Below are positions 1 to 64,000 of a DNA stretch of 64,000 nucleotides, one piece after another. The DNA lies in the NCBI RefSeq assembly GCF_022049065.2, contig NZ_CP095743.1:1751001-1815000 (forward strand), given 5' to 3'. The notes beneath the pieces were generated by a model, which saw nothing but the letters and a program-made list of their open reading frames with translations, was not told the origin of the DNA and searched no databases. The position numbers and the translations under genes were made by a program. The DNA is from Niallia sp. Man26. Its GTDB lineage: Bacteria; Bacillota; Bacilli; Bacillales; Cytobacillaceae. The first letter of the stretch is position 1, and each line of letters begins with the position of its first letter.

Positions 1-1192
1 ATACTACTCTCATTCTTAATATCTCTAATAATTATTTTCCTCTTTTCGCTATTAGTGTTCTTGGTGTTAGTAACTATGAGCTTGGACTGATCGGCTCATT
101 GCCGCAATTTGTTGGAATGTTTGCGATGATTATAGGTTCCGTCATCATGAACAGGCTGCAAAGTAAAAAAATGTTTACAGTATATTCCTTTATGATGGCG
201 CGTATCTTTCTAATTGGGATGGCATTAGTTGTTTTCCTGCCAGAGACAATGCAAAGCTGGACATTTATTCTCCTTGTCGCTTTGATGAATCTGCCTTTTT
301 CCTTTGCTAATTTATCATGGCAGGCTTTAATTGCTGATATGTTTCAGAAACGAGGCGAAATATATTTTTTAGCACGCGCAATAAGGTTATGACAATTGTA
401 GCAATGATATCAACTTTCCTTGTCGGTTTGTTTCTGCAGCTGTTTGATTCAAGCAATCCGTTGCCATACCAGCTGTTATTTATCGCTGCCTTCCTTTGCG
501 GAATAGTTGAAATTATCTATTTAAAAAGACATGTCGAACCGATAAAAGAAAAACCAAAAACAGCTGTTAAAAAATCATTGTTTGGTTTAACAGTTTTTAA
601 GCATAAACCTTTTTTATATTTTCTGCTATGCAGTTTGTTTTTTAATTTTGCATGGCAAATGTGCTGGTCATTATTCAGCATCTATCAAATAAAGTACGCT
701 GGAGCTACTGGTTTATGGATCAGTTTGTTTGCTGTCGCCAACTCCATCGGACAAATTGTCAGCTTTAAATGGTGGGGCAGGATGGCTGAAAAGCATTCCC
801 ATTCTAAAATGCTTGTCCTTGTATCGTTAGGGATGGCAACAACTCCATTTATGACGGTGCTATCCACTAATTTACCTTATATAGTTGCTGTTAATCTCCT
901 TGCTGGACTATTCGTGTCAGGAACGGTTCTGCTATTGTTTAATCAGCTGCTGGACAGCACCAATGAAGAAACAAGAAGTCAAAGTATATCAAATTATAAT
1001 ATCCTTTTGGCACTTGTTGCATTTGTAGCACCCCAAGCAGGTGTAGTGCTGCTGGAAATGACGAATATATACAGTGCGATGAATATATCATCTGTTTTGA
1101 GAGCGTTAAGCGGTGTATTTTTCTTTGCTTATTACGTATACTTAAAGAGAAAAGATACGCTTCTTTTGAAAAGAACCGCGGCGAAGATTTAA
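1..1192 (+). pseudogene. MFS transporter, 5' end outside window, frameshifted
   Basis: The frame is open from the first base, so the true start lies upstream. The product is a polytopic membrane protein of the major facilitator superfamily, with hydrophobic helices throughout, probably a proton-driven exporter of unknown substrate. Two frames each carry part of one protein. The first stops with TGA at 390-392, shortly after a run of six T at 365-370. Adding one T to that run joins it to the second frame through the residues FFSTRNKVMTIV, a plausible loop-to-helix junction. As read, the gene is broken; a base-calling error in the T run is an equally possible explanation. Confidence 0.75.
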
Positions 1193-1210
1193 AAAATGAA
1201 AACGCAAAAA

Positions 1211-1237
1211 ATCCCATGCTTCTTATTAGCATGGGAT
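1211..1237. terminator. Hairpin terminator after the MFS gene
   Basis: A perfect 9-bp stem (1211-1219 with 1229-1237) follows the MFS stop codon. The run of A before it gives a U-tract on the minus strand; the plus-strand tail is only moderately U-rich. Confidence 0.5.
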
Positions 1238-1383
1238 GATTTCTATAGATATGTAAAGAAAATTATGATATACTTGAAAAGTTATAAATAACAACATATA
1301 AAAATATTTATAACTATCTAATATTATATTATCATAAAAAATCCTGCTTGTCAAATAGTAAAGTACAAGGAGTGGTAGAAAAA

Positions 1384-3708
1384 ATGAGCAAAAAGGATAT
1401 AGAAGAAATCTCAACAGAGCAACAAAGAGCAGATATGGTAATACAGGAAATCGGCAAAAAAATAAATAAATTAGAAGCAAACAGAAAAGAAGTTGGCGGT
1501 GATGCAGGACACCTTCGTGAAACTTTTTGGGAAGATGTCACGGTTAACCTTGACGAGCCTGATGACGTCTTAGAGACGCATATCAGTCTTAGACAGCAGG
1601 CAGAACTGTTGGGTGAAAGAGAGCGAAGCATCGGCCAAATACATAAGCAGCTAAAGACATTAGAGAAACTGCAGTACTCACCATACTTTGGCCGAATTGA
1701 TTTTAAGGAAGAAGGCGAAGAAGCAGAAGCCATTTATATTGGCATTACTTCCTTGATGGACCAAAACGAAGAAAATTTCTTAATATATGATTGGAGAGCG
1801 CCTATTTCCAGTGTCTATTATGATTATTCGCCAGGTGCGGCTGCATATATGACACCAGAAGGAGAAATTGGTGGAGAGCTTTTATTAAAAAGGCAATTTC
1901 TGATTCGTGATGGAAAAATTCTAAATCTTTTTGATACTGGCGTAACGATCGGTGACGAATTGCTCCTTGAGGTGCTCGGCACTAATGCAAGCTCGATGAT
2001 GAAAAGCATTGTCGCCACCATTCAAAAGGAGCAGAACAAAATCATCCGCAATGAAACGAGCAAATATTTAATCGTTCAAGGCGTCGCAGGCAGCGGCAAA
2101 ACTTCGGCTGCACTGCAGCGTGTCGCATTTCTCCTTTACAGGCACCGTAAGACACTTAAATCGGATAATATCATGCTGTTTTCACCCAATCCGTTATTTA
2201 ACAGCTATGTCTCCACCGTTCTTCCTGAATTAGGAGAGGAGAATATGCAGCAGACAACTTGGCATGAGTATATTGTCAATCGTGTTGGAAAATCATTAGA
2301 AGTGGAAGATCCCTTTTCCCAGCTGGAAGCTCTTCTTTCCGATGAGGATGTGCAAAGCCATAAGCTCCGTCTTGCAGGGATTCAATATAAGAGCAGTCTT
2401 TCCTTTAAAAATGAGCTTGATAAATATGTAGAAGGATTAATGCAGGAAGGGATTGTTTTTAAAGATATCTCTTTCCGAAAGAAAGTCCTGATTTCTAAGG
2501 AAGAATTAGAACGGAAATTTTATGAGTCCGAAGAGCATATCACTATACCTAATAGAATGCAGCTTCTAAAGGACTGGGCACAAGCAGAAATGCGCAAGCA
2601 TGCGAAAACAGAAAGAAAACAGAGCTGGGTCGATGAGGAAATGATGCTTCTGGATAAAGAAGATTATTTAAATGCCTTTAAAGAAGCACAGAAAAAAAAT
2701 AATGACTTAGATGAGTTTACTTATTTTGACAAAGAAGAAGTTGTTCTTCGCAGGGTAATTGTGAACAAACGGTTTAAATCAATTTATAAAAGGATAAAAA
2801 ATCTCCGGTTTATCGATTACAGCCAAATATACAAAAACGCATTAAGGGAGATTACGCCAACGCCAGCAGAGCTGTCAAACACAGACTGGGACAAAATTAT
2901 CACTGATACATCGGAGAATCTAGAAAAGAGATTGCTTTGGAATGAAGATGGAACACCTTACTCCTATTTGAAGGATAAGCTTGAAGGGAAAAAAGCAAGC
3001 ACAAGCATCAGGCAAGTGTTTATCGATGAGGCACAAGACTATTCCGCTTTCCAAATCAGCTATATAAAAGAGCTTTTCCCGTACAGTAAAATGACATTTT
3101 TAGGTGACTTAAACCAGGCTATCTTTGCACATGGAAATGATGAATTTATACGGGATGGCAATGAAGACGTCGAGAAAATTACTCTAACGAAAAGTTATCG
3201 TTCCACGAAAGAAATCATCGAGTTTACTAGAAGTTTAACTCATAATGGGGATGACATTGAGCCATTTAACCGTCATGGAAATAAGCCAGTCGTTAAGGAA
3301 GCTGCTGATAAAGCAGTAATCTTGGCTAATTTGCAAGGAGATTTGCAGACCTTAAAAGAGGCGGGTCATAAAACAATTGCAGTCATCTGTAAAACACAAA
3401 AGGAAAGTACAGAAGTATATGACTCCTTAAAAGGATTAGGCGGTGTCCGCTTATTAGAAAAGGGAACTATTTCTTACGAAAAGGGTATTTCTGTTGTTCC
3501 TGCCTACTTGGCAAAAGGAATTGAATTTGACGCTGTTATCCTTTATAACAGCTCAGCATATGTGAATGAGCTCGAAAAAGAACTTTTTTATACTGCCTGC
3601 ACAAGAGCAATGCATGAATTGTATGTTTATAAAGAAAAAGATAAACCTAGTCCATTCCTAAATAATATTGCGGAAGATACTTACACATATATAAAAATTT
3701 CAAATTAA
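1384..3708 (+). CDS. helD: HelD, RNA polymerase-recycling superfamily 1 helicase-like ATPase
   Basis: HelD binds RNA polymerase and uses ATP hydrolysis to release it from stalled or terminated complexes. The protein has an N-terminal coiled-coil arm (about residues 1-80). Walker A (GVAGSGKT) is at about residues 233-240, with Walker B in VFIDEAQD, and the later SF1 motifs GDLNQAI and LTKSYRST are present. The C-terminal FYTACTRAMHELYVY segment is typical of UvrD/HelD proteins. The ATG at 1384 is preceded by AAGGAG at 1367-1372 and gives 774 residues, the length I recall for B. subtilis HelD (YvgS). A TTG 36 bases upstream in frame is less likely. The gene is monocistronic, followed by a strong terminator. 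Confidence 0.93.
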   Translation: MSKKDIEEISTEQQRADMVIQEIGKKINKLEANRKEVGGDAGHLRETFWEDVTVNLDEPDDVLETHISLRQQAELLGERERSIGQIHKQLKTLEKLQYSPYFGRIDFKEEGEEAEAIYIGITSLMDQNEENFLIYDWRAPISSVYYDYSPGAAAYMTPEGEIGGELLLKRQFLIRDGKILNLFDTGVTIGDELLLEVLGTNASSMMKSIVATIQKEQNKIIRNETSKYLIVQGVAGSGKTSAALQRVAFLLYRHRKTLKSDNIMLFSPNPLFNSYVSTVLPELGEENMQQTTWHEYIVNRVGKSLEVEDPFSQLEALLSDEDVQSHKLRLAGIQYKSSLSFKNELDKYVEGLMQEGIVFKDISFRKKVLISKEELERKFYESEEHITIPNRMQLLKDWAQAEMRKHAKTERKQSWVDEEMMLLDKEDYLNAFKEAQKKNNDLDEFTYFDKEEVVLRRVIVNKRFKSIYKRIKNLRFIDYSQIYKNALREITPTPAELSNTDWDKIITDTSENLEKRLLWNEDGTPYSYLKDKLEGKKASTSIRQVFIDEAQDYSAFQISYIKELFPYSKMTFLGDLNQAIFAHGNDEFIRDGNEDVEKITLTKSYRSTKEIIEFTRSLTHNGDDIEPFNRHGNKPVVKEAADKAVILANLQGDLQTLKEAGHKTIAVICKTQKESTEVYDSLKGLGGVRLLEKGTISYEKGISVVPAYLAKGIEFDAVILYNSSAYVNELEKELFYTACTRAMHELYVYKEKDKPSPFLNNIAEDTYTYIKISN

Positions 3709-3716
3709 TCTTAATC

Positions 3717-3750
3717 GCTGCTTAGACATAAACCTAAGCGGCTTTTTTAT
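3717..3750 (+). terminator. Rho-independent terminator of helD
   Basis: A 9-bp stem (3717-3725 with 3734-3742, one G-U pair) is followed by six T. Confidence 0.85.
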
Positions 3751-3836
3751 TACTTTTGTGCATAATATTGAAATTTCGTATTAAATAATGTAAAATTACA
3801 CATTATGTACAAAATGATCATAAGGGGTTAATAGAA

Positions 3837-6800
3837 ATGACAGAAAATCCATTTTTGACTAAGCTTGCACTGCTTAAATCGCGTGGATACATACGGGAAC
3901 AAACGTATGATGAAGTGTTAGGCGGCTATACCAGCTATGTTGATGATGAAAAATTAGCAGCAGCAGAAAAGGCTAAAACGGCTGTTTCAACCTATACAGA
4001 GAAACAAGTAAACTCCAAGCCGGTTCAACCGAAAAAACCAAAAAAAATCCGCAGCAAAGAAGAAATACGCGAAAGAAATATTTCGTATCTTTTGTATATC
4101 GGCGTCTTTCTGCTTATAATTGGCGGGCTATTTGTTGCTACAAGCAATTGGAGCACAATGGCAGATTGGATGAAGGCTGCGAGCATCTTCTTTGTGTCTA
4201 TTTTGTTTTTCGGCTTTGGCTATGTAGCCAAAGTATTTGTGAAGATTGAAAAAACTGCTTTTGCCTTTACTGTGCTAGGCGGTTTGTTTTTACCAATTGG
4301 ATTTCTGTCAGTCAGCTATTTTCGCTTGGCAGGCCTGTATCTTTCAGTCCCCGGGGATGGCAAATATTTATTTGGTGTCATGGCAGGAATTATCCTTGTT
4401 CCTGTCTATCATAAATGTGCACAAATAACAGAATCGCTCATTTTTCGCATATTAGTATTAATCGCTGTCTCAGCAGCTTTTGCCTTTGCGTTTGCAGCAT
4501 TGTATGTGCCGCTTGATGTATTTGTCTTGCTGATGGTTATTTTTAATTTAGCAGTCATTCTGTTTATGGGAATAAAGAAGAAATACAAATGGGCTTCAAG
4601 CTACTATCGTTTGCTTCCAGTATATTTGCTTGTTCATATGGCAGTTACAACCCTTTTTCTAAGCTTTTTCTATGAATCTGCTGTTTTTCAAGGTTGGAAC
4701 TTTTTGTTAATGAGTGCAGTTTATTTCTTATTTTTATTACAAACGAAAAAAAAGGACTATCATTTTTTTGTTACAGTGACCGCTGTTGCCGGGACATATC
4801 AGCTTTTTTCAAATGATCTTATTTTCAATTTCCAGCCATTAGCCTTTGCTGCTTTAGGAGCTGTATTCCTTTTGCTCAAATTGGTGAGGAATGACTTGTA
4901 CTTAGGGAAAACATGGGAATACACAAGTATTGCTGTCGGCTTGGCGTCACTGCTGTATAGTGCTGTTTTTCATTTAGAACTATTTTGGTATGGTTCTCTT
5001 ATAGTTTCCTGTACGTTTTTACTGCTTGGAGCACAATTTGTTTATTTATCTCGATTCTATCATGGCATCATTGCCTATTTCCCAGCAGTACTTTGGGGAA
5101 GCAGTCTGTGGCAGCTTGCAGTAAAATGGGATTTTGTCACCAATTTAAACAGTTTTTTAGTGACTTGCTATGTCATTGCCTTTTTCCTTTTGCTAGTTTT
5201 AGGGATATTTAATAAGTTTTCCATGCTTCAGTTAATTAAAAGAAGTTCAACAAATATCTCCATTTGGGCACTTGCTGTTTGCGCATATGGAAGCGGGATG
5301 TTTTTCTTTGGAGGATGGGAAGTAGTATTTATGCTTATCCTTCTTGGAGTAATATTATTGTATATCCAATATAAAAAGGTAGATATGATTGGTTTTTCAT
5401 TACTGGACATTGTTATTCCTATTGTCGGATATTTTGCGTTTGCAGCATTATACACAGCTGTCCCAGTCATTAGAGAGCTTGGGATAGCATGTCCAACTGC
5501 ACTTGGCAGTATCACATTATTATCGGTGTGCAAATGGTATTCTAATAAAAATCAAAAACTAGGCATAAATGGTTTTTATATTAGCCAAATCATGTATATG
5601 GTCTCAATCTTGCTGACTGTTACATCACCATCTACTCATGATTTCGCACGAACAGCAGTATATGCTGCAGGCATCTTTGTCTTTTACCTGTTTTATAGGA
5701 AAAAACGGGAAAAACCATTGGCTTGGCTTGTATCAGCAGTAGCTTGTTTTACTTATTTTTCGGCCATTGACCTATTATTTGATTCATCTGACTGGTTATT
5801 TGAAAAAGCAGCACTATATGGCTGGATATTTCTAATGACTGCCGCCGTGCTTATAAAAAACAAAGACTTTAAAATGCCTTTAAGTTTTATTGGTCATTTG
5901 TATTTGCCATTTGCATTACTATTGGATGTTTGGTTTAACTATAGTGACGCAAGCATTCATTTTGTTTTTAGCTTTTTTGCTTATGCGGCAAGTGCTTATT
6001 TTGTTAAACAGAAGTATTTTAACGTGCTGCTGCAATATGGGGCTTATCTATCTTTCTTTTTATTTTTTACTTTAGAAAAGCTGCTTGTAATTGACAGTGT
6101 CCCTGCCGTATCACAAGCCTTTATATTTACAAGTATACTTTTGCTCCTGCACAGAGTTGTTTTAAGCGCGAGCAGCAGATCATTGCTCCTGTTTTTTATC
6201 CCATTTAGCATCATTGGAATCATTTCGTGGCAAGTGCTTACAGTATTTTCTTATTCAGTCTTTTTTGCCACACTGTTTTATCTGATTATATACTTAGTTA
6301 TTACGCATCTGGACAGGAAGCATTTTCTTGTCGCACCTGCAATGCTGCTCCTGTTCATTAGTGCAGAACGGTTAATATACGCAAAAGGGTTTCTGCCAAC
6401 AGACCGCTTTATTCTCTACACTTTAATTGGTGTCGCACTTGTCTGTATTGGTATGTATCTTTATAAAAAAATCCTTCTCATTGAAAATGGAAAAGTGTTA
6501 TCCATTGATTTCTACACTATCAGTGGCTTTATAGCCTTCCTTTTCTTGGTGTTTTCGCACGTGGATGTATGGTGGATGAAGGCAGTGCCTGGATTGCTTA
6601 TGGCATTAACTGCATACATCCAGAAGGGAAGAGTTAGCATTAAATTTACGTGGACAGTAAAAATGCTTGCTTTGCTGTTGTTGCTGCAGCCATATTATAT
6701 ATTGCTCCATGAATGGCAGATATCAGTTTATTATCGAATGGAGCTTCTGCTTTTCCCATGGTTTTTGCTATTTTGGGCAAGCAAAAAAATCATGGCGCCA

Positions 6801-7187
6801 TTTAAGCAATTCATCATACGAGCAGAATGGGGCTTCCTGCTTATTGCTGCCGTAAGTTTATGTGTTGACGGATTGAGAACCTCTGCTATAACAGATGCTA
6901 TCATTTTAGGGACACTTTCCTTACTGTCTGTTATCGGCGGATTTTATTTCCGGTATAAATCCTACTTTTTCATCGGCATAGGGGTGCTTCTATTAAATGT
7001 ACTTCTGCAAACAAGACCATTTTGGGGTGTTATGCCATGGTGGGCGTACTTGCTTATCGCAGGCACAATCTTAATTGCGTCTGCCAGCCTGTATGAAATG
7101 CAAAAGCAAAAAAGCGGAAGAAATATTAGTTTATATTTAAAAGAATGGAAAAATAAACTAGCGGCCATTTTAACGAAATGGAATTAA
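3837..7187 (+). CDS. Very large polytopic membrane protein, DUF2157/SCO7613-like
   Basis: This 1116-residue protein has a soluble N-terminal segment of about 85 residues containing a short Lys/Pro-rich stretch (about 60-75). After it come some thirty closely spaced hydrophobic helices running to the C-terminus. The start of the membrane part (residues 84-150, NISYLLYIGVFLLIIGGLF) resembles DUF2157-type and SCO7613 C-terminal-domain proteins of Gram-positive bacteria. The function is not known. I see no catalytic or transport motif. The ATG follows AAGGGG at 3821-3826. The gene stands alone between two terminators. Confidence 0.7.
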   Translation: MTENPFLTKLALLKSRGYIREQTYDEVLGGYTSYVDDEKLAAAEKAKTAVSTYTEKQVNSKPVQPKKPKKIRSKEEIRERNISYLLYIGVFLLIIGGLFVATSNWSTMADWMKAASIFFVSILFFGFGYVAKVFVKIEKTAFAFTVLGGLFLPIGFLSVSYFRLAGLYLSVPGDGKYLFGVMAGIILVPVYHKCAQITESLIFRILVLIAVSAAFAFAFAALYVPLDVFVLLMVIFNLAVILFMGIKKKYKWASSYYRLLPVYLLVHMAVTTLFLSFFYESAVFQGWNFLLMSAVYFLFLLQTKKKDYHFFVTVTAVAGTYQLFSNDLIFNFQPLAFAALGAVFLLLKLVRNDLYLGKTWEYTSIAVGLASLLYSAVFHLELFWYGSLIVSCTFLLLGAQFVYLSRFYHGIIAYFPAVLWGSSLWQLAVKWDFVTNLNSFLVTCYVIAFFLLLVLGIFNKFSMLQLIKRSSTNISIWALAVCAYGSGMFFFGGWEVVFMLILLGVILLYIQYKKVDMIGFSLLDIVIPIVGYFAFAALYTAVPVIRELGIACPTALGSITLLSVCKWYSNKNQKLGINGFYISQIMYMVSILLTVTSPSTHDFARTAVYAAGIFVFYLFYRKKREKPLAWLVSAVACFTYFSAIDLLFDSSDWLFEKAALYGWIFLMTAAVLIKNKDFKMPLSFIGHLYLPFALLLDVWFNYSDASIHFVFSFFAYAASAYFVKQKYFNVLLQYGAYLSFFLFFTLEKLLVIDSVPAVSQAFIFTSILLLLHRVVLSASSRSLLLFFIPFSIIGIISWQVLTVFSYSVFFATLFYLIIYLVITHLDRKHFLVAPAMLLLFISAERLIYAKGFLPTDRFILYTLIGVALVCIGMYLYKKILLIENGKVLSIDFYTISGFIAFLFLVFSHVDVWWMKAVPGLLMALTAYIQKGRVSIKFTWTVKMLALLLLLQPYYILLHEWQISVYYRMELLLFPWFLLFWASKKIMAPFKQFIIRAEWGFLLIAAVSLCVDGLRTSAITDAIILGTLSLLSVIGGFYFRYKSYFFIGIGVLLLNVLLQTRPFWGVMPWWAYLLIAGTILIASASLYEMQKQKSGRNISLYLKEWKNKLAAILTKWN

Positions 7188-7188
7188 A

Positions 7189-7212
7189 AACCATGCATTT
7201 GCATGGTTTTTT
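7189..7212 (+). terminator. Terminator of the large membrane protein gene
   Basis: An 8-bp stem (7189-7196 with 7201-7208) with a 4-base loop is followed by T residues. It begins two bases after the stop codon. Confidence 0.85.
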
Positions 7213-7284
7213 GCTTGGATAAAGGATATTTTGCTTATATCAAGAATATAAACAAAGGATAAAAAAGGTGAGGGAGGCTTAAGG

Positions 7285-7992
7285 ATGAAAACAGAATTAC
7301 GGAAGGTATTCGATGCTTTATCCACTATTTATGAAACACAAGTGGATAGTTCTAGTTATTATAATGCAGAATACGAAAGACCGGGAATGCTTGCTGAAAT
7401 CGCGGAGAACCTAAGCGATAAGAGCATACTGGATGCCGGTTGTGCAGCAGGCTGGTATACAAATGAACTGCTTGTTAGAGGCGCTAGCGTAACTGCGATT
7501 GACATCAGCCCGCAAATGGTTGAAGTGGCACGAAGGAGAATTGGTGAAAGGGGTAAAATTTACTGTGTGGATTTAGAGCAAGCACTGCCATTTGCGGATG
7601 CTTCCTTTGATATCATTGTCAGCTCTTTAACCCTCCATTATATCCGAGATTGGAGCAGCACATTTAAAGAGTTTAACAGGATATTAAAAAAGGGTGGTGA
7701 GATAATCTATTCTGTTCATCATCCATTTATGGATATAAAGAATGCAGGCGAACAAGGCTATTTTGAAACGGAAGCTTATGTAGATTCTTGGCATAAAGAC
7801 GGACAAAAATTTGAGGTTCCGATGTACCGCAGGCCGCTGCATGCTATTATTAATGAAACAACAAAAGCATTCAAGCTAAATGCAGTAAAAGAGCTAAAGC
7901 CTACAGAGCAGCTAAAAGAATTGGCTAGGGGAAGTTATGATTACTTGATGAGTCATCCGCATTTTCTTGTTGTAAAAGGAACGAAAGAATAG
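7285..7992 (+). CDS. Class I SAM-dependent methyltransferase
   Basis: The protein (235 residues) has the Rossmann-like fold of class I methyltransferases. Motif I is ILDAGCAAGWYT at about 48-59, followed by the acidic residue of motif II in VTAIDISPQM and motif IV/post-motif in FDIIVSSLTLHYIRDW. It most resembles UbiE/Methyltransf_11 proteins acting on small molecules; the substrate cannot be read from the sequence. A GGAGG-type site precedes the ATG. The gene is a single unit, converging on the sortase gene across a shared terminator. Confidence 0.8.
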   Translation: MKTELRKVFDALSTIYETQVDSSSYYNAEYERPGMLAEIAENLSDKSILDAGCAAGWYTNELLVRGASVTAIDISPQMVEVARRRIGERGKIYCVDLEQALPFADASFDIIVSSLTLHYIRDWSSTFKEFNRILKKGGEIIYSVHHPFMDIKNAGEQGYFETEAYVDSWHKDGQKFEVPMYRRPLHAIINETTKAFKLNAVKELKPTEQLKELARGSYDYLMSHPHFLVVKGTKE

Positions 7993-8020
7993 CCAAGATA
8001 GGTAGCATCTTGGCTTATTT
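7991..8020. terminator. Bidirectional terminator between methyltransferase and sortase genes
   Basis: A perfect 9-bp stem (7991-7999 with 8007-8015), T-rich on the plus strand, lies between convergent genes and overlaps the methyltransferase stop codon. Confidence 0.75.
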
Positions 8021-8597
8021 ATTTATTTATTTCCTGTTTTATTAAATCTGCCGTTAAAATATACCGATCAGGCGCATCGCCTATATAGGAAAAAGGGAAA
8101 CAAGTCGTTAACGTTAAAATCGGTCTGCTTTTAGGTGTTAATATATTATCAGCCGAAGCAGAAACAATATCGGTTTTTCGGATACGGTAGGTGAAAATCC
8201 CTTTTTTTGTTTGGATAATAATTTTATCATTTTTTGATACATCCTTCAAAAAACGGAAGTACGTATCACGATGTCCTGATATAATCGTATTATCACTGTC
8301 TTCAGGAGAAGCGCTGGCTGAATAATGACCAGCCCCTTTCGATAAAATATCGCTGCTTGTGCCTTCATAAATGGGCACCTTTTTATTTTGGCTCGGTGCA
8401 ATTAAAACACCGAACCATTCGCCTTCTTTTAATGGTAGATCCTTTTTATCGAAAGAGGGATTGTCTGTGCTGTCCTGTACAGGTATCTGCTCATGTGTTC
8501 TTAACAGAATAATGGAATTAAACACGATGAATGTCATTCCAATAATCACTAGGAAGTACGCAAGCAAAGATAGGCTATTGACAGCTTTACTTTTCAT
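8019..8597 (-). CDS. Class D sortase
   Basis: This sortase is a membrane-anchored cysteine transpeptidase that cleaves LPXTA-type sorting signals and attaches proteins to the cell wall. It has one N-terminal membrane segment (about 8-33) and an extracellular beta-barrel. The catalytic triad is visible: His109 (SGHRDT), Cys166 (LTTCFPF) and Arg178 (DRYIL). The ATG at 8597 overlaps the end of the upstream surface-protein gene by 11 bases, so translation is probably coupled. A TTG at 8621 in frame would add eight residues. Its neighbour carries LPNTA, the signal I recall for B. anthracis class D SrtC, so that protein is the inferred substrate. Confidence 0.9.
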   Translation of the reverse strand: MKSKAVNSLSLLAYFLVIIGMTFIVFNSIILLRTHEQIPVQDSTDNPSFDKKDLPLKEGEWFGVLIAPSQNKKVPIYEGTSSDILSKGAGHYSASASPEDSDNTIISGHRDTYFRFLKDVSKNDKIIIQTKKGIFTYRIRKTDIVSASADNILTPKSRPILTLTTCFPFSYIGDAPDRYILTADLIKQEINK

Positions 8598-9549
8598 AAA
8601 GCTTTTTGCTCTTTTTACCAAGAAGGATAAAGCAGCCGATTAATACAAGCAAATAGCCGATAAATAAGTATAACGGGACTTTTGACGCTGTGTTTGGCAG
8701 CTGAGACTCATAAAGTGTTGTTAAGTTACCGCTTAATTCAGCAAGATTTACGACTTTGTCAGCAGCAGCAACAGCAAAGTTGCTTGTTAATTTCTCTGGA
8801 GAAATGACAGTATCGACAAGCAAGTCGTTATTGTTGTCGAATACTTCAAGTGCGACAGTGTCATACTGCGGTGCTTGGAGAAACTCATCTAAAACAATTT
8901 TTTCCCGCTTGCCATTGTCATCAACAGAGTAGAAAACAGGTGTCAATTCGAGCTGTTCACTGACACTTTTCCACATCGACAGCAATGTCTCTTTGCTAGA
9001 AGCAGATAATTGCTCTTCCTGATCCATCGCAGCGAATCCTTGCAGTAATTCCTTCCAGGCTGAAATATTTTCGGCAAGTGTTTGTTTATCCAGCTTTTTA
9101 AAATGGTGGTAAAGATTTGCCGTTTCTTCTTCCGTCATTCCTGCATTGAGAAGGAATACCTCTAGACTTTGCATTTGCTCTTCGTGATTCTGGTAAAAAT
9201 CAATCGCAACGTCTAAATCCTCAATAAACCAGTAATCTTGAACATTTTCATTAAATCCTGTCAGAAGAATATCAAGTTCTTCCCTTGTCATATTATAGTT
9301 TTTTAATAAGGCATCTAAGTTATTTGGCGTAATTGGTGTGCCGAGATAATCCTTCAATTCCTTAATGGAATCAAACTCCTCTACAGAGAGCTCTTTATCG
9401 CTTAAGTAGTTTTCTAAATCATCAACTGTCCAGCCGAGGGAGTCGGCAAGCTGACTGACTTCTTCACCAGTAGGAGCAGCAAACGCATCGAGCGGGTACA
9501 TAACAAACAAACAGCAGGCAAGCAGTGCAAGAGTATAACCTTTAAACAT
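8587..9549 (-). CDS. Processed acidic surface protein with LPNTA sorting signal
   Basis: This is a secreted, cell-wall-anchored protein of 320 residues. It begins with a signal peptide ending near AFAAP (about residue 25). A long acidic, helical ectodomain follows, containing repeated Leu/Asp/Glu-rich helix pairs. The C-terminus is a classic sorting signal: LPNTA at 284-288, a hydrophobic helix, then a KKSKK tail. It matches the 'processed acidic surface protein' family that is encoded beside a class D sortase. The ATG at 9549 has GGAGGT seven bases upstream; a TTG at 9564 lacks such a site. It is the first gene of a two-gene operon with the sortase. Confidence 0.88.
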   Translation of the reverse strand: MFKGYTLALLACCLFVMYPLDAFAAPTGEEVSQLADSLGWTVDDLENYLSDKELSVEEFDSIKELKDYLGTPITPNNLDALLKNYNMTREELDILLTGFNENVQDYWFIEDLDVAIDFYQNHEEQMQSLEVFLLNAGMTEEETANLYHHFKKLDKQTLAENISAWKELLQGFAAMDQEEQLSASSKETLLSMWKSVSEQLELTPVFYSVDDNGKREKIVLDEFLQAPQYDTVALEVFDNNNDLLVDTVISPEKLTSNFAVAAADKVVNLAELSGNLTTLYESQLPNTASKVPLYLFIGYLLVLIGCFILLGKKSKKLYEK

Positions 9550-9688
9550 AGGAAAGACCTCCAATAAATCTAATTATTGGTATTATTTGTCGTTACGAGA
9601 AAAAAATACAGTCTTTCCAAAAAAAGTGCTTAAAGTTGATTTTTTCCTTGTATTTATTCAGACAGGAAGATGAAGAGAAGGGTTTTAA

Positions 9689-9717
9689 TTGACAATGATA
9701 ATCTTTATCAATAAAAT
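9689..9717 (+). promoter_or_regulatory. Sigma-A promoter with a Fur box in the spacer
   Basis: TTGACA at 9689-9694, a 17-base spacer and TAAAAT at 9712-9717 form a near-consensus promoter. Inside it, 9696-9710 reads TGATAAT-C-TTTATCA, 13 of 14 positions of the 7-1-7 Fur operator. Iron-loaded Fur bound here would block polymerase. Confidence 0.85.
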
Positions 9718-9751
9718 ATATGTATATATAATTTGGAAAGGGGATAGAGTT

Positions 9752-10087
9752 ATGTTTGTTATTACACGAAATATGGTCGTAAAGGAAGGAACATCACATC
9801 TTGTTGTGGACAGGTTCAGTAAAGGGGGAATAATTGAGGAGCAGGAAGGCTTTGTCGACATTAGCGTATATGTAAAAAAAGTCCGCCGCGGTGACGAAGA
9901 AGTGCTGATATTAATCAGATGGGAATCAGAAGAAGCATGGAAAAATTGGGAAAAGAGCCCGGCACATATTGAAGGACACCGCAAAAATCTTGGTAAGCCA
10001 AAGCCGGATCATATAATCTCTGTGACTGTCGGCAAATATGAATTAAAAGCAGTTAAAAAAGGGAAGCAATCTACAGAAGCAAATTAA
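9752..10087 (+). CDS. hmoA: Haem-degrading monooxygenase, HmoA/IsdG-like
   Basis: This small (111-residue) ABM-fold protein is expected to open the haem ring and release iron in the cytoplasm. The IsdG-family triad is in place at Asn7, Trp66 and His76 (MFVITRN, NWEKSPAHIEGH), with the conserved GKPKP segment after it. The ATG at 9752 follows GGAAAGGGG; an earlier TTG extends into the promoter and is unlikely. A Fur box in the promoter supports iron-starvation control, as I recall for B. subtilis hmoA. The 3' end overlaps the convergent potassium channel gene by 45 bases. Confidence 0.88.
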   Translation: MFVITRNMVVKEGTSHLVVDRFSKGGIIEEQEGFVDISVYVKKVRRGDEEVLILIRWESEEAWKNWEKSPAHIEGHRKNLGKPKPDHIISVTVGKYELKAVKKGKQSTEAN

Positions 10088-11161
10088 TAAAAAATGGGGC
10101 TGATTGGTTTTAAACACACAAAGAGCCCAAATTATGTCCAGGTAAAAATTAGTGATAGAACTGTCGGTGCAAACAATCGTTAGTGTCGCATTTTTCGGGA
10201 GGGGCTCTGCTGCTCTCGTGGCGACATCAAGATCATTATTCACTGCTAGTAATGTTGCACCTAAAGAAAACACACCAAGTGCAGCGTCTTTATATGTAAT
10301 CCATTCTGGCTTGGCTTTTATTTGATGCCAGTCAGAGCCTCTTTCATTTGACAGAAGATCATTAAACAGAGTCGCACTTCCAGAATGCAGACATTCTCTG
10401 GCAAATAGCAGCCCGACAGATTCATAGGAATAAATGAAACGTTCTACATTCGCATGTTTAAAACGCTCCTTATGTGCTGCTTTACGAATTTCAACAGTAG
10501 TATGCATATTTACATGATAAGCACTGGATAAATCCTCAACGCCTAATGCAATCAGCGCAGTTGTTCCATCCGCTGCTAAATCATCCTCTATCCTTTCATC
10601 TGAGAAGATAAACACCCGTTCAGCCACAGGCAAATTTGCTTTCAGTAATGTTTTATCTTCGGCTGGATTTCCACTTATAAAGAAAACATAATCATTATCA
10701 TATGGGTTTTTGGCAAGCTTGCTGTCAATCAGCACAATTGCCATCTCAGGGCTGGCGTTTTTTATCTCTTTCAGCGCTATCATTGTCTTTTTTCCATAAC
10801 CAATAAAAATAATATGACCTGATTTTTTGTAGTCCAGCTTTCCTTCCTCCTTTAATCTTTTATAGTCAGAAAGCATTTGCTGCATTTTTCCGATAAAAAC
10901 AGTCAATGTCATAATACCGTATAAGAAAAAGACCATTGCAAATAAGCGGCCTGGCACACTTTGAGGATAATAGTCTCCATAACCAACGGTTGTAGAAGTG
11001 ACCATTGTAAACCACAAGCTATCAAAATAGGTTGGGAATGTAGCAGGCTCTAAAAAGTGAAACACCCATGCAGCACTTATTAGAACAATAATGGTAACGA
11101 GCAGTATCGCTGAAAAGCTGAAGCTGATGATCACTTTCCAAATTCGGCCAAAGAAATACAT
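10043..11161 (-). CDS. Potassium channel with RCK/TrkA-N domain, YugO-like
   Basis: This two-helix ion channel has membrane segments at about 10-32 and 72-92. The K+ selectivity filter TVGYGD is at 58-63, after the pore helix. From about residue 113 (HIIFIGYGKKT) there is a cytosolic Rossmann-type RCK domain. Domain order and size resemble B. subtilis YugO. The last 30 residues (from about FYLDIIWAL) are Cys/Phe-rich, look unlike an RCK C-terminus, and read through the 3' end of the opposite gene for 45 bases; a lost stop codon or a frameshift near 10130 could explain this. AGGAGG precedes the ATG. Confidence 0.88.
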   Translation of the reverse strand: MYFFGRIWKVIISFSFSAILLVTIIVLISAAWVFHFLEPATFPTYFDSLWFTMVTSTTVGYGDYYPQSVPGRLFAMVFFLYGIMTLTVFIGKMQQMLSDYKRLKEEGKLDYKKSGHIIFIGYGKKTMIALKEIKNASPEMAIVLIDSKLAKNPYDNDYVFFISGNPAEDKTLLKANLPVAERVFIFSDERIEDDLAADGTTALIALGVEDLSSAYHVNMHTTVEIRKAAHKERFKHANVERFIYSYESVGLLFARECLHSGSATLFNDLLSNERGSDWHQIKAKPEWITYKDAALGVFSLGATLLAVNNDLDVATRAAEPLPKNATLTIVCTDSSITNFYLDIIWALCVFKTNQPHFLLICFCRLLPFFNCF

Positions 11162-11183
11162 GCAAAGCCTCCTTTCTTCAAAT

Positions 11184-11267
11184 AAAAAACTATCAAATAA
11201 TGAATATTCCCGCGAATGGACGTTTATCCATTCCTTGCGAAAAATATATCATTAATGATAGTTTTTT
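11184..11267 (-). terminator. Long nested hairpin between yfmM and the channel gene
   Basis: A perfect 12-bp outer inverted repeat (11184-11195 with 11256-11267) encloses a 7-bp inner hairpin (11214-11220 with 11227-11233). On the minus strand the structure ends in a T-run, so it can act as the yfmM terminator. It also lies upstream of the channel gene. Confidence 0.6.
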
Positions 11268-11274
11268 AAATTAA

Positions 11275-12822
11275 TTAGTTTTGATTAGACCATTCTTCTA
11301 CATTCCAAACCTTTGTAACCCAATCTTCATAGAAATCAGGTTCATGGCAAACAAGAACAACAGTGCCTTTATAAGCTTTCAGCGCTCGTTTTAATTCTTC
11401 TTTTGCCGTCACATCTAAGTGATTCGTAGGCTCGTCAAACAATAGCCAGTTGCTTTCTTCCATCAATAGCTTGCATAGGCGCACCTTTGCTTGCTCGCCT
11501 CCGCTCAGCTGGTTTAATGGTCTTGAGATATGCTCGTTTTTCAACCCGCAACGTGCAAGGGCAGCACGTACTTGGTGCTGATCCATGCTTGGAAATGCAT
11601 TCCAAACATCCTCGATTGGTGTTAAGTTTCCTGCTTTAACCTCTTGTTCAAAGTAAGAAGGGTACAGGAAGTCACCTCGTTCAATTTTTCCGCTTAACGG
11701 CTGTATTTTACCAAGCATTGTTTTCAGCAACGTAGATTTTCCGACACCATTACAGCCGACTACAGCAATCTTTTCGCCGCGCTCAATTGTAATGGACATT
11801 TTCGGCAATAGCGGAGATCCATAGCCAATTTCAAAATCTGACCCTTCAAAAACATAACGGCTGCTGCCGCGTGATTCTTTAAAGTCAAATGTCGGCTTTA
11901 AGGCAGTTTCCGGACGGTCAATGCGCTCCATGCGGTCCAATTGCTTTTGACGGCTTTTTGCACGTCCTGTTGTTGAGTATCTCGCTTTGTTTTTCGCGAT
12001 GAAATCCTCTTGTTTTTTAATAAATTCCTTTTGCTTTTCGTAAGCATTCAAATGCTGGTTTTTATTAATTTCAGCAAGCTCAAGGAATTTATCATAGCTT
12101 GCAGTATATCTCGTCAGCTTCGAGAATTCGAGATGGAAGATAACATTTGATACTTGGTTCATAAACTCTGTATCATGAGAAATCAAGATAAAAGCATATG
12201 GATATTCTTTTAAATAAGAAGCAAGCCATTTAATATGCTCTACATCCAGATAGTTCGTTGGCTCATCAAGCAATAGCACTTGCGGCTGTTCAAGGAGCAA
12301 TTTTGCGAGTAAAACTTTTGTTCTCTGTCCACCGCTTAGTGCTGTTACGTCACGGTCTAGTCCGATTGCATCAAGACCAAGCCCGCGCGCTGCTTCTTCA
12401 ATTTTTATATCAAGTGTATAAAAGCCGCCGGCATCAAGTTTATCTTGAATAACTCCCATTTCATCAAGCAGAGCTTCCAGCTCTTCTGGAGTGGCATCGC
12501 CCATTTTCGCCGTTACTTCATTCAGCTTCTCTTCTTCCTTAAATAGAGGAAGGAATGCGTCCTTTAATGCATCGCGAATTGTTTTTCCAGGTGTAAGAAC
12601 TGTATGCTGATCTAAATAGCCGTAATGAACAGAAGGAATCCACTCTACTTTGCCTGAGTCATGAATCAGCTGTCCTGTAATAATATTCATCAGTGTTGAT
12701 TTTCCAACCCCGTTTGCACCAACAAGACCGACATGATCTTCCGCTAATAAACGGAAAGACACATCTTTAAATAGGGTGCGGTCTCCAAATGTATGGCTTA
12801 AATTTTCCACATTCAATAACAT
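11275..12822 (-). CDS. yfmM: ABC-F ATPase YfmM
   Basis: This soluble ABC-F protein (515 residues) has two ATP-binding cassettes and no membrane domain. ABC-F proteins act on the ribosome at the E site, relieving stalls or giving antibiotic resistance. First cassette: GANGVGKST, LSGGQRTKV, LLLDEPTNYLD. Second: GCNGVGKST, LSGGEQAKV, LLFDEPTNHLD. Between them is a charged linker (about 230-310). The residues match my memory of B. subtilis YfmM closely, from the FGDRTLFKDVSFRLL start onward. A GTGAGGA site precedes the ATG. The gene is monocistronic. Confidence 0.9.
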   Translation of the reverse strand: MLLNVENLSHTFGDRTLFKDVSFRLLAEDHVGLVGANGVGKSTLMNIITGQLIHDSGKVEWIPSVHYGYLDQHTVLTPGKTIRDALKDAFLPLFKEEEKLNEVTAKMGDATPEELEALLDEMGVIQDKLDAGGFYTLDIKIEEAARGLGLDAIGLDRDVTALSGGQRTKVLLAKLLLEQPQVLLLDEPTNYLDVEHIKWLASYLKEYPYAFILISHDTEFMNQVSNVIFHLEFSKLTRYTASYDKFLELAEINKNQHLNAYEKQKEFIKKQEDFIAKNKARYSTTGRAKSRQKQLDRMERIDRPETALKPTFDFKESRGSSRYVFEGSDFEIGYGSPLLPKMSITIERGEKIAVVGCNGVGKSTLLKTMLGKIQPLSGKIERGDFLYPSYFEQEVKAGNLTPIEDVWNAFPSMDQHQVRAALARCGLKNEHISRPLNQLSGGEQAKVRLCKLLMEESNWLLFDEPTNHLDVTAKEELKRALKAYKGTVVLVCHEPDFYEDWVTKVWNVEEWSNQN

Positions 12823-12965
12823 ATTTTTGTATCCTCACTTCATTATAAAGTACATGTAAGATGACAGTTTGCTATTTCTAAAATCAATAAATAGCAGTAT
12901 CCATTTCTTCATAATACTAAAATAATGAACAGAAAACTAGACTAGTTCCTTCATTTCTATTATTT

Positions 12966-13514
12966 TCATCTTAAATCCATTGAAATCGTTCGTCCTAGCG
13001 AGAATTTTGTCTTTGCATCAAGTGGATTTTCCTTGCCCGTTATCGTTGTTGGGCAAAGTTTATAAATGGCTGTTTTGCTGCCTAAAGAAGACCGATATTT
13101 TTCTAAATGAGACGAAGCAAGAGGTTTGTTATAGTAATCTGGTACATATTTGTTCAGCATTTCCTGCATGATATTCCTAGCTTCCTTCATTTCACTTACC
13201 TTCCTTATTTCTCCGAATGCCATGATACTCCAATAAGCAGTATCCGTTTTTGCAGGAACAGGATTGCTCATTGTGCCAAGCTCTTCGCAAATGGTGAAGC
13301 AGCCTGCGGGGTTTACTTCGATAATGCGCACCTTTCTGCCTTCATCAGCACCGTGAAAGTAAATGGCCTTGTTATACCAAACATAATTAAGGGGAATAAC
13401 ATAAGGTTCAGTGCCATCACTCAAGCCAAGATAACCGGTGCGGCAACTTGTTAAACAGCTGTTGATTTGTTCATCATCGGTCCATTCCATTTTTTTCTGT
13501 CTCATTTGTTCCAT
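12966..13514 (-). CDS. Pyridoxamine 5'-phosphate oxidase-family flavoprotein
   Basis: This 182-residue protein has a split-barrel FMN-binding fold. It shows the family pattern GYLGLSDGTEPYVIPLNYVW, then YFHGADEGRK, where the phosphate of FMN is bound. The substrate is unknown; such proteins include B6-related oxidases and F420/haem-binding relatives. Of several nearby ATGs, the one at 13514 sits nine bases from AAGGAG; an ATG at 13568 lacks a site. It is divergent from a MocR/PdxR-type regulator, a common pairing in which the regulator controls the oxidase. Confidence 0.82.
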   Translation of the reverse strand: MEQMRQKKMEWTDDEQINSCLTSCRTGYLGLSDGTEPYVIPLNYVWYNKAIYFHGADEGRKVRIIEVNPAGCFTICEELGTMSNPVPAKTDTAYWSIMAFGEIRKVSEMKEARNIMQEMLNKYVPDYYNKPLASSHLEKYRSSLGSKTAIYKLCPTTITGKENPLDAKTKFSLGRTISMDLR

Positions 13515-13621
13515 CCTATCCATCTCCTTCAGTGTTATGTTAGAATCATTGTAAAAAAATAGTGTCATAGAAAAAAGTGCCAGTTTGCGAAAAAAACATT
13601 GGGACAGAATGGAGAGGGAAG

Positions 13622-15013
13622 ATGGTTTCCTGTTTTATTGAAAAAGACAAAAAAACACCAATTTATAAACAGCTGTACGATTTCTACAAAGAAGAAATGC
13701 TCAATGGGAACATAAAAGAAGGCACAAAACTTCCTTCTGTCAGATCCCTTTCTCAAACGTTAAGCATAAGTAAAAATACAGTAAATGAAGCATATCAGCA
13801 GCTTTTGGCAGAAGGATTTATTGAAAGCAGAGTCAAAAAAGGGTATTGGGTTGTCCCTAATCTTGAATATTTACCTGATACAAAGCAGGAAGTACTTCAA
13901 GAGGAGAATAAAACTATTGCAGCGAAGGAATTTACCATTGACTTTCAATACGGAGATATTGATCTAGAGCATTTCCCAATGAAAACCTGGAAAAAATGCT
14001 TACAAGACAGCTTACAGGAAAATGATAAAGAAATCCTGCTATACGGAAATAAATTAGGCAGCATTTTATTGCGAAAACAGATAGCCACATATCTTTACAA
14101 ATCGCGGGGAATTCATTGCACATATGAAGATATCGTAATATCAGCAGGAACAAATCAGCTTGTCAGAACAGTTATTTCCCTTCTTCAAAAGGATAAACTA
14201 GCTGTTGCCATGGAGAGCCCTGGCTATGATGGGGTAAAAAATACTTTCTTAACAGAAGGCTGTATGATTGTTGACATACCTGTTACAGCAGACGATGGGT
14301 ACGATGTCCAAGTATTAAAAAGCAGTGGCTGCAATGCCGCGTATATCACACCATCCCATCAATTTCCCCTCGGATGTATCATGCCAGCTGCCAAAAGGTT
14401 GGAGCTGTTAAAATGGGCTGAAGAGACAAATGCTTATATTATTGAAGATGATTATGACAGTGAGTTTCGTTATGAAGGGGCACCGGTTGCAAGTTTAAAA
14501 GGCTTAGACCGGCAGGACAGAGTTATTTATGCAGGGACTTTCTCAAAATCATTTTTGCCTTCTGTTCGGATTAGCTATATGGTATTGCCAAAAAAATTAT
14601 TGGAGAATCTGCATGAAGGGTTCATTGATTCCCAAAATGCTTCACCCATTTTTCAGCATGCATTAGCACTATTTATGGAAAGAGAACACTATGAGAGGCA
14701 TCTAAGAAAAATGAGGAAAATCTATAAAGAAAAACATGAGATGCTGCTGTCATCCCTAAATGAGTATATGGGGGGATTTGTTAACATAATCGGTGAAAAG
14801 GCCGGATTGCATCTGCTTATAAATGTTGAAAATAAGCAGCATTCCCAATTGATTGAGGCAGCAGCACACCAGTCTATTGGCATATATTCTACTGCAAGCT
14901 ATTATTCCAATAAATCAGTAGATGATTGTCCAATCATATTAGGGTTTGGAGGATTAACACTGCATAAAATAGACGAATACATAAAGCAGCTTGCGAAAGT
15001 TTGGTTTAATTAG
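13622..15013 (+). CDS. MocR/PdxR-type regulator (GntR HTH fused to aminotransferase fold)
   Basis: This transcription factor has an N-terminal winged-helix GntR domain (about 1-75; LPSVRSLSQTLSISKNTVNEAY). A flexible linker joins it to a fold-type I aminotransferase-like domain. The PLP lysine lies in GTFSKSFLPSVRISY and the PLP-binding Asp in IIEDDYDSEFR. Such proteins sense PLP or an amino-acid adduct and control neighbouring genes. The ATG at 13622 follows GGAGAGGGA. It is divergently transcribed from the flavoprotein gene, so the 107-base gap is the likely operator region. At 463 residues it has normal length. Confidence 0.88.
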   Translation: MVSCFIEKDKKTPIYKQLYDFYKEEMLNGNIKEGTKLPSVRSLSQTLSISKNTVNEAYQQLLAEGFIESRVKKGYWVVPNLEYLPDTKQEVLQEENKTIAAKEFTIDFQYGDIDLEHFPMKTWKKCLQDSLQENDKEILLYGNKLGSILLRKQIATYLYKSRGIHCTYEDIVISAGTNQLVRTVISLLQKDKLAVAMESPGYDGVKNTFLTEGCMIVDIPVTADDGYDVQVLKSSGCNAAYITPSHQFPLGCIMPAAKRLELLKWAEETNAYIIEDDYDSEFRYEGAPVASLKGLDRQDRVIYAGTFSKSFLPSVRISYMVLPKKLLENLHEGFIDSQNASPIFQHALALFMEREHYERHLRKMRKIYKEKHEMLLSSLNEYMGGFVNIIGEKAGLHLLINVENKQHSQLIEAAAHQSIGIYSTASYYSNKSVDDCPIILGFGGLTLHKIDEYIKQLAKVWFN

Positions 15014-15028
15014 AAGAGAAGAGGGTGG

Positions 15029-15589
15029 GTGCTTTTGACAGTTATATATGTAACAGCAATCATTATGCTTACAGCGATTCTATTTTTACGATTACTTGCT
15101 TATCATTTCGAAAAAAAATCACGGAGCAGCAAGTGGATAGAAACGTATTTGCGGCTTAGAAAACATAACCCGTATTATGGCTATATTTATGCCCTTGCTA
15201 ATAAGGATGACAAAGCTGTTATTGCCAATTATCGCAGAGCTGTGAAACGCCCTAATCTCAGAAAGTATTATCCGCTTTTGACCATTCTATTTTGCTTTTA
15301 TTTTCACAGTACGAAAGGAGTGAATGAAGAAATAGCAAAACTTAGCAGTGATAACAATAAAAAATTTTTTATGCAGTGGTTAAAAATCAGACAAAACAAA
15401 GATGAATTTAATGATTCAAGCTTAGCGTCCGATCATAAATGGATGGAATATACGATCGCTGCATTAGATTATCAAGAGCAGGGGAAATGTGATTCAGCAA
15501 ATAAGCAGTTGATGAAGGCGTGCAACCATTCAAACGGAATCATATACTATATATTAGAGAAAGAACGATTAACACTGAAGTATTCCTAA
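15029..15589 (+). CDS. Hypothetical protein with one N-terminal membrane helix
   Basis: I do not recognise this protein. It has a single hydrophobic helix (about residues 3-22), followed by a basic, Arg/Lys/Tyr-rich cytosolic part rich in predicted helix, perhaps TPR-like in spacing. A GTG at 15029 or a TTG at 15035 could be the start, both next to GAGGGTGGG. It starts 15 bases after the MocR-type gene, so it is probably co-transcribed. Its stop overlaps the stop of the opposite gene. Confidence 0.6.
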   Translation: MLLTVIYVTAIIMLTAILFLRLLAYHFEKKSRSSKWIETYLRLRKHNPYYGYIYALANKDDKAVIANYRRAVKRPNLRKYYPLLTILFCFYFHSTKGVNEEIAKLSSDNNKKFFMQWLKIRQNKDEFNDSSLASDHKWMEYTIAALDYQEQGKCDSANKQLMKACNHSNGIIYYILEKERLTLKYS

Positions 15590-15894
15590 TTTTTAAAGAT
15601 TTTTACTTCTAAAATATTGTCGGTAAAGGCGGAAGTAATAGCATTATTTTCAATCTTTTGAGGGAAATAAACTGTCCTTGATTTAATGTGATTGTCTAAA
15701 GTACGAACCCTTACAGTCAGGTAGTTGTCTTTTACAAAAATCTCCATACTATTAGGAGAGATGTATGGCAGAAGGCTTTCAGCTAAATAGTAAGAATCTG
15801 CTTCATATAAATCGACAGGAAATTCTGTTTCATCTAAATAGCTGCTAATAGAGTTATATCCTTCCATCAAGGGAAATAATTGCTCATCACTCAT
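15586..15894 (-). CDS. Hsp20/alpha-crystallin-like small protein
   Basis: This 102-residue protein has the beta-sandwich pattern of the small heat-shock domain: VDLYEADSYYLAESLLP, then MEIFVKDNYLTVRVRT, RTVYFPQKI and a closing LEVKIFK strand. It is shorter than typical Hsp20 chaperones, with no C-terminal IXI tail, like the spore-coat-associated CotM/CotP group; that comparison is an inference. Its TAG stop overlaps the TAA of the opposite gene. An sspP gene lies just upstream on the same strand. Confidence 0.6.
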   Translation of the reverse strand: MSDEQLFPLMEGYNSISSYLDETEFPVDLYEADSYYLAESLLPYISPNSMEIFVKDNYLTVRVRTLDNHIKSRTVYFPQKIENNAITSAFTDNILEVKIFKN

Positions 15895-15963
15895 TGTGAA
15901 TTGCTCCTTTTTGATGACAAGATATTCGCAGCTGCCGTAACCTGTGCATAGAAAATTTTTTAG

Positions 15964-15989
15964 CAGGCTGATGATATATCATCAGCCTG
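15964..15989 (-). terminator. Terminator of sspP
   Basis: A perfect 12-bp stem (15964-15975 with 15978-15989) has a 2-base loop. It lies 15 bases after the sspP stop, with an A/T-rich tail on the minus strand. Confidence 0.65.
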
Positions 15990-16003
15990 TGTTTAACTAT
16001 TTA

Positions 16004-16147
16004 TTAAAAGTCGTGTCCGCTGTTGTGCTTCTGTCTAGTATGGTTGCGGTTTTTCACTTTTTTGCTCCCGCTGAGAGGCTCAGGCTGTCCGCCGTGATGG
16101 CCTTTCGGTGAATTTTTGCGCATATCTTTACCGTCGTTTTTATTCAA
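16004..16147 (-). CDS. sspP: Small acid-soluble spore protein P
   Basis: The 47-residue product contains [28 protein letters not shown] and KHNS, nearly identical to remembered B. subtilis SspP. It is a minor DNA-associated protein made in the forespore. The TTG at 16147 is nine bases after AAGGAG; an in-frame ATG at 16156 directly abuts that site and is an unlikely start. A sigma-G-like promoter lies upstream. Neighbourhood to acnA is conserved with B. subtilis. Confidence 0.93.
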
Positions 16148-16195
16148 GACCTTCATCTCCTTTGCCATTTGAAAAGCAGTTTGCTCTTCACTGTT

Positions 16196-16226
16196 TAGAA
16201 TGGGAGAAATATCTCTTGTTTATACA
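16196..16226 (-). promoter_or_regulatory. Sigma-G-like promoter of sspP
   Basis: On the minus strand, TGTATA (16221-16226), an 18-base spacer and CATTCTA (16196-16202) match the forespore consensus TGAATA-N17/18-CATACTA at 11 of 13 positions. Confidence 0.65.
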
Positions 16227-16321
16227 GAATATTTTTTTGTGTCTTTGAGCAATTTAACTGTAGGATTTCTTTCCTGCTTACAACCACGATTCTTATGCAA
16301 AAATAGATAGGAGGAAATACA

Positions 16322-16582
16322 GTGTTTTATCACAGCAATAAACAAGAAGCTTTCCAAGCTGCCCAAAATAACATGCGTGAAACGCAGACATTATATGAAG
16401 ATATTGTAAAGGATTCTGCAAGCTACGGTCATCAGCTGAAGCATCTGAAACAAGAAATTAACGAAACATATGAACAAATCGAAAATGCTTTAGAAACTGC
16501 GTCTGAACATCAGCGCAAACAGCTAGAGACATTCCAGCAAGATTTAAAAACGATTGTCAGTGAGGTAAATGATCTTTCGTAA
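16322..16582 (+). CDS. Hypothetical helical protein between sspP and acnA
   Basis: The product (86 residues) is almost wholly predicted helix, with heptad-like Leu/Ile spacing from about 40 to 80 and many Gln/Glu residues, so a coiled coil is likely. I do not recognise the family. The GTG start has a strong TAGGAGG seven bases upstream, and a terminator follows 12 bases after the stop, so I regard it as a real gene. Position beside sspP hints at a spore role, but nothing in the sequence proves it. Confidence 0.7.
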   Translation: MFYHSNKQEAFQAAQNNMRETQTLYEDIVKDSASYGHQLKHLKQEINETYEQIENALETASEHQRKQLETFQQDLKTIVSEVNDLS

Positions 16583-16593
16583 CTTTAATAGTT

Positions 16594-16625
16594 GCACCTT
16601 TTCTTTTGGAAAGGGTGCTTTTTTA
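16594..16625 (+). terminator. Terminator before acnA
   Basis: A 10-bp stem (16594-16603 with 16609-16618, one G-U pair) is followed by six T. Confidence 0.85.
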
Positions 16626-16633
16626 ATTAGGTC

Positions 16634-16648
16634 ATAAGTAGCGCTTAT
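16634..16648 (+). promoter_or_regulatory. CcpC operator upstream of acnA
   Basis: ATAA-N7-TTAT is the dyad bound by the citrate-responsive repressor CcpC. Its centre (16641) is 66 bases before the predicted transcription start, the position I recall for B. subtilis citB. Confidence 0.75.
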
Positions 16649-16671
16649 TATAAATGATAACTTTCTTATTA

Positions 16672-16700
16672 TTTACTTATCAAAGCTACTGTATTAAAAT
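16672..16700 (+). promoter_or_regulatory. Predicted acnA promoter
   Basis: TTTACT (16672-16677), a 17-base spacer and TAAAAT (16695-16700) place the start near 16707. A TTAT half-site at 16677-16680 falls close to -27, where a second CcpC contact is known in B. subtilis. Confidence 0.6.
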
Positions 16701-16795
16701 GAATGAGGAAATAAAAGACTAAAAAGATAGAAAGTACGAAATATTCGACTATTTTTCTATTTTTGGTATATGATTACATGGAGGGGGTAATACAT

Positions 16796-19501
16796 ATGGC
16801 AAAAGATACTTACAATGCACGTAAATCATTCGAGGTTGATGGGAAGCGTTATCATTATTATCAATTGGATGCATTGGAAAAAGCGGGAATCGGCAATGTT
16901 TCCAAATTGCCGTACTCTATCAAAGTTCTATTGGAATCTGTATTAAGACAAATGGATGGTTTTGTCATTAAAGACGAACATGTGGAAAACCTTGCAAAAT
17001 GGGGAACAGATGAACTGAAAGAAATTGATGTGCCATTTAAGCCTTCAAGGGTTATCCTACAGGACTTCACAGGAGTTCCTGCAGTTGTTGACTTGGCTTC
17101 TTTAAGAAAAGCCATGGCTGATCTTGGCGGAGATCCAAGCAAAATTAACCCGGAAAAACCGGTCGATCTTGTTATTGACCACAGTGTGCAGGTTGACAAA
17201 TATGGTACGCCAGATGCGTTGACTGCAAATATGGATCTTGAGTTTGAACGAAACGCAGAGCGTTACCAATTTTTGAGCTGGGCTCAAAAAGCTTTTGATA
17301 ATTATCGTGCCGTTCCGCCTGCTACAGGAATCGTACACCAAGTAAATTTAGAATATTTAGCAAATGTTGTGCAAGTAGTCGAAAATGAAGATGGAGAGTT
17401 AGAAACTTTCCCTGATACATTAGTAGGAACAGACTCACATACGACGATGATCAACGGAATCGGCGTACTTGGATGGGGTGTCGGCGGTATCGAGGCAGAG
17501 GCTGGCATGCTTGGACAACCATCATATTTCCCAGTTCCAGAAGTTGTGGGTGTGAAGCTTATTGGTGATATGCCTAACGGTTCAACAGCAACAGACCTTG
17601 CTTTAAAAGTTACACAAGTGTTGAGAGGTGAAGGGGTAGTAGGCAAGTTCGTTGAATTCTTCGGACCTGGTATCTCCCAATTGCCGCTAGCTGACCGTGC
17701 GACAATCGCTAACATGGCTCCAGAATACGGAGCAACTTGCGGATTCTTCCCAGTTGATGAGGAATCATTGGCTTATATGAGATTAACAGGCAGATCAGAA
17801 GAGCAAATCAAAGTGGTAGAAGAATATTCTAAACTTAATGGACTGTTCTTTGATCCTAGTATTGAGCCAGTTTATACAAAAGTAATTGAAATTAATCTTT
17901 CAGATATTGAAGCAAACCTGTCTGGACCAAAACGTCCGCAAGACTTGATTCCATTATCGCAGCTGCAAAAAGCATTTGTTGATTCTGTGACTGCACCTGA
18001 AGGAAATCAAGGCTTCGGCTTGAAGAAAGATGAGTTTGATAAATCAGTAGATATCAAGTTTGCTAACGGGGACTCAACGACAATGAGGACAGGTTCTGTT
18101 GCAATCGCTGCTATCACTAGCTGTACAAATACATCCAACCCGTATGTGCTTGTTGGTGCTGGCCTTGTTGCCAAAAAAGCAGTGGAACTTGGCATGGAAG
18201 TGCCTAAATTCGTTAAAACTTCTTTGGCGCCAGGTTCAAAAGTAGTAACTGGTTATTTAAGAGATTCCGGCTTGCTGCCATACTTGGAACAAATCGGCTT
18301 TAACCTTGTTGGTTACGGCTGTACGACTTGTATCGGAAACTCTGGTCCATTGCGTGATGAAATCGAAATGGCAGTTGCTGATTCTGATTTGCTTGTTACT
18401 AGTGTGCTTTCCGGTAACAGAAACTTTGAAGGTCGTATTCATCCGCTTGTAAAAGCAAACTACTTGGCATCACCGCCGTTAGTTGTGGCTTATGCACTTG
18501 CGGGAACTGTTGATATTGACCTGCAAAACGAGTCAATCGGCAAAGATAAGGATGGCAACGATGTATTCTTCAAGGATATTTGGCCATCAACTGAAGAGGT
18601 TAATGAAGTGGTAAACCGCACTGTAACTCCTGAACTGTTTAAGAAGGAGTATGAGCGTGTGTTCGACGACAACGAGCGCTGGAATGAAATTCAGACTAGC
18701 AGCGATTCATTATACACATTCGATGATTCAAGCACTTATATTCAAAACCCTCCATTCTTTGAAGGGCTGAAGCCTGATCCTGAGAAGGTACTTCCGATTA
18801 AAGGGCTTAAAATTGTCGGCAAGTTTGGCGACTCTGTTACAACAGACCATATTTCACCAGCCGGAGCAATCGGTGTCAACACTCCTGCAGGTAAATATTT
18901 AAAAGCAAACGGAGTAGAGGTTCGCGATTTCAACTCTTACGGTTCTCGCCGCGGTAACCACGAGGTCATGATGAGAGGAACATTTGCGAATATCCGTATC
19001 CGTAATCAGATTGCTCCTGGTACAGAGGGCGGGTTTACGACATACTGGCCGACAGGTGAAGTGACATCCATTTATGATGCTTGTATGCAATATAAACAAG
19101 ATGGAACTGGCCTAATGGTTCTTGCCGGCAAAGATTATGGCATGGGATCTTCTCGTGACTGGGCAGCAAAAGGTACGAATCTCCTTGGAATTAAAACAGT
19201 TCTTGCTGAAAGCTTTGAGAGAATCCACCGCTCTAACCTTGTGTTAATGGGTGTGCTTCCATTGCAATTCAAGGATGGAGACAGCGCAGAGTCTCTTGGT
19301 TTAACAGGTAAAGAGACGTTTAACATATATGTCGATGAAACAGTTAAACCTCGTGATTTCATTGAAGTTACTGCGACAGATGAGGATGGAAACAAGAAGA
19401 CATTTGAAGTGCTTGTACGCTTTGATTCTGAAGTAGAGATAGACTACTACCGTCACGGTGGAATCTTACCGATGGTGCTTCGAGATAAATTGAAGAACTA
19501 A
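16796..19501 (+). CDS. acnA: Aconitate hydratase A
   Basis: Aconitase interconverts citrate and isocitrate in the TCA cycle; the Gram-positive enzyme (CitB) also binds mRNA when its cluster is lost. The [4Fe-4S] ligands are Cys443 (SCTNTSNP), Cys509 and Cys512 ([10 protein letters not shown]). The C-terminal swivel domain has [14 protein letters not shown]. The ATG at 16796 follows GGAGGGGG by eight bases and gives 901 residues, about the size of B. subtilis CitB; a frame extension to 16763 is unlikely. It is monocistronic, with a CcpC-type operator and a strong terminator. Confidence 0.97.
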
Positions 19502-19507
19502 TGATAG

Positions 19508-19552
19508 AAAGAGACTAATGAGTGACTAATGACTCATTAGTCTCTTTTTCTT
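19508..19552 (+). terminator. Terminator of acnA
   Basis: A perfect 16-bp stem (19508-19523 with 19532-19547) ends in T residues. Confidence 0.92.
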
Positions 19553-19637
19553 TTAGTGGGCGTACATTCTGCTAGGTAATTAAGGAAAAGTTTGCTACTA
19601 TAGATATGTAGGAAATTACCATGAAGGAGTGATTGGA

Positions 19638-20027
19638 ATGGCGTTGACATTCGGAAAATTATTAGAAGAAGCAAGAAGCAATGTGAAAGGCATCTCATCA
19701 ATTGAAGCAAAAAAACAAATGGAAGACAAACCTAATACATATGTAATTGATGTGCAGGATGCTGAGGATGCAGGAGCTTGCGGTTTAATTCCAAGCAGTG
19801 TAAACATTTCACTAGGCATGCTGCCGATTCGTGCTGATTTGGAGCTTCCTGAAGAGCTTCGCAATCCAGAATTAGCTGATCGCAACAGACCGATTCTAGT
19901 AACATGCGGTTTAGGCGGACAAGCTGCTCTTGGCGCTTATTTGCTTAAACAAATGGGATTTGCTGATGTAGCTTTCATTGAAGGCGGAACAACAGCTTGG
20001 AAACAAGAAGGCTACGAAACAGTTTAA
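19638..20027 (+). CDS. Rhodanese-like domain protein
   Basis: This single-domain rhodanese (129 residues) is a sulfur carrier or sulfurtransferase. The active-site loop is VTCGLGGQA with Cys90; IDVQDAEDAGACGLIPSSVNI is the usual N-terminal strand region, here with an extra Cys48. The loop lacks the usual basic residues, so the acceptor is uncertain. The ATG at 19638 is eight bases from AAGGAG. A bidirectional terminator separates it from the convergent dehydrogenase. Confidence 0.88.
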   Translation: MALTFGKLLEEARSNVKGISSIEAKKQMEDKPNTYVIDVQDAEDAGACGLIPSSVNISLGMLPIRADLELPEELRNPELADRNRPILVTCGLGGQAALGAYLLKQMGFADVAFIEGGTTAWKQEGYETV

Positions 20028-20037
20028 TACCGAAGGA

Positions 20038-20068
20038 AAAGAGGAGCGCTAAATGGTCGCTCCTCTTT
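20038..20068. terminator. Bidirectional terminator between rhodanese and dehydrogenase genes
   Basis: A perfect 11-bp stem (20038-20048 with 20058-20068) lies between convergent genes. Confidence 0.85.
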
Positions 20069-20073
20069 ATATT

Positions 20074-21051
20074 TTAATAGCCAAGCTCTTTATTAACCAA
20101 ATTAAGTAGCTCTTTGCCTTCTTTAAATCTAGTGACATTCTCTAAAAATATATCCATATAACGATCCATGCTTTTCGGAGAATAATAGGCATTATGGGGA
20201 GATATTATGACATTCTCCAATGCCCAGAAGGGGGACTCGCTTGGTAACGGCTCCACCTCAAATACATCAAGAGCAGCACCTTTAATTCGCTGAGCTGTTA
20301 ACACTTCCAGCAAATCAGCTTCTGCAATTGTATTGCCTCTGCCGATATTAATCAAGTAAGCAGATGGTTTCATAAGCTTTAGCTTCTCTTTATTTATGAA
20401 TTGGTACGTTTCCTTTGTTGAAGGCAAAGCGAGAACAAGAAAATCAGCATTTTCAATGACATCATCGACTTGTTCAAGTCCAACCACCTCATCTGCAGGA
20501 TCATTACTTGTTGTAATGGAAGGTCTCTTTCGGCAGCCGACTACATGCATGCCAAGAACTTTGCATCTTTTCGCAATCTCTTTGCCAATCTCTCCATATC
20601 CGATAATTCCTATAGTGGCGCCGTCTAAGTCTTGAATATCCGTATTGCTCCAGATTCGCTTGTTTTGATTACGCAGCATGGTTGGCAGCCCTCTTGCAAA
20701 CCCAGAAATCATGGCAACAGTATGTTCGGCAATCGGTATAGAAGTGCAGCCCTTTGTATTAGTAATCAGTAGATTACTTTTAATTGTTTCCTCATGAAGC
20801 AGAGCATCCAGTCCAACACTTAATGATTGTACCCATTTAAGCTTTGGGGCGTTGTTCCTAATGGTAAGAGGGTCCATTAAACCTAAGGTAAGGATAATAT
20901 CACACTCACTTAAATCGAAGTTCACTGCTGGTTCTTCTTTACCAAATTGCCAAGGATCAAACAAAACGGTTGCACCTAAGGCTTTTATTTTTTCGATATA
21001 CTTTTTTGGTATATTGTACCTAACATAAATGACAGGGGATGATGAATCCAT
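20074..21051 (-). CDS. D-2-hydroxyacid dehydrogenase family protein
   Basis: This is an NAD(P)-dependent reductase of 2-oxoacids (325 residues). The dinucleotide-binding loop is GIIGYGEIGKEIA (about 148-160). The catalytic Arg is in INIGRGN, the Glu in DVFEVEPLP and the His in ISPHNAYYS. The substrate cannot be told; relatives act on glycerate, glyoxylate or branched oxoacids. Its ATG overlaps the TGA of the upstream aminotransferase gene, so translation is coupled. The likely shared logic is amino acid to oxoacid to hydroxyacid. Confidence 0.88.
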   Translation of the reverse strand: MDSSSPVIYVRYNIPKKYIEKIKALGATVLFDPWQFGKEEPAVNFDLSECDIILTLGLMDPLTIRNNAPKLKWVQSLSVGLDALLHEETIKSNLLITNTKGCTSIPIAEHTVAMISGFARGLPTMLRNQNKRIWSNTDIQDLDGATIGIIGYGEIGKEIAKRCKVLGMHVVGCRKRPSITTSNDPADEVVGLEQVDDVIENADFLVLALPSTKETYQFINKEKLKLMKPSAYLINIGRGNTIAEADLLEVLTAQRIKGAALDVFEVEPLPSESPFWALENVIISPHNAYYSPKSMDRYMDIFLENVTRFKEGKELLNLVNKELGY

Positions 21052-22268
21052 CAGTTAGCTTCCTCCATCGGCAAGGTGCGGATATATTGGAAGTAAGTTT
21101 CCGCAAGCCGTTTAATCGCCTCTTTAATTTTCTCCTCACTACAGTATGTGAAACAAAGTCTCATTGTGTTAAAGCCTTCGTCTTCAAGGAAGAAATGCTG
21201 TCCATCCAAATAGGAGACACCAGCAGTCATTGCAGCTTCCACAAAGTCGCTTGTATTTATGCCAGCAGGGAATGTGAGCCACAGAAAGAAGCCTCCTTCT
21301 GGTGAAACAAAGCTGACCTCGTCGCCGAAATGCTCGTTAATGGCTTCAACCATTGCCTCTTTTCTTGATTTATACGTATTGCTTAAATACTTGATATGTT
21401 CTTCGATATCCAGCTGGTCTAACACATTGTGAACAACTTCCTGTACATATACGCTAGTCAGCCCGTCTGTTTTCAAAATACGCATCTTAGTGATAATCTC
21501 ACTTAATCCAATTGCCCAGCCTAAACGGATACCAGGTGCAATTACTTTAGAAAAGGTGCTTAAATAGATGACGCGCTCAGGACCGAAGGAGTGGATTGAA
21601 GGGAGATAAGTGCCTTCAAAGGAAAGCTCCACATAAGCATCATCTTCCAAAATGAAGAAATTATATTCATAAGCAAGCTCTGCGAGTTTCCTTCGTCTGT
21701 CTACAGAGAGATTGACACCGCCTGGATTATGGTAATTGGGCATGATGTACAGAAGCTTCGGAATTGGCTTTTGCTGAAGAGTGGCTTCTAATAACGCTTT
21801 TTCCACATAGTCAACCATTATTCCATTCTCATCAATCGGAAATGACCGTAATTTTACCTGCGCCAAATTAAATGTCCGAATTGCACCAAAAAAACAAGGA
21901 GCTTCAATCCAAATTTCGTCACCTGGGTCAGTGAGTGTTCGTGCCACTAAATCGATTGCCTGCATGCTCCCGGCAGTTACAAGGATTTGGTCCTCTTTTG
22001 CATGTACGTCACGGAGCTTTGATCGTTCGAGAATCCAGTTAACAATATGACTTGTGCCTGTTCCGCCGCTATAAGACATAGCACCAAACCCTTGCGTTTT
22101 CATGGCAGCTTGTGTTGCAGCAACCATCGTTTCTAATGGAAAAGACTCTGGAGCAGGAAAACCATAAGACAATGGAATAACATGGTCTAGTGAACCGGCG
22201 AAGGAGGAGCCGATAATCGGCATGTTCGGAAATCTTTTACTAAATGTAAATTGCTTTAATGAATTCAT
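21051..22268 (-). CDS. PLP-dependent aminotransferase (fold type I, MocR-like without HTH)
   Basis: The protein (405 residues) has an aminotransferase domain like LysN or 2-aminoadipate transaminase, without a GntR domain. The PLP lysine is in YLSTFSKVIAPGIRLGWA, the PLP-ring Asp in FILEDDAYVELSF and the carboxylate-binding Arg near TMRLCFTY. It is the first gene of a two-gene operon with the hydroxyacid dehydrogenase (overlap TGATG). AGGATGGTG precedes the ATG. It is divergent from glnA across 600 non-coding bases. Confidence 0.88.
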   Translation of the reverse strand: MNSLKQFTFSKRFPNMPIIGSSFAGSLDHVIPLSYGFPAPESFPLETMVAATQAAMKTQGFGAMSYSGGTGTSHIVNWILERSKLRDVHAKEDQILVTAGSMQAIDLVARTLTDPGDEIWIEAPCFFGAIRTFNLAQVKLRSFPIDENGIMVDYVEKALLEATLQQKPIPKLLYIMPNYHNPGGVNLSVDRRRKLAELAYEYNFFILEDDAYVELSFEGTYLPSIHSFGPERVIYLSTFSKVIAPGIRLGWAIGLSEIITKMRILKTDGLTSVYVQEVVHNVLDQLDIEEHIKYLSNTYKSRKEAMVEAINEHFGDEVSFVSPEGGFFLWLTFPAGINTSDFVEAAMTAGVSYLDGQHFFLEDEGFNTMRLCFTYCSEEKIKEAIKRLAETYFQYIRTLPMEEAN

Positions 22269-22868
22269 ACTTTAAACACCATCCTCTTAAAAAATAATTT
22301 ATTTTAAAAATTAACACTATTCAAATAATTTATAAAGTAATTTATTTCAAAAACTGCTTTTAGTAGAAAAGGATTGCTTGTTAAAGGCTAATCATAAATC
22401 CTTGATTCACTACCTCCATGTACTGTTTTGTAAATTCCTGATTTATCTTCCATGAATTGCTAATAAGCGAAGAAAATCTGACAAGATTAATGGTGCAGAC
22501 ATTCCTAATGGGAAAAGAAGCTGCCGATAGCAAAACTGCATGAAGCCAAGCCAGTTTGCTCCTTTCGTCAGTAAAACGTTTGGAGAATTACTGAATATAG
22601 AGCCAACTATATGCTATTTATTTCGAATATGGAAATATTAAAAGACGGCGAAAAAACGAGCATTCAAAAGAAAATAAGCAGTTAGTTTCATTTTTTGCAG
22701 AATTTTCGGATTTTTATAAAAAATAAATCAAACATAAAAACAAAAGAATGTAAACGCTATCTTATAAAATATTTAAAAAATTTTAAAAAAGATATTGTAT
22801 AACTATAAATAATTTCTTATAATGAATTCAAGTTAGATAATAGAACATGAATTGTGAGGTAAATTGAC
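22269..22868. other. 600-base intergenic region between the aminotransferase operon and glnA
   Basis: It is A/T-rich, with a cre-like site (22748-22762) and the glnA ribosome binding site. I see no long frame. Short peptides (for example 22540-22641, 33 codons) look like chance or the decayed remains of a gene. I do not see the TGTNA-N7-TNACA dyad of GlnR/TnrA. Confidence 0.5.
22748..22762 (+). promoter_or_regulatory. cre-like site upstream of glnA
   Basis: ATGTAAACGCTATCT matches the CcpA consensus WTGNAANCGNWWNCA at all but the last position. It lies about 107 bases before the glnA start, so catabolite control is plausible. Confidence 0.5.
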
Positions 22869-24203
22869 ATGGCTGAAATTACATTAGAACAGATTCAAAG
22901 TATCATTAAAGAAAAAAATGTAGAATTATTGCATATGCAATTTGTAGATATTGAAGGGATTTTGAAAAATATCACAATTACAGCAGCTCAATTAGATGAT
23001 GCAGTAGAAGGGAAAATCATGATTGATGGTTCTTCCATCAAAGGTTTCTCACCTATCAATAAATCAGATTCTTATTTAGCCCCAGATTTAAACACATTTG
23101 TTGTGTTGCCTTGGACAGAAGAAGAAGGATATTCAGAAGCACGCTTCCTTTGCTCTGTAACAAATCCAGATGGTACATTATTTGAAGGTGACACACGTAA
23201 TGTTCTTAAGAAGACAGTGGCACGTGCAGCAGAACAAGGATATACGATTTCTGTAGGTCCTGAATTGGAATTCTTCTTGTTTGAAACAGATGCACAAGGT
23301 TACCCAACGACAGTCCTAGGTGACAGAGGCGGATACTTTGAGCCATCTCCTAAAGACTTAGGTGAAAAGGTTCGTGTTGAAATCTTCAAAACTTTGCGAG
23401 CAATGGGCTTTACAATTGAAGCATTGCACCATGAAGTAGCAGAAGGCCAGCATGAAATTAACTTTAAATATGCAGATGCTCTAGGAGCTGCAGACCTTGC
23501 GACTACTTACAAATGGGTAGTTAAAACAATCGCAGCACAATATGGCTTGCATGCAACATTTATGCCAAAGCCAGTATTCGGCATCAACGGTTCAGGAATG
23601 CATGTTAACATGTCGTTCTTCAAGGATGGCGAAAACATTTTCTTCGATCCGTCTGATGAACTGCAGCTTTCAAGTGAAGCTTACTCTTTCATCGCTGGTA
23701 TCCTTGATAATGTTAAGAGTTTCGTAGCTGTTACAAACCCGCTAGTAAACTCTTACAAACGTCTAGTACCTGGCTATGAAGCACCAGTATATCTTGCTTG
23801 GTCTGCTTCAAACCGTTCAGCTTTAATCCGTATTCCAGCTAAAAAAGGCATGGCAACTCGCGTAGAATTGCGTTGTCCAGATCCAGCATCAAATCCATAT
23901 TTGACATTTGCAGTAATAGCATCTGCTGGTCTTGATGGAGTGGAAAAAGGATTGCAAGCTCCAGCACCTGTTAACGAAGATATCTTCCACATGACAGATG
24001 CACGCCGCGAAGAGTTGGGCATCGACAGCCTACCAGGTGGCCTAGAAGCAGCTATCGCTGAACTAGAAGCAGGAGAAATCGGTCTTAAAACACTTGGAGA
24101 GCACGTATTCTATGAGTATGTTGCAGCGAAAAAAGAAGAGTGGGATAACTACCGTACACAAATCCATGCTTGGGAAATTGAAAACTACCAATTTAAATTC
24201 TAA
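22869..24203 (+). CDS. glnA: Glutamine synthetase type I, solitary paralogue
   Basis: The enzyme makes glutamine from glutamate, ammonia and ATP as a dodecamer. Conserved elements are MIDGSSIKGF, GPELEFFLF, HHEVAEGQHEINF, NGSGMHVN and RLVPGYEAPVY. At 444 residues it has the length of GS-I-alpha; the adenylylation Tyr loop of the beta type is missing. The residue equivalent to Arg62 of B. subtilis GlnA, which I recall as involved in feedback inhibition, is Pro62 (GFSPINKSD). No glnR gene precedes it, unlike the usual glnRA operon. A GTGAGGT site precedes the ATG. Confidence 0.93.
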   Translation: MAEITLEQIQSIIKEKNVELLHMQFVDIEGILKNITITAAQLDDAVEGKIMIDGSSIKGFSPINKSDSYLAPDLNTFVVLPWTEEEGYSEARFLCSVTNPDGTLFEGDTRNVLKKTVARAAEQGYTISVGPELEFFLFETDAQGYPTTVLGDRGGYFEPSPKDLGEKVRVEIFKTLRAMGFTIEALHHEVAEGQHEINFKYADALGAADLATTYKWVVKTIAAQYGLHATFMPKPVFGINGSGMHVNMSFFKDGENIFFDPSDELQLSSEAYSFIAGILDNVKSFVAVTNPLVNSYKRLVPGYEAPVYLAWSASNRSALIRIPAKKGMATRVELRCPDPASNPYLTFAVIASAGLDGVEKGLQAPAPVNEDIFHMTDARREELGIDSLPGGLEAAIAELEAGEIGLKTLGEHVFYEYVAAKKEEWDNYRTQIHAWEIENYQFKF

Positions 24204-24216
24204 TAGTTTGATAGAT

Positions 24217-24244
24217 AAGAGAGGGCATCAGCCCTCTTTTTTTT
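24217..24244 (+). terminator. Terminator of glnA
   Basis: A 7-10-bp stem centred on GAGGGC/GCCCTC (24217-24226 with 24231-24240) ends in a T-run. Confidence 0.88.
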
Positions 24245-24431
24245 GTTGTGCTATCTTAGTAGTTTATGTCAAATGCTTCTTCGCAAAAATACAATTCCGA
24301 TAAAATAAGAAGGAGATTTTGTCTATCGATTATTTATTTTTGCTAGCGATATGATACAATAAATACATTGGATAACAAGTGCATCCTTGTTTATCTATGT
24401 CAATAATTTCAGTTACAAGGAGAATTAAAGA

Positions 24432-25361
24432 ATGGGAAAAGTTTTAGTTTTTGGTCACAAAAATCCTGATACGGATACGATTTGTTCTGCTATCGCTTAT
24501 GCAGAATTGAAAAAAGCTTTAGGTGTAGAAGCGGAAGCTGTACGCCTGGGAGAAATCAATGGCGAAACAAAGTTCGCTCTAGATTACTTCAAAGCTGAAG
24601 CTCCAAGATACATACAAAAGGCGTCAGAGGAAACAGATTCTGTAATTCTTGTAGATCACAACGAATTCCAGCAAAGTGTGGAAGATATTAAAGAGGTTTC
24701 TATCCTGGAAGTTATCGACCACCACCGTATTGCTAACTTTGAAACAAGCGATCCTTTATATTATCGCGCTGAGCCTGTTGGCTGTACTGCTACAATTCTT
24801 AACAAGCTTTACAAAGAGAACAATGTTGAAATCAAAAAAGACATTGCAGGTTTAATGGTTTCTGCAATTATTTCCGATTCATTATTGTTTAAATCTCCAA
24901 CTTGCACAGATCAGGATGTTAAAGCAGCACAAGAGCTTGCTGAAATTGCTGGCATTAATTTGGACCAATATGGTTTGGACATGCTTAAAGCTGGTGCAGA
25001 TTTAAGCGACAAAACAGTAGAGCAACTAATCAGCCTTGATGCAAAAGAATTTCCAATGGGGTCATATAAAGTGGAAGTTGCTCAAGTTAATGCAGTGGAC
25101 ACAAATGATGTACTTGCTAAACAAGGCGAACTGGAAGATGCATTAAATAAAGTGATTGCTGACAAAGGGCTTGATTTATTCTTGCTTGTTGTAACAGATA
25201 TCTTAAACAATGATTCTGTTGCCCTCGCACTTGGAACGAAAACTAGTGCAGTGGAAGCGGCATTTGGCGTAAAACTTGAAAATAACACAGCCTTGCTTAA
25301 AGGTGTTGTATCACGCAAAAAACAAATCGTTCCTGTATTAACAGAGGAATTATCAAAATAA
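24432..25361 (+). CDS. ppaC: Manganese-dependent inorganic pyrophosphatase
   Basis: This DHH-family enzyme hydrolyses pyrophosphate to phosphate and drives biosynthetic reactions. Metal-binding motifs are [13 protein letters not shown] (8-20), VDHNEFQQ and the DHH motif in [10 protein letters not shown]. The C-terminal DHHA2 domain ends with the substrate-binding [10 protein letters not shown]. Its 309 residues match family II enzymes. AAGGAG precedes the ATG, and a terminator follows. It is a single gene. Confidence 0.96.
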
Positions 25362-25372
25362 TCCATAATAGT

Positions 25373-25437
25373 AAAAAGAACTTGCTTGTGTAAGTTGATC
25401 ATAAAGATCACTTATTCAAAGGCAAGTTCTTTTTTTA
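25373..25437 (+). terminator. Terminator of ppaC, branched
   Basis: An outer 13-bp stem (25373-25385 with 25422-25434) encloses an inner hairpin (about 25391-25414). T residues follow. Confidence 0.8.
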
Positions 25438-25519
25438 TGTGCGTGTTTACGATAATATCAAAGTAAAGATATGACTAAAAAACATTTCCCCCAGAGATGT
25501 AATAGGGAGCTGAGGAAGT

Positions 25520-26218
25520 TTGCCAAAGGATAAAATTCTTGTTATTGAAGATGAACAAAAAATCGCAAGAATCATTACGATGGAGCTCGAATACGAAGGT
25601 TATGAAGTTCACGCAGAGCATTCCGGTGTTAAAGGTTTAGAGAAAGTGCTTGAGGGAGGCTGGAGTCTTGTCTTGCTTGATGTAATGCTGCCAGAATTAA
25701 GCGGTTTAGAGGTCTTAAGAAGAATCCGCAATGCAGCTGTGCATGTTCCGGTTATTCTTTTGACTGCAAGAGATTCTATTCCAGACAAAGTAGCAGGCCT
25801 TGATTTAGGGGCAAACGACTATATGACAAAGCCATTCCAAATAGAGGAGCTGCTTGCCCGAATTCGGGCAAGCCTTCGCGTCAGCAAGATGCAATGGAAA
25901 CAAGAGCAGGAAAAAGTGCTAGAAGTGGATGATTTAAAAGTATTTGTCAAATCTTATTCCGTAAAGCGTGCAGACATCGATATTGAACTGACACCAAGGG
26001 AATTTGAGCTGCTTCTTTATTTAATGGAAAATAAAAATATTGTGTTAAGCAGAGAACAAATTATGAATCATGTTTGGGGTTATGATTTTATGGCAGATAC
26101 AAATGTGGTGGATGTTTATATAAGATATTTACGCAAGAAAATCGATTATCAATTTGATAGACAGCTGATTCAAACAATTCGCGGGGTTGGCTATGTCATT
26201 AAGGAATCTTCTATATGA
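25520..26218 (+). CDS. OmpR-family response regulator, YkoG-like
   Basis: This DNA-binding response regulator has a receiver domain with phosphoacceptor Asp54 (LLDVMLPEL), Thr and Lys in LLTARD and TKPF, and a winged-helix domain ending RKKIDYQFDRQLIQTIRGVGYV. The TTG start follows a GAGG site; no nearer ATG is in frame at the N-terminus. It overlaps the kinase gene by four bases (ATGA). The order regulator, kinase, PepSY, PepSY recalls ykoG-ykoH-ykoI-ykoJ of B. subtilis, so it may control the PepSY genes. Confidence 0.92.
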   Translation: MPKDKILVIEDEQKIARIITMELEYEGYEVHAEHSGVKGLEKVLEGGWSLVLLDVMLPELSGLEVLRRIRNAAVHVPVILLTARDSIPDKVAGLDLGANDYMTKPFQIEELLARIRASLRVSKMQWKQEQEKVLEVDDLKVFVKSYSVKRADIDIELTPREFELLLYLMENKNIVLSREQIMNHVWGYDFMADTNVVDVYIRYLRKKIDYQFDRQLIQTIRGVGYVIKESSI

Positions 26219-27579
26219 GAGTCAGAACGCGCATCCAAGTTTTTTCAACATTGCTGCTAATCATAATGATGGTTTGTCTTAATACGACCATTTACTTCGT
26301 TTTTCAAAAGGAAATCCTTAAAAATGAAGTGAACGAAACAGCAGGCAAGTTGATGCAGGCAGCAGGAAATCTTGACAGTGCAACAACAGAAATGACGAGA
26401 AATTCCCTCCTGCGTGCCTTCGTCCCGGCAAATGGAATGATTCGTGCAATTGACGAAAATAATGCAGTGATTTTTACAAGCACGAAAGAATCAAGCTATG
26501 CTGATATAGACCATTCCTTTTCAGCTGGCCAATCGGAAAACGTTCTAAAACAAGATGGAAGCTCGTTTGCCGTTGCTTCACTGCCAGTCATCTGGAATGA
26601 CGGCAGTGTAGTAAAGCTGGAGATGGCTGAAAATATCGACAGCTCACTGCGTATATTGGATGTATTAAGACTGATTCTGATAATCGGGACTGTTCTCGTT
26701 ATATTGCCGACTTTTTTGGCTGGAAGATTGCTATCAAGTTTCATATTGACACCAATTCAGTCTCTTATAAAAACAATGGAGGAGATCCAGTCAAAGGGCA
26801 GTTTTCAAAAGCTTGAATTGCAAGACAGAAGTAAGGATGAATTGTATCAGCTTGGGAACACCTTTAACAAAATGATATCTATATTAGAATTGCAATATGA
26901 TAAGCAAAAACAATTTGTCTATGATGCCTCGCATGAATTGAAAACTCCGCTTACTGTAATTGAAAGCTATGCCAGCATGCTGAAGCGCTGGGGAAAGAAT
27001 AAGCCTGATGCTTTAGAGGAAGGAATAGATGCCATTTTATCAGAGGCGGTGCGTATGAAGGAAATGACAAATGAAATGCTTGAGCTGGCAAAAGCCGATG
27101 ATCATCTTGTCTTGCATTTGGAAGACTTTGAGCTGAATAAGCTTTGCATCAAGACTGCGAAGAATATGGAAATGGCGACAGGACGGATCGTGTTAGTTGA
27201 AAAGGCAAGCACGCCAGTCATTCTGTATGGTGATAAGCAAAAAATAAAGCAGCTTCTTCTTATTCTCCTTGATAATGCCTTTAAGTATGGAGCAAATACA
27301 GTGAAATTGGCAGTGAACACTACACAAGAGAATATTATTTTAAAGGTTGAAGATGATGGCATCGGTATTGATAAAAAAAAGCAGCCGTTAATATTTGACC
27401 GCTTTTACCGTGCTGATATGTCGAGAAATCGGGAAAACGGCGGTGTTGGGCTAGGACTGTCGATCGCAAAACTTATCATGACTGCTCATGATGGTATGAT
27501 TGAAGTGGAAAGTGAGTTAGATAAAGGAACAACGTTTACATGTATGTTCCCTGCAGGACAAAAGGCGGTGGACAAATGA
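26215..27579 (+). CDS. Membrane sensor histidine kinase, YkoH-like
   Basis: Two membrane segments (about 9-29 and 145-170) flank a short extracellular domain of about 115 residues. A HAMP region follows, then the HisKA box with His240 (YDASHELKTPLTV). The ATPase domain has N (LLDNAFKYG), G1 (DDGIGI), F (IFDRFYRAD) and G2 (GGVGLGLSIAK) boxes. It phosphorylates the adjacent regulator, with which it overlaps by four bases; its stop codon overlaps the next start. The signal is unknown. Confidence 0.92.
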   Translation: MRVRTRIQVFSTLLLIIMMVCLNTTIYFVFQKEILKNEVNETAGKLMQAAGNLDSATTEMTRNSLLRAFVPANGMIRAIDENNAVIFTSTKESSYADIDHSFSAGQSENVLKQDGSSFAVASLPVIWNDGSVVKLEMAENIDSSLRILDVLRLILIIGTVLVILPTFLAGRLLSSFILTPIQSLIKTMEEIQSKGSFQKLELQDRSKDELYQLGNTFNKMISILELQYDKQKQFVYDASHELKTPLTVIESYASMLKRWGKNKPDALEEGIDAILSEAVRMKEMTNEMLELAKADDHLVLHLEDFELNKLCIKTAKNMEMATGRIVLVEKASTPVILYGDKQKIKQLLLILLDNAFKYGANTVKLAVNTTQENIILKVEDDGIGIDKKKQPLIFDRFYRADMSRNRENGGVGLGLSIAKLIMTAHDGMIEVESELDKGTTFTCMFPAGQKAVDK

Positions 27580-28280
27580 TGAACAAGAAGAAACTTCTCC
27601 TCATTAGCAGCTTCCTCCTGATTATTGTCCTATTGGTTTTAGGGTATTTTATCTTCTTCGCCGATGAAAGCAGTACTTTAACAGAGGATGCGGCAAAAGA
27701 TTTTGTCTTGTCTAATTATGGAGGCACAGTAAGTAGTGTTTCACAAAGGGATGGAGAATCAGGACCTTCTTATCAAATCATTTTTGAAACAGACAGTGGT
27801 GTATACAATATAGTGCTTAACAAAAAGACAGGCAAAGTGGAGACCTTAATTCAACAATCTGTGAAGGATACTACCGACAAAGCTAGTCTCATCCAAGAAG
27901 AAGAGGCAAAAACGTTGATACAAGAGCAGATAAAAGGTGATTTATTGACAATTGAAGAAACAAACCAAGATAGTATTTCCTATTATTCTTTTATTATCAA
28001 AACAGAAGCTAAAGACACAGCCTATTTGCTAGACAGGGAAACTGGAGAAATTAAAGAAGATGCGGCAGACGGAACTACAGAATATATCTCAAAGGAAAAA
28101 GCAGAGGAAATAGCTTTACAGGAAATCGCAGGAACTGTTTCAGAAATCGATATGGAAGAGGATGAAGATTTCGGTCTCGTTTATGAATTGGAAATAGAAG
28201 CGGAAGGCGATAAAGAAGTAAAAATGTATATTAATGCCTATACAGGTGCCATTGAATCAATTAATTGGGACAATGATTAA
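27576..28280 (+). CDS. Membrane-anchored PepSY-domain protein
   Basis: The protein (234 residues) has an N-terminal hydrophobic helix (about 6-27) and an acidic extracellular part with PepSY repeats. Each has the pattern of an acidic Ala-rich helix followed by strands: SKEKAEEIALQEIAGTV, then YELEIEAEG and MYINAYTGAIESI. PepSY domains are thought to inhibit proteases or sense the envelope. The ATG overlaps the kinase stop codon (ATGATG over TGA), so it is coupled to the sensor kinase and may modulate it. Confidence 0.82.
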   Translation: MMNKKKLLLISSFLLIIVLLVLGYFIFFADESSTLTEDAAKDFVLSNYGGTVSSVSQRDGESGPSYQIIFETDSGVYNIVLNKKTGKVETLIQQSVKDTTDKASLIQEEEAKTLIQEQIKGDLLTIEETNQDSISYYSFIIKTEAKDTAYLLDRETGEIKEDAADGTTEYISKEKAEEIALQEIAGTVSEIDMEEDEDFGLVYELEIEAEGDKEVKMYINAYTGAIESINWDND

Positions 28281-28294
28281 AACGCTCCGATGAA

Positions 28295-28341
28295 TTCTCA
28301 TCAATTTCTCATATTTCTGCTAAAGTCTTATCATTTTCTCA
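28295..28341 (+). promoter_or_regulatory. Direct repeats upstream of the second PepSY gene
   Basis: TTCTCAT occurs at 28295-28301 and 28306-28312, an 11-base period, with TTCTCA again at 28336-28341. OmpR-type regulators bind such head-to-tail repeats, so this is a candidate site for the upstream regulator. Confidence 0.45.
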
Positions 28342-28379
28342 GGATAGGATAGAAGTATAAGAAAAAGGAGGAATTTAAA

Positions 28380-28937
28380 ATGAATACAATAAAAAAAGCG
28401 TGGAGCAAATTTATACAAACTAAATGGTTAAAATACGGTATCGGTGCAGCAATCATCGGTTTTGGCGGAGCAGCTGCATATGACCTGATTGATGACAGAG
28501 ATGTCTATGCAAACGGTGGTATTGTAAAAAGCTTTACAGCAGAAACGGCGGCTGTATCAAAACAAGAGGCTGCTGAAATTGCTTCAAAAGAAAAGAATAG
28601 TGCTGTAGAAGAGGTAGAGCAAGAGTATACGGAAACTGGAGCGGGTGTATACCAAGTAGAATTCGCTGATGACCAAGATGATATATATGTCGATTCAGAA
28701 GACGGCACCATCATTACAAAGGAAATGCTTGCTGATAAAATTAAAGTAACAGAAGAGCAAGCGAAAGAAATAGCATTAAAAGAAGCAGATGGCACCATTA
28801 CAGAATTTGAGTTAGATGATGATAACGCTCAATTCATTTATGACCTAGAAGTAACAGCAAAGGATGGCATGGAAACAGAGCTGAGCATTTCAGCAGAAAC
28901 AGGAAAAATATTAAGTAAAGAGCAAGACAGGTTTTAA
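28380..28937 (+). CDS. PepSY-domain protein with N-terminal membrane helix
   Basis: This 185-residue protein is anchored by a helix at about 20-35 (YGIGAAIIGFGGAAAY). It is very acidic outside, with two PepSY units (VSKQEAAEIASKEKN onward, then VTEEQAKEIALKEADG). A strong AAGGAGG site precedes the ATG. It has its own promoter region with tandem repeats, about 100 bases after the first PepSY gene, and is a likely target of the two-component system. Confidence 0.82.
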   Translation: MNTIKKAWSKFIQTKWLKYGIGAAIIGFGGAAAYDLIDDRDVYANGGIVKSFTAETAAVSKQEAAEIASKEKNSAVEEVEQEYTETGAGVYQVEFADDQDDIYVDSEDGTIITKEMLADKIKVTEEQAKEIALKEADGTITEFELDDDNAQFIYDLEVTAKDGMETELSISAETGKILSKEQDRF

Positions 28938-28949
28938 TCTGACTATAAG

Positions 28950-28978
28950 AAGCAGCCTCATTTAGGCTGTTTTTTTAT
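28950..28978 (+). terminator. Terminator of the PepSY unit
   Basis: A 9-bp stem (28950-28958 with 28964-28972) is followed by T residues. The next 250 bases before yneN hold no gene that I can support. Confidence 0.8.
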
Positions 28979-29234
28979 TTTAATCCTAATTTATGACAAT
29001 ATTCGCAACATTTATTATATCCTATATATTTTTCTGTCTATACCTGATAAGGTGTAAGGGACAGGAAACAAATGAGTTTTAAATGACGACGTGTCAGGCA
29101 TGAAATATGCTGATTTTACTCATTCCTATAACCTTGTAATTTTACGCATTCAAAGTCCCTTCCAAAAATAAACATCGTAATTAAAATAAAAATGGAAAAC
29201 TTAAATGTAAGAAATGATTATAGGAGTGGTCTTG

Positions 29235-29750
29235 ATGAAAAAAATAATCGTATTTTTATGTATCCTTGTTAGTGTAAGCCTTTTACTGGTTGATATACAA
29301 AAAGCTTCTGCCGAAGGCACTGGAAAAAATATTGGAGTGAATATTGGAAATATCGCGCCTGACTTTATTTTGAAGGATATGAAAGGGCAAAAAGTGCGGC
29401 TTTCTGATTTAAAAGGTAAAAAAGTAATGATCAATTTCTGGGCAACATGGTGTCCGCCATGCAGGCAGGAAATGCCGGAAATCGAGAAGTTTTTTCAAGA
29501 ACAAAAGGGAGATATAGAGATACTGGCAATAAATATTGATGGCGGAGCTCCCAAAAACGTTGCTGATTATATAAAAAAAATGAAGCTTACTTTTCCTGTC
29601 GTGCTGGATGAACAAGATAAGGTAAATGAAATGTATAAGGTAATCACTATTCCCACTACTTTTTTAATTGACGAGAAAGGAGTTATTGTCAATAAATACT
29701 ATTCTGTCATGTCATTAGAGATAATGAGGGAGTTAATAAGGAAGAAATAA
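29235..29750 (+). CDS. yneN: TlpA/ResA-like thiol-disulfide oxidoreductase YneN
   Basis: This extracytoplasmic thioredoxin-fold reductase has an uncleaved or signal helix (about 3-20). Its active site is WCPPC (Cys73, Cys76) in NFWATWCPPCRQEMPE, and the cis-Pro is in ITTIPTTFLID-like context (TIPTTFLI). It probably reduces disulfides in apo-cytochromes or spore/envelope proteins. The ATG at 29235 follows TAGGAG; an upstream ATG at 29214 is ignored. Proximity to acnA and the yneP-Q-R genes matches B. subtilis. Confidence 0.9.
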   Translation: MKKIIVFLCILVSVSLLLVDIQKASAEGTGKNIGVNIGNIAPDFILKDMKGQKVRLSDLKGKKVMINFWATWCPPCRQEMPEIEKFFQEQKGDIEILAINIDGGAPKNVADYIKKMKLTFPVVLDEQDKVNEMYKVITIPTTFLIDEKGVIVNKYYSVMSLEIMRELIRKK

Positions 29751-29763
29751 TTTCTGAAAGCGC

Positions 29764-29792
29764 TTTACAACTATATGGACATCACGTATAAT
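29764..29792 (+). promoter_or_regulatory. Sigma-A promoter of the FbpB-like gene
   Basis: TTTACA (29764-29769), a 17-base spacer and TATAAT (29787-29792) predict a start near 29799, leaving a leader of about 140 bases. Confidence 0.8.
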
Positions 29793-29820
29793 GAGAGCGT
29801 ATCAAAAGTATACATATGAG

Positions 29821-29841
29821 CATTGTTTTCAGAAAACAATG
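29821..29841. repeat. 21-base perfect palindrome in the fbpB-like leader
   Basis: Two 10-base arms (29821-29830 and 29832-29841) flank a single A. It lies about 22 bases after the predicted transcription start: an operator or an RNA hairpin. It does not fit the Fur consensus. Confidence 0.6.
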
Positions 29842-29938
29842 ACTTTTCAAACTTTTAAAAGAATTTCTTCAAATGCGTATTAAAAACAGGCAATTTTGGG
29901 AATTATGAAAATATAAAAGGATAAAGGAGATAAAAGAG

Positions 29939-30070
29939 ATGAGAAAACCTCGTAAACGGTCATTTCAGGAACTAGTGTCAGAAAATAAACTGCAATTGCT
30001 TCGAGACAGAGAAGCAATTGAGAAAATTGAAGAGCGCATTGAAAAAAAACATTTGAAAAAAGCAAGATAA
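29939..30070 (+). CDS. FbpB-family small basic protein
   Basis: The 43-residue product (RSFQELVSENKLQLL, then IEKIEERIEKKH) fits the Fur-regulated basic protein B family. In B. subtilis FbpB is thought to help the small RNA FsrA spare iron by silencing mRNAs. AAAGGAG precedes the ATG. Its sigma-A promoter shows no clear Fur box, unlike the B. subtilis gene, so iron control is not supported here. Confidence 0.82.
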   Translation: MRKPRKRSFQELVSENKLQLLRDREAIEKIEERIEKKHLKKAR

Positions 30071-30146
30071 TCAATTAGTGAAAAATTTTGCCACACATCA
30101 TCCATTCCTTTATAGTGCAAACTTTATATAAAGGAGGGGATGAATG

Positions 30147-30290
30147 ATGAGCAATCCAAAAAAAGACAGCAAGCATTTTGTGCCTAGCCATATTGGAACT
30201 AAATCGAGAGGTTTCGGCGGCAATAAAGGCAAAAAAATGCAGGATACTTCAGGTCAGCATGCCCAAGTGATCCAAACAAAAGGTGAATAA
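30147..30290 (+). CDS. sspN: Small acid-soluble spore protein N
   Basis: The 47-residue product has [22 protein letters not shown] and the C-terminal QTKGE of SspN. AAGGAGGGG precedes tandem ATGs (30144, 30147); the second has the better spacing. A weak sigma-G-like element (TGAAAA 30079-30084, CATTCCT 30103-30109) lies upstream. B. subtilis has sspN beside tlp; I see no tlp here. Confidence 0.93.
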
Positions 30291-30297
30291 ACTTTTT

Positions 30298-30327
30298 AGC
30301 TTCTGTACATATGTGCAGAAGCTTTTT
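30298..30327 (+). terminator. Terminator of sspN
   Basis: A 13-bp, nearly perfect stem with almost no loop (30298-30310 with 30311-30323) is followed by T residues. Confidence 0.85.
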
Positions 30328-30435
30328 GTATGTATAAACGAAGGAAAACAGCTTAAATCATTAACGAATATTCACGATTATGATACTATAAGAAGATGTA
30401 AATAAACTTATATGTAAGTGAAGTGAAAGTAGATA

Positions 30436-32778
30436 ATGGAAAAGAAATTCGAAAATACAGTCAGTCAAACAATTGCTTCTCTTGAAGAGGAATTTAAGAA
30501 TACAGGTACTATTAACAACGAAAAAGCAGTTTTGTCTGCGATACAATCATTAAATGAAGCCGAGAAGCCAGAGATTGTCTCCCGATTGCTAACAATGGCG
30601 GCAATCTCCCGATTAAAAGCAAATGAAAAGGATTCAATTGCAACAGCATGGCTTAAAAAGGCGAAAGATTTAGATTCAAGTAATAAAGAGGCAAATAAAT
30701 ACCTTTCCCAAAACGACTGGAAAAACTATGAAGGCCTGTTGGACATGCTTAATTTCCCTGCGATTAGAGAGACAGATAACCGGACAGCGAAAAGGAAAAT
30801 TGCTGAACAGTATATTAATAACTGCCGGAAGTTTCTTGATATGATTGATGATGAAAACGATAAATTAACAGAAAACAGTGCAGCAGCATCTATTTTTAAT
30901 AATACACTTGCTGTGACTAAGTACAAAGAAATTATTACATTGCTGGATGAAGTAACGCAAAAAACATCTCAGCTTCTGCAATCATCTGAAGAATATGAAG
31001 AATCCATAAGCGGTGTTTTTCATACATCTATTTATTATGACAGTGTTAAAAAGCTGATTGAAGAGCTTAATGAGTTAAAGGCTGCTTGGTTGAACATTTT
31101 TAAAGAGGAAGACTCAAGCGAGGCAAAAGCGGAAACAACCTCAGCCTTAGAACAGCTTCAACAAATGATTGGCTTAGAGAAAGTTAAAAATAGAGTAAAG
31201 GATTTTTATCAATTCTTAAAGTATCAAAACTCAAGGAAAAAGCTCGGTTTCACCATTCAGGATGAATTAAGTCTTAATATGATTTTTACAGGAAATCCTG
31301 GTACAGGAAAAACGACATTGGCACGGTTAATGGCTAAAATTTATTATGAATTAGGTGTGCTGCCTAGTCAGGAGGTTGTTGAAACAGACCGATCCCAGCT
31401 AGTCGGAGGCTATATGGGGCAGACAGAGGAAAATGTGCGCAATGTTGTAAAGCAATCTCTTGGCGGTGTGCTGTTTATTGATGAAGCCTACAGCTTAAAC
31501 AGAGATGGACAAGGCAATGATTACGGACAAACAGCGATTGACACATTGGTTTCCTTAATGACTAGTTCTGAATTCGGCGGGAAGTTTGCTGTTATATTAG
31601 CAGGCTATCCGGAAGAGATGAGACAGTTCCTTGACGGCAATCATGGATTAAGCAGCCGTTTTCCATCATCTAACTTTATTCATTTACCTAATTATTCTGC
31701 AGAGGAACTTGTTGCTATCGGAGAAAAAATTGCCAATGACAATGATTATGTCATCAGTGAAGAAGGCAAACAGCAATTAGAGCTGCGCCTTGAAAAGGAA
31801 CAGGTTGATGAAAGCTTCGGCAATGCCCGTGCAGTTAAAAATATTGTCCTAGATGCGATTTTTAACAAAGGTTCTCAAGCACAATCAAACAAGCAGTTCC
31901 TCACATATACCTTGCTTGACGGCAATGATTTTGCTGCGTCAGAGGAGGAGGCTTCAGAAAATCCAGCGGAAGAACTTGATTCTATGATTGGTCTGACAAA
32001 GGTAAAGGATGAAATGAAAAAAATTATTTCATTCGTTAAAGTTCAGCAAGTCAGACGAACGAATTCTAAAAAGAACTTGCCTATCCAGCTTCATGCAGTA
32101 TTTACGGGAAATCCAGGTACAGGAAAAACGACAGTTGCTAAGCTTTATGCCCAGTTCTTAAAGGATTGCGGGATTTTAAAGCGTGGGCATCTCGTAGTAG
32201 CAAGCAGAGCGGATTTTATAGCAGGATTTGTGGGCCAAACGGCGATTAAAACGAAAAAGAAGATCAGAGAAGCATTAGGCGGCGTTCTATTCATTGATGA
32301 AGCATATTCTCTATTGTCAGGATCTAATCAAGATTTCGGCAAAGAAGCTATCGACACACTTGTGATGGAAATGACAAAGCATAATGAAAATCTTGTTGTC
32401 GTCTTGGCCGGTTATCCTGATGAAACAAAGGCATTGCTTGAAAGCAATCCAGGTTTAACATCACGCTTCAAAAAGTTTATCCATTTCGAGGATTATAATA
32501 GTGAAGAATTGATTCAAATAATGGAAGGTTATGCGGCAAAATATGACTATCAGTTAGAAAATAATGCGAAGCTTGCCCTTCAGACAAAGCTTGCGTCATT
32601 TAACTCAAATGGAAATGGGCGATTTGCGACTAATCTTGTAGATGAAGCTGTCCAGATGCAGGCATTGCGAATCATGGAAGCTAATGATGATAGCCTTGAT
32701 TATTCTATTCTTACAGAAGCAGATATGCTTCATGCACTAGATTCCTTCAGCAACAGTGCAAATACAAAGCAATCATAA
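30436..32778 (+). CDS. Tandem CbxX/CfxQ-type AAA+ ATPase with helical N-terminal domain
   Basis: The protein (780 residues) has an N-terminal helical region of about 240 residues with TPR-like spacing. Two AAA+ modules of the CbxX/CfxQ (Rubisco activase CbbX, SpoVK) type follow. Walker A motifs (GNPGTGKT) are at 286-293 and 558-565; both modules have GGVLFIDEAYSL Walker B boxes (first Asp near 349) and the sensor LAGYP. B. subtilis SpoVK has one such module, so this double form is distinct; a type VII secretion EccA-like layout is another comparison. The target is unknown. The start has only a weak ribosome site. Confidence 0.85.
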   Translation: MEKKFENTVSQTIASLEEEFKNTGTINNEKAVLSAIQSLNEAEKPEIVSRLLTMAAISRLKANEKDSIATAWLKKAKDLDSSNKEANKYLSQNDWKNYEGLLDMLNFPAIRETDNRTAKRKIAEQYINNCRKFLDMIDDENDKLTENSAAASIFNNTLAVTKYKEIITLLDEVTQKTSQLLQSSEEYEESISGVFHTSIYYDSVKKLIEELNELKAAWLNIFKEEDSSEAKAETTSALEQLQQMIGLEKVKNRVKDFYQFLKYQNSRKKLGFTIQDELSLNMIFTGNPGTGKTTLARLMAKIYYELGVLPSQEVVETDRSQLVGGYMGQTEENVRNVVKQSLGGVLFIDEAYSLNRDGQGNDYGQTAIDTLVSLMTSSEFGGKFAVILAGYPEEMRQFLDGNHGLSSRFPSSNFIHLPNYSAEELVAIGEKIANDNDYVISEEGKQQLELRLEKEQVDESFGNARAVKNIVLDAIFNKGSQAQSNKQFLTYTLLDGNDFAASEEEASENPAEELDSMIGLTKVKDEMKKIISFVKVQQVRRTNSKKNLPIQLHAVFTGNPGTGKTTVAKLYAQFLKDCGILKRGHLVVASRADFIAGFVGQTAIKTKKKIREALGGVLFIDEAYSLLSGSNQDFGKEAIDTLVMEMTKHNENLVVVLAGYPDETKALLESNPGLTSRFKKFIHFEDYNSEELIQIMEGYAAKYDYQLENNAKLALQTKLASFNSNGNGRFATNLVDEAVQMQALRIMEANDDSLDYSILTEADMLHALDSFSNSANTKQS

Positions 32779-32786
32779 TAGTAAAC

Positions 32787-32818
32787 AAAAGCGGCTGTCT
32801 TTACAGCCGCTTTTTTAT
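32787..32818 (+). terminator. Terminator of the AAA+ gene
   Basis: A perfect 12-bp stem (32787-32798 with 32803-32814) ends in a T-run. Confidence 0.92.
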
Positions 32819-32820
32819 AT

Positions 32821-32848
32821 AAAAAAGGACTATCCCATAAGGATAGTC
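32821..32848 (-). terminator. Minus-strand terminator facing the AAA+ gene
   Basis: An 8-bp stem (32828-32835 with 32841-32848) is followed on the minus strand by six T. It probably ends the transcript of the small gene at 33061-33207. Confidence 0.7.
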
Positions 32849-33060
32849 AAAATCAGCAGTTTTTATCTCAGGTGTGTAGTTTATGTGAAAAACTGCAGAC
32901 TTTATTGTACTTTTTTTAAAAGCAAATAACAAAGGTAATTTAAACCAACAACTGTTGGTGGTGTGGGGATTAGCGTTGTTTATATCATGTTTTGAGAGGT
33001 TAAAAATGCACTGTATGAGGTCTGACTAATAGTGAATGCTAACATTTTCACAAATTCAGC

Positions 33061-33207
33061 TTATTTTTGCTCCAATAGTTCACCGAAGAAATAAATCTCA
33101 TCTGTTATTTTGCTTTTCATCTCGTAATCTTCACATTTTTTACACTCATTCACTAGAAAATATATATGTCTAATGAATAAAAGCATTTCATCATCTTTAA
33201 TCATCAT
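33061..33207 (-). CDS. Small hypothetical protein with a CXXC motif
   Basis: This 48-residue frame has AAGGAG (33213-33218) upstream of tandem ATGs (33207, 33204) and a minus-strand terminator about 210 bases downstream. The product is charged and helical, with a single CKKC motif (22-25), which could bind metal or be redox-active. I do not recognise it. Its translation signals argue that it is real. Confidence 0.6.
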   Translation of the reverse strand: MMIKDDEMLLFIRHIYFLVNECKKCEDYEMKSKITDEIYFFGELLEQK

Positions 33208-33329
33208 TCTAACTCCTTGTAGATAGATAGTACCAAAAATAACGATATAACCTATAAAATATTGTTTTTTATTTCCATTAAGTGGGTATTTATAATTATA
33301 ACAAAATAAACTACTAGGAGTAAAGAATT

Positions 33330-33458
33330 ATGGGTCTCATTGAAAAGCTGCAGAAGAAAATAGTAGAAACAGATTGGACAGAGCTAGTTGCAGAAGGGAA
33401 AGTGGAAGATGAGAAAAGAGAGGAAAACAGCAAAGAAAAAAGTGGAGAAGCTCCCTAA
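33330..33458 (+). CDS. Small hypothetical acidic/basic peptide
   Basis: This 42-residue frame (MGLIEKLQKKIVETDW start, Lys/Glu-rich end) follows TAGGAG by eight bases and is followed by a perfect terminator. TATAAT occurs at 33291-33296 without a clear -35. The N-terminal half could form an amphipathic helix. I do not recognise the family. Confidence 0.55.
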   Translation: MGLIEKLQKKIVETDWTELVAEGKVEDEKREENSKEKSGEAP

Positions 33459-33501
33459 TACTTAAAGCTTTACATAATAGTGCGAGCTAAGGTATATTCG
33501 G

Positions 33502-33536
33502 GAAATAAAAAACACCATTTTGGTGTTTTTTATTTC
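33502..33536. terminator. Bidirectional terminator
   Basis: A perfect 16-bp stem (33502-33517 with 33521-33536) includes A- and T-runs in its arms, so it can act in both directions. Confidence 0.85.
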
Positions 33537-33721
33537 GAATTATTAAGGTAATATTAATAAGTAAAAATGTCAAACGTATCTACATAAAAATCGTATGAAG
33601 CTTATAAAAAAAATAGGTGAAAGAAATCATTACAGCTGTCTAAGAGAACTTAAAACTATCTAAGTTCGATGGACTTCTCTCCATTAAAATATGGTAAAAT
33701 GGATAAATATAACATTTGTCC

Positions 33722-34480
33722 ATGGGGAAAGAGTTCGTTTTTTTGAGAAAAAGATTGACGCTATGTATCGTATTTAGCTGTACATTATTATTATTATATG
33801 GAAACAGCGTAAAGGATAGTAATAGTAATGTCGAACGGCGAGAACTGGATACTGTTAATGTTTCTGACACTGAATTATTGTCTGTTGCTGAAATAAAAGA
33901 TATTAGCGAGAAATCGTATAAGCTGGCAGAATTGGCCAAAGACTATGCAGAACAGAATCAGCACCTTAATATGGAACCCTTTAAACAGGCATTGCAGCCT
34001 TACTTTACGGAAGCTTTCATAAGTAAGCTTAATTCAGTAGAATTTACTGTCCCTACAGGTGGTAATTTCCCAGCAGATTTTGATTATCAGCAGCATTTCA
34101 TCGTGAAAGATCATTCAAAAAATAAGATTATCGTGGAGACGGCACAAACGTCATACAATAATATGCCCCTAATCTATACAATAGAGGCAGAAAAAGAGCA
34201 AGGTCAATGGAAGATTAACAATCTTGACTATATGGAACATACAGATTCTTCTAGTAAGGCAATGAATACTGCAAAAATCACAGAGAAAGAAGCAGGTAAA
34301 TTAGTTGGCGGTTATTTGCTGGGAGACGAATATATAATTGAATCAGTCAAGCGGGGAAAAGAGAATGTTTTTTACATTAATGCATTTGTAGAAGTAAGTT
34401 CTACACAAATGATTGGGGTTTCACTGAAAATGGATAGACTTACTGGAAAGATAACAAGCTTGATGGCAGTAAATTCATAA
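33722..34480 (+). CDS. Hypothetical membrane-anchored extracytoplasmic protein
   Basis: The protein (252 residues) has a short N-terminal hydrophobic helix (about 10-26) and then a soluble domain, presumably outside the membrane. Two folded parts are suggested: a middle part with alternating strands (YQQHFIVKD, KIIVETAQT, PLIYTIEAE, GQWKINNLDY), like NTF2/lumazine-type fold proteins, and a C-terminal strand-rich part. I do not recognise it. The start is uncertain: ATG at 33722 lacks a clear site, and a TTG at 33743 follows GGGGAAAG. Confidence 0.65.
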   Translation: MGKEFVFLRKRLTLCIVFSCTLLLLYGNSVKDSNSNVERRELDTVNVSDTELLSVAEIKDISEKSYKLAELAKDYAEQNQHLNMEPFKQALQPYFTEAFISKLNSVEFTVPTGGNFPADFDYQQHFIVKDHSKNKIIVETAQTSYNNMPLIYTIEAEKEQGQWKINNLDYMEHTDSSSKAMNTAKITEKEAGKLVGGYLLGDEYIIESVKRGKENVFYINAFVEVSSTQMIGVSLKMDRLTGKITSLMAVNS

Positions 34481-34572
34481 CACGCTATGCTGTTTAAAAC
34501 GCTTAACATGAATACATATTAATAACTGTAGAAACAAGGTAGATAGATTTGATTAGTTATATGGAGGGGAAT

Positions 34573-34743
34573 ATGACTGATTTAGATACAGAGTATAAGC
34601 TCTTGCAAATGGAGATTAAAAAGCTTTCCATTCAGATGGAGAACATGCCTGTAATGGCAAAAGGATATAAAGAGCTGTTGCGGAAAGAAGTAAATTTGAC
34701 AAAAAAAATGCAAGAGCTCATTAATAGGATGGTTGCGGAGTAA
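34573..34743 (+). CDS. Small coiled-coil hypothetical protein
   Basis: The 56-residue, almost fully helical product has heptad-spaced Leu/Met residues (EYKLLQMEIKKLSIQME). GGAGGGG lies five bases before the ATG. It occupies the position of tlp, upstream of yneP in B. subtilis, but the sequence does not resemble Tlp. Confidence 0.6.
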   Translation: MTDLDTEYKLLQMEIKKLSIQMENMPVMAKGYKELLRKEVNLTKKMQELINRMVAE

Positions 34744-34831
34744 TGTTGAAGGTGGCACTTTCCTTGATTAGTTGCTGAATTAACCATAATATTAATAAGG
34801 AAGAAATAATACAAAGGAAGTGCAAGCAGAT

Positions 34832-35254
34832 TTGGAATACGTACATAAACTAGATTTAAAGATCGATTATGCAGATACCGACATGATGGGTGTCGTGTAT
34901 CATGCGAATTACTTAAAGTTTTTTGAGCGCGGCAGAACAGCGCTGATAGAAGATATTGGCTATAGCTATGTAGCGATGGAGGATGCTGGGTACTTCGCTC
35001 CTGTCTATGATGTACAGGCTACGTATAAGAAGCCGTTAAGATACGGAGAAAAAGCGTATGTGAAAACATGGATAGACTTAAATGATGGCATTAAAACGGT
35101 TTATGGATATCAGATTGTAAATGAGCAAGGAGATCTTTGTGTAGAGGGTACGACTACCCATATCATTGTCAGTAAAGATAGCTTCCGCCCTAAATCATTT
35201 AAAAAGACCTTTCCGGAATGGTTCCAAAAGTATGAGGAGCTAAAAAAGAAATAA
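34832..35254 (+). CDS. yneP: Acyl-CoA thioesterase YneP
   Basis: This hot-dog-fold thioesterase of the YbgC/4HBT type (140 residues) carries the catalytic Asp in YADTDMMGVVYHANYLKFFE and the helix FFERGRTAL. It hydrolyses acyl-CoA; the chain preference is unknown. The TTG at 34832 lies about nine bases after GGAAGTG and gives the usual N-terminus; a GTG at 34820 abuts the site. It is followed closely by yneQ, as in B. subtilis. Confidence 0.9.
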   Translation: MEYVHKLDLKIDYADTDMMGVVYHANYLKFFERGRTALIEDIGYSYVAMEDAGYFAPVYDVQATYKKPLRYGEKAYVKTWIDLNDGIKTVYGYQIVNEQGDLCVEGTTTHIIVSKDSFRPKSFKKTFPEWFQKYEELKKK

Positions 35255-35278
35255 CCGTTTTTTAAGGAGACTAATACT

Positions 35279-35569
35279 ATGGCGTTTGGCATCAACCGAA
35301 AGGAATTGGCAGACTGGAAAAGAAAAATAGATGAAGGCCAGATTGCTTTTTTGACTCATTATTGGCTTGATGACCGCTTTCCAGGCTGCAAGACAGTCAC
35401 GAAGGTTGGCTGTTCGGATTTGAAAAGGCTCGAGCAATGGGGAGCGAAGTATGGATTAAAAAAAGAGTGGATACATAAAAGGAAAGATGGCTACTCTCAT
35501 TTTGATCTTCTTGGCGATACCCAAAAAAATATTTTGGAGAAGGAAGGAATCGATATTCTTCTCAAGTAA
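35279..35569 (+). CDS. yneQ: Conserved hypothetical protein YneQ
   Basis: The 96-residue product closely matches remembered B. subtilis YneQ (AFGINRKEL, FLTHYWLDDRFP, HFDLLGDTQKNILE). The function is unknown. It contains two Cys (37, 45) and many aromatic residues. AAGGAG precedes the ATG, 25 bases after yneP, so the two are probably one operon. Confidence 0.9.
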   Translation: MAFGINRKELADWKRKIDEGQIAFLTHYWLDDRFPGCKTVTKVGCSDLKRLEQWGAKYGLKKEWIHKRKDGYSHFDLLGDTQKNILEKEGIDILLK

Positions 35570-35595
35570 AAAGCAGGCTAATTAAGCCTGCTTTT
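35569..35595. terminator. Bidirectional terminator between yneQ and yneR
   Basis: A perfect 11-bp stem (35569-35579 with 35585-35595) overlaps both gene ends. Confidence 0.88.
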
Positions 35596-35881
35596 CTGTG
35601 TAATGATATTCCGGTTCCTGTGCAGCTTCATTGAAGTTTGCGTATAAATCATTGTTATCAAAATACCAAAGATCTTTTTCTTCAATATAATAACGGATGC
35701 CGTCTTTTTCTGTGCTAACTGCTGAGTTCACAGGCTTTTCGTTAGAAATTCCTAGTGAAAATCCCTGTTGGACAGTGCTGCATCCTCCGTATCGGGCGAA
35801 AAATCGTACATAATCTCCTTCGTTTAGAAGCATTTCATCTTTATACCATTCTGCTGCTTTATCGCTAACTACTATTTTCAT
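35582..35881 (-). CDS. yneR: HesB/IscA-like fold protein YneR
   Basis: This 99-residue HesB-like domain protein keeps only one of the three Cys used by iron-sulfur carriers (GGCSTVQQGFS), so a carrier role is doubtful. The acidic C-terminus ends in EPEYHY. The order yneQ/yneR matches B. subtilis, although here the genes converge. The ATG at 35881 follows AAGAGGTG. Confidence 0.85.
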   Translation of the reverse strand: MKIVVSDKAAEWYKDEMLLNEGDYVRFFARYGGCSTVQQGFSLGISNEKPVNSAVSTEKDGIRYYIEEKDLWYFDNNDLYANFNEAAQEPEYHYTEKQA

Positions 35882-35973
35882 TTCAAGCACCTCTTTTTTG
35901 AGATTAGATTAACCCTCACTTTTATTATAAAGGATAAACATATACTATGCACATAATTAAACTGTCTGTAAGT

Positions 35974-37125
35974 TTATTTAGGCTGCACATTTTTCAGCAT
36001 ATGTGTCATGATCTCCTTATAGCTTTCCTCACTGTCAGGCATTCCAAGACTACCAGCTTCTTCTAGAGGAACCATTTTATAGTCTTTATCATTTTTACTG
36101 TAGACATATGTTGGGTAAAAGGATGGAACCTCTATTTTTTTCGTCACTTTACCGCCCAGTTCAGTTTTTGTCACTTTGACAGTGGCCATTCCACCAATAT
36201 CTCGATAATCATCTGCTTGTCCTGACAGGAAATTGCCGAGAGAATAGACGACTAAGGACTTTTCTCCGTTTTTGTCATACATCCATTCCATTGGCTGCAG
36301 AACATGTGGATGTCCTCCGAAAATAATGTCGACACCTTCATTAACGAGATATTGGGCGAGAGTTTTTTGTTCCACATTTGGCTTCCGTTCATATTCTGTG
36401 CCCCAATGTATGCCCATTACCACAAAGTCAGCTTGTTTTTTTGTCTGCGCTATCTCTTTTTGCATTTTTTCCTTATCAATAAGATTGACGATATAGTCGT
36501 CCTTTTTGGGAACAGTAATACCATTCAAACCATATGTGTAAGAAAGATAAGCAATTTTTATGCCGTCATGCTCCATTATGCGGAGCTTTTGTTGGTCTTC
36601 TTTATTTTCAAATGTACCAACATAAGGAAGCTTGATTTTTTTTAAGTACGCAAGAGACTGCTTTTGGGCATCAACACCTCTGTCTAAAGAATGATTATTA
36701 GCAGTTGTCACAATGTCGACACCTGCATCAATTAGCGCATCTGCGACTTCATGTGGACTATTGAAAGCAGGATAGCTGGATAAACCAATTTTCTCGCCTG
36801 CCACAATGGTTTCCTGATTAGCCAGAAGGATGTCCGGCTTTTGTAAGATTGGCTTCACTTCTTCAAGCATAGGCCTAAAGTCAAAACCGTCTTTTACTTT
36901 TGCTTCATTATATACCCTATCGTGAATTAGAATATCCCCGACAGCACCTAAAGTGACTTCTTTGCCAATGCTTTTTGTGCTGAGTTGTGTTTTTTTTGAG
37001 GGCTGATTGCTGCTTGTATTGCTGTTTTGCTTGATTAATGTTGCTTCATCAAGCTTAAAAATAAAAAAGGCTGTGATCGAAATACCGATAAAAGCAAGCA
37101 ATAGATAGAGCTGGATTTTTTTCAT
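35974..37125 (-). CDS. CapA-family (PGA_cap) metallophosphatase-like membrane protein
   Basis: A 383-residue protein with one N-terminal membrane helix (7-24), then a Ser/Thr/Lys-rich linker and an extracellular CapA domain. Conserved metal-site residues are GAVGDILIHD, LLANQET, TTANNHSLDRG, MGIHWGTEY and FGGHPHVLQP. CapA proteins serve poly-gamma-glutamate capsule export or related hydrolysis; no capB/capC genes are adjacent, so a capsule role is not shown. It is a single gene. Confidence 0.9.
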   Translation of the reverse strand: MKKIQLYLLLAFIGISITAFFIFKLDEATLIKQNSNTSSNQPSKKTQLSTKSIGKEVTLGAVGDILIHDRVYNEAKVKDGFDFRPMLEEVKPILQKPDILLANQETIVAGEKIGLSSYPAFNSPHEVADALIDAGVDIVTTANNHSLDRGVDAQKQSLAYLKKIKLPYVGTFENKEDQQKLRIMEHDGIKIAYLSYTYGLNGITVPKKDDYIVNLIDKEKMQKEIAQTKKQADFVVMGIHWGTEYERKPNVEQKTLAQYLVNEGVDIIFGGHPHVLQPMEWMYDKNGEKSLVVYSLGNFLSGQADDYRDIGGMATVKVTKTELGGKVTKKIEVPSFYPTYVYSKNDKDYKMVPLEEAGSLGMPDSEESYKEIMTHMLKNVQPK

Positions 37126-37262
37126 TATTCATTCCTGCCTTTAATTGCGTTTTCCTAAAAAAGATAAGTTCCTTTATAGGATAACAAAAAAGCACGGTCG
37201 ATTCGACTAATTTCGCAAAATGGAAAAATAATGAAATTTCTGATAAAGGATGACAGAATTGC

Positions 37263-37928
37263 TTAACAGATAGGCAGTTTTACAATAAATTCTGTTCCTG
37301 CGTCAAATTCGGAGTGAACAGTGATTTGACCGTTAGCTTCATGAATAATTGATTGACATATGCTCAAACCTAGTCCTGTTCCAGTCCGTTTTGTTGTGAA
37401 ATAAGGTGTAAATAGCATGTCTAAAGCTTCTGGCGGAATACCAGGTCCATTATCCTTAATGGAAATAATGCCAAATTGTCTTTCTGTGTAGGCACTAATA
37501 GTAATCCTGCCTTTTGCTCTGCTTGCTTCAATGGCATTTTTTAAAATGTTTGCAAGCACCTGTGCCAGCTGCTGTTTTGGTATTTGTACATTAAAGTTGC
37601 CCGCAAAAAATGTTTCAAGCTGAAGGTTTTTAGATTGAATGGCTTGCTCAAAAAGAAGGGTAGTTTTCGTAATCGCTTCCTTCATATTAGTTGTTTCCTG
37701 CCTGTTAGCTGGTGGATTGTTGTGCACCATTTCATAGAGCAGACCATTTGCTCTGTCGAGTTCTTCTATGGCGATTTCTGTATATAGAGATCTTTTTAAT
37801 GCAGGTAAATCTGGATTGGCAAGAAGCTGAAGAAGGCCGCGGACTGCGGTTATTGGATTTTTGATTTCATGAGCATAGCCAGCCGCTGTTTTGTGAGGAT
37901 TGTTTAGAAGTTTGTGGTTATCTGACAT
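37263..37928 (-). CDS. Orphan soluble histidine kinase without sensor domain
   Basis: This protein of 221 residues consists only of a HisKA dimerisation domain, with His20 in GYAHEIKNPITAVRG, and a HATPase_c domain (LKNAIEAS, DNGPGIP, FTPYFTTK, GTGLGLSIC). There is no membrane helix, PAS or GAF domain. The kinase core resembles the sporulation kinases KinB-KinE. The ATG at 37928 follows AAGGACGG; an ATG at 37952 lacks a site. No regulator gene is adjacent. It may phosphorylate Spo0F, but this is inference. Confidence 0.82.
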   Translation of the reverse strand: MSDNHKLLNNPHKTAAGYAHEIKNPITAVRGLLQLLANPDLPALKRSLYTEIAIEELDRANGLLYEMVHNNPPANRQETTNMKEAITKTTLLFEQAIQSKNLQLETFFAGNFNVQIPKQQLAQVLANILKNAIEASRAKGRITISAYTERQFGIISIKDNGPGIPPEALDMLFTPYFTTKRTGTGLGLSICQSIIHEANGQITVHSEFDAGTEFIVKLPIC

Positions 37929-38004
37929 AAAGTTCAACCGTCCTTTTCGCATTAGTTAGTAAACTTTATGACGAAATTAAGCTATATATGTCAAAAAAAC
38001 AAAA

Positions 38005-38025
38005 AAACCATCGCAAGGATGGTTT
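38005..38025 (-). terminator. Terminator of plsY
   Basis: An 8-bp stem (38005-38012 with 38018-38025) is followed on the minus strand by a long T-rich run. Confidence 0.85.
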
Positions 38026-38032
38026 TAATTAT

Positions 38033-38635
38033 TTACAGCCAAGTAATTTTCGGCTCTGTCTTATTTATGATTCGTTTAATATTTGCCCGATGTCTATATA
38101 CAACAAATATAGTTAGAATAGCAAGGATGGCAATCAGAAGCTTGTCATCCCAAAGGATAATTGAATAAACCAACCCGGCAGCTCCTGCAATCATGGATGA
38201 CAGAGAAACATACTTTGATAAGTATAGTGCCAGGAAAAAGACAGCAATAATTATAATAAATAACAGCGGTTCATGCCCTAGCAGAATACCGGCAGATGTT
38301 GCGACTGCTTTACCGCCTTTAAAGCCTGCAAATATTGGATACATATGGCCGATTACCGCAACTACTCCGAAAATTAAGGGACTTACACTGACATCTATAT
38401 CTGTGAACAGACCAAGCAAAACAGGCAGGCATGTTGCCAGCGTTCCTTTTAAAATATCAGAAAATGTCACGACAAAGCCCGCTTTTTTGCCAAGCACCCG
38501 AAACGAATTCGTTCCGCCTAAGTTTCCGCTTCCGTGTTCTCTTATATCTATTTTATAAAAAGCCTTACCAATAATTAACCCGGAAGGAATGGATCCTATC
38601 AGGTAGGCTAAAATAATTAAAATGGCAATGATCAA
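38033..38635 (-). CDS. plsY: Glycerol-3-phosphate acyltransferase PlsY
   Basis: This integral membrane enzyme transfers acyl groups from acyl-phosphate to glycerol-3-phosphate, the first step of phospholipid synthesis. Signature motifs are [28 protein letters not shown] (motif 1) and [13 protein letters not shown] (motif 2), with H at GHMYP. About five membrane helices cover its 200 residues. The start is a TTG, eight bases from AAGGAG. In B. subtilis it is yneS, next to yneR, as here apart from two inserted genes. Confidence 0.96.
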
Positions 38636-38793
38636 TGCTAACTCTCCTTCGTTCTATGTATATGGATATTGTACCACGTATTTATAAATTCTCACTCTTT
38701 TTTCGAAAAAATCTTCTAGTCATTAAGTTTATCGCTTCCTGCATAAAGGGAAAAAGATTATTATTATTTTTTTGTAAACTTGGGGGAAATGAA

Positions 38794-40221
38794 ATGAGAA
38801 TAACAAAAAAGTTAGCAGCAAATATACTTGTCGTATATTTCGCCGTCTACATAAGCGTAATAGTATATCATACACTTAAACCATTGCCTCAAGGGCTGTC
38901 ATATGAAGGTGAGATACATTTAGTAGAGGATAAAGATATTGAGTTTGTGGAGGATACAACCTATAAGGATAAGAAGGGCAACCAACATTTGAATCAGGAA
39001 ATAATTGCCCGAATGCTTGATGAGGTAGACAAAGCAGAGCAATTTATTGTGATAGACATGTTTTTATTTAACAGCGATACGAACGATGATCAAACATATC
39101 CAAAAATTACAGAAAAGTTCTTGGACAAGCTTGTGAAGAAGAAACAAAAGAATCCTGATTTAAAGCTTATCTTTATAACAGATCCTGTAAATACCACGTA
39201 TCATTCCTACCCGTCTCCTGAGCTCGAAAAACTTAAATCTATCGGCGCGCAAGTGGTGGAAACGAATATGGAAAGCCTGCGTGATTCGAACCCACTGTAT
39301 TCTGCTTTCTGGAGGATGTCGATGAAATGGTTCGGACACGGTAAGGATGGTCATCTTCCTAATCTTTTAGCTGATAGCGGACCAGATGTGACATTGAGGT
39401 CTTATTTAGATTTGCTGAATGTTAAGGCAAATCATCGCAAGGTGTTAATTACGGAAAAATCAGCCATCGTTTCATCAGGTAATATTCATGATGCGAGCGG
39501 ATATCATTCTAATATTGCCTATACAGTTAAAGGAAATATTATTAACGATTTGTTAGAAACGGAGGAGAGTGTTTATCAATTAATGGATAAGACTACTTTT
39601 CCTGTCGCCAAAAAAACAGAGGAAAAAGGCGATATTAAACTACAGCTTTTGACAGAAGGAAAAATAGCCAAACATGTTATACAAGAGATTCACAATACAG
39701 CTGCCGGTGATACTATTTGGATTGGTATGCTTTATCTTGCCGACAGACCAGTAATGGAAGAGCTGATAGCTGCATCAGCAAGGGATGTTAATATCCGGCT
39801 GATTCTTGACCCTAATCAAAACTCCTTCGGAAATAAGAAGGCAGGCCTTCCCAATGTTCCAACTTCTGCTGAGTTGATGAAAAAAGGCAATGGTCATATT
39901 GCGATAAGATGGTATAACACTGGGATGGAGCAGTACCATTCTAAGCTGATGCTTATAGAAAGAGATAAGGAAAATGTCATAATAGCAGGATCTGCCAACT
40001 ATACGAGAAGAAATCTTCATGATTTAAATTTAGAAACAAATATAAAAATAGCAGCTGCTCCAGACAAAGATATAATGAAAGAAACAAAAAGTTATTTTGA
40101 TAAACTTTGGTCTAATAAAGACGGAGAATATACAAAAAATTACAGCACAGAAGCGGAACTTCCTGCATTTCGTTATTTGCTGTACCGCCTGCAGCGCCTG
40201 CTTTGGTTTACAACTTATTGA
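38794..40221 (+). CDS. Phospholipase D-family protein (cardiolipin synthase-like)
   Basis: The protein has one N-terminal helix (about 8-26) and a two-repeat PLD domain. The HKD-type motifs are HRKVLITEKS with His214 and HSKLMLIE with His382, the second followed by GSANYTRRNL. The first repeat departs from the usual HxKxxxxD spacing, having Glu/Ser. Cardiolipin synthases have two N-terminal helices, so the activity is open: phosphatidyltransferase, phospholipase or nuclease. The ATG at 38794 has GGGGGAA upstream; a frame extension to 38635 overlaps the plsY start and is rejected. Confidence 0.85.
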   Translation: MRITKKLAANILVVYFAVYISVIVYHTLKPLPQGLSYEGEIHLVEDKDIEFVEDTTYKDKKGNQHLNQEIIARMLDEVDKAEQFIVIDMFLFNSDTNDDQTYPKITEKFLDKLVKKKQKNPDLKLIFITDPVNTTYHSYPSPELEKLKSIGAQVVETNMESLRDSNPLYSAFWRMSMKWFGHGKDGHLPNLLADSGPDVTLRSYLDLLNVKANHRKVLITEKSAIVSSGNIHDASGYHSNIAYTVKGNIINDLLETEESVYQLMDKTTFPVAKKTEEKGDIKLQLLTEGKIAKHVIQEIHNTAAGDTIWIGMLYLADRPVMEELIAASARDVNIRLILDPNQNSFGNKKAGLPNVPTSAELMKKGNGHIAIRWYNTGMEQYHSKLMLIERDKENVIIAGSANYTRRNLHDLNLETNIKIAAAPDKDIMKETKSYFDKLWSNKDGEYTKNYSTEAELPAFRYLLYRLQRLLWFTTY

Positions 40222-40334
40222 AAGGTTCTTCGGTCGGGCAGTTTCATATACAAGTAACAAAGAGTCCTTTATAATAAAAAGGAGAGAGTCAGACAGTATA
40301 TAACAAGAACTTTTAGTGCGGGAGATGAAAAAAG

Positions 40335-41483
40335 GTGACTGCGAATTTTTCACAGATGAAGGAACTTGGCGAAAGACTGGTAGCAATGGAAAGGTTGGCA
40401 GTTAAGTTTTCAGAAAGAGCAAGGGAAGTGGATGAAAATGGAACTTTCCCATATGAAAATATTAGCGAACTTCAAAAGAGCGGTTATACATATTTAACAG
40501 TGCCAAGTGAATATGGCGGCAAGGAGATATCTGTTTATGAAATGGTACGGCTGCAGGAGGCAATTGCCATCGGTGATGGCTCAACAGCCTTATCCATTGG
40601 CTGGCATATGGGCGTTATCCGCAATATGTACGAAAATAACTGGGAGCCGTCGCTTCTTGAAGAAATGTATACAGCAATTAAGGGTGGAGCACTTATTAAT
40701 AGTGCTGCTACCGAGCCTCAGACTGGGAGTCCAACTAGGGGAGGGAAACCTCAAACGACAGCAGAGCAAAACGGAGATACTTGGGTAATTAATGGACGCA
40801 AATCCTTTACATCCATGTCACCGATGCTTGATTACTTCATTGTCAGTGCATCTATTAAGGATTCAGACGAGGTAGCCAACTTTTTAATTGCAAAGGATAA
40901 CCCAGGCTTAAAAATTGAAGAAACTTGGGACAGCATCGCTTTAAGAGGAACAGGCAGTCATGATGTGTACTTCGAAAATGCAATCATAGAGAAGCGTTTT
41001 TTAGTGGAGAAACTAGGGGGAGCAAGAAAGATTAATCCATGGCTGCTTCATATCCCTGCTTGTTATTTAGGGATTGCTGGGGCAGCTCAAAAAGAAGCGG
41101 TCAGATTTGCAAAAAGCCACTCGCCCAACAGCATAACAGGAACAATCAGCGACCTTCCGAATGTGCGCACGAAAATCGGCGAAATGGAGTTGAAAATGCA
41201 GACTGCCAAGCATTTCCTTTATTCCGTCAGCAAAAAATGGGATGCTGCACCAAAGGAGGAGCAACAAGCTTTAGTTCCTGAAATGAGCGCTGCCAAGCAT
41301 TTTGTAACAAACACAGCGATTGAAGTAGTCGACTTGGCTATGCGTATTGCAGGAGCACGAAGTCTGTCAGCAAGCAGCTCGCTGCAACGATATTACCGCG
41401 ATGTGCGGGCAGGACTTCATAATCCTCCGATGGATGATATGACAATTTCTCAGCTAGCAGAGAAATCATTAAGAGAGATTTAA
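40335..41483 (+). CDS. Acyl-CoA dehydrogenase-family protein, YdbM-like
   Basis: This 382-residue flavoprotein has the three-domain acyl-CoA dehydrogenase fold. Visible are the N-terminal helices, the FAD-binding NSAATEPQTGS and SFTSMSPMLDYFIVSA segments, and the C-terminal helical domain ending RDVRAGLHNPPMDD. The usual catalytic Glu in the C-terminal domain is not obvious, which recalls DszC/flavin monooxygenase-like members and B. subtilis YdbM. The GTG start has a GGAGATG site. The gene stands alone. Confidence 0.85.
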   Translation: MTANFSQMKELGERLVAMERLAVKFSERAREVDENGTFPYENISELQKSGYTYLTVPSEYGGKEISVYEMVRLQEAIAIGDGSTALSIGWHMGVIRNMYENNWEPSLLEEMYTAIKGGALINSAATEPQTGSPTRGGKPQTTAEQNGDTWVINGRKSFTSMSPMLDYFIVSASIKDSDEVANFLIAKDNPGLKIEETWDSIALRGTGSHDVYFENAIIEKRFLVEKLGGARKINPWLLHIPACYLGIAGAAQKEAVRFAKSHSPNSITGTISDLPNVRTKIGEMELKMQTAKHFLYSVSKKWDAAPKEEQQALVPEMSAAKHFVTNTAIEVVDLAMRIAGARSLSASSSLQRYYRDVRAGLHNPPMDDMTISQLAEKSLREI

Positions 41484-41494
41484 CATAAAAAAAG

Positions 41495-41513
41495 ACCCAA
41501 GATTTTCTTGGGT
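41495..41513. terminator. Bidirectional terminator
   Basis: A 7-bp stem (41495-41501 with 41507-41513) has an A-run before it and a T-rich stretch after, between convergent genes. Confidence 0.75.
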
Positions 41514-41528
41514 TTATTTGTATTAGAC

Positions 41529-41726
41529 TTAGGCTGCATGGTTCTCTGGCCGTTTTTTTCTGCGTAGAAGAGACATTCTCTGTTTCAGAAACAACTCCCA
41601 TCTTGCTGGTCCATGTAAATAGCGCTTTACACTAAAAATAATGGTTTCCTCCAATAAAAAGAAAAAAAGCAATCCCCAAAGCAAATATTTAATGATAAGC
41701 CCTCCCTTGTTGGCTACATAAATCAC
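41529..41726 (-). CDS. Small membrane protein, start uncertain
   Basis: The frame gives one strong hydrophobic helix (KYLLWGLLFFFLLEETIIF) and a basic tail (RRKKRPE). A good site, AAGGGAGGG, lies inside the frame. It points to initiation near an ATC/ATT pair about six bases further on, or a TTG 15 bases on, not at the GTG at 41726, which has no site. Function unknown. Confidence 0.5.
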   Translation of the reverse strand: MIYVANKGGLIIKYLLWGLLFFFLLEETIIFSVKRYLHGPARWELFLKQRMSLLRRKKRPENHAA

Positions 41727-41785
41727 CTAAGCTTAGTAAATATGTTATTTATTTAATTATCTGTAATATATATCCATTGTATCAT

Positions 41786-41835
41786 GAAATGGTAAATTTA
41801 TGTTTAAAAGAACCTAAACCTAAATTTACCATTTC
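41786..41835. repeat. Long inverted repeat upstream of the nitrilase-like gene
   Basis: Perfect 15-base arms (41786-41800 and 41821-41835) enclose an inner 5-bp stem (41802-41806 with 41815-41819), a 50-base hairpin without a T-run on either strand. Confidence 0.7.
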
Positions 41836-41896
41836 AATTATTTTAGGAACGATTTATGCTAAATTAGATAAAATATAAAAAACTGATGCAAAACTA

Positions 41897-41925
41897 TTGA
41901 AAACAGACAAAAAATGACGCATAAT
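41897..41925 (+). promoter_or_regulatory. Predicted promoter of the nitrilase-GNAT operon
   Basis: TTGAAA (41897-41902), a 17-base spacer and CATAAT (41920-41925) lie 60 bases before the ATG. Confidence 0.65.
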
Positions 41926-41984
41926 CTATTCTTGTAACTTTCAATGAAGTACCAAAAAATTTTTTTGTTAAAGGGAGATGGAAG

Positions 41985-42851
41985 ATGAAAATAAGAGTTT
42001 CTGCCGTGCAGTATATGCTGAAAAACATTAAGTCATTTGAAGATTTTGCAAAGCAATGTGAACACTATGTCCGAACGGCACAAGAATTTGGCGCTGAGTT
42101 TGTTTTGTTTCCTGAATTTTTTACAACACAATTATTGTCAATGGGCGATGGTCAAAATCCGTTAACCATTAATGAGTTGCCTGGGTTTACAGAACAGTAC
42201 CAAAATCTGTTCCGCACATTTGCTGTACAAACTGGCATGCATATTATCGGTGGAACTCATGTTATCCGCAGGGATGACAAATTATTTAACGTCGCCCATT
42301 TATTTTATCCAGATGGAAAAATAGAGGAGCAGGCTAAGCTTCATATTACTCCAACAGAAATTGATGAGTGGAATATGGAAAAAGGCGACAGCTTCCGTAT
42401 TTTTGAAACAGATAAAGGGAAAATTGCAATTTTGACATGCTATGATATAGAATTTCCGGAAATTGTCCGGATGGCAAAAGCAAAAGGTGCTGATGTTATC
42501 TTTTGTCCTTCTTGTACAGATGACCGTCACGGTTTTCATCGTGTTCGTTACACTTGCCATGCAAGAGCAATTGAAAACCAAGTGTATGTAGTCGTAACAG
42601 GAACGGTCGGCTCCTTAACTAATGTTGACTTCATGCGTGCGAATTTTGGCCAGGCGGCTGTCATTACTCCAAATGATATCCCATTTCCTCCAAAAGGGAT
42701 CATGGCAGAAGGCGAGCTTAATGATGATATGATCATCACAGCAGATCTTGATCTATCTCTATTATACGAGGTGCGTGCTAAAGGTTCTGTGACAACTTGG
42801 AGAGACAGACGTACTGATATGTATACAGATTGGGAAACAATAGAGGGCTGA
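41985..42851 (+). CDS. Carbon-nitrogen hydrolase (nitrilase superfamily)
   Basis: This amidase/nitrilase-fold enzyme has the triad Glu44 (LFPEFF), Lys118 (AKLHITPTE) and Cys152 (LTCYDIEFPE). Its 288 residues cover one complete domain. It is most like the hydrolase half of the GNAT/nitrilase fusion proteins (YhcX type). The GNAT half is the next gene, one base downstream, so the two are expected to act together. An AAGGGAG site precedes the ATG. Confidence 0.9.
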   Translation: MKIRVSAVQYMLKNIKSFEDFAKQCEHYVRTAQEFGAEFVLFPEFFTTQLLSMGDGQNPLTINELPGFTEQYQNLFRTFAVQTGMHIIGGTHVIRRDDKLFNVAHLFYPDGKIEEQAKLHITPTEIDEWNMEKGDSFRIFETDKGKIAILTCYDIEFPEIVRMAKAKGADVIFCPSCTDDRHGFHRVRYTCHARAIENQVYVVVTGTVGSLTNVDFMRANFGQAAVITPNDIPFPPKGIMAEGELNDDMIITADLDLSLLYEVRAKGSVTTWRDRRTDMYTDWETIEG

Positions 42852-42852
42852 T

Positions 42853-43524
42853 ATGTATTACAGCAGCAGCTTTTATATATATGAAGGAAATAAATTAAAA
42901 AAATGCAAGGTCCGTAATTATCAGGAAGCAGATTTTGCTGAATTGATCAAAATTCAGGAAGAATGCTTCCCACCTCCGTTTCCGTCAGAGCTTTGGTGGA
43001 CGAAGGAGCAATTGGCGAGTCATATAGCTATTTTTTCTGATGGAGCCATTTGTGTGGAAGTTGACGGAATATTAGCTGGTTCCATTACCTCTTTATGTGT
43101 GGATTATGACGAAAAGCATCCGCATCATACTTGGAGTGAACTGACAGATGACGGAAATATTACTACACATAATCCAAATGGGAATGCTATTTATATTGTG
43201 GATATAAGTATCAGGCCAGCTTTTCGCTCTCTAGGATTAGGGAAAATTATGATGCAAAGCATGTACCAGATAGTTATTGAAAAAAATCTCGATCGACTTC
43301 TTGGCGGCGGCAGAATGCCAGGTTATCGAAAATGGGCAGATCAGCTTACTCCTGAAGCTTATATAAAGGATGTTATTGCAGGTGAAAAGAAGGACCCTGT
43401 CATTTCCTTTTTGCTGAGATGTGAAAGGACTCCTGTAGCTGTATTGCAGGACTATTTGGAAGATGAGGATTCTTTAAACTATGCTTTGCTGATGGAATGG
43501 AGAAATCCGTTTAAACATAATTAG
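42853..43524 (+). CDS. GNAT acetyltransferase paired with the nitrilase
   Basis: This protein of 223 residues has the GNAT core, with the acetyl-CoA loop in RPAFRSLGLGKIMM (motif A) after the strand YIVDISIR. The N-terminal KCKVRNYQEADFAEL is a typical first strand and helix. It begins one base after the hydrolase stop (TGATATG), so translation is coupled. In many bacteria both domains form one protein with GNAT first; here they are separate and in reverse order. Confidence 0.88.
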   Translation: MYYSSSFYIYEGNKLKKCKVRNYQEADFAELIKIQEECFPPPFPSELWWTKEQLASHIAIFSDGAICVEVDGILAGSITSLCVDYDEKHPHHTWSELTDDGNITTHNPNGNAIYIVDISIRPAFRSLGLGKIMMQSMYQIVIEKNLDRLLGGGRMPGYRKWADQLTPEAYIKDVIAGEKKDPVISFLLRCERTPVAVLQDYLEDEDSLNYALLMEWRNPFKHN

Positions 43525-43526
43525 CT

Positions 43527-43560
43527 AAACCTCTGTTAAGTATACAGAGGTTTTTTTTTG
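43527..43560 (+). terminator. Terminator of the nitrilase-GNAT operon
   Basis: A 10-bp stem (43527-43536 with 43544-43553) is followed by T residues. Confidence 0.9.
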
Positions 43561-43666
43561 GCATGATAACAAAGGGAAAATGCACTTGTATTTCGCAAAG
43601 CAAAATACTTTATTCCCAGGACATATTATGAGAAAATAGCAGCGTACATATTAGGAGGGATTAGGG

Positions 43667-44491
43667 ATGAATTTACAGTCAACGGTAAAGTTAAATAATG
43701 GTGTGGAAATGCCTAGATTCGGTTTAGGTGTTTTTAAAGTGGAAGAAGGTCAAGAGGTTATCGATTCTGTAAAATCAGCCATTAAAGCAGGTTACATAAG
43801 CATTGATACAGCGGCTGTATATAAGAACGAAGAAGGTGTTGGCCAAGGCATTAAAGAGTCTGGCGCCAACAGAGAAGATTTGTTTATTACGACAAAAGTA
43901 TGGAATGCAGACCAAGGCTATGAGTCTACATTAGCAGCATTTGAAACGAGTATTCAAAAGCTTGGCCTTGATTATATTGATTTATATCTTGTGCACTGGC
44001 CAGTAAAGGGCAAGTACAAGGAAACGTGGAAAGCACTTGAGAAATTATATAAAGATGGAAAAGTGAAAGCAATCGGTGTCAGCAACTTCCATCAACATCA
44101 TTTAGAGGATCTGTTGGAAGAGGCAGAAATCGTGCCAATGGTGAACCAAATTGAGCTTCATCCATTGTTAAGCCAAGTAGAGCTACGTGATTTCTGTAAG
44201 GAAAAAGGCATTGTTGTAGAAGCATGGTCTCCGCTTGCACAAGGAAAGCTGCTTGATAATCCTGTTCTTGCTGAAATTGCTGGGAAATACAATAAGTCTA
44301 CAGCGCAAATTATCTTAAGATGGGATCTGCAAAATGATATTGTGACAATACCGAAATCCATTAAAGAACACAGAATCATTGAAAATGCTGACATTTTTGA
44401 TTTTGAATTAACGAATGAGGACATCGACAAGATCAATGCCCTTAACAAGAATGAACGAGTAGGTCCAGATCCTGATAACTTCAACTTTTAA
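43667..44491 (+). CDS. Aldo/keto reductase
   Basis: The protein (274 residues) is an NADPH-dependent (beta/alpha)8-barrel reductase of the AKR5/YvgN type. The catalytic tetrad can be placed: Asp in SIDTAAVY, Tyr in the same motif, Lys in TTKVWN and His in YLVHWPVKG. The cofactor loop is [13 protein letters not shown]. It probably detoxifies methylglyoxal and other carbonyls, as I recall for B. subtilis YvgN/YtbE. TAGGAGG precedes the ATG, and it has its own terminator. Confidence 0.93.
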
Positions 44492-44496
44492 TTTTT

Positions 44497-44526
44497 AAAA
44501 CAGGGAGTATTGCTCCCTGTTTTTTG
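44497..44526 (+). terminator. Terminator of the aldo/keto reductase gene
   Basis: A perfect 11-bp stem (44497-44507 with 44513-44523) is followed by T residues. Confidence 0.9.
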
Positions 44527-44670
44527 CTGTTTGAAAGGATAAATGCATCATTTTACTAAAATTAGGCGAATGCATTTAGCTCTTTTAGTTGTACTTGCTA
44601 TAATAAATAGTATACTTTTTAAAATTTAACCGCATCAGCAGCAGTGATGGACAGAAAGCAGGGGTAATAA

Positions 44671-45369
44671 ATGAAAATCATCTGTTTTGGGGACAGTCTG
44701 ACTAGAGGCGTGACCTTTGTAAAAGGAAGACCGCGCATACTCAAGGATAATTATCCTTCCATCCTCAACAGTCTCTTACAGGCAAATGGTCATACTGCAG
44801 AGGAGCTGCTTGTTCTTAATAAAGGGGTCTTTAATGACGACTCCACTTCTCTGATGAACCGTCTCGATAAAGATGTTCTTTATGAAAAACCGGACATTTG
44901 TATAATTGGAGTAGGCGGAAATGATTGCAACTTTAAATGGGAAGAGGTTGCTGAGTTTCCTGAACTCGAACATATACCAATTGTACCACTTCACGATTAC
45001 ACGGAAAATGTAAAAGCAATTGTCCTTAAAGTGAAAGAATACAATATCATACCTGTAATCTTGACATTGCCGCCATTGGAACCAGTTAAATACTATAAGT
45101 TTCTTGCAAGCAAATATGGAAACTCCATTGGCCATTGGATAAGCCTGTGCGGCGGAATTGAACATTGGCATGGACTGTATAACAATCAGCTTCAGAAACT
45201 GGCGAAGAAACTTGACGTTTTTACAATTGATGTCCGGACTAATTTAGAAAAGGCAGGGGATGTTTCTGATTTTATGAGTGACGACGGTATCCATTTGAAC
45301 GCAGATGGCTATAAGGAGATGGCAGCCACTGTGTTCTTAGAGTTGAACAAGCTAATAAACGGTGAGTAG
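44671..45369 (+). CDS. SGNH/GDSL hydrolase
   Basis: This 232-residue esterase/lipase-like hydrolase has block I FGDSLTRG (Ser nucleophile), block III GVGGNDCN and block V DGIHLNADG with the catalytic Asp/His pair. It has no signal peptide, so it is cytosolic. The substrate is unknown. CAGGGG precedes the ATG. Confidence 0.9.
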   Translation: MKIICFGDSLTRGVTFVKGRPRILKDNYPSILNSLLQANGHTAEELLVLNKGVFNDDSTSLMNRLDKDVLYEKPDICIIGVGGNDCNFKWEEVAEFPELEHIPIVPLHDYTENVKAIVLKVKEYNIIPVILTLPPLEPVKYYKFLASKYGNSIGHWISLCGGIEHWHGLYNNQLQKLAKKLDVFTIDVRTNLEKAGDVSDFMSDDGIHLNADGYKEMAATVFLELNKLINGE

Positions 45370-45484
45370 GCAGAGATAAATAAATGTATGAATTTTAATG
45401 TTGGCAACTACCATACTTTTGTTATACTAGAAAGAGAGTTTTCCCAGAAGGAATATGTCATAAAAATCTAGCGAGGAATTAGTA

Positions 45485-46066
45485 ATGGGCAATATGTATG
45501 AAAAAATCATTGAGGTTTTGGAAGAGAATGGTCCAATACCAATCAGCACCATTTATGAAAAGATGGTGTCATCAACTAATATTTCAGCTGATAACAATAA
45601 GGAAATTCAACTTTCTTCTGTTAAATCAGTGATCAGCCGCAAAAAAGACTTATTTTCCGTCCATAATAATATTGTTTCCATCCATCCTGAGAAAGAAATA
45701 AGCCAAATTACATTGGATGTAAAAAAAGGAAATCATTTTTATCGGCTGAAGGTAGACTTTCTTTTTGAAATTTATCATATTCAGTCATGGACGTTATTTT
45801 CTGATAATCAAGGCTTTACTCCTAAGGATGTCTTATTTCCGTATTTCTCTTATTCAGATTTGAAAAAGGATCTCTATAAATTAAAAATTTGGGATTGGGA
45901 AAGCGACGAGGGAGCGTATGGCAGAGAGAGCCTCTATACGATTCAGCTTAAAACAACGAACAAAAGCTATGTATACAGTTTTATTGATATAAAGGCAAAA
46001 GAATGGAAGCAAATGACGAAGACTTTATCGAAATACATGGATCTAAGTAACATCTTTCTAGACTAA
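45485..46066 (+). CDS. Hypothetical protein with winged-helix-like N-terminus
   Basis: The first 65 residues (IIEVLEENGPIPISTIYEKM, then SVKSVISRKKDLFSVHNNIVSI) resemble the HARE/winged-helix fold, also seen in RNA polymerase delta. The rest is strand-rich and unrecognised. It could be a nucleic-acid-binding protein. GAGGAATT precedes the ATG. It is a single gene with a terminator. Confidence 0.65.
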   Translation: MGNMYEKIIEVLEENGPIPISTIYEKMVSSTNISADNNKEIQLSSVKSVISRKKDLFSVHNNIVSIHPEKEISQITLDVKKGNHFYRLKVDFLFEIYHIQSWTLFSDNQGFTPKDVLFPYFSYSDLKKDLYKLKIWDWESDEGAYGRESLYTIQLKTTNKSYVYSFIDIKAKEWKQMTKTLSKYMDLSNIFLD

Positions 46067-46104
46067 AAAGACGATCTCCTTATGCTTTACTGGAGGTCGT
46101 CTTT
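46067..46104. terminator. Bidirectional terminator
   Basis: A 13-bp stem with one G-U pair (46067-46079 with 46092-46104) lies between convergent genes. Confidence 0.88.
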
Positions 46105-46115
46105 ATTTATTGAAG

Positions 46116-46901
46116 TTACCGATGCATCGCCCATAAACCTATCTCATTAAACCCGATTTTTGTATAAATTCTGCCTGCATCAGGATTATCATAAAAAAGA
46201 CAGACACTCTGCTTTTCCTGAAGTAAAATGTTAATCATTTCCGACAGCAATCCAGTAGCATAACCTTTGCCCCGATAATCCTTATGTGTGCAAACAGCAA
46301 CAATCATAGCAGAATCAGAGGTTTCTGCTGTGGTAGAAGCCGAGCAGACGATTTCTCCAAAATTATTCTCGAGATAAAAGCTGCGGCCAGTATTTGTTGC
46401 GATCGCTTTATAAAGCATGTCACGGCTGTTCTTATTTTGCTTAAATTCGGATATGCCGTAACGCAAGTCCATAATTCTGTCTACGTCTGCTGTTGTTGCT
46501 TGTTTAATCGGCAATGTGTTTGTCTTCATCTTAACTGAGTTCGTACATTCTGCAAAAAATTGTACGTTTTTGGATGCAAGTCTGCCTCCAAGCTTGTCTT
46601 CAAGCTTAGCGACAATATTCGCCTTGCCAGACAGCTTGATGATGCTATCAGTGGATGTTAACAAGCTAGCAAAAGCATCCGCATCATAAGCTTCATCTTG
46701 AGCGGTGATTATATAGCTGTCATAGAACTTCAGTAGAATAGCTTTAAGGCTTGAATTAGTAAATTCGCCCCATAAAGATTGAAAGGAAGTCTCATATCCG
46801 AACCCTTCTATATCACCAATAATGAAAAGGTTTAGAGAAGGGTCTTGGTTTAAAAACTTCATCACTTGTTGGTGGTCTTTAACCGTAAGCTGCCGAAGCA
46901 T
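46116..46901 (-). CDS. GNAT acetyltransferase, two-domain
   Basis: The C-terminal half of this 261-residue protein has the GNAT core, with the acetyl-CoA loop in HKDYRGKGYATGLL and a C-terminal FYDNPDAGRIYTKIGF. The N-terminal half looks like a degenerate GNAT-like domain. The ATG at 46901 is eight bases from GGAGG; an ATG at 46907 is only two bases away. Substrate unknown. Confidence 0.85.
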   Translation of the reverse strand: MLRQLTVKDHQQVMKFLNQDPSLNLFIIGDIEGFGYETSFQSLWGEFTNSSLKAILLKFYDSYIITAQDEAYDADAFASLLTSTDSIIKLSGKANIVAKLEDKLGGRLASKNVQFFAECTNSVKMKTNTLPIKQATTADVDRIMDLRYGISEFKQNKNSRDMLYKAIATNTGRSFYLENNFGEIVCSASTTAETSDSAMIVAVCTHKDYRGKGYATGLLSEMINILLQEKQSVCLFYDNPDAGRIYTKIGFNEIGLWAMHR

Positions 46902-46934
46902 CAGCATACCCTCCTTTACAGGTTTGTAGATGGC

Positions 46935-46968
46935 AAAAAATTCAGGACATGTAAGTCCTGAATTTTTT
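46935..46968 (-). terminator. Terminator of the metIC operon
   Basis: A perfect 14-bp stem (46935-46948 with 46955-46968) gives a T-run on the minus strand, two bases after the metC stop. Confidence 0.9.
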
Positions 46969-46970
46969 TA

Positions 46971-48140
46971 TTAAATATAATGAAGTTCTGCTGTTTTCTT
47001 TAATGCAGCTTCAAAGTCTGCAATTAAATCCTGTGGATTTTCTAAGCCTACTGACAGGCGAAGTAAGGCGTCGCTTATTCCTCTTTCTTGACGGGCTACT
47101 GGATCCATTGCCGCATGCGACATTTTAGCAGGGTAGGAGAGGATGGACTCGACAGCTCCTAAGCTTACTGCAAACACTGGAAGCTCTACATTTTTTACAA
47201 AAGTTCGCATCGCTTCTTCACTGTGAAGCTCAAACGAGAATACCGCGCCAGGGCTTGTAGCCTGCTCTTGTTGGATATCATATTGCGGATGATCTGCAAA
47301 CCCTGGATAATAGACTTTTTTAATGGCCGGATGATTGTTAAGATAGGTAGCAATCGTTTCGGCAGCCTCACTAGAATGCTTCATGCGCACATGTAGCGTT
47401 TTAAGTCCTCTCATTAACAGCCAGCAATCTTGAACTCCAAGTACTGCTCCAAAGGAATTTTGGATGGAGCCGAGCAGTTTGCCAAGCTCTTCATCTTTGA
47501 CAACTGCAAGACCGGCAATAACATCACTATGGCCAGACAAGAATTTAGTGGCGCTGTGCAGAACAATATCTGCACCAAGATTTAACGGTTTTTGCAAAGC
47601 AGGTGTTAAGAAGGTATTATCAACAAACGTCCAAGCATCGTTTTGTTTTGCCAATGTGCTGACTGCCTTGATATCCGTAACCTTCATAAGCGGATTAGAT
47701 GGAGTCTCGATATAAAAAACCTTCGTATTAGGCTTCACGGCATTTTGAACTGCAGCAAGATCGGTCATATCGACAAAAGTATGTTCAATACCGAATCTAT
47801 TGAGCACTGTTGTTACCATGCGATAAGTTCCGCCATAGACATCCTCAGAAATTAACACATGATCTCCTTGGGAAAGGAGGAGGAAGGCGCTAGAGATAGC
47901 GGCCATTCCTGATGCAAATGCAAAGCCTTTTGTACCATCCTCTAAATCTGCAATAATCTCTTCCAGTGCTTCTCTTGTAGGATTAAGACTTCTTGCATAA
48001 TCATATTTTCCAAAACTATCAATCTCCTGTTGATGGAAAGTGGAAGCATGCTGAATCGGCACACTTACTGCACCTGTGGCAGGATCGAATTTATGTTTGT
48101 TGTGAAGCAGTTTCGTTTCAAAGGAATATCGTTCGCTCAT
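46971..48140 (-). CDS. metC: Cystathionine beta-lyase MetC
   Basis: This PLP enzyme of the Cys/Met metabolism family (389 residues) cleaves cystathionine to homocysteine. The PLP lysine is in LHSATKFLSGHSDVIAG; FASGMAAIS and VDNTFLTP are the phosphate- and ring-binding parts. C-terminal SLGAVESILSYPAKMSHAAM is conserved. The ATG follows AAGGAGG and overlaps the metI stop by four bases (ATGA). It is the second gene of the S-box-controlled methionine operon. Confidence 0.94.
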   Translation of the reverse strand: MSERYSFETKLLHNKHKFDPATGAVSVPIQHASTFHQQEIDSFGKYDYARSLNPTREALEEIIADLEDGTKGFAFASGMAAISSAFLLLSQGDHVLISEDVYGGTYRMVTTVLNRFGIEHTFVDMTDLAAVQNAVKPNTKVFYIETPSNPLMKVTDIKAVSTLAKQNDAWTFVDNTFLTPALQKPLNLGADIVLHSATKFLSGHSDVIAGLAVVKDEELGKLLGSIQNSFGAVLGVQDCWLLMRGLKTLHVRMKHSSEAAETIATYLNNHPAIKKVYYPGFADHPQYDIQQEQATSPGAVFSFELHSEEAMRTFVKNVELPVFAVSLGAVESILSYPAKMSHAAMDPVARQERGISDALLRLSVGLENPQDLIADFEAALKKTAELHYI

Positions 48141-49246
48141 TTTATTACCTCCTTGGCAATCGTAAAGGCTTTATCCAAATCTTTAATTAAGTCTTCAATG
48201 TTTTCAATGCCGACAGAGAAGCGAAGCAGACGGTTGCAGACACCTGTTTCCAGTCTGATTTTTTCTGGAATATCTGCATGTGTTTGAGTAGCAGGGTATG
48301 TAATAAAGCTCTCAACACCGCCTAAGCTTTCAGCAAATGAAATTAATGTAAGGTTTTGCAAGAATGGATTTACCCATGCTTCATCATGGACTCTAAATGA
48401 AATCATTCCACCTCTGCCTGGATACAGGACATCAAGCACTGCATCATGACCTTGCAGGAATGTTTGAAGTGCTTTCGCATTTTCTTCATGCTTTTCCATT
48501 CTAAGGGCTAATGTTTTCATTCCACGCATTAACAGCCAAGAATCAAATGGGCTCAAGACAGCTCCTGCAGCATTATGATGCAGAGCAAGCTCCTGGCAGA
48601 TTTCCGCGCCTTTCGCTACGATCAGCCCTGCAAGCACATCATTATGACCACCAAGATACTTAGTGGCACTATGAATGACAATGTCTGCGCCAAGGCGTAT
48701 CGGCTGCTGGATAAGAGGAGTATAGAAAGTGTTATCCACAATCAGCAAAATATTATGCTTTTTAGCAAGCTCTGCTGCTTTGGCAATATCTGCTGTTTCC
48801 ATTAGAGGATTAGTAGGTGTTTCGATGAAAATAGCTTTTGTGTTTTCCGTAATGGCTGCTTCAATGTCCTCAATGTTTGAAGTATTTACATAACAACATC
48901 GAAGGCCCCATTTTTTAAACCCTTGTTCAAGCAAACGATAAGTTCCGCCGTACAAATCTTTCGATATAATCCATTCATCGCCGCTTTGGAATAAAGCTAA
49001 AATCGTTTGAATAGCAGCCATACCTGAGCTGCAGGCAAAACCGCGGTCGCCCTCTTCCAAGTCAGCAATTGCCTGCTCAAGGATTTCTCTAGTCGGGTTG
49101 CCTGTGCGTGTATAATCATATCCAGTAGATTCGCCGATTCCTGTATGTCTGAAAGCCGTTGAAAAATATACGGGCGGGTTGACTGTTCCTGTTGTTTTTT
49201 CACTTCTGTTGCCGATTTGGGCTAATTTAGTTTCTACATCATACAT
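48137..49246 (-). CDS. metI: Cystathionine gamma-synthase / O-acetylhomoserine thiolyase MetI
   Basis: The product (369 residues) joins an activated homoserine with cysteine or sulfide. PLP lysine lies in IHSATKYLGGHNDVLAG; also SSGMAAIQT, VDNTFYTP and SLGGVESFITYP. Members of this family are told apart by context: first gene, before metC, behind a SAM riboswitch, as metI-metC in B. subtilis. AAGGAG precedes the ATG. Confidence 0.93.
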   Translation of the reverse strand: MYDVETKLAQIGNRSEKTTGTVNPPVYFSTAFRHTGIGESTGYDYTRTGNPTREILEQAIADLEEGDRGFACSSGMAAIQTILALFQSGDEWIISKDLYGGTYRLLEQGFKKWGLRCCYVNTSNIEDIEAAITENTKAIFIETPTNPLMETADIAKAAELAKKHNILLIVDNTFYTPLIQQPIRLGADIVIHSATKYLGGHNDVLAGLIVAKGAEICQELALHHNAAGAVLSPFDSWLLMRGMKTLALRMEKHEENAKALQTFLQGHDAVLDVLYPGRGGMISFRVHDEAWVNPFLQNLTLISFAESLGGVESFITYPATQTHADIPEKIRLETGVCNRLLRFSVGIENIEDLIKDLDKAFTIAKEVIK

Positions 49247-49370
49247 ATTGATACACTCCTTCTTGTTTCACGGACAATTTGAAATATATAGTCTATTTTT
49301 AATAGTTTGATATTGTCCGAGAGTATTATCTTTCAAGGAATAGAAGGAAGGCGAAGTGAATTTTTGCAAT

Positions 49371-49404
49371 AAAAAAGTCCTCTTCCTAAAAATAAGAAGA
49401 AGAC
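49371..49404 (-). terminator. S-box-controlled intrinsic terminator
   Basis: On the minus strand an 11-bp stem (49394-49404 with 49377-49387) is followed by six T. It forms when SAM binds the aptamer and ends transcription before metI. Confidence 0.88.
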
Positions 49405-49430
49405 GTAATGTGTTATCATTATGGCCATTC

Positions 49431-49546
49431 TTCTTATCTTTCAAGCATTCATTGCTTGATGGAATTAGCACCTTTTCAGTCTTGGTATACAAGCTGAAGG
49501 TTGCTGAGGTTTCTTCGGGCCATTCCCTCTACCTCTCTTGATAAGA
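49431..49546 (-). promoter_or_regulatory. S-box (SAM-I) riboswitch of metIC
   Basis: On the minus strand the leader reads TTCTTATCAAGAGAGGT, then GAGGGA-TGGCCC, GAAACCTCAGCAACC, GGTGCTAATTCC and closing GATAAGAA. These are the ordered conserved elements of SAM-I aptamers, with the P1 helix formed by the two ends. A terminator follows. Confidence 0.96.
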
Positions 49547-49640
49547 AAATACTTATGTAATTTGAATTTAATTTACTATACCTTTCCATAAATTGCAACA
49601 ATTTTTTTGGTTTTTCACTATTTTTTGAATAAAAAGGTAT

Positions 49641-49823
49641 TTATTGCTCTTCAATAAGTTGCAGCACATCTACTTCTAATTCTTGGTCTGGATTGTTCTT
49701 CGTATAAATTCTTGCTGTTCTTGCATCCTCATCGACATTTTGAATGAAAATCTGTTCTCCTTTATAGCTTACATGCACTATTTCACCAGCATTCATAATT
49801 TCAATAGCTCTTCCAACATTCAT
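49641..49823 (-). CDS. sspH: H-type small acid-soluble spore protein
   Basis: The 60-residue product fits the SspH family: MNVGRAIEIMNAGEIVHVSY, then IFIQNVDE, TARIYTKNNP and VDVLQLIEE. It is made in the forespore under sigma-G in B. subtilis. TAGGAGG precedes the ATG. I see no convincing sigma-G promoter with normal spacing. Confidence 0.92.
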   Translation of the reverse strand: MNVGRAIEIMNAGEIVHVSYKGEQIFIQNVDEDARTARIYTKNNPDQELEVDVLQLIEEQ

Positions 49824-50061
49824 CTTATATCCTCCTAATCCTTGCTAGCTTATCCTTTTTTAGCTCACCCCAATTGGTTCGATTAGTAGCTTTCGTAGTT
49901 TTAAAAAAAATATTCAGCTGAAAACGCGTTCTAATGTTTTTTTAATGTTTCTCTCATTGGATTTTTTGAATAGGGGTGTAATTTAACATTAAGAAAAACA
50001 AATGCAACTTGGAAATAGGGTTAATCATTAACCTACACTACGGATTAAAGGAGGAAAAGTG

Positions 50062-50184
50062 ATGGTATTTCGATATGCGATGATTATTTTTTCATCCTTA
50101 ACTGCTGCTTCATTGTTCGGAGTTCAAATTGTGGGCATAACACACGCTATAAAAGACACATTTATGTATAGAAAAAACAAATGA
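50062..50184 (+). CDS. Small single-helix membrane peptide
   Basis: A 40-residue frame follows AAAGGAGG and is followed by a GC-rich hairpin. It has one hydrophobic helix (about 5-30; MIIFSSLTAASLFG) and a basic end. I do not recognise it; the translation signals make it credible. Confidence 0.6.
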   Translation: MVFRYAMIIFSSLTAASLFGVQIVGITHAIKDTFMYRKNK

Positions 50185-50200
50185 TAATATAATGAATGAG

Positions 50201-50233
50201 GCGGGGTGGGACACATCCCGCTCCTTCTTTTTG
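50201..50233 (+). terminator. Probable terminator of the small membrane peptide gene
   Basis: A GC-rich hairpin (GCGGG 50201-50205 with CCCGC 50217-50221) is followed by a T-rich stretch. Confidence 0.6.
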
Positions 50234-50318
50234 TATACAATAGATCTGCACACTTTTTGTCTTTATACATTGCATGATAAACTAGAAGTATGCTTAATTT
50301 GGGATGTGAGTGGTGTAA

Positions 50319-51011
50319 ATGAAGAGAATTCTTATTATTGAAGATGAAAAAAATCTTGCTCGGTTTATTGAGCTGGAATTAAATTATGAAGGCTATCATA
50401 CAGAAGTTTGTGCAGATGGAAGAAGCGGCTTGAATAAAGCGATCGCAGAGCAATGGGATGTTATTCTTCTTGACCTAATGCTGCCAGAACTGAACGGGAT
50501 GGAAGTTTGCAGAAGAATTAGGCAAGTGAAAAATACGCCGATTTTAATGATTACAGCAAGAGATAATGTTCTTGACAGAGTATCAGGTTTGGATAGCGGA
50601 GCAGATGATTATTTGGTTAAACCGTTTGCAATTGAAGAGCTTTTGGCAAGATTGCGAGCATTGTTCAGAAGAATAGATACTATATCGAGTGAACAAGCAG
50701 AGCCGGCACCAAAAATGACTGTTCTTACATATAAGGACATAGTACTTGAGCTAGAATCACATATAGCCAAAAAAGGAAATGAGGTTATTGCTTTAACAAA
50801 AAGAGAATATGATCTTCTCAGCATGTTTATGAGCAATATCAATATTGTACTGACTAGGGATGTGCTCTTAAATAAAATTTGGGGTTATGAGTCAGAAGTC
50901 GAAACGAATGTTATTGACGTTTATGTTCGCTATTTACGCAATAAATTGGATCCGACGGGGCAGGAGCAATATATTGAAACAGTAAGAGGAATAGGGTATG
51001 TGATGAGATGA
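50319..51011 (+). CDS. OmpR-family response regulator
   Basis: Receiver domain with phosphoacceptor Asp52 (LLDLMLPEL), MITARD and VKPF, then a winged-helix domain ending RNKLDPTGQEQYIETVRGIGYV. It has 230 residues and overlaps the kinase gene by four bases (ATGA). No target gene is obvious nearby. GAGTGGTG precedes the ATG. It is similar to, but clearly distinct from, the regulator at 25520. Confidence 0.92.
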   Translation: MKRILIIEDEKNLARFIELELNYEGYHTEVCADGRSGLNKAIAEQWDVILLDLMLPELNGMEVCRRIRQVKNTPILMITARDNVLDRVSGLDSGADDYLVKPFAIEELLARLRALFRRIDTISSEQAEPAPKMTVLTYKDIVLELESHIAKKGNEVIALTKREYDLLSMFMSNINIVLTRDVLLNKIWGYESEVETNVIDVYVRYLRNKLDPTGQEQYIETVRGIGYVMR

Positions 51012-52435
51012 ATATCGTAAAAAGACTATCTCTCCTTCCTTGGAAATGGAAGCTAACACTCGGGTTGTCAACCAGCATTTTTTTGACTTACAGTATTTTT
51101 ACCTTTTTTGAATTCCATACTGTCTCTACTTGGCTGATGAACCAGGAGGAAAATGACGTCAGACAAACGATGGATGAGTTTGTTGCCTATTTGGAATCAG
51201 AAGATAAGTCAATTACGGAAAAGGATGTTAAAAACAGTCTTTCGACATTAGAAAAGCTGAACACGAAGAATCAGCTCATTCGTGTCGTTGACGATAACGG
51301 AAATGTGATTATATCTCATCTTAACGGCGATTTTCCCATACTTGAACCTGACATAATCGACAGTAAACAAGAGCTGAAATACATTTCCATTGGCGAGGAG
51401 CAATCATTAGTATACAGTTACCCGATAAAGGGAAAGGCATTTTCGGGAGAAATAGAAATTATCAGGCTGCTTGATTCCTATAAACTCGTAATGAAGCATC
51501 TGGCCTTTGCGATGATGCTTTTTGCAATTGCGGCCATCTTAATCAGCGCGATTATCGGCTACTTATTATCAAGAGAACTGTTAAAGCCACTGAGCATTAT
51601 GACAAACACAATGAAGAAAATAAAAAGTGCAGGCTTTAAAGAAAGAATGCCTGTGTACCCGCAAAAGGACGAAATTTCCGAACTGTCGACGATATTTAAT
51701 CATATGATGGATCGGATAGAGCTATCCTTTCAAGCACAAAAGCAATTTGTAGAGGATGCTTCTCATGAACTGCGCACCCCGATTTCTATATTGGAAGGTC
51801 ATCTTTCCATGCTGAACAGATGGGGTAAGCATAACCCGGAAATATTAGAAGAATCTTTAAAGGCATCCCTTGATGAAACAGAAAAACTAAAAAAACTTGT
51901 TCTCAATTTGCTGGATTTGACAAGATTGGATCAGCAGCGGCTTGAAAATGATATGTCACCAGACAAGGTGGAGGAGATTATTAGCGGGGCCGTTAAGGAC
52001 TTCCAAATGCTTCACCGTGAGTTTAAGTTTCATGTTAATCTGCAGTCTAATGAGCTTTACGGTGTAGCTGAACAGCATTTCCAACAAATACTGACAATAT
52101 TAATAGACAATGCTATTAAATACTCAGGAGCTGTTAAAGAAATTTCCATTTCCACAGCAAAAAAGGACAAGCATTTCTGCTTAGAAATAAGTGATAAAGG
52201 GATAGGAATTCCCCATGATGAGCTCGATAAAGTTTTTGACCGCTTTTACAGAGTAGATAAAGCACGCAGCAGAGAGCGGGGCGGCACAGGACTCGGTTTG
52301 GCCATCGCTAAAAAAATCGTTGATTATTATTCTGGAACAATCGAAATTAAAAGCAAGCTTGGCGAGGGTACAAAAGTAATAATTACATTGCCTGATCCAA
52401 AGACTTTAATAGAAAAATCTGCTGCCCCCTTTTAA
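51008..52435 (+). CDS. Membrane sensor histidine kinase with HAMP domain
   Basis: The protein (475 residues) has membrane segments at about 16-36 and 160-185 around an extracellular domain of some 120 residues. HAMP (LSRELLKPLSIMTNTMKKI) comes next, HisKA with His253 (EDASHELRTPISI), and the ATPase boxes LIDNAIKYS, SDKGIGIP, VFDRFYRVD and GGTGLGLAIAK. It is the partner of the overlapping regulator gene. The signal is unknown. Confidence 0.93.
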   Translation: MNIVKRLSLLPWKWKLTLGLSTSIFLTYSIFTFFEFHTVSTWLMNQEENDVRQTMDEFVAYLESEDKSITEKDVKNSLSTLEKLNTKNQLIRVVDDNGNVIISHLNGDFPILEPDIIDSKQELKYISIGEEQSLVYSYPIKGKAFSGEIEIIRLLDSYKLVMKHLAFAMMLFAIAAILISAIIGYLLSRELLKPLSIMTNTMKKIKSAGFKERMPVYPQKDEISELSTIFNHMMDRIELSFQAQKQFVEDASHELRTPISILEGHLSMLNRWGKHNPEILEESLKASLDETEKLKKLVLNLLDLTRLDQQRLENDMSPDKVEEIISGAVKDFQMLHREFKFHVNLQSNELYGVAEQHFQQILTILIDNAIKYSGAVKEISISTAKKDKHFCLEISDKGIGIPHDELDKVFDRFYRVDKARSRERGGTGLGLAIAKKIVDYYSGTIEIKSKLGEGTKVIITLPDPKTLIEKSAAPF

Positions 52436-52494
52436 AAAGAGGAGTGGCAATGAATTAAGGAAAACCCAAAATATCATATGCATGATTACATTCT

Positions 52495-52523
52495 AAACTG
52501 CTTTTATAAGGCAGTTTTTTTTT
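52495..52523 (+). terminator. Terminator of the second two-component operon
   Basis: A 10-bp stem with one G-U pair (52495-52504 with 52508-52517) continues into a T-run. Confidence 0.85.
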
Positions 52524-52670
52524 ATAATTTAATCCATTTTTCAATAATAAAATTAATGTACATTATCCGAAAATCCCTGGCATATTTATTAATATAAAAG
52601 GTTTTTAGCCCAATTAAAAACAATGTGAAAAAAATTTACAATATTTTTACTATTAAAACGGGGAAATCTT

Positions 52671-52718
52671 TTGTAACGAAGACAATACCATGTTAAAATA
52701 GAAATGTAAACGTTTTAT
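52671..52718 (+). promoter_or_regulatory. odhA promoter with a cre-like site at the start point
   Basis: TTGTAA (52671-52676), 17 bases and TAAAAT (52694-52699). ATGTAAACGTTTTAT at 52704-52718 matches the CcpA consensus at 13 of 15 positions and covers the predicted transcription start. Confidence 0.5.
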
Positions 52719-52805
52719 TTTTTATCAGACAAGCGCCTAGAAAAGTGTAAAAGGCGAGCATATGGGGAATATAGTTGTTACTAATTATGGTGGAGGGAAA
52801 TTTTC

Positions 52806-55628
52806 ATGGGAAAGCCAGCTAGTGGTAAAAGCTCCTATCAGCCAGCATTTTATGGACCAAATCTCGGGGTCGCAATGGAGCTGTACGACAAATACTTAGA
52901 AAATCCTGATTCTGTTGATGAGGAAATGCGAGATTTTTTCGCAACATGGGGTTCACCAATAGAGCAGGAAGTCACAGAACGAAAACCAGCAGTAACCTCA
53001 ACTAACCAAATGGACATTGAAAAAGTCATTGCAGCAGTCACATTAGTGAATAAAATCAGAGCTTATGGCCATTTAGCTGCAGATATTTACCCTTTGGGAG
53101 ATGTACATAGGCAAGAGGAATTGTTCGATTTGTCCCGCTATCAGCTAACAAAAGAAGATCTAGAAAAAATGGATGCATCATTGCTTTGTCAAGATGCACC
53201 AAGCACAGTTAAAAACGCCTATGAAGTTGTTAATTACTTAAAGGATGTTTACATGAAGAAAATCGCTTTTGAATTTTATCATGTAAACGATATTAACGAA
53301 AAAAATTGGCTCCAAAAAAAGGTAGAATCAGGAAGCCTCAAACCTGCTTGCAATAAAGAGCTGAAAAAGAAGCTGTTAAAGCGAGTGGTTGAGGTTGAAG
53401 AGTTTGAAAATTACTTACATAAAACTTTTGTCGGCCAAAAGCGTTTCTCGATTGAAGGACTAGATACAATGGTGCCATTGCTTGATGAGATTATTTCCCA
53501 GTCTGTTGTTAATGGTGCAAAAAATGTACATATCGGGATGGCGCATAGAGGAAGGCTGAACGTATTGGCGCATGTCCTTGAAAAGCCATATGAGATGATT
53601 TTTGCTGAATTTCAGCATGCTCCAAATAAGAATCTTGTTCCATCAGAAGGATCAATCGGAATCAGCTTCGGCTGGACTGGTGATGTGAAATATCATTTAG
53701 GCTTGAACAGGCAAATAAAGAAAAGCAGCACGTCAAATGTACGATTGACACTAGCCAATAATCCAAGTCATCTTGAGTTTGTCGGCTCGGTTGTCGAAGG
53801 ATTTACACGTGCATCTCAAGATGATAGAACGGCACCAGGCTTTCCAGAAGAAAACCATCAATCAGCACAGGCCATTCTCATCCATGGCGATGCAGCATTC
53901 CCAGGCCAAGGAATTGTTGCAGAAACACTTAATCTGACTGGGCTGAAAGGCTACCGGACAGGTGGAACAATTCATATCATTGCCAATAATACAATTGGCT
54001 TTACGACTGAATCAAGCGATTCTAGATCAACAAGATATGCAAGTGACCTGGCTAAAGGCTTTGAAATACCGATTATACATGTAAATGCAGATGATCCAGA
54101 GTCTGTCATCCAGGCTGCTAAGCTAGCTTGTGAATACAGAGCAGCTTTTAACAAGGATTTCTTGATTGATTTAATCGGCTATAGAAGATACGGTCATAAT
54201 GAAATGGATGAGCCGATGACAACCAATCCATTAATGTATAAGAATATTAAAGAGCATCCTACGATTACAGCAAGCTATTTCCGCCAATTACAAGCAGAAG
54301 GAGTATTGTCTGAAATAGAATTCCATGGGTTCAAAAACGAAGTAGTTGCCAAGTTGAAGCAGGCGTATGAAAAGGTGCCAACAAAAGAGGAAATGGACGA
54401 AGAAGCACTGCCGCCAAACTCTGTGGAAAGAGATTTGCCATTGATTGATACAACTATTTCAGCTGAAAGACTGAAAGAAATCAATCATGAACTTATTTCG
54501 TTCCCAGACAACTTTCAAATTTTCGATAAACTCGGGAAAATTTTAAAACGGCGTGAAGCTGCAATTGAAGATGGCAAAATTGACTGGGGAATGGCAGAAA
54601 CCTTAGCATTTGCCAGCATAATTCAAGATGGAACGCCAATTCGCTTGTCAGGACAGGATTCAGAACGAGGCACGTTTGCTCACAGAAATATTGTCCTTCA
54701 TGATAGTGAAACAGGAAGGGTTTATTCACCGCTTCATTTGCTGTCAACTGCCCAAGCATCATTCGCTGTCCATAACAGCCCCCTTTCTGAAGGTGCCGTT
54801 CTTGGCTTTGAATACGGATATAATGTGTTTGCACCAGAAACACTCGTTCTGTGGGAGGCACAGTTTGGTGATTTCGCGAATGCTGCACAAGTAATTTTTG
54901 ACCAATTCATCTCTGCTGGTAGAGCAAAATGGGGTCAAAAATCCGGTTTGGTTATGCTGTTGCCTCATGCATATGAGGGGCAAGGTCCAGAGCATTCCAG
55001 CGGCCGAATGGAGCGTTTCTTGTCTTCTGCTGCCGAGAACAACTGGACGGTTGCAAATCTTACGACATCTGCACAATATTTCCATATTCTGCGCAGGCAG
55101 GCAGCTATCCTGAATAAGGAAGAAGTCAGACCGTTAGTAATCATGACACCTAAGAGTCTACTGCGAAATGCTGATGTGGCATCTAGCACTACTGCATTTA
55201 GCAATGAAACATTTCAATCAGTGGTAGAGGATGAACTTACTGGCAAAAATCCGCAAGCCGTTAAAAGGATTGTTTTATCTACAGGTAAAATAGCGATTGA
55301 CCTTCATCAAGGAATTAAGCAGCTCGAGGATTCTGATTGGGTGCATAGTGTGCGCATAGAAGAACTTTATCCTTTCCCTGCGAATAAATTGAAGGAAATC
55401 ATAATAAAATATCCTAATTTAGAAGAAATCAGATGGGTGCAAGAAGAACCGCAAAATATGGGAGCATGGAGCTTTATGGAACCACGTGTGAAAAAGCTGC
55501 TCCAAGATTCTGTGTCCTTCGATTATATCGGACGCCGAAGAAGATCGAGTCCTGCAGAAGGGGATCCAATTGTTCACCGCAAAAATCAAGCAAAAATTAT
55601 TAATAAAGCATTGACATGGACTGAATAG
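52806..55628 (+). CDS. odhA: 2-oxoglutarate dehydrogenase E1 component
   Basis: This thiamine diphosphate enzyme (940 residues) decarboxylates 2-oxoglutarate in the TCA cycle. It starts with the E1o assembly region ([22 protein letters not shown]). [16 protein letters not shown] and [15 protein letters not shown] follow, then the pyrimidine-binding [12 protein letters not shown], with the C-terminal [14 protein letters not shown] precedes the ATG. It is the first gene of an operon with odhB, 15 bases apart. Confidence 0.97.
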
Positions 55629-55643
55629 AGGGGGATTTTTAAG

Positions 55644-56894
55644 ATGGGTGAGATTAAAATACCAGAACTAGCAGAATCAATCACAGAAGGAACCGTGGCA
55701 CAGTGGCTTAAGAAAACAGGTGAATATGTAGAAAAAGGCGACTACATAGTAGAATTGGAAACAGATAAAGTAAATGTTGAAATCATCTCTGAAGAAAGCG
55801 GCATCCTGCAGGAACTCAAGGCAAATGAAGGCGATACAGTTCAGGTAGGGGAAACAATCGCAATCGTTTCTGAAAATGCTGCACCAAGCAGCAAACCAGC
55901 TGAAGGTCCAGCAGCTGTAATCGAAACAGAAGCAACAAAGGAAGCACCGCCTGTTAAAGAACAGCCGCAAGTAAAACCAGAAGCAAAAGGCTATCCAATT
56001 GCTTCACCATCTGCCAGAAAGCTGGCTAGAGAAAAAGGCATTGATTTGAATCAAGTTTCTTCCATTGATCCTTTAGGAAGATTGCGTGCACATGATGTTA
56101 TCGAGCATGACCGTAAGAAAGACCAGCCTGTCCAAAAGGCTCCAATTGAAAAAGAAGCACCGCAGCAGGCTAAACAAGCAGCAGACCCAGGAAAACCGAC
56201 TGAGCGCGTTAGAATGACGCGCAGACGGCAAACAATTGCTTCAAGGCTTGTTGAGGTACAGCAAAATACGGCAATGCTTACAACCTTTAATGAAGTGGAT
56301 ATGACTAATATTATGAACCTTCGCAAAAAACGGAAGGATCAATTCCAAAAAGAAAATGATGTAAAGCTTGGATTTATGTCCTTTTTCACAAAAGCAGTTG
56401 TAGCATGCTTAAAGAAATCACCGCTTTTAAATGCTGAAATCCAAGGGGATGAAATTGTCCTTAAGAAGTTTTATGACATTGGTATTGCGGTGTCAACAGA
56501 TGAAGGGCTAGTTGTACCAGTTCTTCGCGATGCAGATCGCAAAAATTTTGCAGAGATCGAAAGTGATATTTTAACGTTCGCTGATAAAGCACGTAATAAT
56601 AAACTGTCGTTATCAGACCTGCAAGGAGGCACATTTACAATAACTAATGGCGGTGTGTTTGGTTCGCTACTGTCAACACCTATCTTAAATGGACCTCAAG
56701 TCGGGATATTGGGAATGCATAAAATCCAAATGCGCCCTGTTGCGATCGATAATGAAAGAATGGAAAACAGGCCGATGATGTATTTAGCACTTTCTTATGA
56801 TCACCGTATCATTGACGGCAAAGAAGCAGTAACCTTCCTAGCAAGAGTTAAGCAATTGCTGGAAGATCCAGAATCCTTACTGTTTGAAGCATAA
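55644..56894 (+). CDS. odhB: 2-oxoglutarate dehydrogenase E2 (dihydrolipoyl succinyltransferase)
   Basis: The protein (416 residues) has an N-terminal lipoyl domain with the modified Lys42 ([11 protein letters not shown]), a linker rich in Pro/Ala/Glu, a peripheral subunit-binding domain ([19 protein letters not shown]), and the catalytic acyltransferase domain with SYDHRIIDG near the C-terminus. AGAGGGGG precedes the ATG. The E3 subunit is not encoded here and is presumably shared from another locus. Confidence 0.97.
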
Positions 56895-56899
56895 TAATT

Positions 56900-56933
56900 A
56901 AGGGGATGCTTAAAAATAAGCATCCCCTTTTTG
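56900..56933. terminator. Terminator of odhAB
   Basis: A perfect 13-bp stem (56900-56912 with 56917-56929) is followed by T residues. It is also the terminator side of the convergent sda-like gene. Confidence 0.9.
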
Positions 56934-56934
56934 T

Positions 56935-57072
56935 TTATTCAGACATTATATTTGGCTTAAGTCCTCGTTTGTCCATTTCTTCCTTTAAAATAAGAATCCA
57001 TTCCTCTTCATTTCCGGCCTTTAATGCATCTCGATAAGAAAAAATCAGCTGTTCATTGCTCATAATCTTCAT
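56935..57072 (-). CDS. Sda-like sporulation histidine kinase inhibitor
   Basis: This 45-residue frame has AAGGAGG seven bases before its ATG. The product, SNEQLIFSYRDALK followed by WILILKEEMDKRGL, lines up with Sda (LSDELLIESYFKA, then FIELIENEIKRRSL), keeping the helix-turn-helix hairpin pattern S-x-E-x-LI-x-SY-x-x-A. Sda binds the DHp helices of KinA and blocks sporulation when DNA replication is impaired. Whether this one acts on KinA or on another kinase is not known. DnaA boxes were not found upstream by eye. Confidence 0.72.
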   Translation of the reverse strand: MKIMSNEQLIFSYRDALKAGNEEEWILILKEEMDKRGLKPNIMSE

Positions 57073-57266
57073 TTTGCATCCTCCTTAAATAAATGGATTG
57101 AATATTCTTACAATGTTTATACTAACGCAATGCTTGGACAATGAAAAGCGATAAGGTGGAGCTGGATAAATTTAACGATATAGGAGTGGTATGGAATGAG
57201 ACATGTTATAGTTATGGATAAAAAGGATATAAGTTATATAAAGAATTAGGAGAGGAGTAGCAGGCT

Positions 57267-57665
57267 ATGATTCACAAAAGATTGGAAACAAAAGAGCACA
57301 CGATGTTGTATGAAATAACAAATGATATTCAACAAGCAGTCACTGAATATGGAATGAAGGAAGGAATAGTCATTGTGTACTGTCCGCATACGACTGCTGG
57401 AATTACCATAAATGAAAATGCAGATCCAGATGTAGTACGTGATATGATTCGTCGTTTTGACGAAGTATATCCTTGGACTGTCAACGAAGACAGGCATATG
57501 GAAGGGAATACAGCAGCACATATGAAAGCAAGTACTGTCGGAGCATCTGAGCTTGTTATAGTAGAAAGTGGGCGTTTATGCTTAGGAACATGGCAGGGGA
57601 TTTATTTTTGTGAATTTGACGGACCAAGACACAGAAGCTATTCACTTAAATTTATGCCGAGCTAA
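57267..57665 (+). CDS. YjbQ-family protein (secondary thiamine-phosphate synthase-like)
   Basis: This UPF0047 protein (132 residues) has the conserved VYCPHTTAGITINENADPDV, HMEGNTAAHMKAS and GTWQGIYFCEFDGPR. A weak thiamine phosphate synthase activity is known for E. coli YjbQ; the real role is unsettled. GGAGAGGAG precedes the ATG. It is followed by a gamma-glutamylcyclotransferase-like gene 24 bases on, probably in one operon. Confidence 0.9.
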   Translation: MIHKRLETKEHTMLYEITNDIQQAVTEYGMKEGIVIVYCPHTTAGITINENADPDVVRDMIRRFDEVYPWTVNEDRHMEGNTAAHMKASTVGASELVIVESGRLCLGTWQGIYFCEFDGPRHRSYSLKFMPS

Positions 57666-57689
57666 AAGCTTTAAGGAGAAGAGATAAAA

Positions 57690-58082
57690 ATGAAGATTTA
57701 TCTATTTGTTTACGGCACTTTAAGGAAGCAGCAAATCAATCACAATATGATGAGAAATTATCCTTGTATTGCTGAAAATATGTGGATTTATGGCAAGCTG
57801 TATGATGCAGGGGTAGGCTATCCTTTTTTAAGTTTAGATAAAGGTAACGAAAGGGTGCGTGGTGAAGTATTTGAAGTCCCAGCTGCAGATTTGCATCTAT
57901 TAGACGAGTTTGAAGATTATACACCAGGAGACCAAAACAGCCTCTATATAAGAGTTGAGGTAGAGGTTTATGGACAAGAAAAACCTTTAATGGCTTTTAC
58001 ATATGCTTGCAATAAAGAGGAAATGCTTTTGGAGGAAATTGAAGGCCATGATTGGACTGCTTTTTCAAGATTCAGCCAATAA
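57690..58082 (+). CDS. Gamma-glutamylcyclotransferase-like (YtfP) protein
   Basis: The 130-residue product has the cyclotransferase fold with VYGTLRKQQ at 8-16, the glycine-rich substrate loop, GYPFLSLDKG, RGEVFEVP and the acidic LLDEFEDYTPG, which carries the catalytic Glu. It may release 5-oxoproline from gamma-glutamyl compounds. AAGGAGA precedes the ATG. Confidence 0.87.
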   Translation: MKIYLFVYGTLRKQQINHNMMRNYPCIAENMWIYGKLYDAGVGYPFLSLDKGNERVRGEVFEVPAADLHLLDEFEDYTPGDQNSLYIRVEVEVYGQEKPLMAFTYACNKEEMLLEEIEGHDWTAFSRFSQ

Positions 58083-58163
58083 AAAATAGGCTTAATCATG
58101 TTTAACGGACAATTTGCCAGTGGTATATATATTCTATACGACATCATAGAAAGAAGGTCATAT

Positions 58164-58367
58164 ATGATGAATATACAGGCAAATAACATATTATATTCGA
58201 TTAAACAGGAAAATCAGACATATGAAGCAATGGAATTTAAAAGGATGGACTGGATAAATAAACAATGCTATATCACTTTTCAACAAGCTTCGACAGGAAA
58301 ATGGTATACGTTCAACCGAAGCAGCATTAATTTTCTTTTCGATAATGAAAAGAATTTAGTGTCTTAA
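58164..58367 (+). CDS. Small hypothetical protein
   Basis: A 67-residue frame with tandem ATGs (58164, 58167) after AGAAGG. The product has alternating strands with aromatic residues (CYITFQQAS, KWYTFNRSSINFLF). I do not recognise it. It follows the cyclotransferase-like gene by about 80 bases. Confidence 0.55.
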   Translation: MMNIQANNILYSIKQENQTYEAMEFKRMDWINKQCYITFQQASTGKWYTFNRSSINFLFDNEKNLVS

Positions 58368-58442
58368 GCTAAGGATTTGTTGCGTTGAAGGGCTTACTGG
58401 CTATATACTAAAGTAGTATATAAGTGAAAGGGGCTTTATCAA

Positions 58443-58646
58443 TTGATACATGAAATTTGGAATGACAAAAACACTGTCAAAAAAGTAAAGTGCATACATA
58501 CAGATGCAAGCAAGTATATTGTTAATAGAGTATTGACTGTCGGTCAAACATATGAAGTTAAAAATGAAACAGAAGAGTTTTACTTCATTGTTGATAACTC
58601 AGGAAAAGTCGGCGGTTTTTATAAGGATTATTTTCAAGATTTATAA
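58443..58646 (+). CDS. DUF6501-family small protein
   Basis: The 67-residue product (MIHEIWNDKNTVKKVKC, then VLTVGQTYEVKNETEEFYFIVDNSGKVGGFYKDYF) matches the Bacillaceae DUF6501 family from memory. It is a small beta-barrel-like protein of unknown role. The TTG start is about nine bases from AAAGGGG. A terminator follows. Confidence 0.78.
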   Translation: MIHEIWNDKNTVKKVKCIHTDASKYIVNRVLTVGQTYEVKNETEEFYFIVDNSGKVGGFYKDYFQDL

Positions 58647-58657
58647 AAGCGGGAACG

Positions 58658-58687
58658 GGAGAAAGCAGCTGATGTTTTCTCCTTTTT
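58658..58687 (+). terminator. Terminator before the crcB pair
   Basis: A 7-bp stem (58658-58664 with 58676-58682) is followed by five T. Confidence 0.75.
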
Positions 58688-58710
58688 GAATGGAAAGAAG
58701 GGATTACTTC

Positions 58711-59091
58711 ATGATTTATTTGTATGTAGGAATAGGCGGCATAATTGGCAGTGTCGCCAGATTTTTATGCAGCATAGGGCAGGGAAGCTTTCCGTTACAT
58801 ACATTATGTATTAATATAGCAGGCTCTTTTCTTCTCGGTGCTTTAACAAAATATGCTGCTGGCCGAGTCAGCTTTCCGCCAGAACTTGCAACAGCGGTCG
58901 GCACAGGCATTCTCGGTTCATTCACGACCCTTTCGACCTTCAGTCTCGACACACTGAACCTTTTGCAATCAGGTAAAATACTGCAGGCATTTATGTATAT
59001 GGCAGCAAGTGCATCTCTCGGCCTAGCAGCTGCCTATATCGGAATGAAGACAGGATCAAAGCTTGCAGAAAGAGGGCAGAACGATGGTTAA
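58711..59091 (+). CDS. crcB: Fluoride channel subunit CrcB/FluC (first copy)
   Basis: This four-helix membrane protein (126 residues) exports fluoride. Conserved parts are GGIIGSVARFLC, the pore Asn in NIAGSFLLGAL and the Phe box GTGILGSFTTLSTFS. The ATG at 58711 follows GAAGGG; an ATG at 58690 lacks a site. It overlaps the second copy by eight bases, as in pairs that form heterodimeric channels. No fluoride riboswitch is seen upstream. Confidence 0.93.
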   Translation: MIYLYVGIGGIIGSVARFLCSIGQGSFPLHTLCINIAGSFLLGALTKYAAGRVSFPPELATAVGTGILGSFTTLSTFSLDTLNLLQSGKILQAFMYMAASASLGLAAAYIGMKTGSKLAERGQNDG

Positions 59092-59446
59092 CATGATTGG
59101 TGCAGTCGCCATCGGCGGATTTATCGGCGCAATCAGCCGATTTTGGTTAATACAATACATAAAGTCAAAAATCACTACTGTTTTGCCAGTTGCCACTCTG
59201 ATAGTTAATTTAGTTGGTTCTTTTTTATTAGGATTACTTTCAGGACTGCATGTGAGTGAAATGGTACATTTGTTGTTTGCAGTCGGGTTTTTAGGGGCAT
59301 TTACGACCTTTTCTACATTGGCTGTTGAGGCAGTTCAGTTGTGGAAGGAAAACAACAAAATAACCTTTTATAGGTATATAGTGCTCTCGTTTGGCGGAGG
59401 ACTTGCTTTTGTGTGGTTTGGTTATTTAACTGCGAATATTGGGTAA
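59084..59446 (+). CDS. crcB: Fluoride channel subunit CrcB/FluC (second copy)
   Basis: The protein (120 residues) has four helices with GGFIGAISRFW, the pore Asn in NLVGSFLLGLL and VGFLGAFTTFSTLAVE. The sequence differs markedly from its partner, as expected for heterodimer halves of opposite topology. The ATG at 59084 has GAAAGAGGG upstream, inside the first copy. A bidirectional terminator follows. Confidence 0.93.
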   Translation: MVNMIGAVAIGGFIGAISRFWLIQYIKSKITTVLPVATLIVNLVGSFLLGLLSGLHVSEMVHLLFAVGFLGAFTTFSTLAVEAVQLWKENNKITFYRYIVLSFGGGLAFVWFGYLTANIG

Positions 59447-59450
59447 ATAA

Positions 59451-59485
59451 AAAAGCAGACGGACTAAGGTCCGTTCTGCTTTTTT
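59451..59485. terminator. Bidirectional terminator between crcB and yidC2
   Basis: A long stem with one bulge (59451-59464 with 59469-59483) has A- and T-runs on its two sides. Confidence 0.88.
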
Positions 59486-59487
59486 CC

Positions 59488-60285
59488 TTATTGTTTAACT
59501 TCTTTCGTGCTTTCAGCCACTTTGGCAGGCGGATACAGCTTTCTTCCAAGCATAGACTGGAAGATAAGGAAGATTCCGCCGACTGTCCAATATAACGGCA
59601 GGGCAGCTGGAGCATTAAGAGAAACCATAACAATCATGATTGGGGAAATTAATCCCATAAATTTCATTTGTTTTTGTTGTTCAGCAGTCATCGTGTTTTG
59701 AGTAACACGGAATTGTAAATAATAAACAATACCAGCGATAGCTGTTAAAATAAGGTCTGAATGGCCAAGATTAAACCATAGGAATGAATGGCTGGCAATT
59801 TCCTGTGAGCCTCTTATCGCGTAATAGAAGCCCATGAGAATCGGCATCTGAATAAGCATAGGCAGACAGCCCATTGATAATGGATTGACACCGTGTGTCT
59901 TATAAAGATCCATCATTTCCCGTTGTAGGTTTTGCTGTTCTTTCTGGTCTTTCGTCGCTTTTATTTTCTTTTGGATTCTGTCCATTTCCGGCTTGATAAT
60001 TTCCATCTTTTCTTTCATCTGCTGCTGCTTTTTGTATTGTCTTAACATAAGCGGCATCAATAGAAGGCGAATAATAAGGGTAATCAAGATGATGGCAAGA
60101 CCGAAGTTGCCGTTAAACATCATTGCCATTCCATGTATTAAAGAAGCGAAAGGCTCTACGACCGTGTTATGGAACCAGCCACCGCTGTTCCCGCTTCCGT
60201 TTCCTGCTGTTGAACATGCGCTAAGCATAACGGCAGTTAATATTGTCATAAATACTAATAAAAGTTTTTTTGCTGATTTTGTCAT
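59488..60285 (-). CDS. yidC2: Membrane protein insertase YidC2 (SpoIIIJ/YqjG family)
   Basis: This insertase (265 residues) is made as a lipoprotein, with the lipobox LSAC giving Cys24. Five membrane helices follow, with the hydrophilic-groove Arg in LIIRLLLMPL and the cytosolic coiled-coil hairpin (QMKEKMEIIKPEMDRIQ). It inserts membrane proteins alone or with SecYEG. AGGAGGAG precedes the ATG, but that site can pair with the end of the upstream gene (60320-60610), so its translation is probably controlled by the MifM-like nascent chain. Confidence 0.94.
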   Translation of the reverse strand: MTKSAKKLLLVFMTILTAVMLSACSTAGNGSGNSGGWFHNTVVEPFASLIHGMAMMFNGNFGLAIILITLIIRLLLMPLMLRQYKKQQQMKEKMEIIKPEMDRIQKKIKATKDQKEQQNLQREMMDLYKTHGVNPLSMGCLPMLIQMPILMGFYYAIRGSQEIASHSFLWFNLGHSDLILTAIAGIVYYLQFRVTQNTMTAEQQKQMKFMGLISPIMIVMVSLNAPAALPLYWTVGGIFLIFQSMLGRKLYPPAKVAESTKEVKQ

Positions 60286-60290
60286 TTCGA

Positions 60291-60334
60291 CTCCTCCTAG
60301 TTCGTTGAAAAAATTTTGTTTAATTCAGGAGGAG
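60291..60334 (-). promoter_or_regulatory. Hairpin that can hide the yidC2 ribosome binding site
   Basis: On the minus strand CTCCTCCT (60327-60334), inside codons 93-95 of the upstream gene, is complementary to the AGGAGGAG (60291-60298) of yidC2, with a 28-base loop. A ribosome stalled just upstream would keep it open. Confidence 0.75.
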
Positions 60335-60610
60335 AAGCGGTTTTTCCGGATCATCAGCGGAACTTTCCATTCTTTTGCGGATATTCTTGCATATCCATTG
60401 CAAAATAGGAGTATTGTATTTTTGAACATTAAAATTTACCGTCGTGACGACTCTTTGCAAGTAAAGGCCGTCTGATGCGATAAAATCATCATTAACAGTG
60501 ATTTGCAGGTTGATATCCCAAAAATATTTAACCATTAATCCAATCATTACGGTAATGTAGATGGTTTGATAGCTTGGAATGTTTGTCAAATCTATTAAGA
60601 ATTCGAACAT
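60320..60610 (-). CDS. mifM: MifM-like regulatory nascent chain
   Basis: The product has 96 residues, about the length of B. subtilis MifM (95). It has one membrane helix (about 13-32) and a C-terminal segment with I69, W72, I73, M81 and D86-D87-P-E89. This parallels the MifM arrest residues I70, W73, I74, M80 and the acidic 86-89 cluster. Its last codons (Leu92-Leu95) contain the sequence complementary to the yidC2 ribosome binding site. It lies just upstream of yidC2. MifM stalls its ribosome when membrane insertion is poor, so exposing the yidC2 start. GAGGTG precedes the ATG. Confidence 0.8.
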   Translation of the reverse strand: MFEFLIDLTNIPSYQTIYITVMIGLMVKYFWDINLQITVNDDFIASDGLYLQRVVTTVNFNVQKYNTPILQWICKNIRKRMESSADDPEKPLLLLN

Positions 60611-60933
60611 TTATACACCTCAGGTTCGTTATCAACAAATAAATTATATCGAAAATAAGCCTAAATGGCAATCGTGTTCTATTACCAGTCATACTTTGTA
60701 CATAATTTACTCAAATGATTGAAACGGTGATTGACAGGGGGAAATACCTAATTTTTATTAAAAATTTGTCTCAATCTAAAAACTTTCCTTAATAATTGTC
60801 ATAATTAGGTGTATGATAGAGTTAAAAATACATCACTTACAAAATGGAACAAGTTTAGTTTATGGTAAAATGAAACGAAGTTCGGTATAATGTGTTCACA
60901 TATTTTGGCGTAACCTTAGGAGGCTGCTCATAA
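60611..60933. other. 323-base divergent promoter region
   Basis: It lies between mifM (minus) and pncA (plus) and is A/T-rich. It contains a probable pncA promoter (60863-60891). No coding frame or clear NiaR operator is seen. Confidence 0.5.
60863..60891 (+). promoter_or_regulatory. Predicted promoter of pncA-pncB-nadE
   Basis: TGGTAA (60863-60868), a 17-base spacer and a perfect TATAAT (60886-60891) lie about 40 bases before the GTG start. Confidence 0.6.
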
Positions 60934-61473
60934 GTGAAAGCACTAATAAATATAGATTATACTTTCGATTTTATTGAGGGAGCTCTGCCTTGCGGAGAAT
61001 CTGGAATGAAAATAGAAAGCACTATTTCTGCTATTACCAAACAATTTATTGAAGAAGGTCATTTTACTGTTTTTGCTATTGATTTACATACGGAAAAGGA
61101 TCAATATCATCCTGAGACAAAGCTGTTTCCGCCTCATAACATTAAAGGAACAAAAGGCAGAAACCTTTATGGTTCATTAAAGGAAGTGTATGAGAAAAAC
61201 AAGGAACTGGAGCATGTATACTGGATGGACAAAACTAGATATAGTGCCTTTGCCGGTACTGATCTTGAATTAAAGCTGAATGAAAGAAACATAAAGGACG
61301 TGCATTTAGTAGGTGTCTGTACAGATATTTGTGTACTTCATACAGCTGTAGATTGTTACAATAAAGGATTCAACCTTTTCATTCATGAGAATGCGACCGC
61401 ATCCTTTAATGAACCAGGTCATATTTGGGCCATTGATCATTTTAAAAGCACATTAGGTGCAGTCATTTTGTAA
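60934..61473 (+). CDS. pncA: Nicotinamidase (isochorismatase family)
   Basis: The enzyme deamidates nicotinamide to nicotinate. The catalytic triad is Asp8 (INIDYTFDF), Lys100 (MDKTRYSAF) and Cys133 (CTDICVLHTA); metal ligands include the Asp/His in FAIDLHTEKD. The length of 179 residues matches B. subtilis YueJ. The GTG start follows TAGGAGG. It is the first of three NAD salvage genes. Confidence 0.92.
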   Translation: MKALINIDYTFDFIEGALPCGESGMKIESTISAITKQFIEEGHFTVFAIDLHTEKDQYHPETKLFPPHNIKGTKGRNLYGSLKEVYEKNKELEHVYWMDKTRYSAFAGTDLELKLNERNIKDVHLVGVCTDICVLHTAVDCYNKGFNLFIHENATASFNEPGHIWAIDHFKSTLGAVIL

Positions 61474-61504
61474 GGCGAATTGGTTAAACCGCAGGAGGAA
61501 AAGC

Positions 61505-62965
61505 ATGAGTTTTAATTTTCGTGATGACAGCTTAATGCTGCATACAGATTTATATCAAATTAATATGGCAGAAACATACTGGGAGGATGGCGTTTCGGAA
61601 AGAAATGCTGTATTTGAGGTGTACTTTCGCAAGCTTCCTTTCAATAATGGATACGCTGTTTTTGCAGGATTAGAAAGAATAATTCAGTACATAAAAGAAT
61701 TGCATTTCACAAGCAGTGATATTGAATATTTGAGAGAGAGCGGCTTTAAAGAGGACTTTCTGGAGTATTTAAAGGATTTTCGTTTTACCGGGAACTTGCG
61801 TTCAGTAGAGGAAGGAGAAATCGTTTTTGCTAATGAACCATTGTTAAGAGTGGAGGCTCCGCTTGCTCAAGCCCAAATAATTGAGACGGCATTGCTAAAT
61901 ATTGTGAATTACCAAACATTGATTGCGACAAAAGCATCTCGCATCAAGCATGCTATCGGTGAGGGAGTCGTAATGGAATTCGGCAGCAGACGCGCCCATG
62001 AACTGGATGCGGCACTTTGGGGTACAAGAGCAGCGTTTATCGGCGGATTTAGCTCCACGTCCAATGTTAGAGCAGGCAAGCTGTTTGGCATCCCTGTATC
62101 TGGAACGCATGCTCATAGTATGATTCAGGCTTACAGAGATGAATATACGGCATTTCATAAGTATGCACGACGTCATAAAGACTGTGTCTTTTTGGTTGAT
62201 ACGTATGATACTTTGCGTTCAGGAGTTCCCAATGCCATTAAAGTGGCAAAGGAACTTGGTGATGCTATTAATTTTGTCGGCATCAGATTAGACAGCGGCG
62301 ACCTTGCTTATCTTTCCAAAGCTGCGCGAAAAATGCTTGATGAAGCAGGTTTTACAGATACGAAAATTGTAGCAAGCAATGATTTGGATGAATATACGAT
62401 TATCAACTTGAAGGCTCAAGGAGCTCAGATTGATGTATGGGGCATTGGCACGAAGCTGATTACTGCTTTTGACCAGCCTGCTTTAGGCGGAGTATACAAG
62501 CTTGTTTCAATTGAGGATGAAGAGGGTAATATGCAAGATACAATCAAAATCAGCGGAAACCCAGAAAAGGTGACAACACCTGGCATTAAAAGGGTATACC
62601 GCATCATCAACAGCATCAACCATAAATCCGAAGGTGACTATATTTGTTTGGAAACGGAGCATCCAGAAGAAGAGGAGCGCTTAAAGATGTTTCATCCAAC
62701 ACATACTTATATCAGTAAATTTGTTACTAATTTCCATGCGAAGGATATTCATAAGGATATTTTCCAAAATGGAGAGCTTATCTATAAGTCACCGACAATT
62801 TTTGAATCACAAAAATATGCGGAGGATAACTTGGATGTGCTGTGGGATGAATACAAGCGTTCACTCAATCCGGAGGAATATCCAGTTGATTTAAGCCCGC
62901 TTTGTTGGGAAAACAAGATGAATCATTTAGAAAAAGTAAAAAGCAACATTAAAAATAAGGAATAA
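61505..62965 (+). CDS. pncB: Nicotinate phosphoribosyltransferase
   Basis: The enzyme makes nicotinate mononucleotide from nicotinate and PRPP. The 486-residue protein has the family features [40 protein letters not shown] (the phosphorylated His region) and [14 protein letters not shown]. The ATG at 61505 follows AGGAGG; a frame extension into pncA is ignored. It lies 31 bases after pncA. Confidence 0.95.
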
Positions 62966-62981
62966 CAGGAGGAATGCTGAC

Positions 62982-63803
62982 ATGAGCATACAAAATCAAA
63001 TTATCGCTGAACTAAACGTGAAACCTGAAATTGATGCTAAAGAAGAAATAAGACTGCGCATTAACTTTCTGAAAGAATACTTGAAAAAGACAAAAGCAAA
63101 AGGATTTGTATTAGGAATAAGCGGGGGCCAGGATTCATCTCTTGCAGGCAGATTGGCTCAGCTTTCTGTGGAAGAGCTTCGCAGTGAAGGTTATGATGCT
63201 ACATTTGTTGCAGTAAGATTGCCATATGGTGTGCAAGCAGATGAAGACGACGCTAACAAAGCACTGAAGTTTATTGCAGCAGATAAAGAGCTTGAATTCA
63301 ATGTTCGTGGTCCTGTTGACGAATTTAAGAGAGTTTATGATGAAATGGCCGATACTCCACTAGCTGATTATCATAAAGGAAATATCAAGGCTAGAGCGAG
63401 AATGATTGCGCAGTATGCAATTGGCGGTCAGTTAAATTTACTAGTAATTGGTACAGATCATGCTGCAGAGGCAGTTACAGGCTTCTTCACAAAATATGGA
63501 GATGGCGGAGCAGATGTACTGCCGTTAACTGGTCTTACAAAGCGCCAAGGGAAACAGCTGTTAAAGGAACTTGGAGCAGAAGAAAGAATTTACTTAAAAG
63601 TACCGACTGCTGACTTGCTTGATGAGAAACCAGGTCAAGCAGATGAAACAGAGCTTGGAATTTCTTATGATCAGTTGGATGACTACTTAGAAGGTAAGGA
63701 AGTCCCACAAGAAGCAGCTGAAAAAATTGAAGCTCGTTACTTAATTACAGAACATAAACGACAAGTGCCTGCATCTATGTTTGATGATTGGTGGAAGAAA
63801 TAA
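62982..63803 (+). CDS. nadE: NH3-dependent NAD+ synthetase
   Basis: The enzyme converts nicotinate adenine dinucleotide to NAD with ammonia and ATP. The PP-loop is [13 protein letters not shown], and [20 protein letters not shown] and the C-terminal [15 protein letters not shown] are conserved. At 273 residues there is no glutaminase domain. AGGAGG precedes the ATG. It is the last gene of the operon, 16 bases after pncB. Confidence 0.97.
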
Positions 63804-63810
63804 ATGGATT

Positions 63811-63840
63811 AACCTCTCGTTATAAAACGGGAGGTTTTTT
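63811..63840 (+). terminator. Terminator of the NAD salvage operon
   Basis: A 9-bp stem with one G-U pair (63811-63819 with 63828-63836) is followed by T residues. Confidence 0.88.
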
Positions 63841-63845
63841 GGTGA

Positions 63846-63867
63846 GAATAACCAAAACTGGTTATTC
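63846..63867. repeat. Perfect inverted repeat after nadE
   Basis: Two 9-base arms (63846-63854 with 63859-63867) flank AAAC. With no T-run it may be an operator for the next gene. Confidence 0.5.
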
Positions 63868-63977
63868 ACACAGGCATGTCCTAGATGTTTTACATAAGTT
63901 AGCAGTGTAAGTAAAAAAGATGCTCACTTTTTAAGTGAAGAAATAGGCAGGAAAAATAGTAAGAGGGAGGGAAAACT

Positions 63978-64000
63978 ATGACACTATTTGGTGTGAACTT
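63978..64000 (+). CDS. Start of a gene cut by the window end
   Basis: An ATG seven bases after GAGGGAGG opens a frame (MTLFGVN) that runs off the window. Too little is visible to name it. Confidence 0.45.

Follow-up and report, generated by a model that had tools for sequence, protein, structure and literature searches.

A predicted MifM-type stalling sensor with a divergent arrest segment upstream of yidC2 in Niallia sp. Man26

A small ORF in front of yidC2

The window analyzed here, a stretch of 64,000 nucleotides from the genome of Niallia sp. Man26, carries a 96-codon ORF directly upstream of yidC2 and on the same strand, with 34 nt between the end of the ORF and the yidC2 ATG (Table 1). 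The original prediction had recognized this small gene; the interval it gave, 60291..60610, contained the whole ORF but ran 29 nt past it into the intergenic spacer. The yidC2 product is 43% identical to the genome's other YidC, whose gene (at 3884846 of G000:C1) lies 3' of rnpA in the SpoIIIJ arrangement. At 229 bits against a cut-off of 377 for the SpoIIIJ model, yidC2 is the non-SpoIIIJ copy, and it is this second YidC gene that the small ORF precedes, as in known mifM loci.

The promoter-like site upstream of the ORF matches the consensus at 11 of 12 positions, in a region where a scan returned 9 such sites versus 5.4 by chance. Because this site lies just upstream and a terminator-like hairpin follows yidC2, the two genes probably form one transcript. 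The same hairpin separates yidC2 from a convergent crcB and is likely a shared bidirectional terminator; two neighboring CrcB/Fluc fluoride-exporter genes occupy 58690-59446. No match to Rfam, the fluoride riboswitch included, was obtained at the gathering threshold in 57500-62500, and we therefore take this region to hold no known riboswitch or leader. A divergent gene run at 60934-63803 starts with an isochorismatase-domain protein (nicotinamidase-like), and its next ORFs presumably resemble nicotinate phosphoribosyltransferase and NAD synthetase.

Table 1. Features of the mifM-yidC2 locus, in window coordinates
Feature	Position	Strand	Basis
mifM-type ORF, 96 codons (hydrophobic N-terminus, linker, C-terminal arrest segment)	60320..60610	-	ORF and homology
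yidC2, YidC/Oxa1-family insertase, 265 aa	59488..60285	-	PF02096, E 2.8e-45; TIGR03592 above cut-off
Promoter-like site for mifM-yidC2, sigma-A type, TTGCCA-17-TATAAT	60643..60671	-	Consensus match only
Hydrophobic (membrane) segment, about residues 17-33	60512..60562	-	Best 17-residue Kyte-Doolittle window
Arrest segment, residues 69-91 (I69..W72-I73..K75..I77-R78-K79-R80, M81 insert, D86-D87-P88-E89-K90-P91)	60338..60406	-	Profile alignment to B. subtilis-group MifM; family counts
Anti-SD CTCCTCCT, inside mifM-type ORF codons 93-95	60327..60334	-	Complementarity to the Shine-Dalgarno sequence (SD)
yidC2 Shine-Dalgarno sequence AGGAGGAG, partner of the anti-SD	60293..60300	-	Pairing
Terminator-like hairpin 3' of yidC2 (with T-run on both strands, 59456-59475; plus strand for crcB)	59459..59474	both	Sequence scan

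By hydropathy, the small protein has one main hydrophobic segment, of modest mean Kyte-Doolittle value (1.46), in agreement with the single membrane helix that had been predicted. Measured in the same way, the distance from the end of this segment (residue 33) to the third residue after the start of the acidic element (residue 89) is 56, with a median of 55 in homologues, which gives the window ORF the N-terminal membrane segment about 54 residues before the arrest site that is typical of MifM; the published median spacing between hydrophobic segment and arrest site is 54 (PMC10987492). An acidic cluster (D86, D87, and E89) falls inside residues 70-100. The small protein matched no curated family in Pfam or NCBIfam (E up to 1), and searches of PDB sequences with the single sequence and with a profile returned unrelated proteins at best (E 0.14 and 0.48). 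Its nearest named relatives are Niallia entries labeled 'hypothetical protein'.

The arrest segment and its variants

A search with the single sequence recovered homologues in 38 of 101 relatives, and a profile built from 22 relatives matched 159 of the 193 genomes of the window's family. Class-wide, the profile matched only 7 of 398 sampled genomes; the profile is therefore narrow, and this count is no measure of the family's true spread. A YidC-family gene was present at 144 of 144 loci, all taken around small-ORF matches except L002, which came from the YidC search. Of the 34 family genomes that the profile missed, 15 were inspected for YidC copies and upstream ORFs (uORFs): seven have a single YidC, and seven have a second YidC preceded by a short uORF whose product has a hydrophobic stretch and a C-terminus that turns from basic to acidic, so that within this 15-genome sample a second YidC was never seen without such a uORF. 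These very divergent uORFs, missed by the profile (L164-L168 and L169-L170; tails such as KIKIDPGDEDS and RRKESPDDSDE), are possible further variants of the arrest code or independent peptides. One genome (G029; L162, L163, and L171) carries two YidC1-like copies and a short third fragment covering 39 profile positions, with no MifM found there; perhaps it has lost the second system.

Two of the class-wide matches cover profile positions 67-91 only. Used as a query, one of these retrieved proteins named MifM in B. pumilus and other Bacillus, as well as a B. subtilis 168 MifM stalling construct; annotations of the aligned Bacillus proteins include 'Membrane protein insertion and folding monitor' and 'Regulator of OxaAB translation'. 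Aligned profile to profile (hhalign), the window's family and the B. subtilis-group MifM proteins matched with an E of 5e-6 over 24 columns, at a score of 36.5 versus a maximum of 21.4 in 200 column shuffles (none as high); the arrest segment is thus homologous to that of named MifM proteins. The N-terminal halves of the two groups showed no detectable homology in profile-profile comparison (E 0.063), and shared descent therefore rests on the 24-residue arrest segment together with gene order.

The published MifM arrest motif reads RIxxWIxxxxxMNxxxxDEED (PMC7897499), which places M80 at W+7 and N81 at W+8 relative to the tryptophan. Of this motif, the window protein retains both isoleucines, the tryptophan, two aspartates, and the last acidic residue, and it lacks R69, M80, N81, E88, and the four-acid run; K79 stands at W+7, R80 at W+8, and M81 at W+9. 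Most of the family's homologues diverge from the published motif as well, and we therefore take it to be that of a lineage and not a defining one.

For residue counts, identical C-termini were merged into 115 distinct rows, 4 of them from outside the window's family, anchored by a pattern that limits the letters at W+0, +1, +5, +6, and +8 and leaves +7 and +9 free. Six of the 144 loci (L027, L095, L132, L136, L139, and L143) failed this pattern; on visual inspection, at least L027 and L095 appear to be ordinary members. At W+7, basic residues occupy 101 of the 115 rows (R 57, K 44; otherwise N 4, I 4, M 3, A 2, and T 1). At W+8, where the pattern also allowed N but no row has it, they occupy 114 (K 103, R 11; I 1), and the 11 arginines are those of the 11 Niallia rows. 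The tryptophan itself is W in 68 rows and R in 43, and the following residue is I in 103; the Arg-for-Trp rows (L051, L054-L057, L059-L069, and similar) keep the rest of the segment. The acidic pair starts at W+13 in 89 rows, at W+14 in the 11 Niallia rows without exception and in 6 others, and elsewhere in 9. Runs of at least four acids occur in 6 of the 115 rows (two of them B. pumilus-type) versus 16 of 16 B. subtilis-group proteins, a set that uses 16 of 23 matches and samples one lineage because it was gathered from one B. pumilus-type query. Acid+2 is proline in 40 rows and acid+5 in 56, with 78 rows having proline at one or both of these positions, and DDPEKP forms the acidic element of 21 of 23 distinct Niallia-type segments. 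Across the family, the C-terminal segment is kept, and the linker and the last residues are variable. At the genus level, these alignments point to two changes: the acidic element is preceded by an additional residue, and it reads DDPEKP where B. subtilis MifM has DEED.

The ribosomal constriction that such a segment would meet is nearly identical to that of a solved ribosome. The 21-residue uL22 hairpin of this genome is the same as in the closest solved chain (5njt_l), F85 and M90 included, and the uL4 loop is identical over 29 residues, with the arginine kept and two differences just outside. We take the solved chains to be those of B. subtilis and number uL22 F85/M90 and uL4 Arg66 accordingly. 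Both residues of a MifM-permissive ribosome, uL22 M90 and uL4 Arg66, are therefore present. M90 is the residue that made B. subtilis ribosomes responsive to MifM, and B. subtilis MifM N81 was modeled in contact with uL4 Arg66 (PMC4423224). A lysine or arginine at the N81 position, as found in this family, would be unable to form that contact, and the basic pair is therefore more likely to face rRNA.

Predicted pairing between the ORF 3' end and the yidC2 ribosome-binding site

The complementarity between the last codons of the ORF and the yidC2 SD, which the original prediction had put at 8 bp, held up: CTCCTCCT is a perfect 8-nt complement of AGGAGGAG, a length reached by none of 200 dinucleotide shuffles, and the longest SD complement among the 26 other strong-SD ORFs of the window (at least 100 aa) is 6. 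The computed energy for opening the yidC2 SD is 8.94 kcal/mol, versus a median of 2.2 for those 26 ORFs (none as high) and 1.6 for yidC1. Measured against 60 shuffles of its own pyrimidine-rich upstream stretch, the window SD is not significantly more closed (7.6 versus a mean of 6.4 kcal/mol; 40% of the shuffles as high).

The homologous loci give a wider view. Six of the 115 rows (L019, L025, L028, L058, L071, and L072) were set aside because a misplaced start left them without an SD, and 109 remained. Among these, the mean complement is 5.7 nt versus 4.3 when shuffled, with p <=0.05 in only 32, and the median SD opening energy is 9.6 versus 5.4 kcal/mol for shuffles; it lies above the shuffle mean in 95 loci (p <=0.05 in 53) and at or below it in 14. 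The exceptions include two Niallia loci (L008 and L009), whose perfect complements are 4 and 3 nt and whose opening energies fall below their shuffle means. With tied positions assigned to the upstream site, the distance from the first acidic codon to the start of the best complement is 17-25 nt in 97 of the 109 loci. The reading frames of the complement are distributed 63/24/22; since all three are used, one RNA element is spelled by different amino acids, and the last residues of the ORF appear to serve the RNA and not the peptide. Beyond the SD core, four positions downstream show Watson-Crick pairing above permutation in 104 loci (1, 0, 0, and 2 of 1000 permutations reach the observed value), to which we give little weight because relatedness was uncontrolled; in the same 104 loci, positions further out and the upstream SD flank show no excess.

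A stalled ribosome was modeled by masking 16 nt, an assumed footprint that begins with the P-site codon. Stalling anywhere between codons 86 and 89 had been proposed to open the yidC2 start, and the computation retains codon 89 alone: the opening energy remains at 8.86, 8.24, and 7.57 kcal/mol with codons 86, 87, and 88 in the P-site, so that folding speaks against SD opening by a stall there, with the SD still closed. With codon 89 in the P-site, the SD sequestered by the ORF 3' end is predicted to be freed (7.62 to 0.75 kcal/mol), and because a shortened RNA lowers the opening energy somewhat in any case, the sharp step is the informative part of this change. In B. subtilis MifM, the stall sites mapped by toeprinting have P-site codons 89 to 92 (PMC4423224). 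Over the 109 loci, the medians at acid+0 to acid+4 (9.6, 8.2, 5.7, 3.2, and 2.5 kcal/mol) fall gradually.

Interpretation and comparison with known systems

Gene order, homology of the arrest segment, pairing of the yidC2 SD with its release at codon 89, and matching constriction loops are jointly best explained by the 96-codon ORF being a MifM-type stalling sensor for yidC2. We regard this reading, which was that of the original prediction, as very probable; the spacing of the membrane segment and SD sequestration across the family point the same way, and assignment to MifM is based on the arrest segment and the RNA arrangement together with gene order, ORF length, and the membrane segment. 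In the scheme we propose, the mRNA tail of the ORF would pair with the yidC2 ribosome-binding site and hide it. At low YidC capacity, the nascent chain would stall its own ribosome with about residue 89 to 91 in the P-site, and the stalled ribosome would cover the anti-SD and allow yidC2 to be translated. Insertion of the N-terminal hydrophobic segment by YidC would exert a pull that frees the stall, and yidC2 would be shut off. Arrest, release by insertion, and regulation of yidC2 are here attributed to the Niallia protein by analogy with B. subtilis.

An SD hairpin alone would suffice for plain translational coupling, in which the ORF is a leader without force sensing whose ordinary translation or termination opens the yidC2 SD, and a number of residues that B. 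subtilis MifM needs for arrest are absent here, which fits such a leader. Coupling without arrest is nevertheless improbable: it needs no set distance between anti-SD and acidic codons, such as is found in 97 of the 109 loci, and it does not call for a C-terminal segment retained throughout the family next to a variable linker and variable last residues. Still less probable is a membrane function of the small protein in its own right, for example as a YidC partner, with gene order reflecting an operon only. The membrane segment and the strict gene neighborhood would agree with it, yet the conserved part is the MifM-homologous C-terminal segment and not the membrane part, and the 3' end carries an anti-SD in differing frames and amino acids.

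Within a stalling sensor, the question is which residues act. The original prediction had M81 replace Met80 two residues further from the tryptophan in an otherwise B. subtilis-like arrest. The window protein and 5 of 23 distinct Niallia-type segments do have methionine at W+9, but the other 18 segments have I (11), T (3), V (3), or L (1) there; methionine occupies the M81 position in 3 of the 115 family rows, the profile alignment treats M81 as an inserted residue, and K79 stands where B. subtilis has M80, a position that is R or K in most of the family. A shifted methionine is the least credible of the alternatives, and M81 is, on these counts, incidental. Of the proposed I-x-x-W-I...M...D-D-x-E pattern, I69-x-x-W72-I73 and D86-D87-P88-E89 thus stand and the methionine as arrest residue does not. 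The divergence of the segment is real in K79-R80, the extra residue, and DDPEKP, and not in a methionine spacing widened from seven to nine.

Together with the literature, the residue counts suggest that the family holds a different and more common version of the arrest code. An unbroken acid run has been linked to multi-site stalling (PMC13183943), and neither the A-site nor the P-site residue of MifM is proline (PMC7897499). We tentatively propose, as a possibility that we do not yet favor, that M80-N81 at the constriction and the unbroken DEED at the peptidyl transferase center are a late form of the B. subtilis lineage, that most of the family uses [W/R]-I-x-K-x-I-R-[R/K]-K and then a broken DDxE, with the basic pair at the constriction in the place of Met-Asn, and that the DDPEKP of Niallia would stall at one or two sites instead of four consecutive ones, with an incoming proline assisting (K90 in the P-site, P91 in the A-site). 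Variants found in nature tell the general residues of a well-studied arrest peptide from the lineage-specific ones. Should these homologues stall, MifM-type arrest would require neither Met80-Asn81 nor a four-acid run, the contact between Asn81 and uL4 Arg66 in the B. subtilis model would not hold generally, and an exchange of DDPEKP and DEED would directly test the link between an unbroken acid run and multi-site stalling. From sequence alone, the RNA side provides a second, independent way to predict the stall codon.

Several other systems share parts of this arrangement. CliM of Clostridia and ApcA of actinobacteria are likewise small membrane uORFs of yidC with a C-terminal arrest sequence, set apart by their description as lacking sequence similarity to MifM (PMC13183943, PMC7897499). 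With the proline-assisted SecM, ApdA, and ApdP, the window protein could have in common a contribution to stalling from P91, near the presumed A-site, although it differs in having no RAGP or RAPP motif. The MifM cluster of Fujiwara et al. (2024) comprises 572 sequences from 592 Firmicutes genomes, filtered for an acidic region in residues 70-100 and an N-terminal signal, and the window ORF would very likely pass these filters (PMC10987492). That text contains no mention of Niallia, and its sections on the MifM cluster give no list of variable motif residues; among the papers searched, none joined Niallia with an arrest peptide, and the supplements of PMC10987492 may list these sequences. The closest likeness is to B. 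subtilis MifM, which also lies upstream of yidC2, has about 95 codons, an N-terminal hydrophobic segment, and a C-terminal W-I with an acidic element, and shows pairing of the yidC2 SD with the ORF end and a stall window from about codon 89, as predicted here. The window protein differs from it in K79-R80 for M80-N81, in the proline-broken DDPEKP for the DEED run, in an acidic element one residue further from the tryptophan, and in an N-terminal half that is not recognizably related by profile comparison. We class the window ORF as an unexceptional member of an established type of regulator, and the pattern of its family makes the essentiality of the published residues testable.
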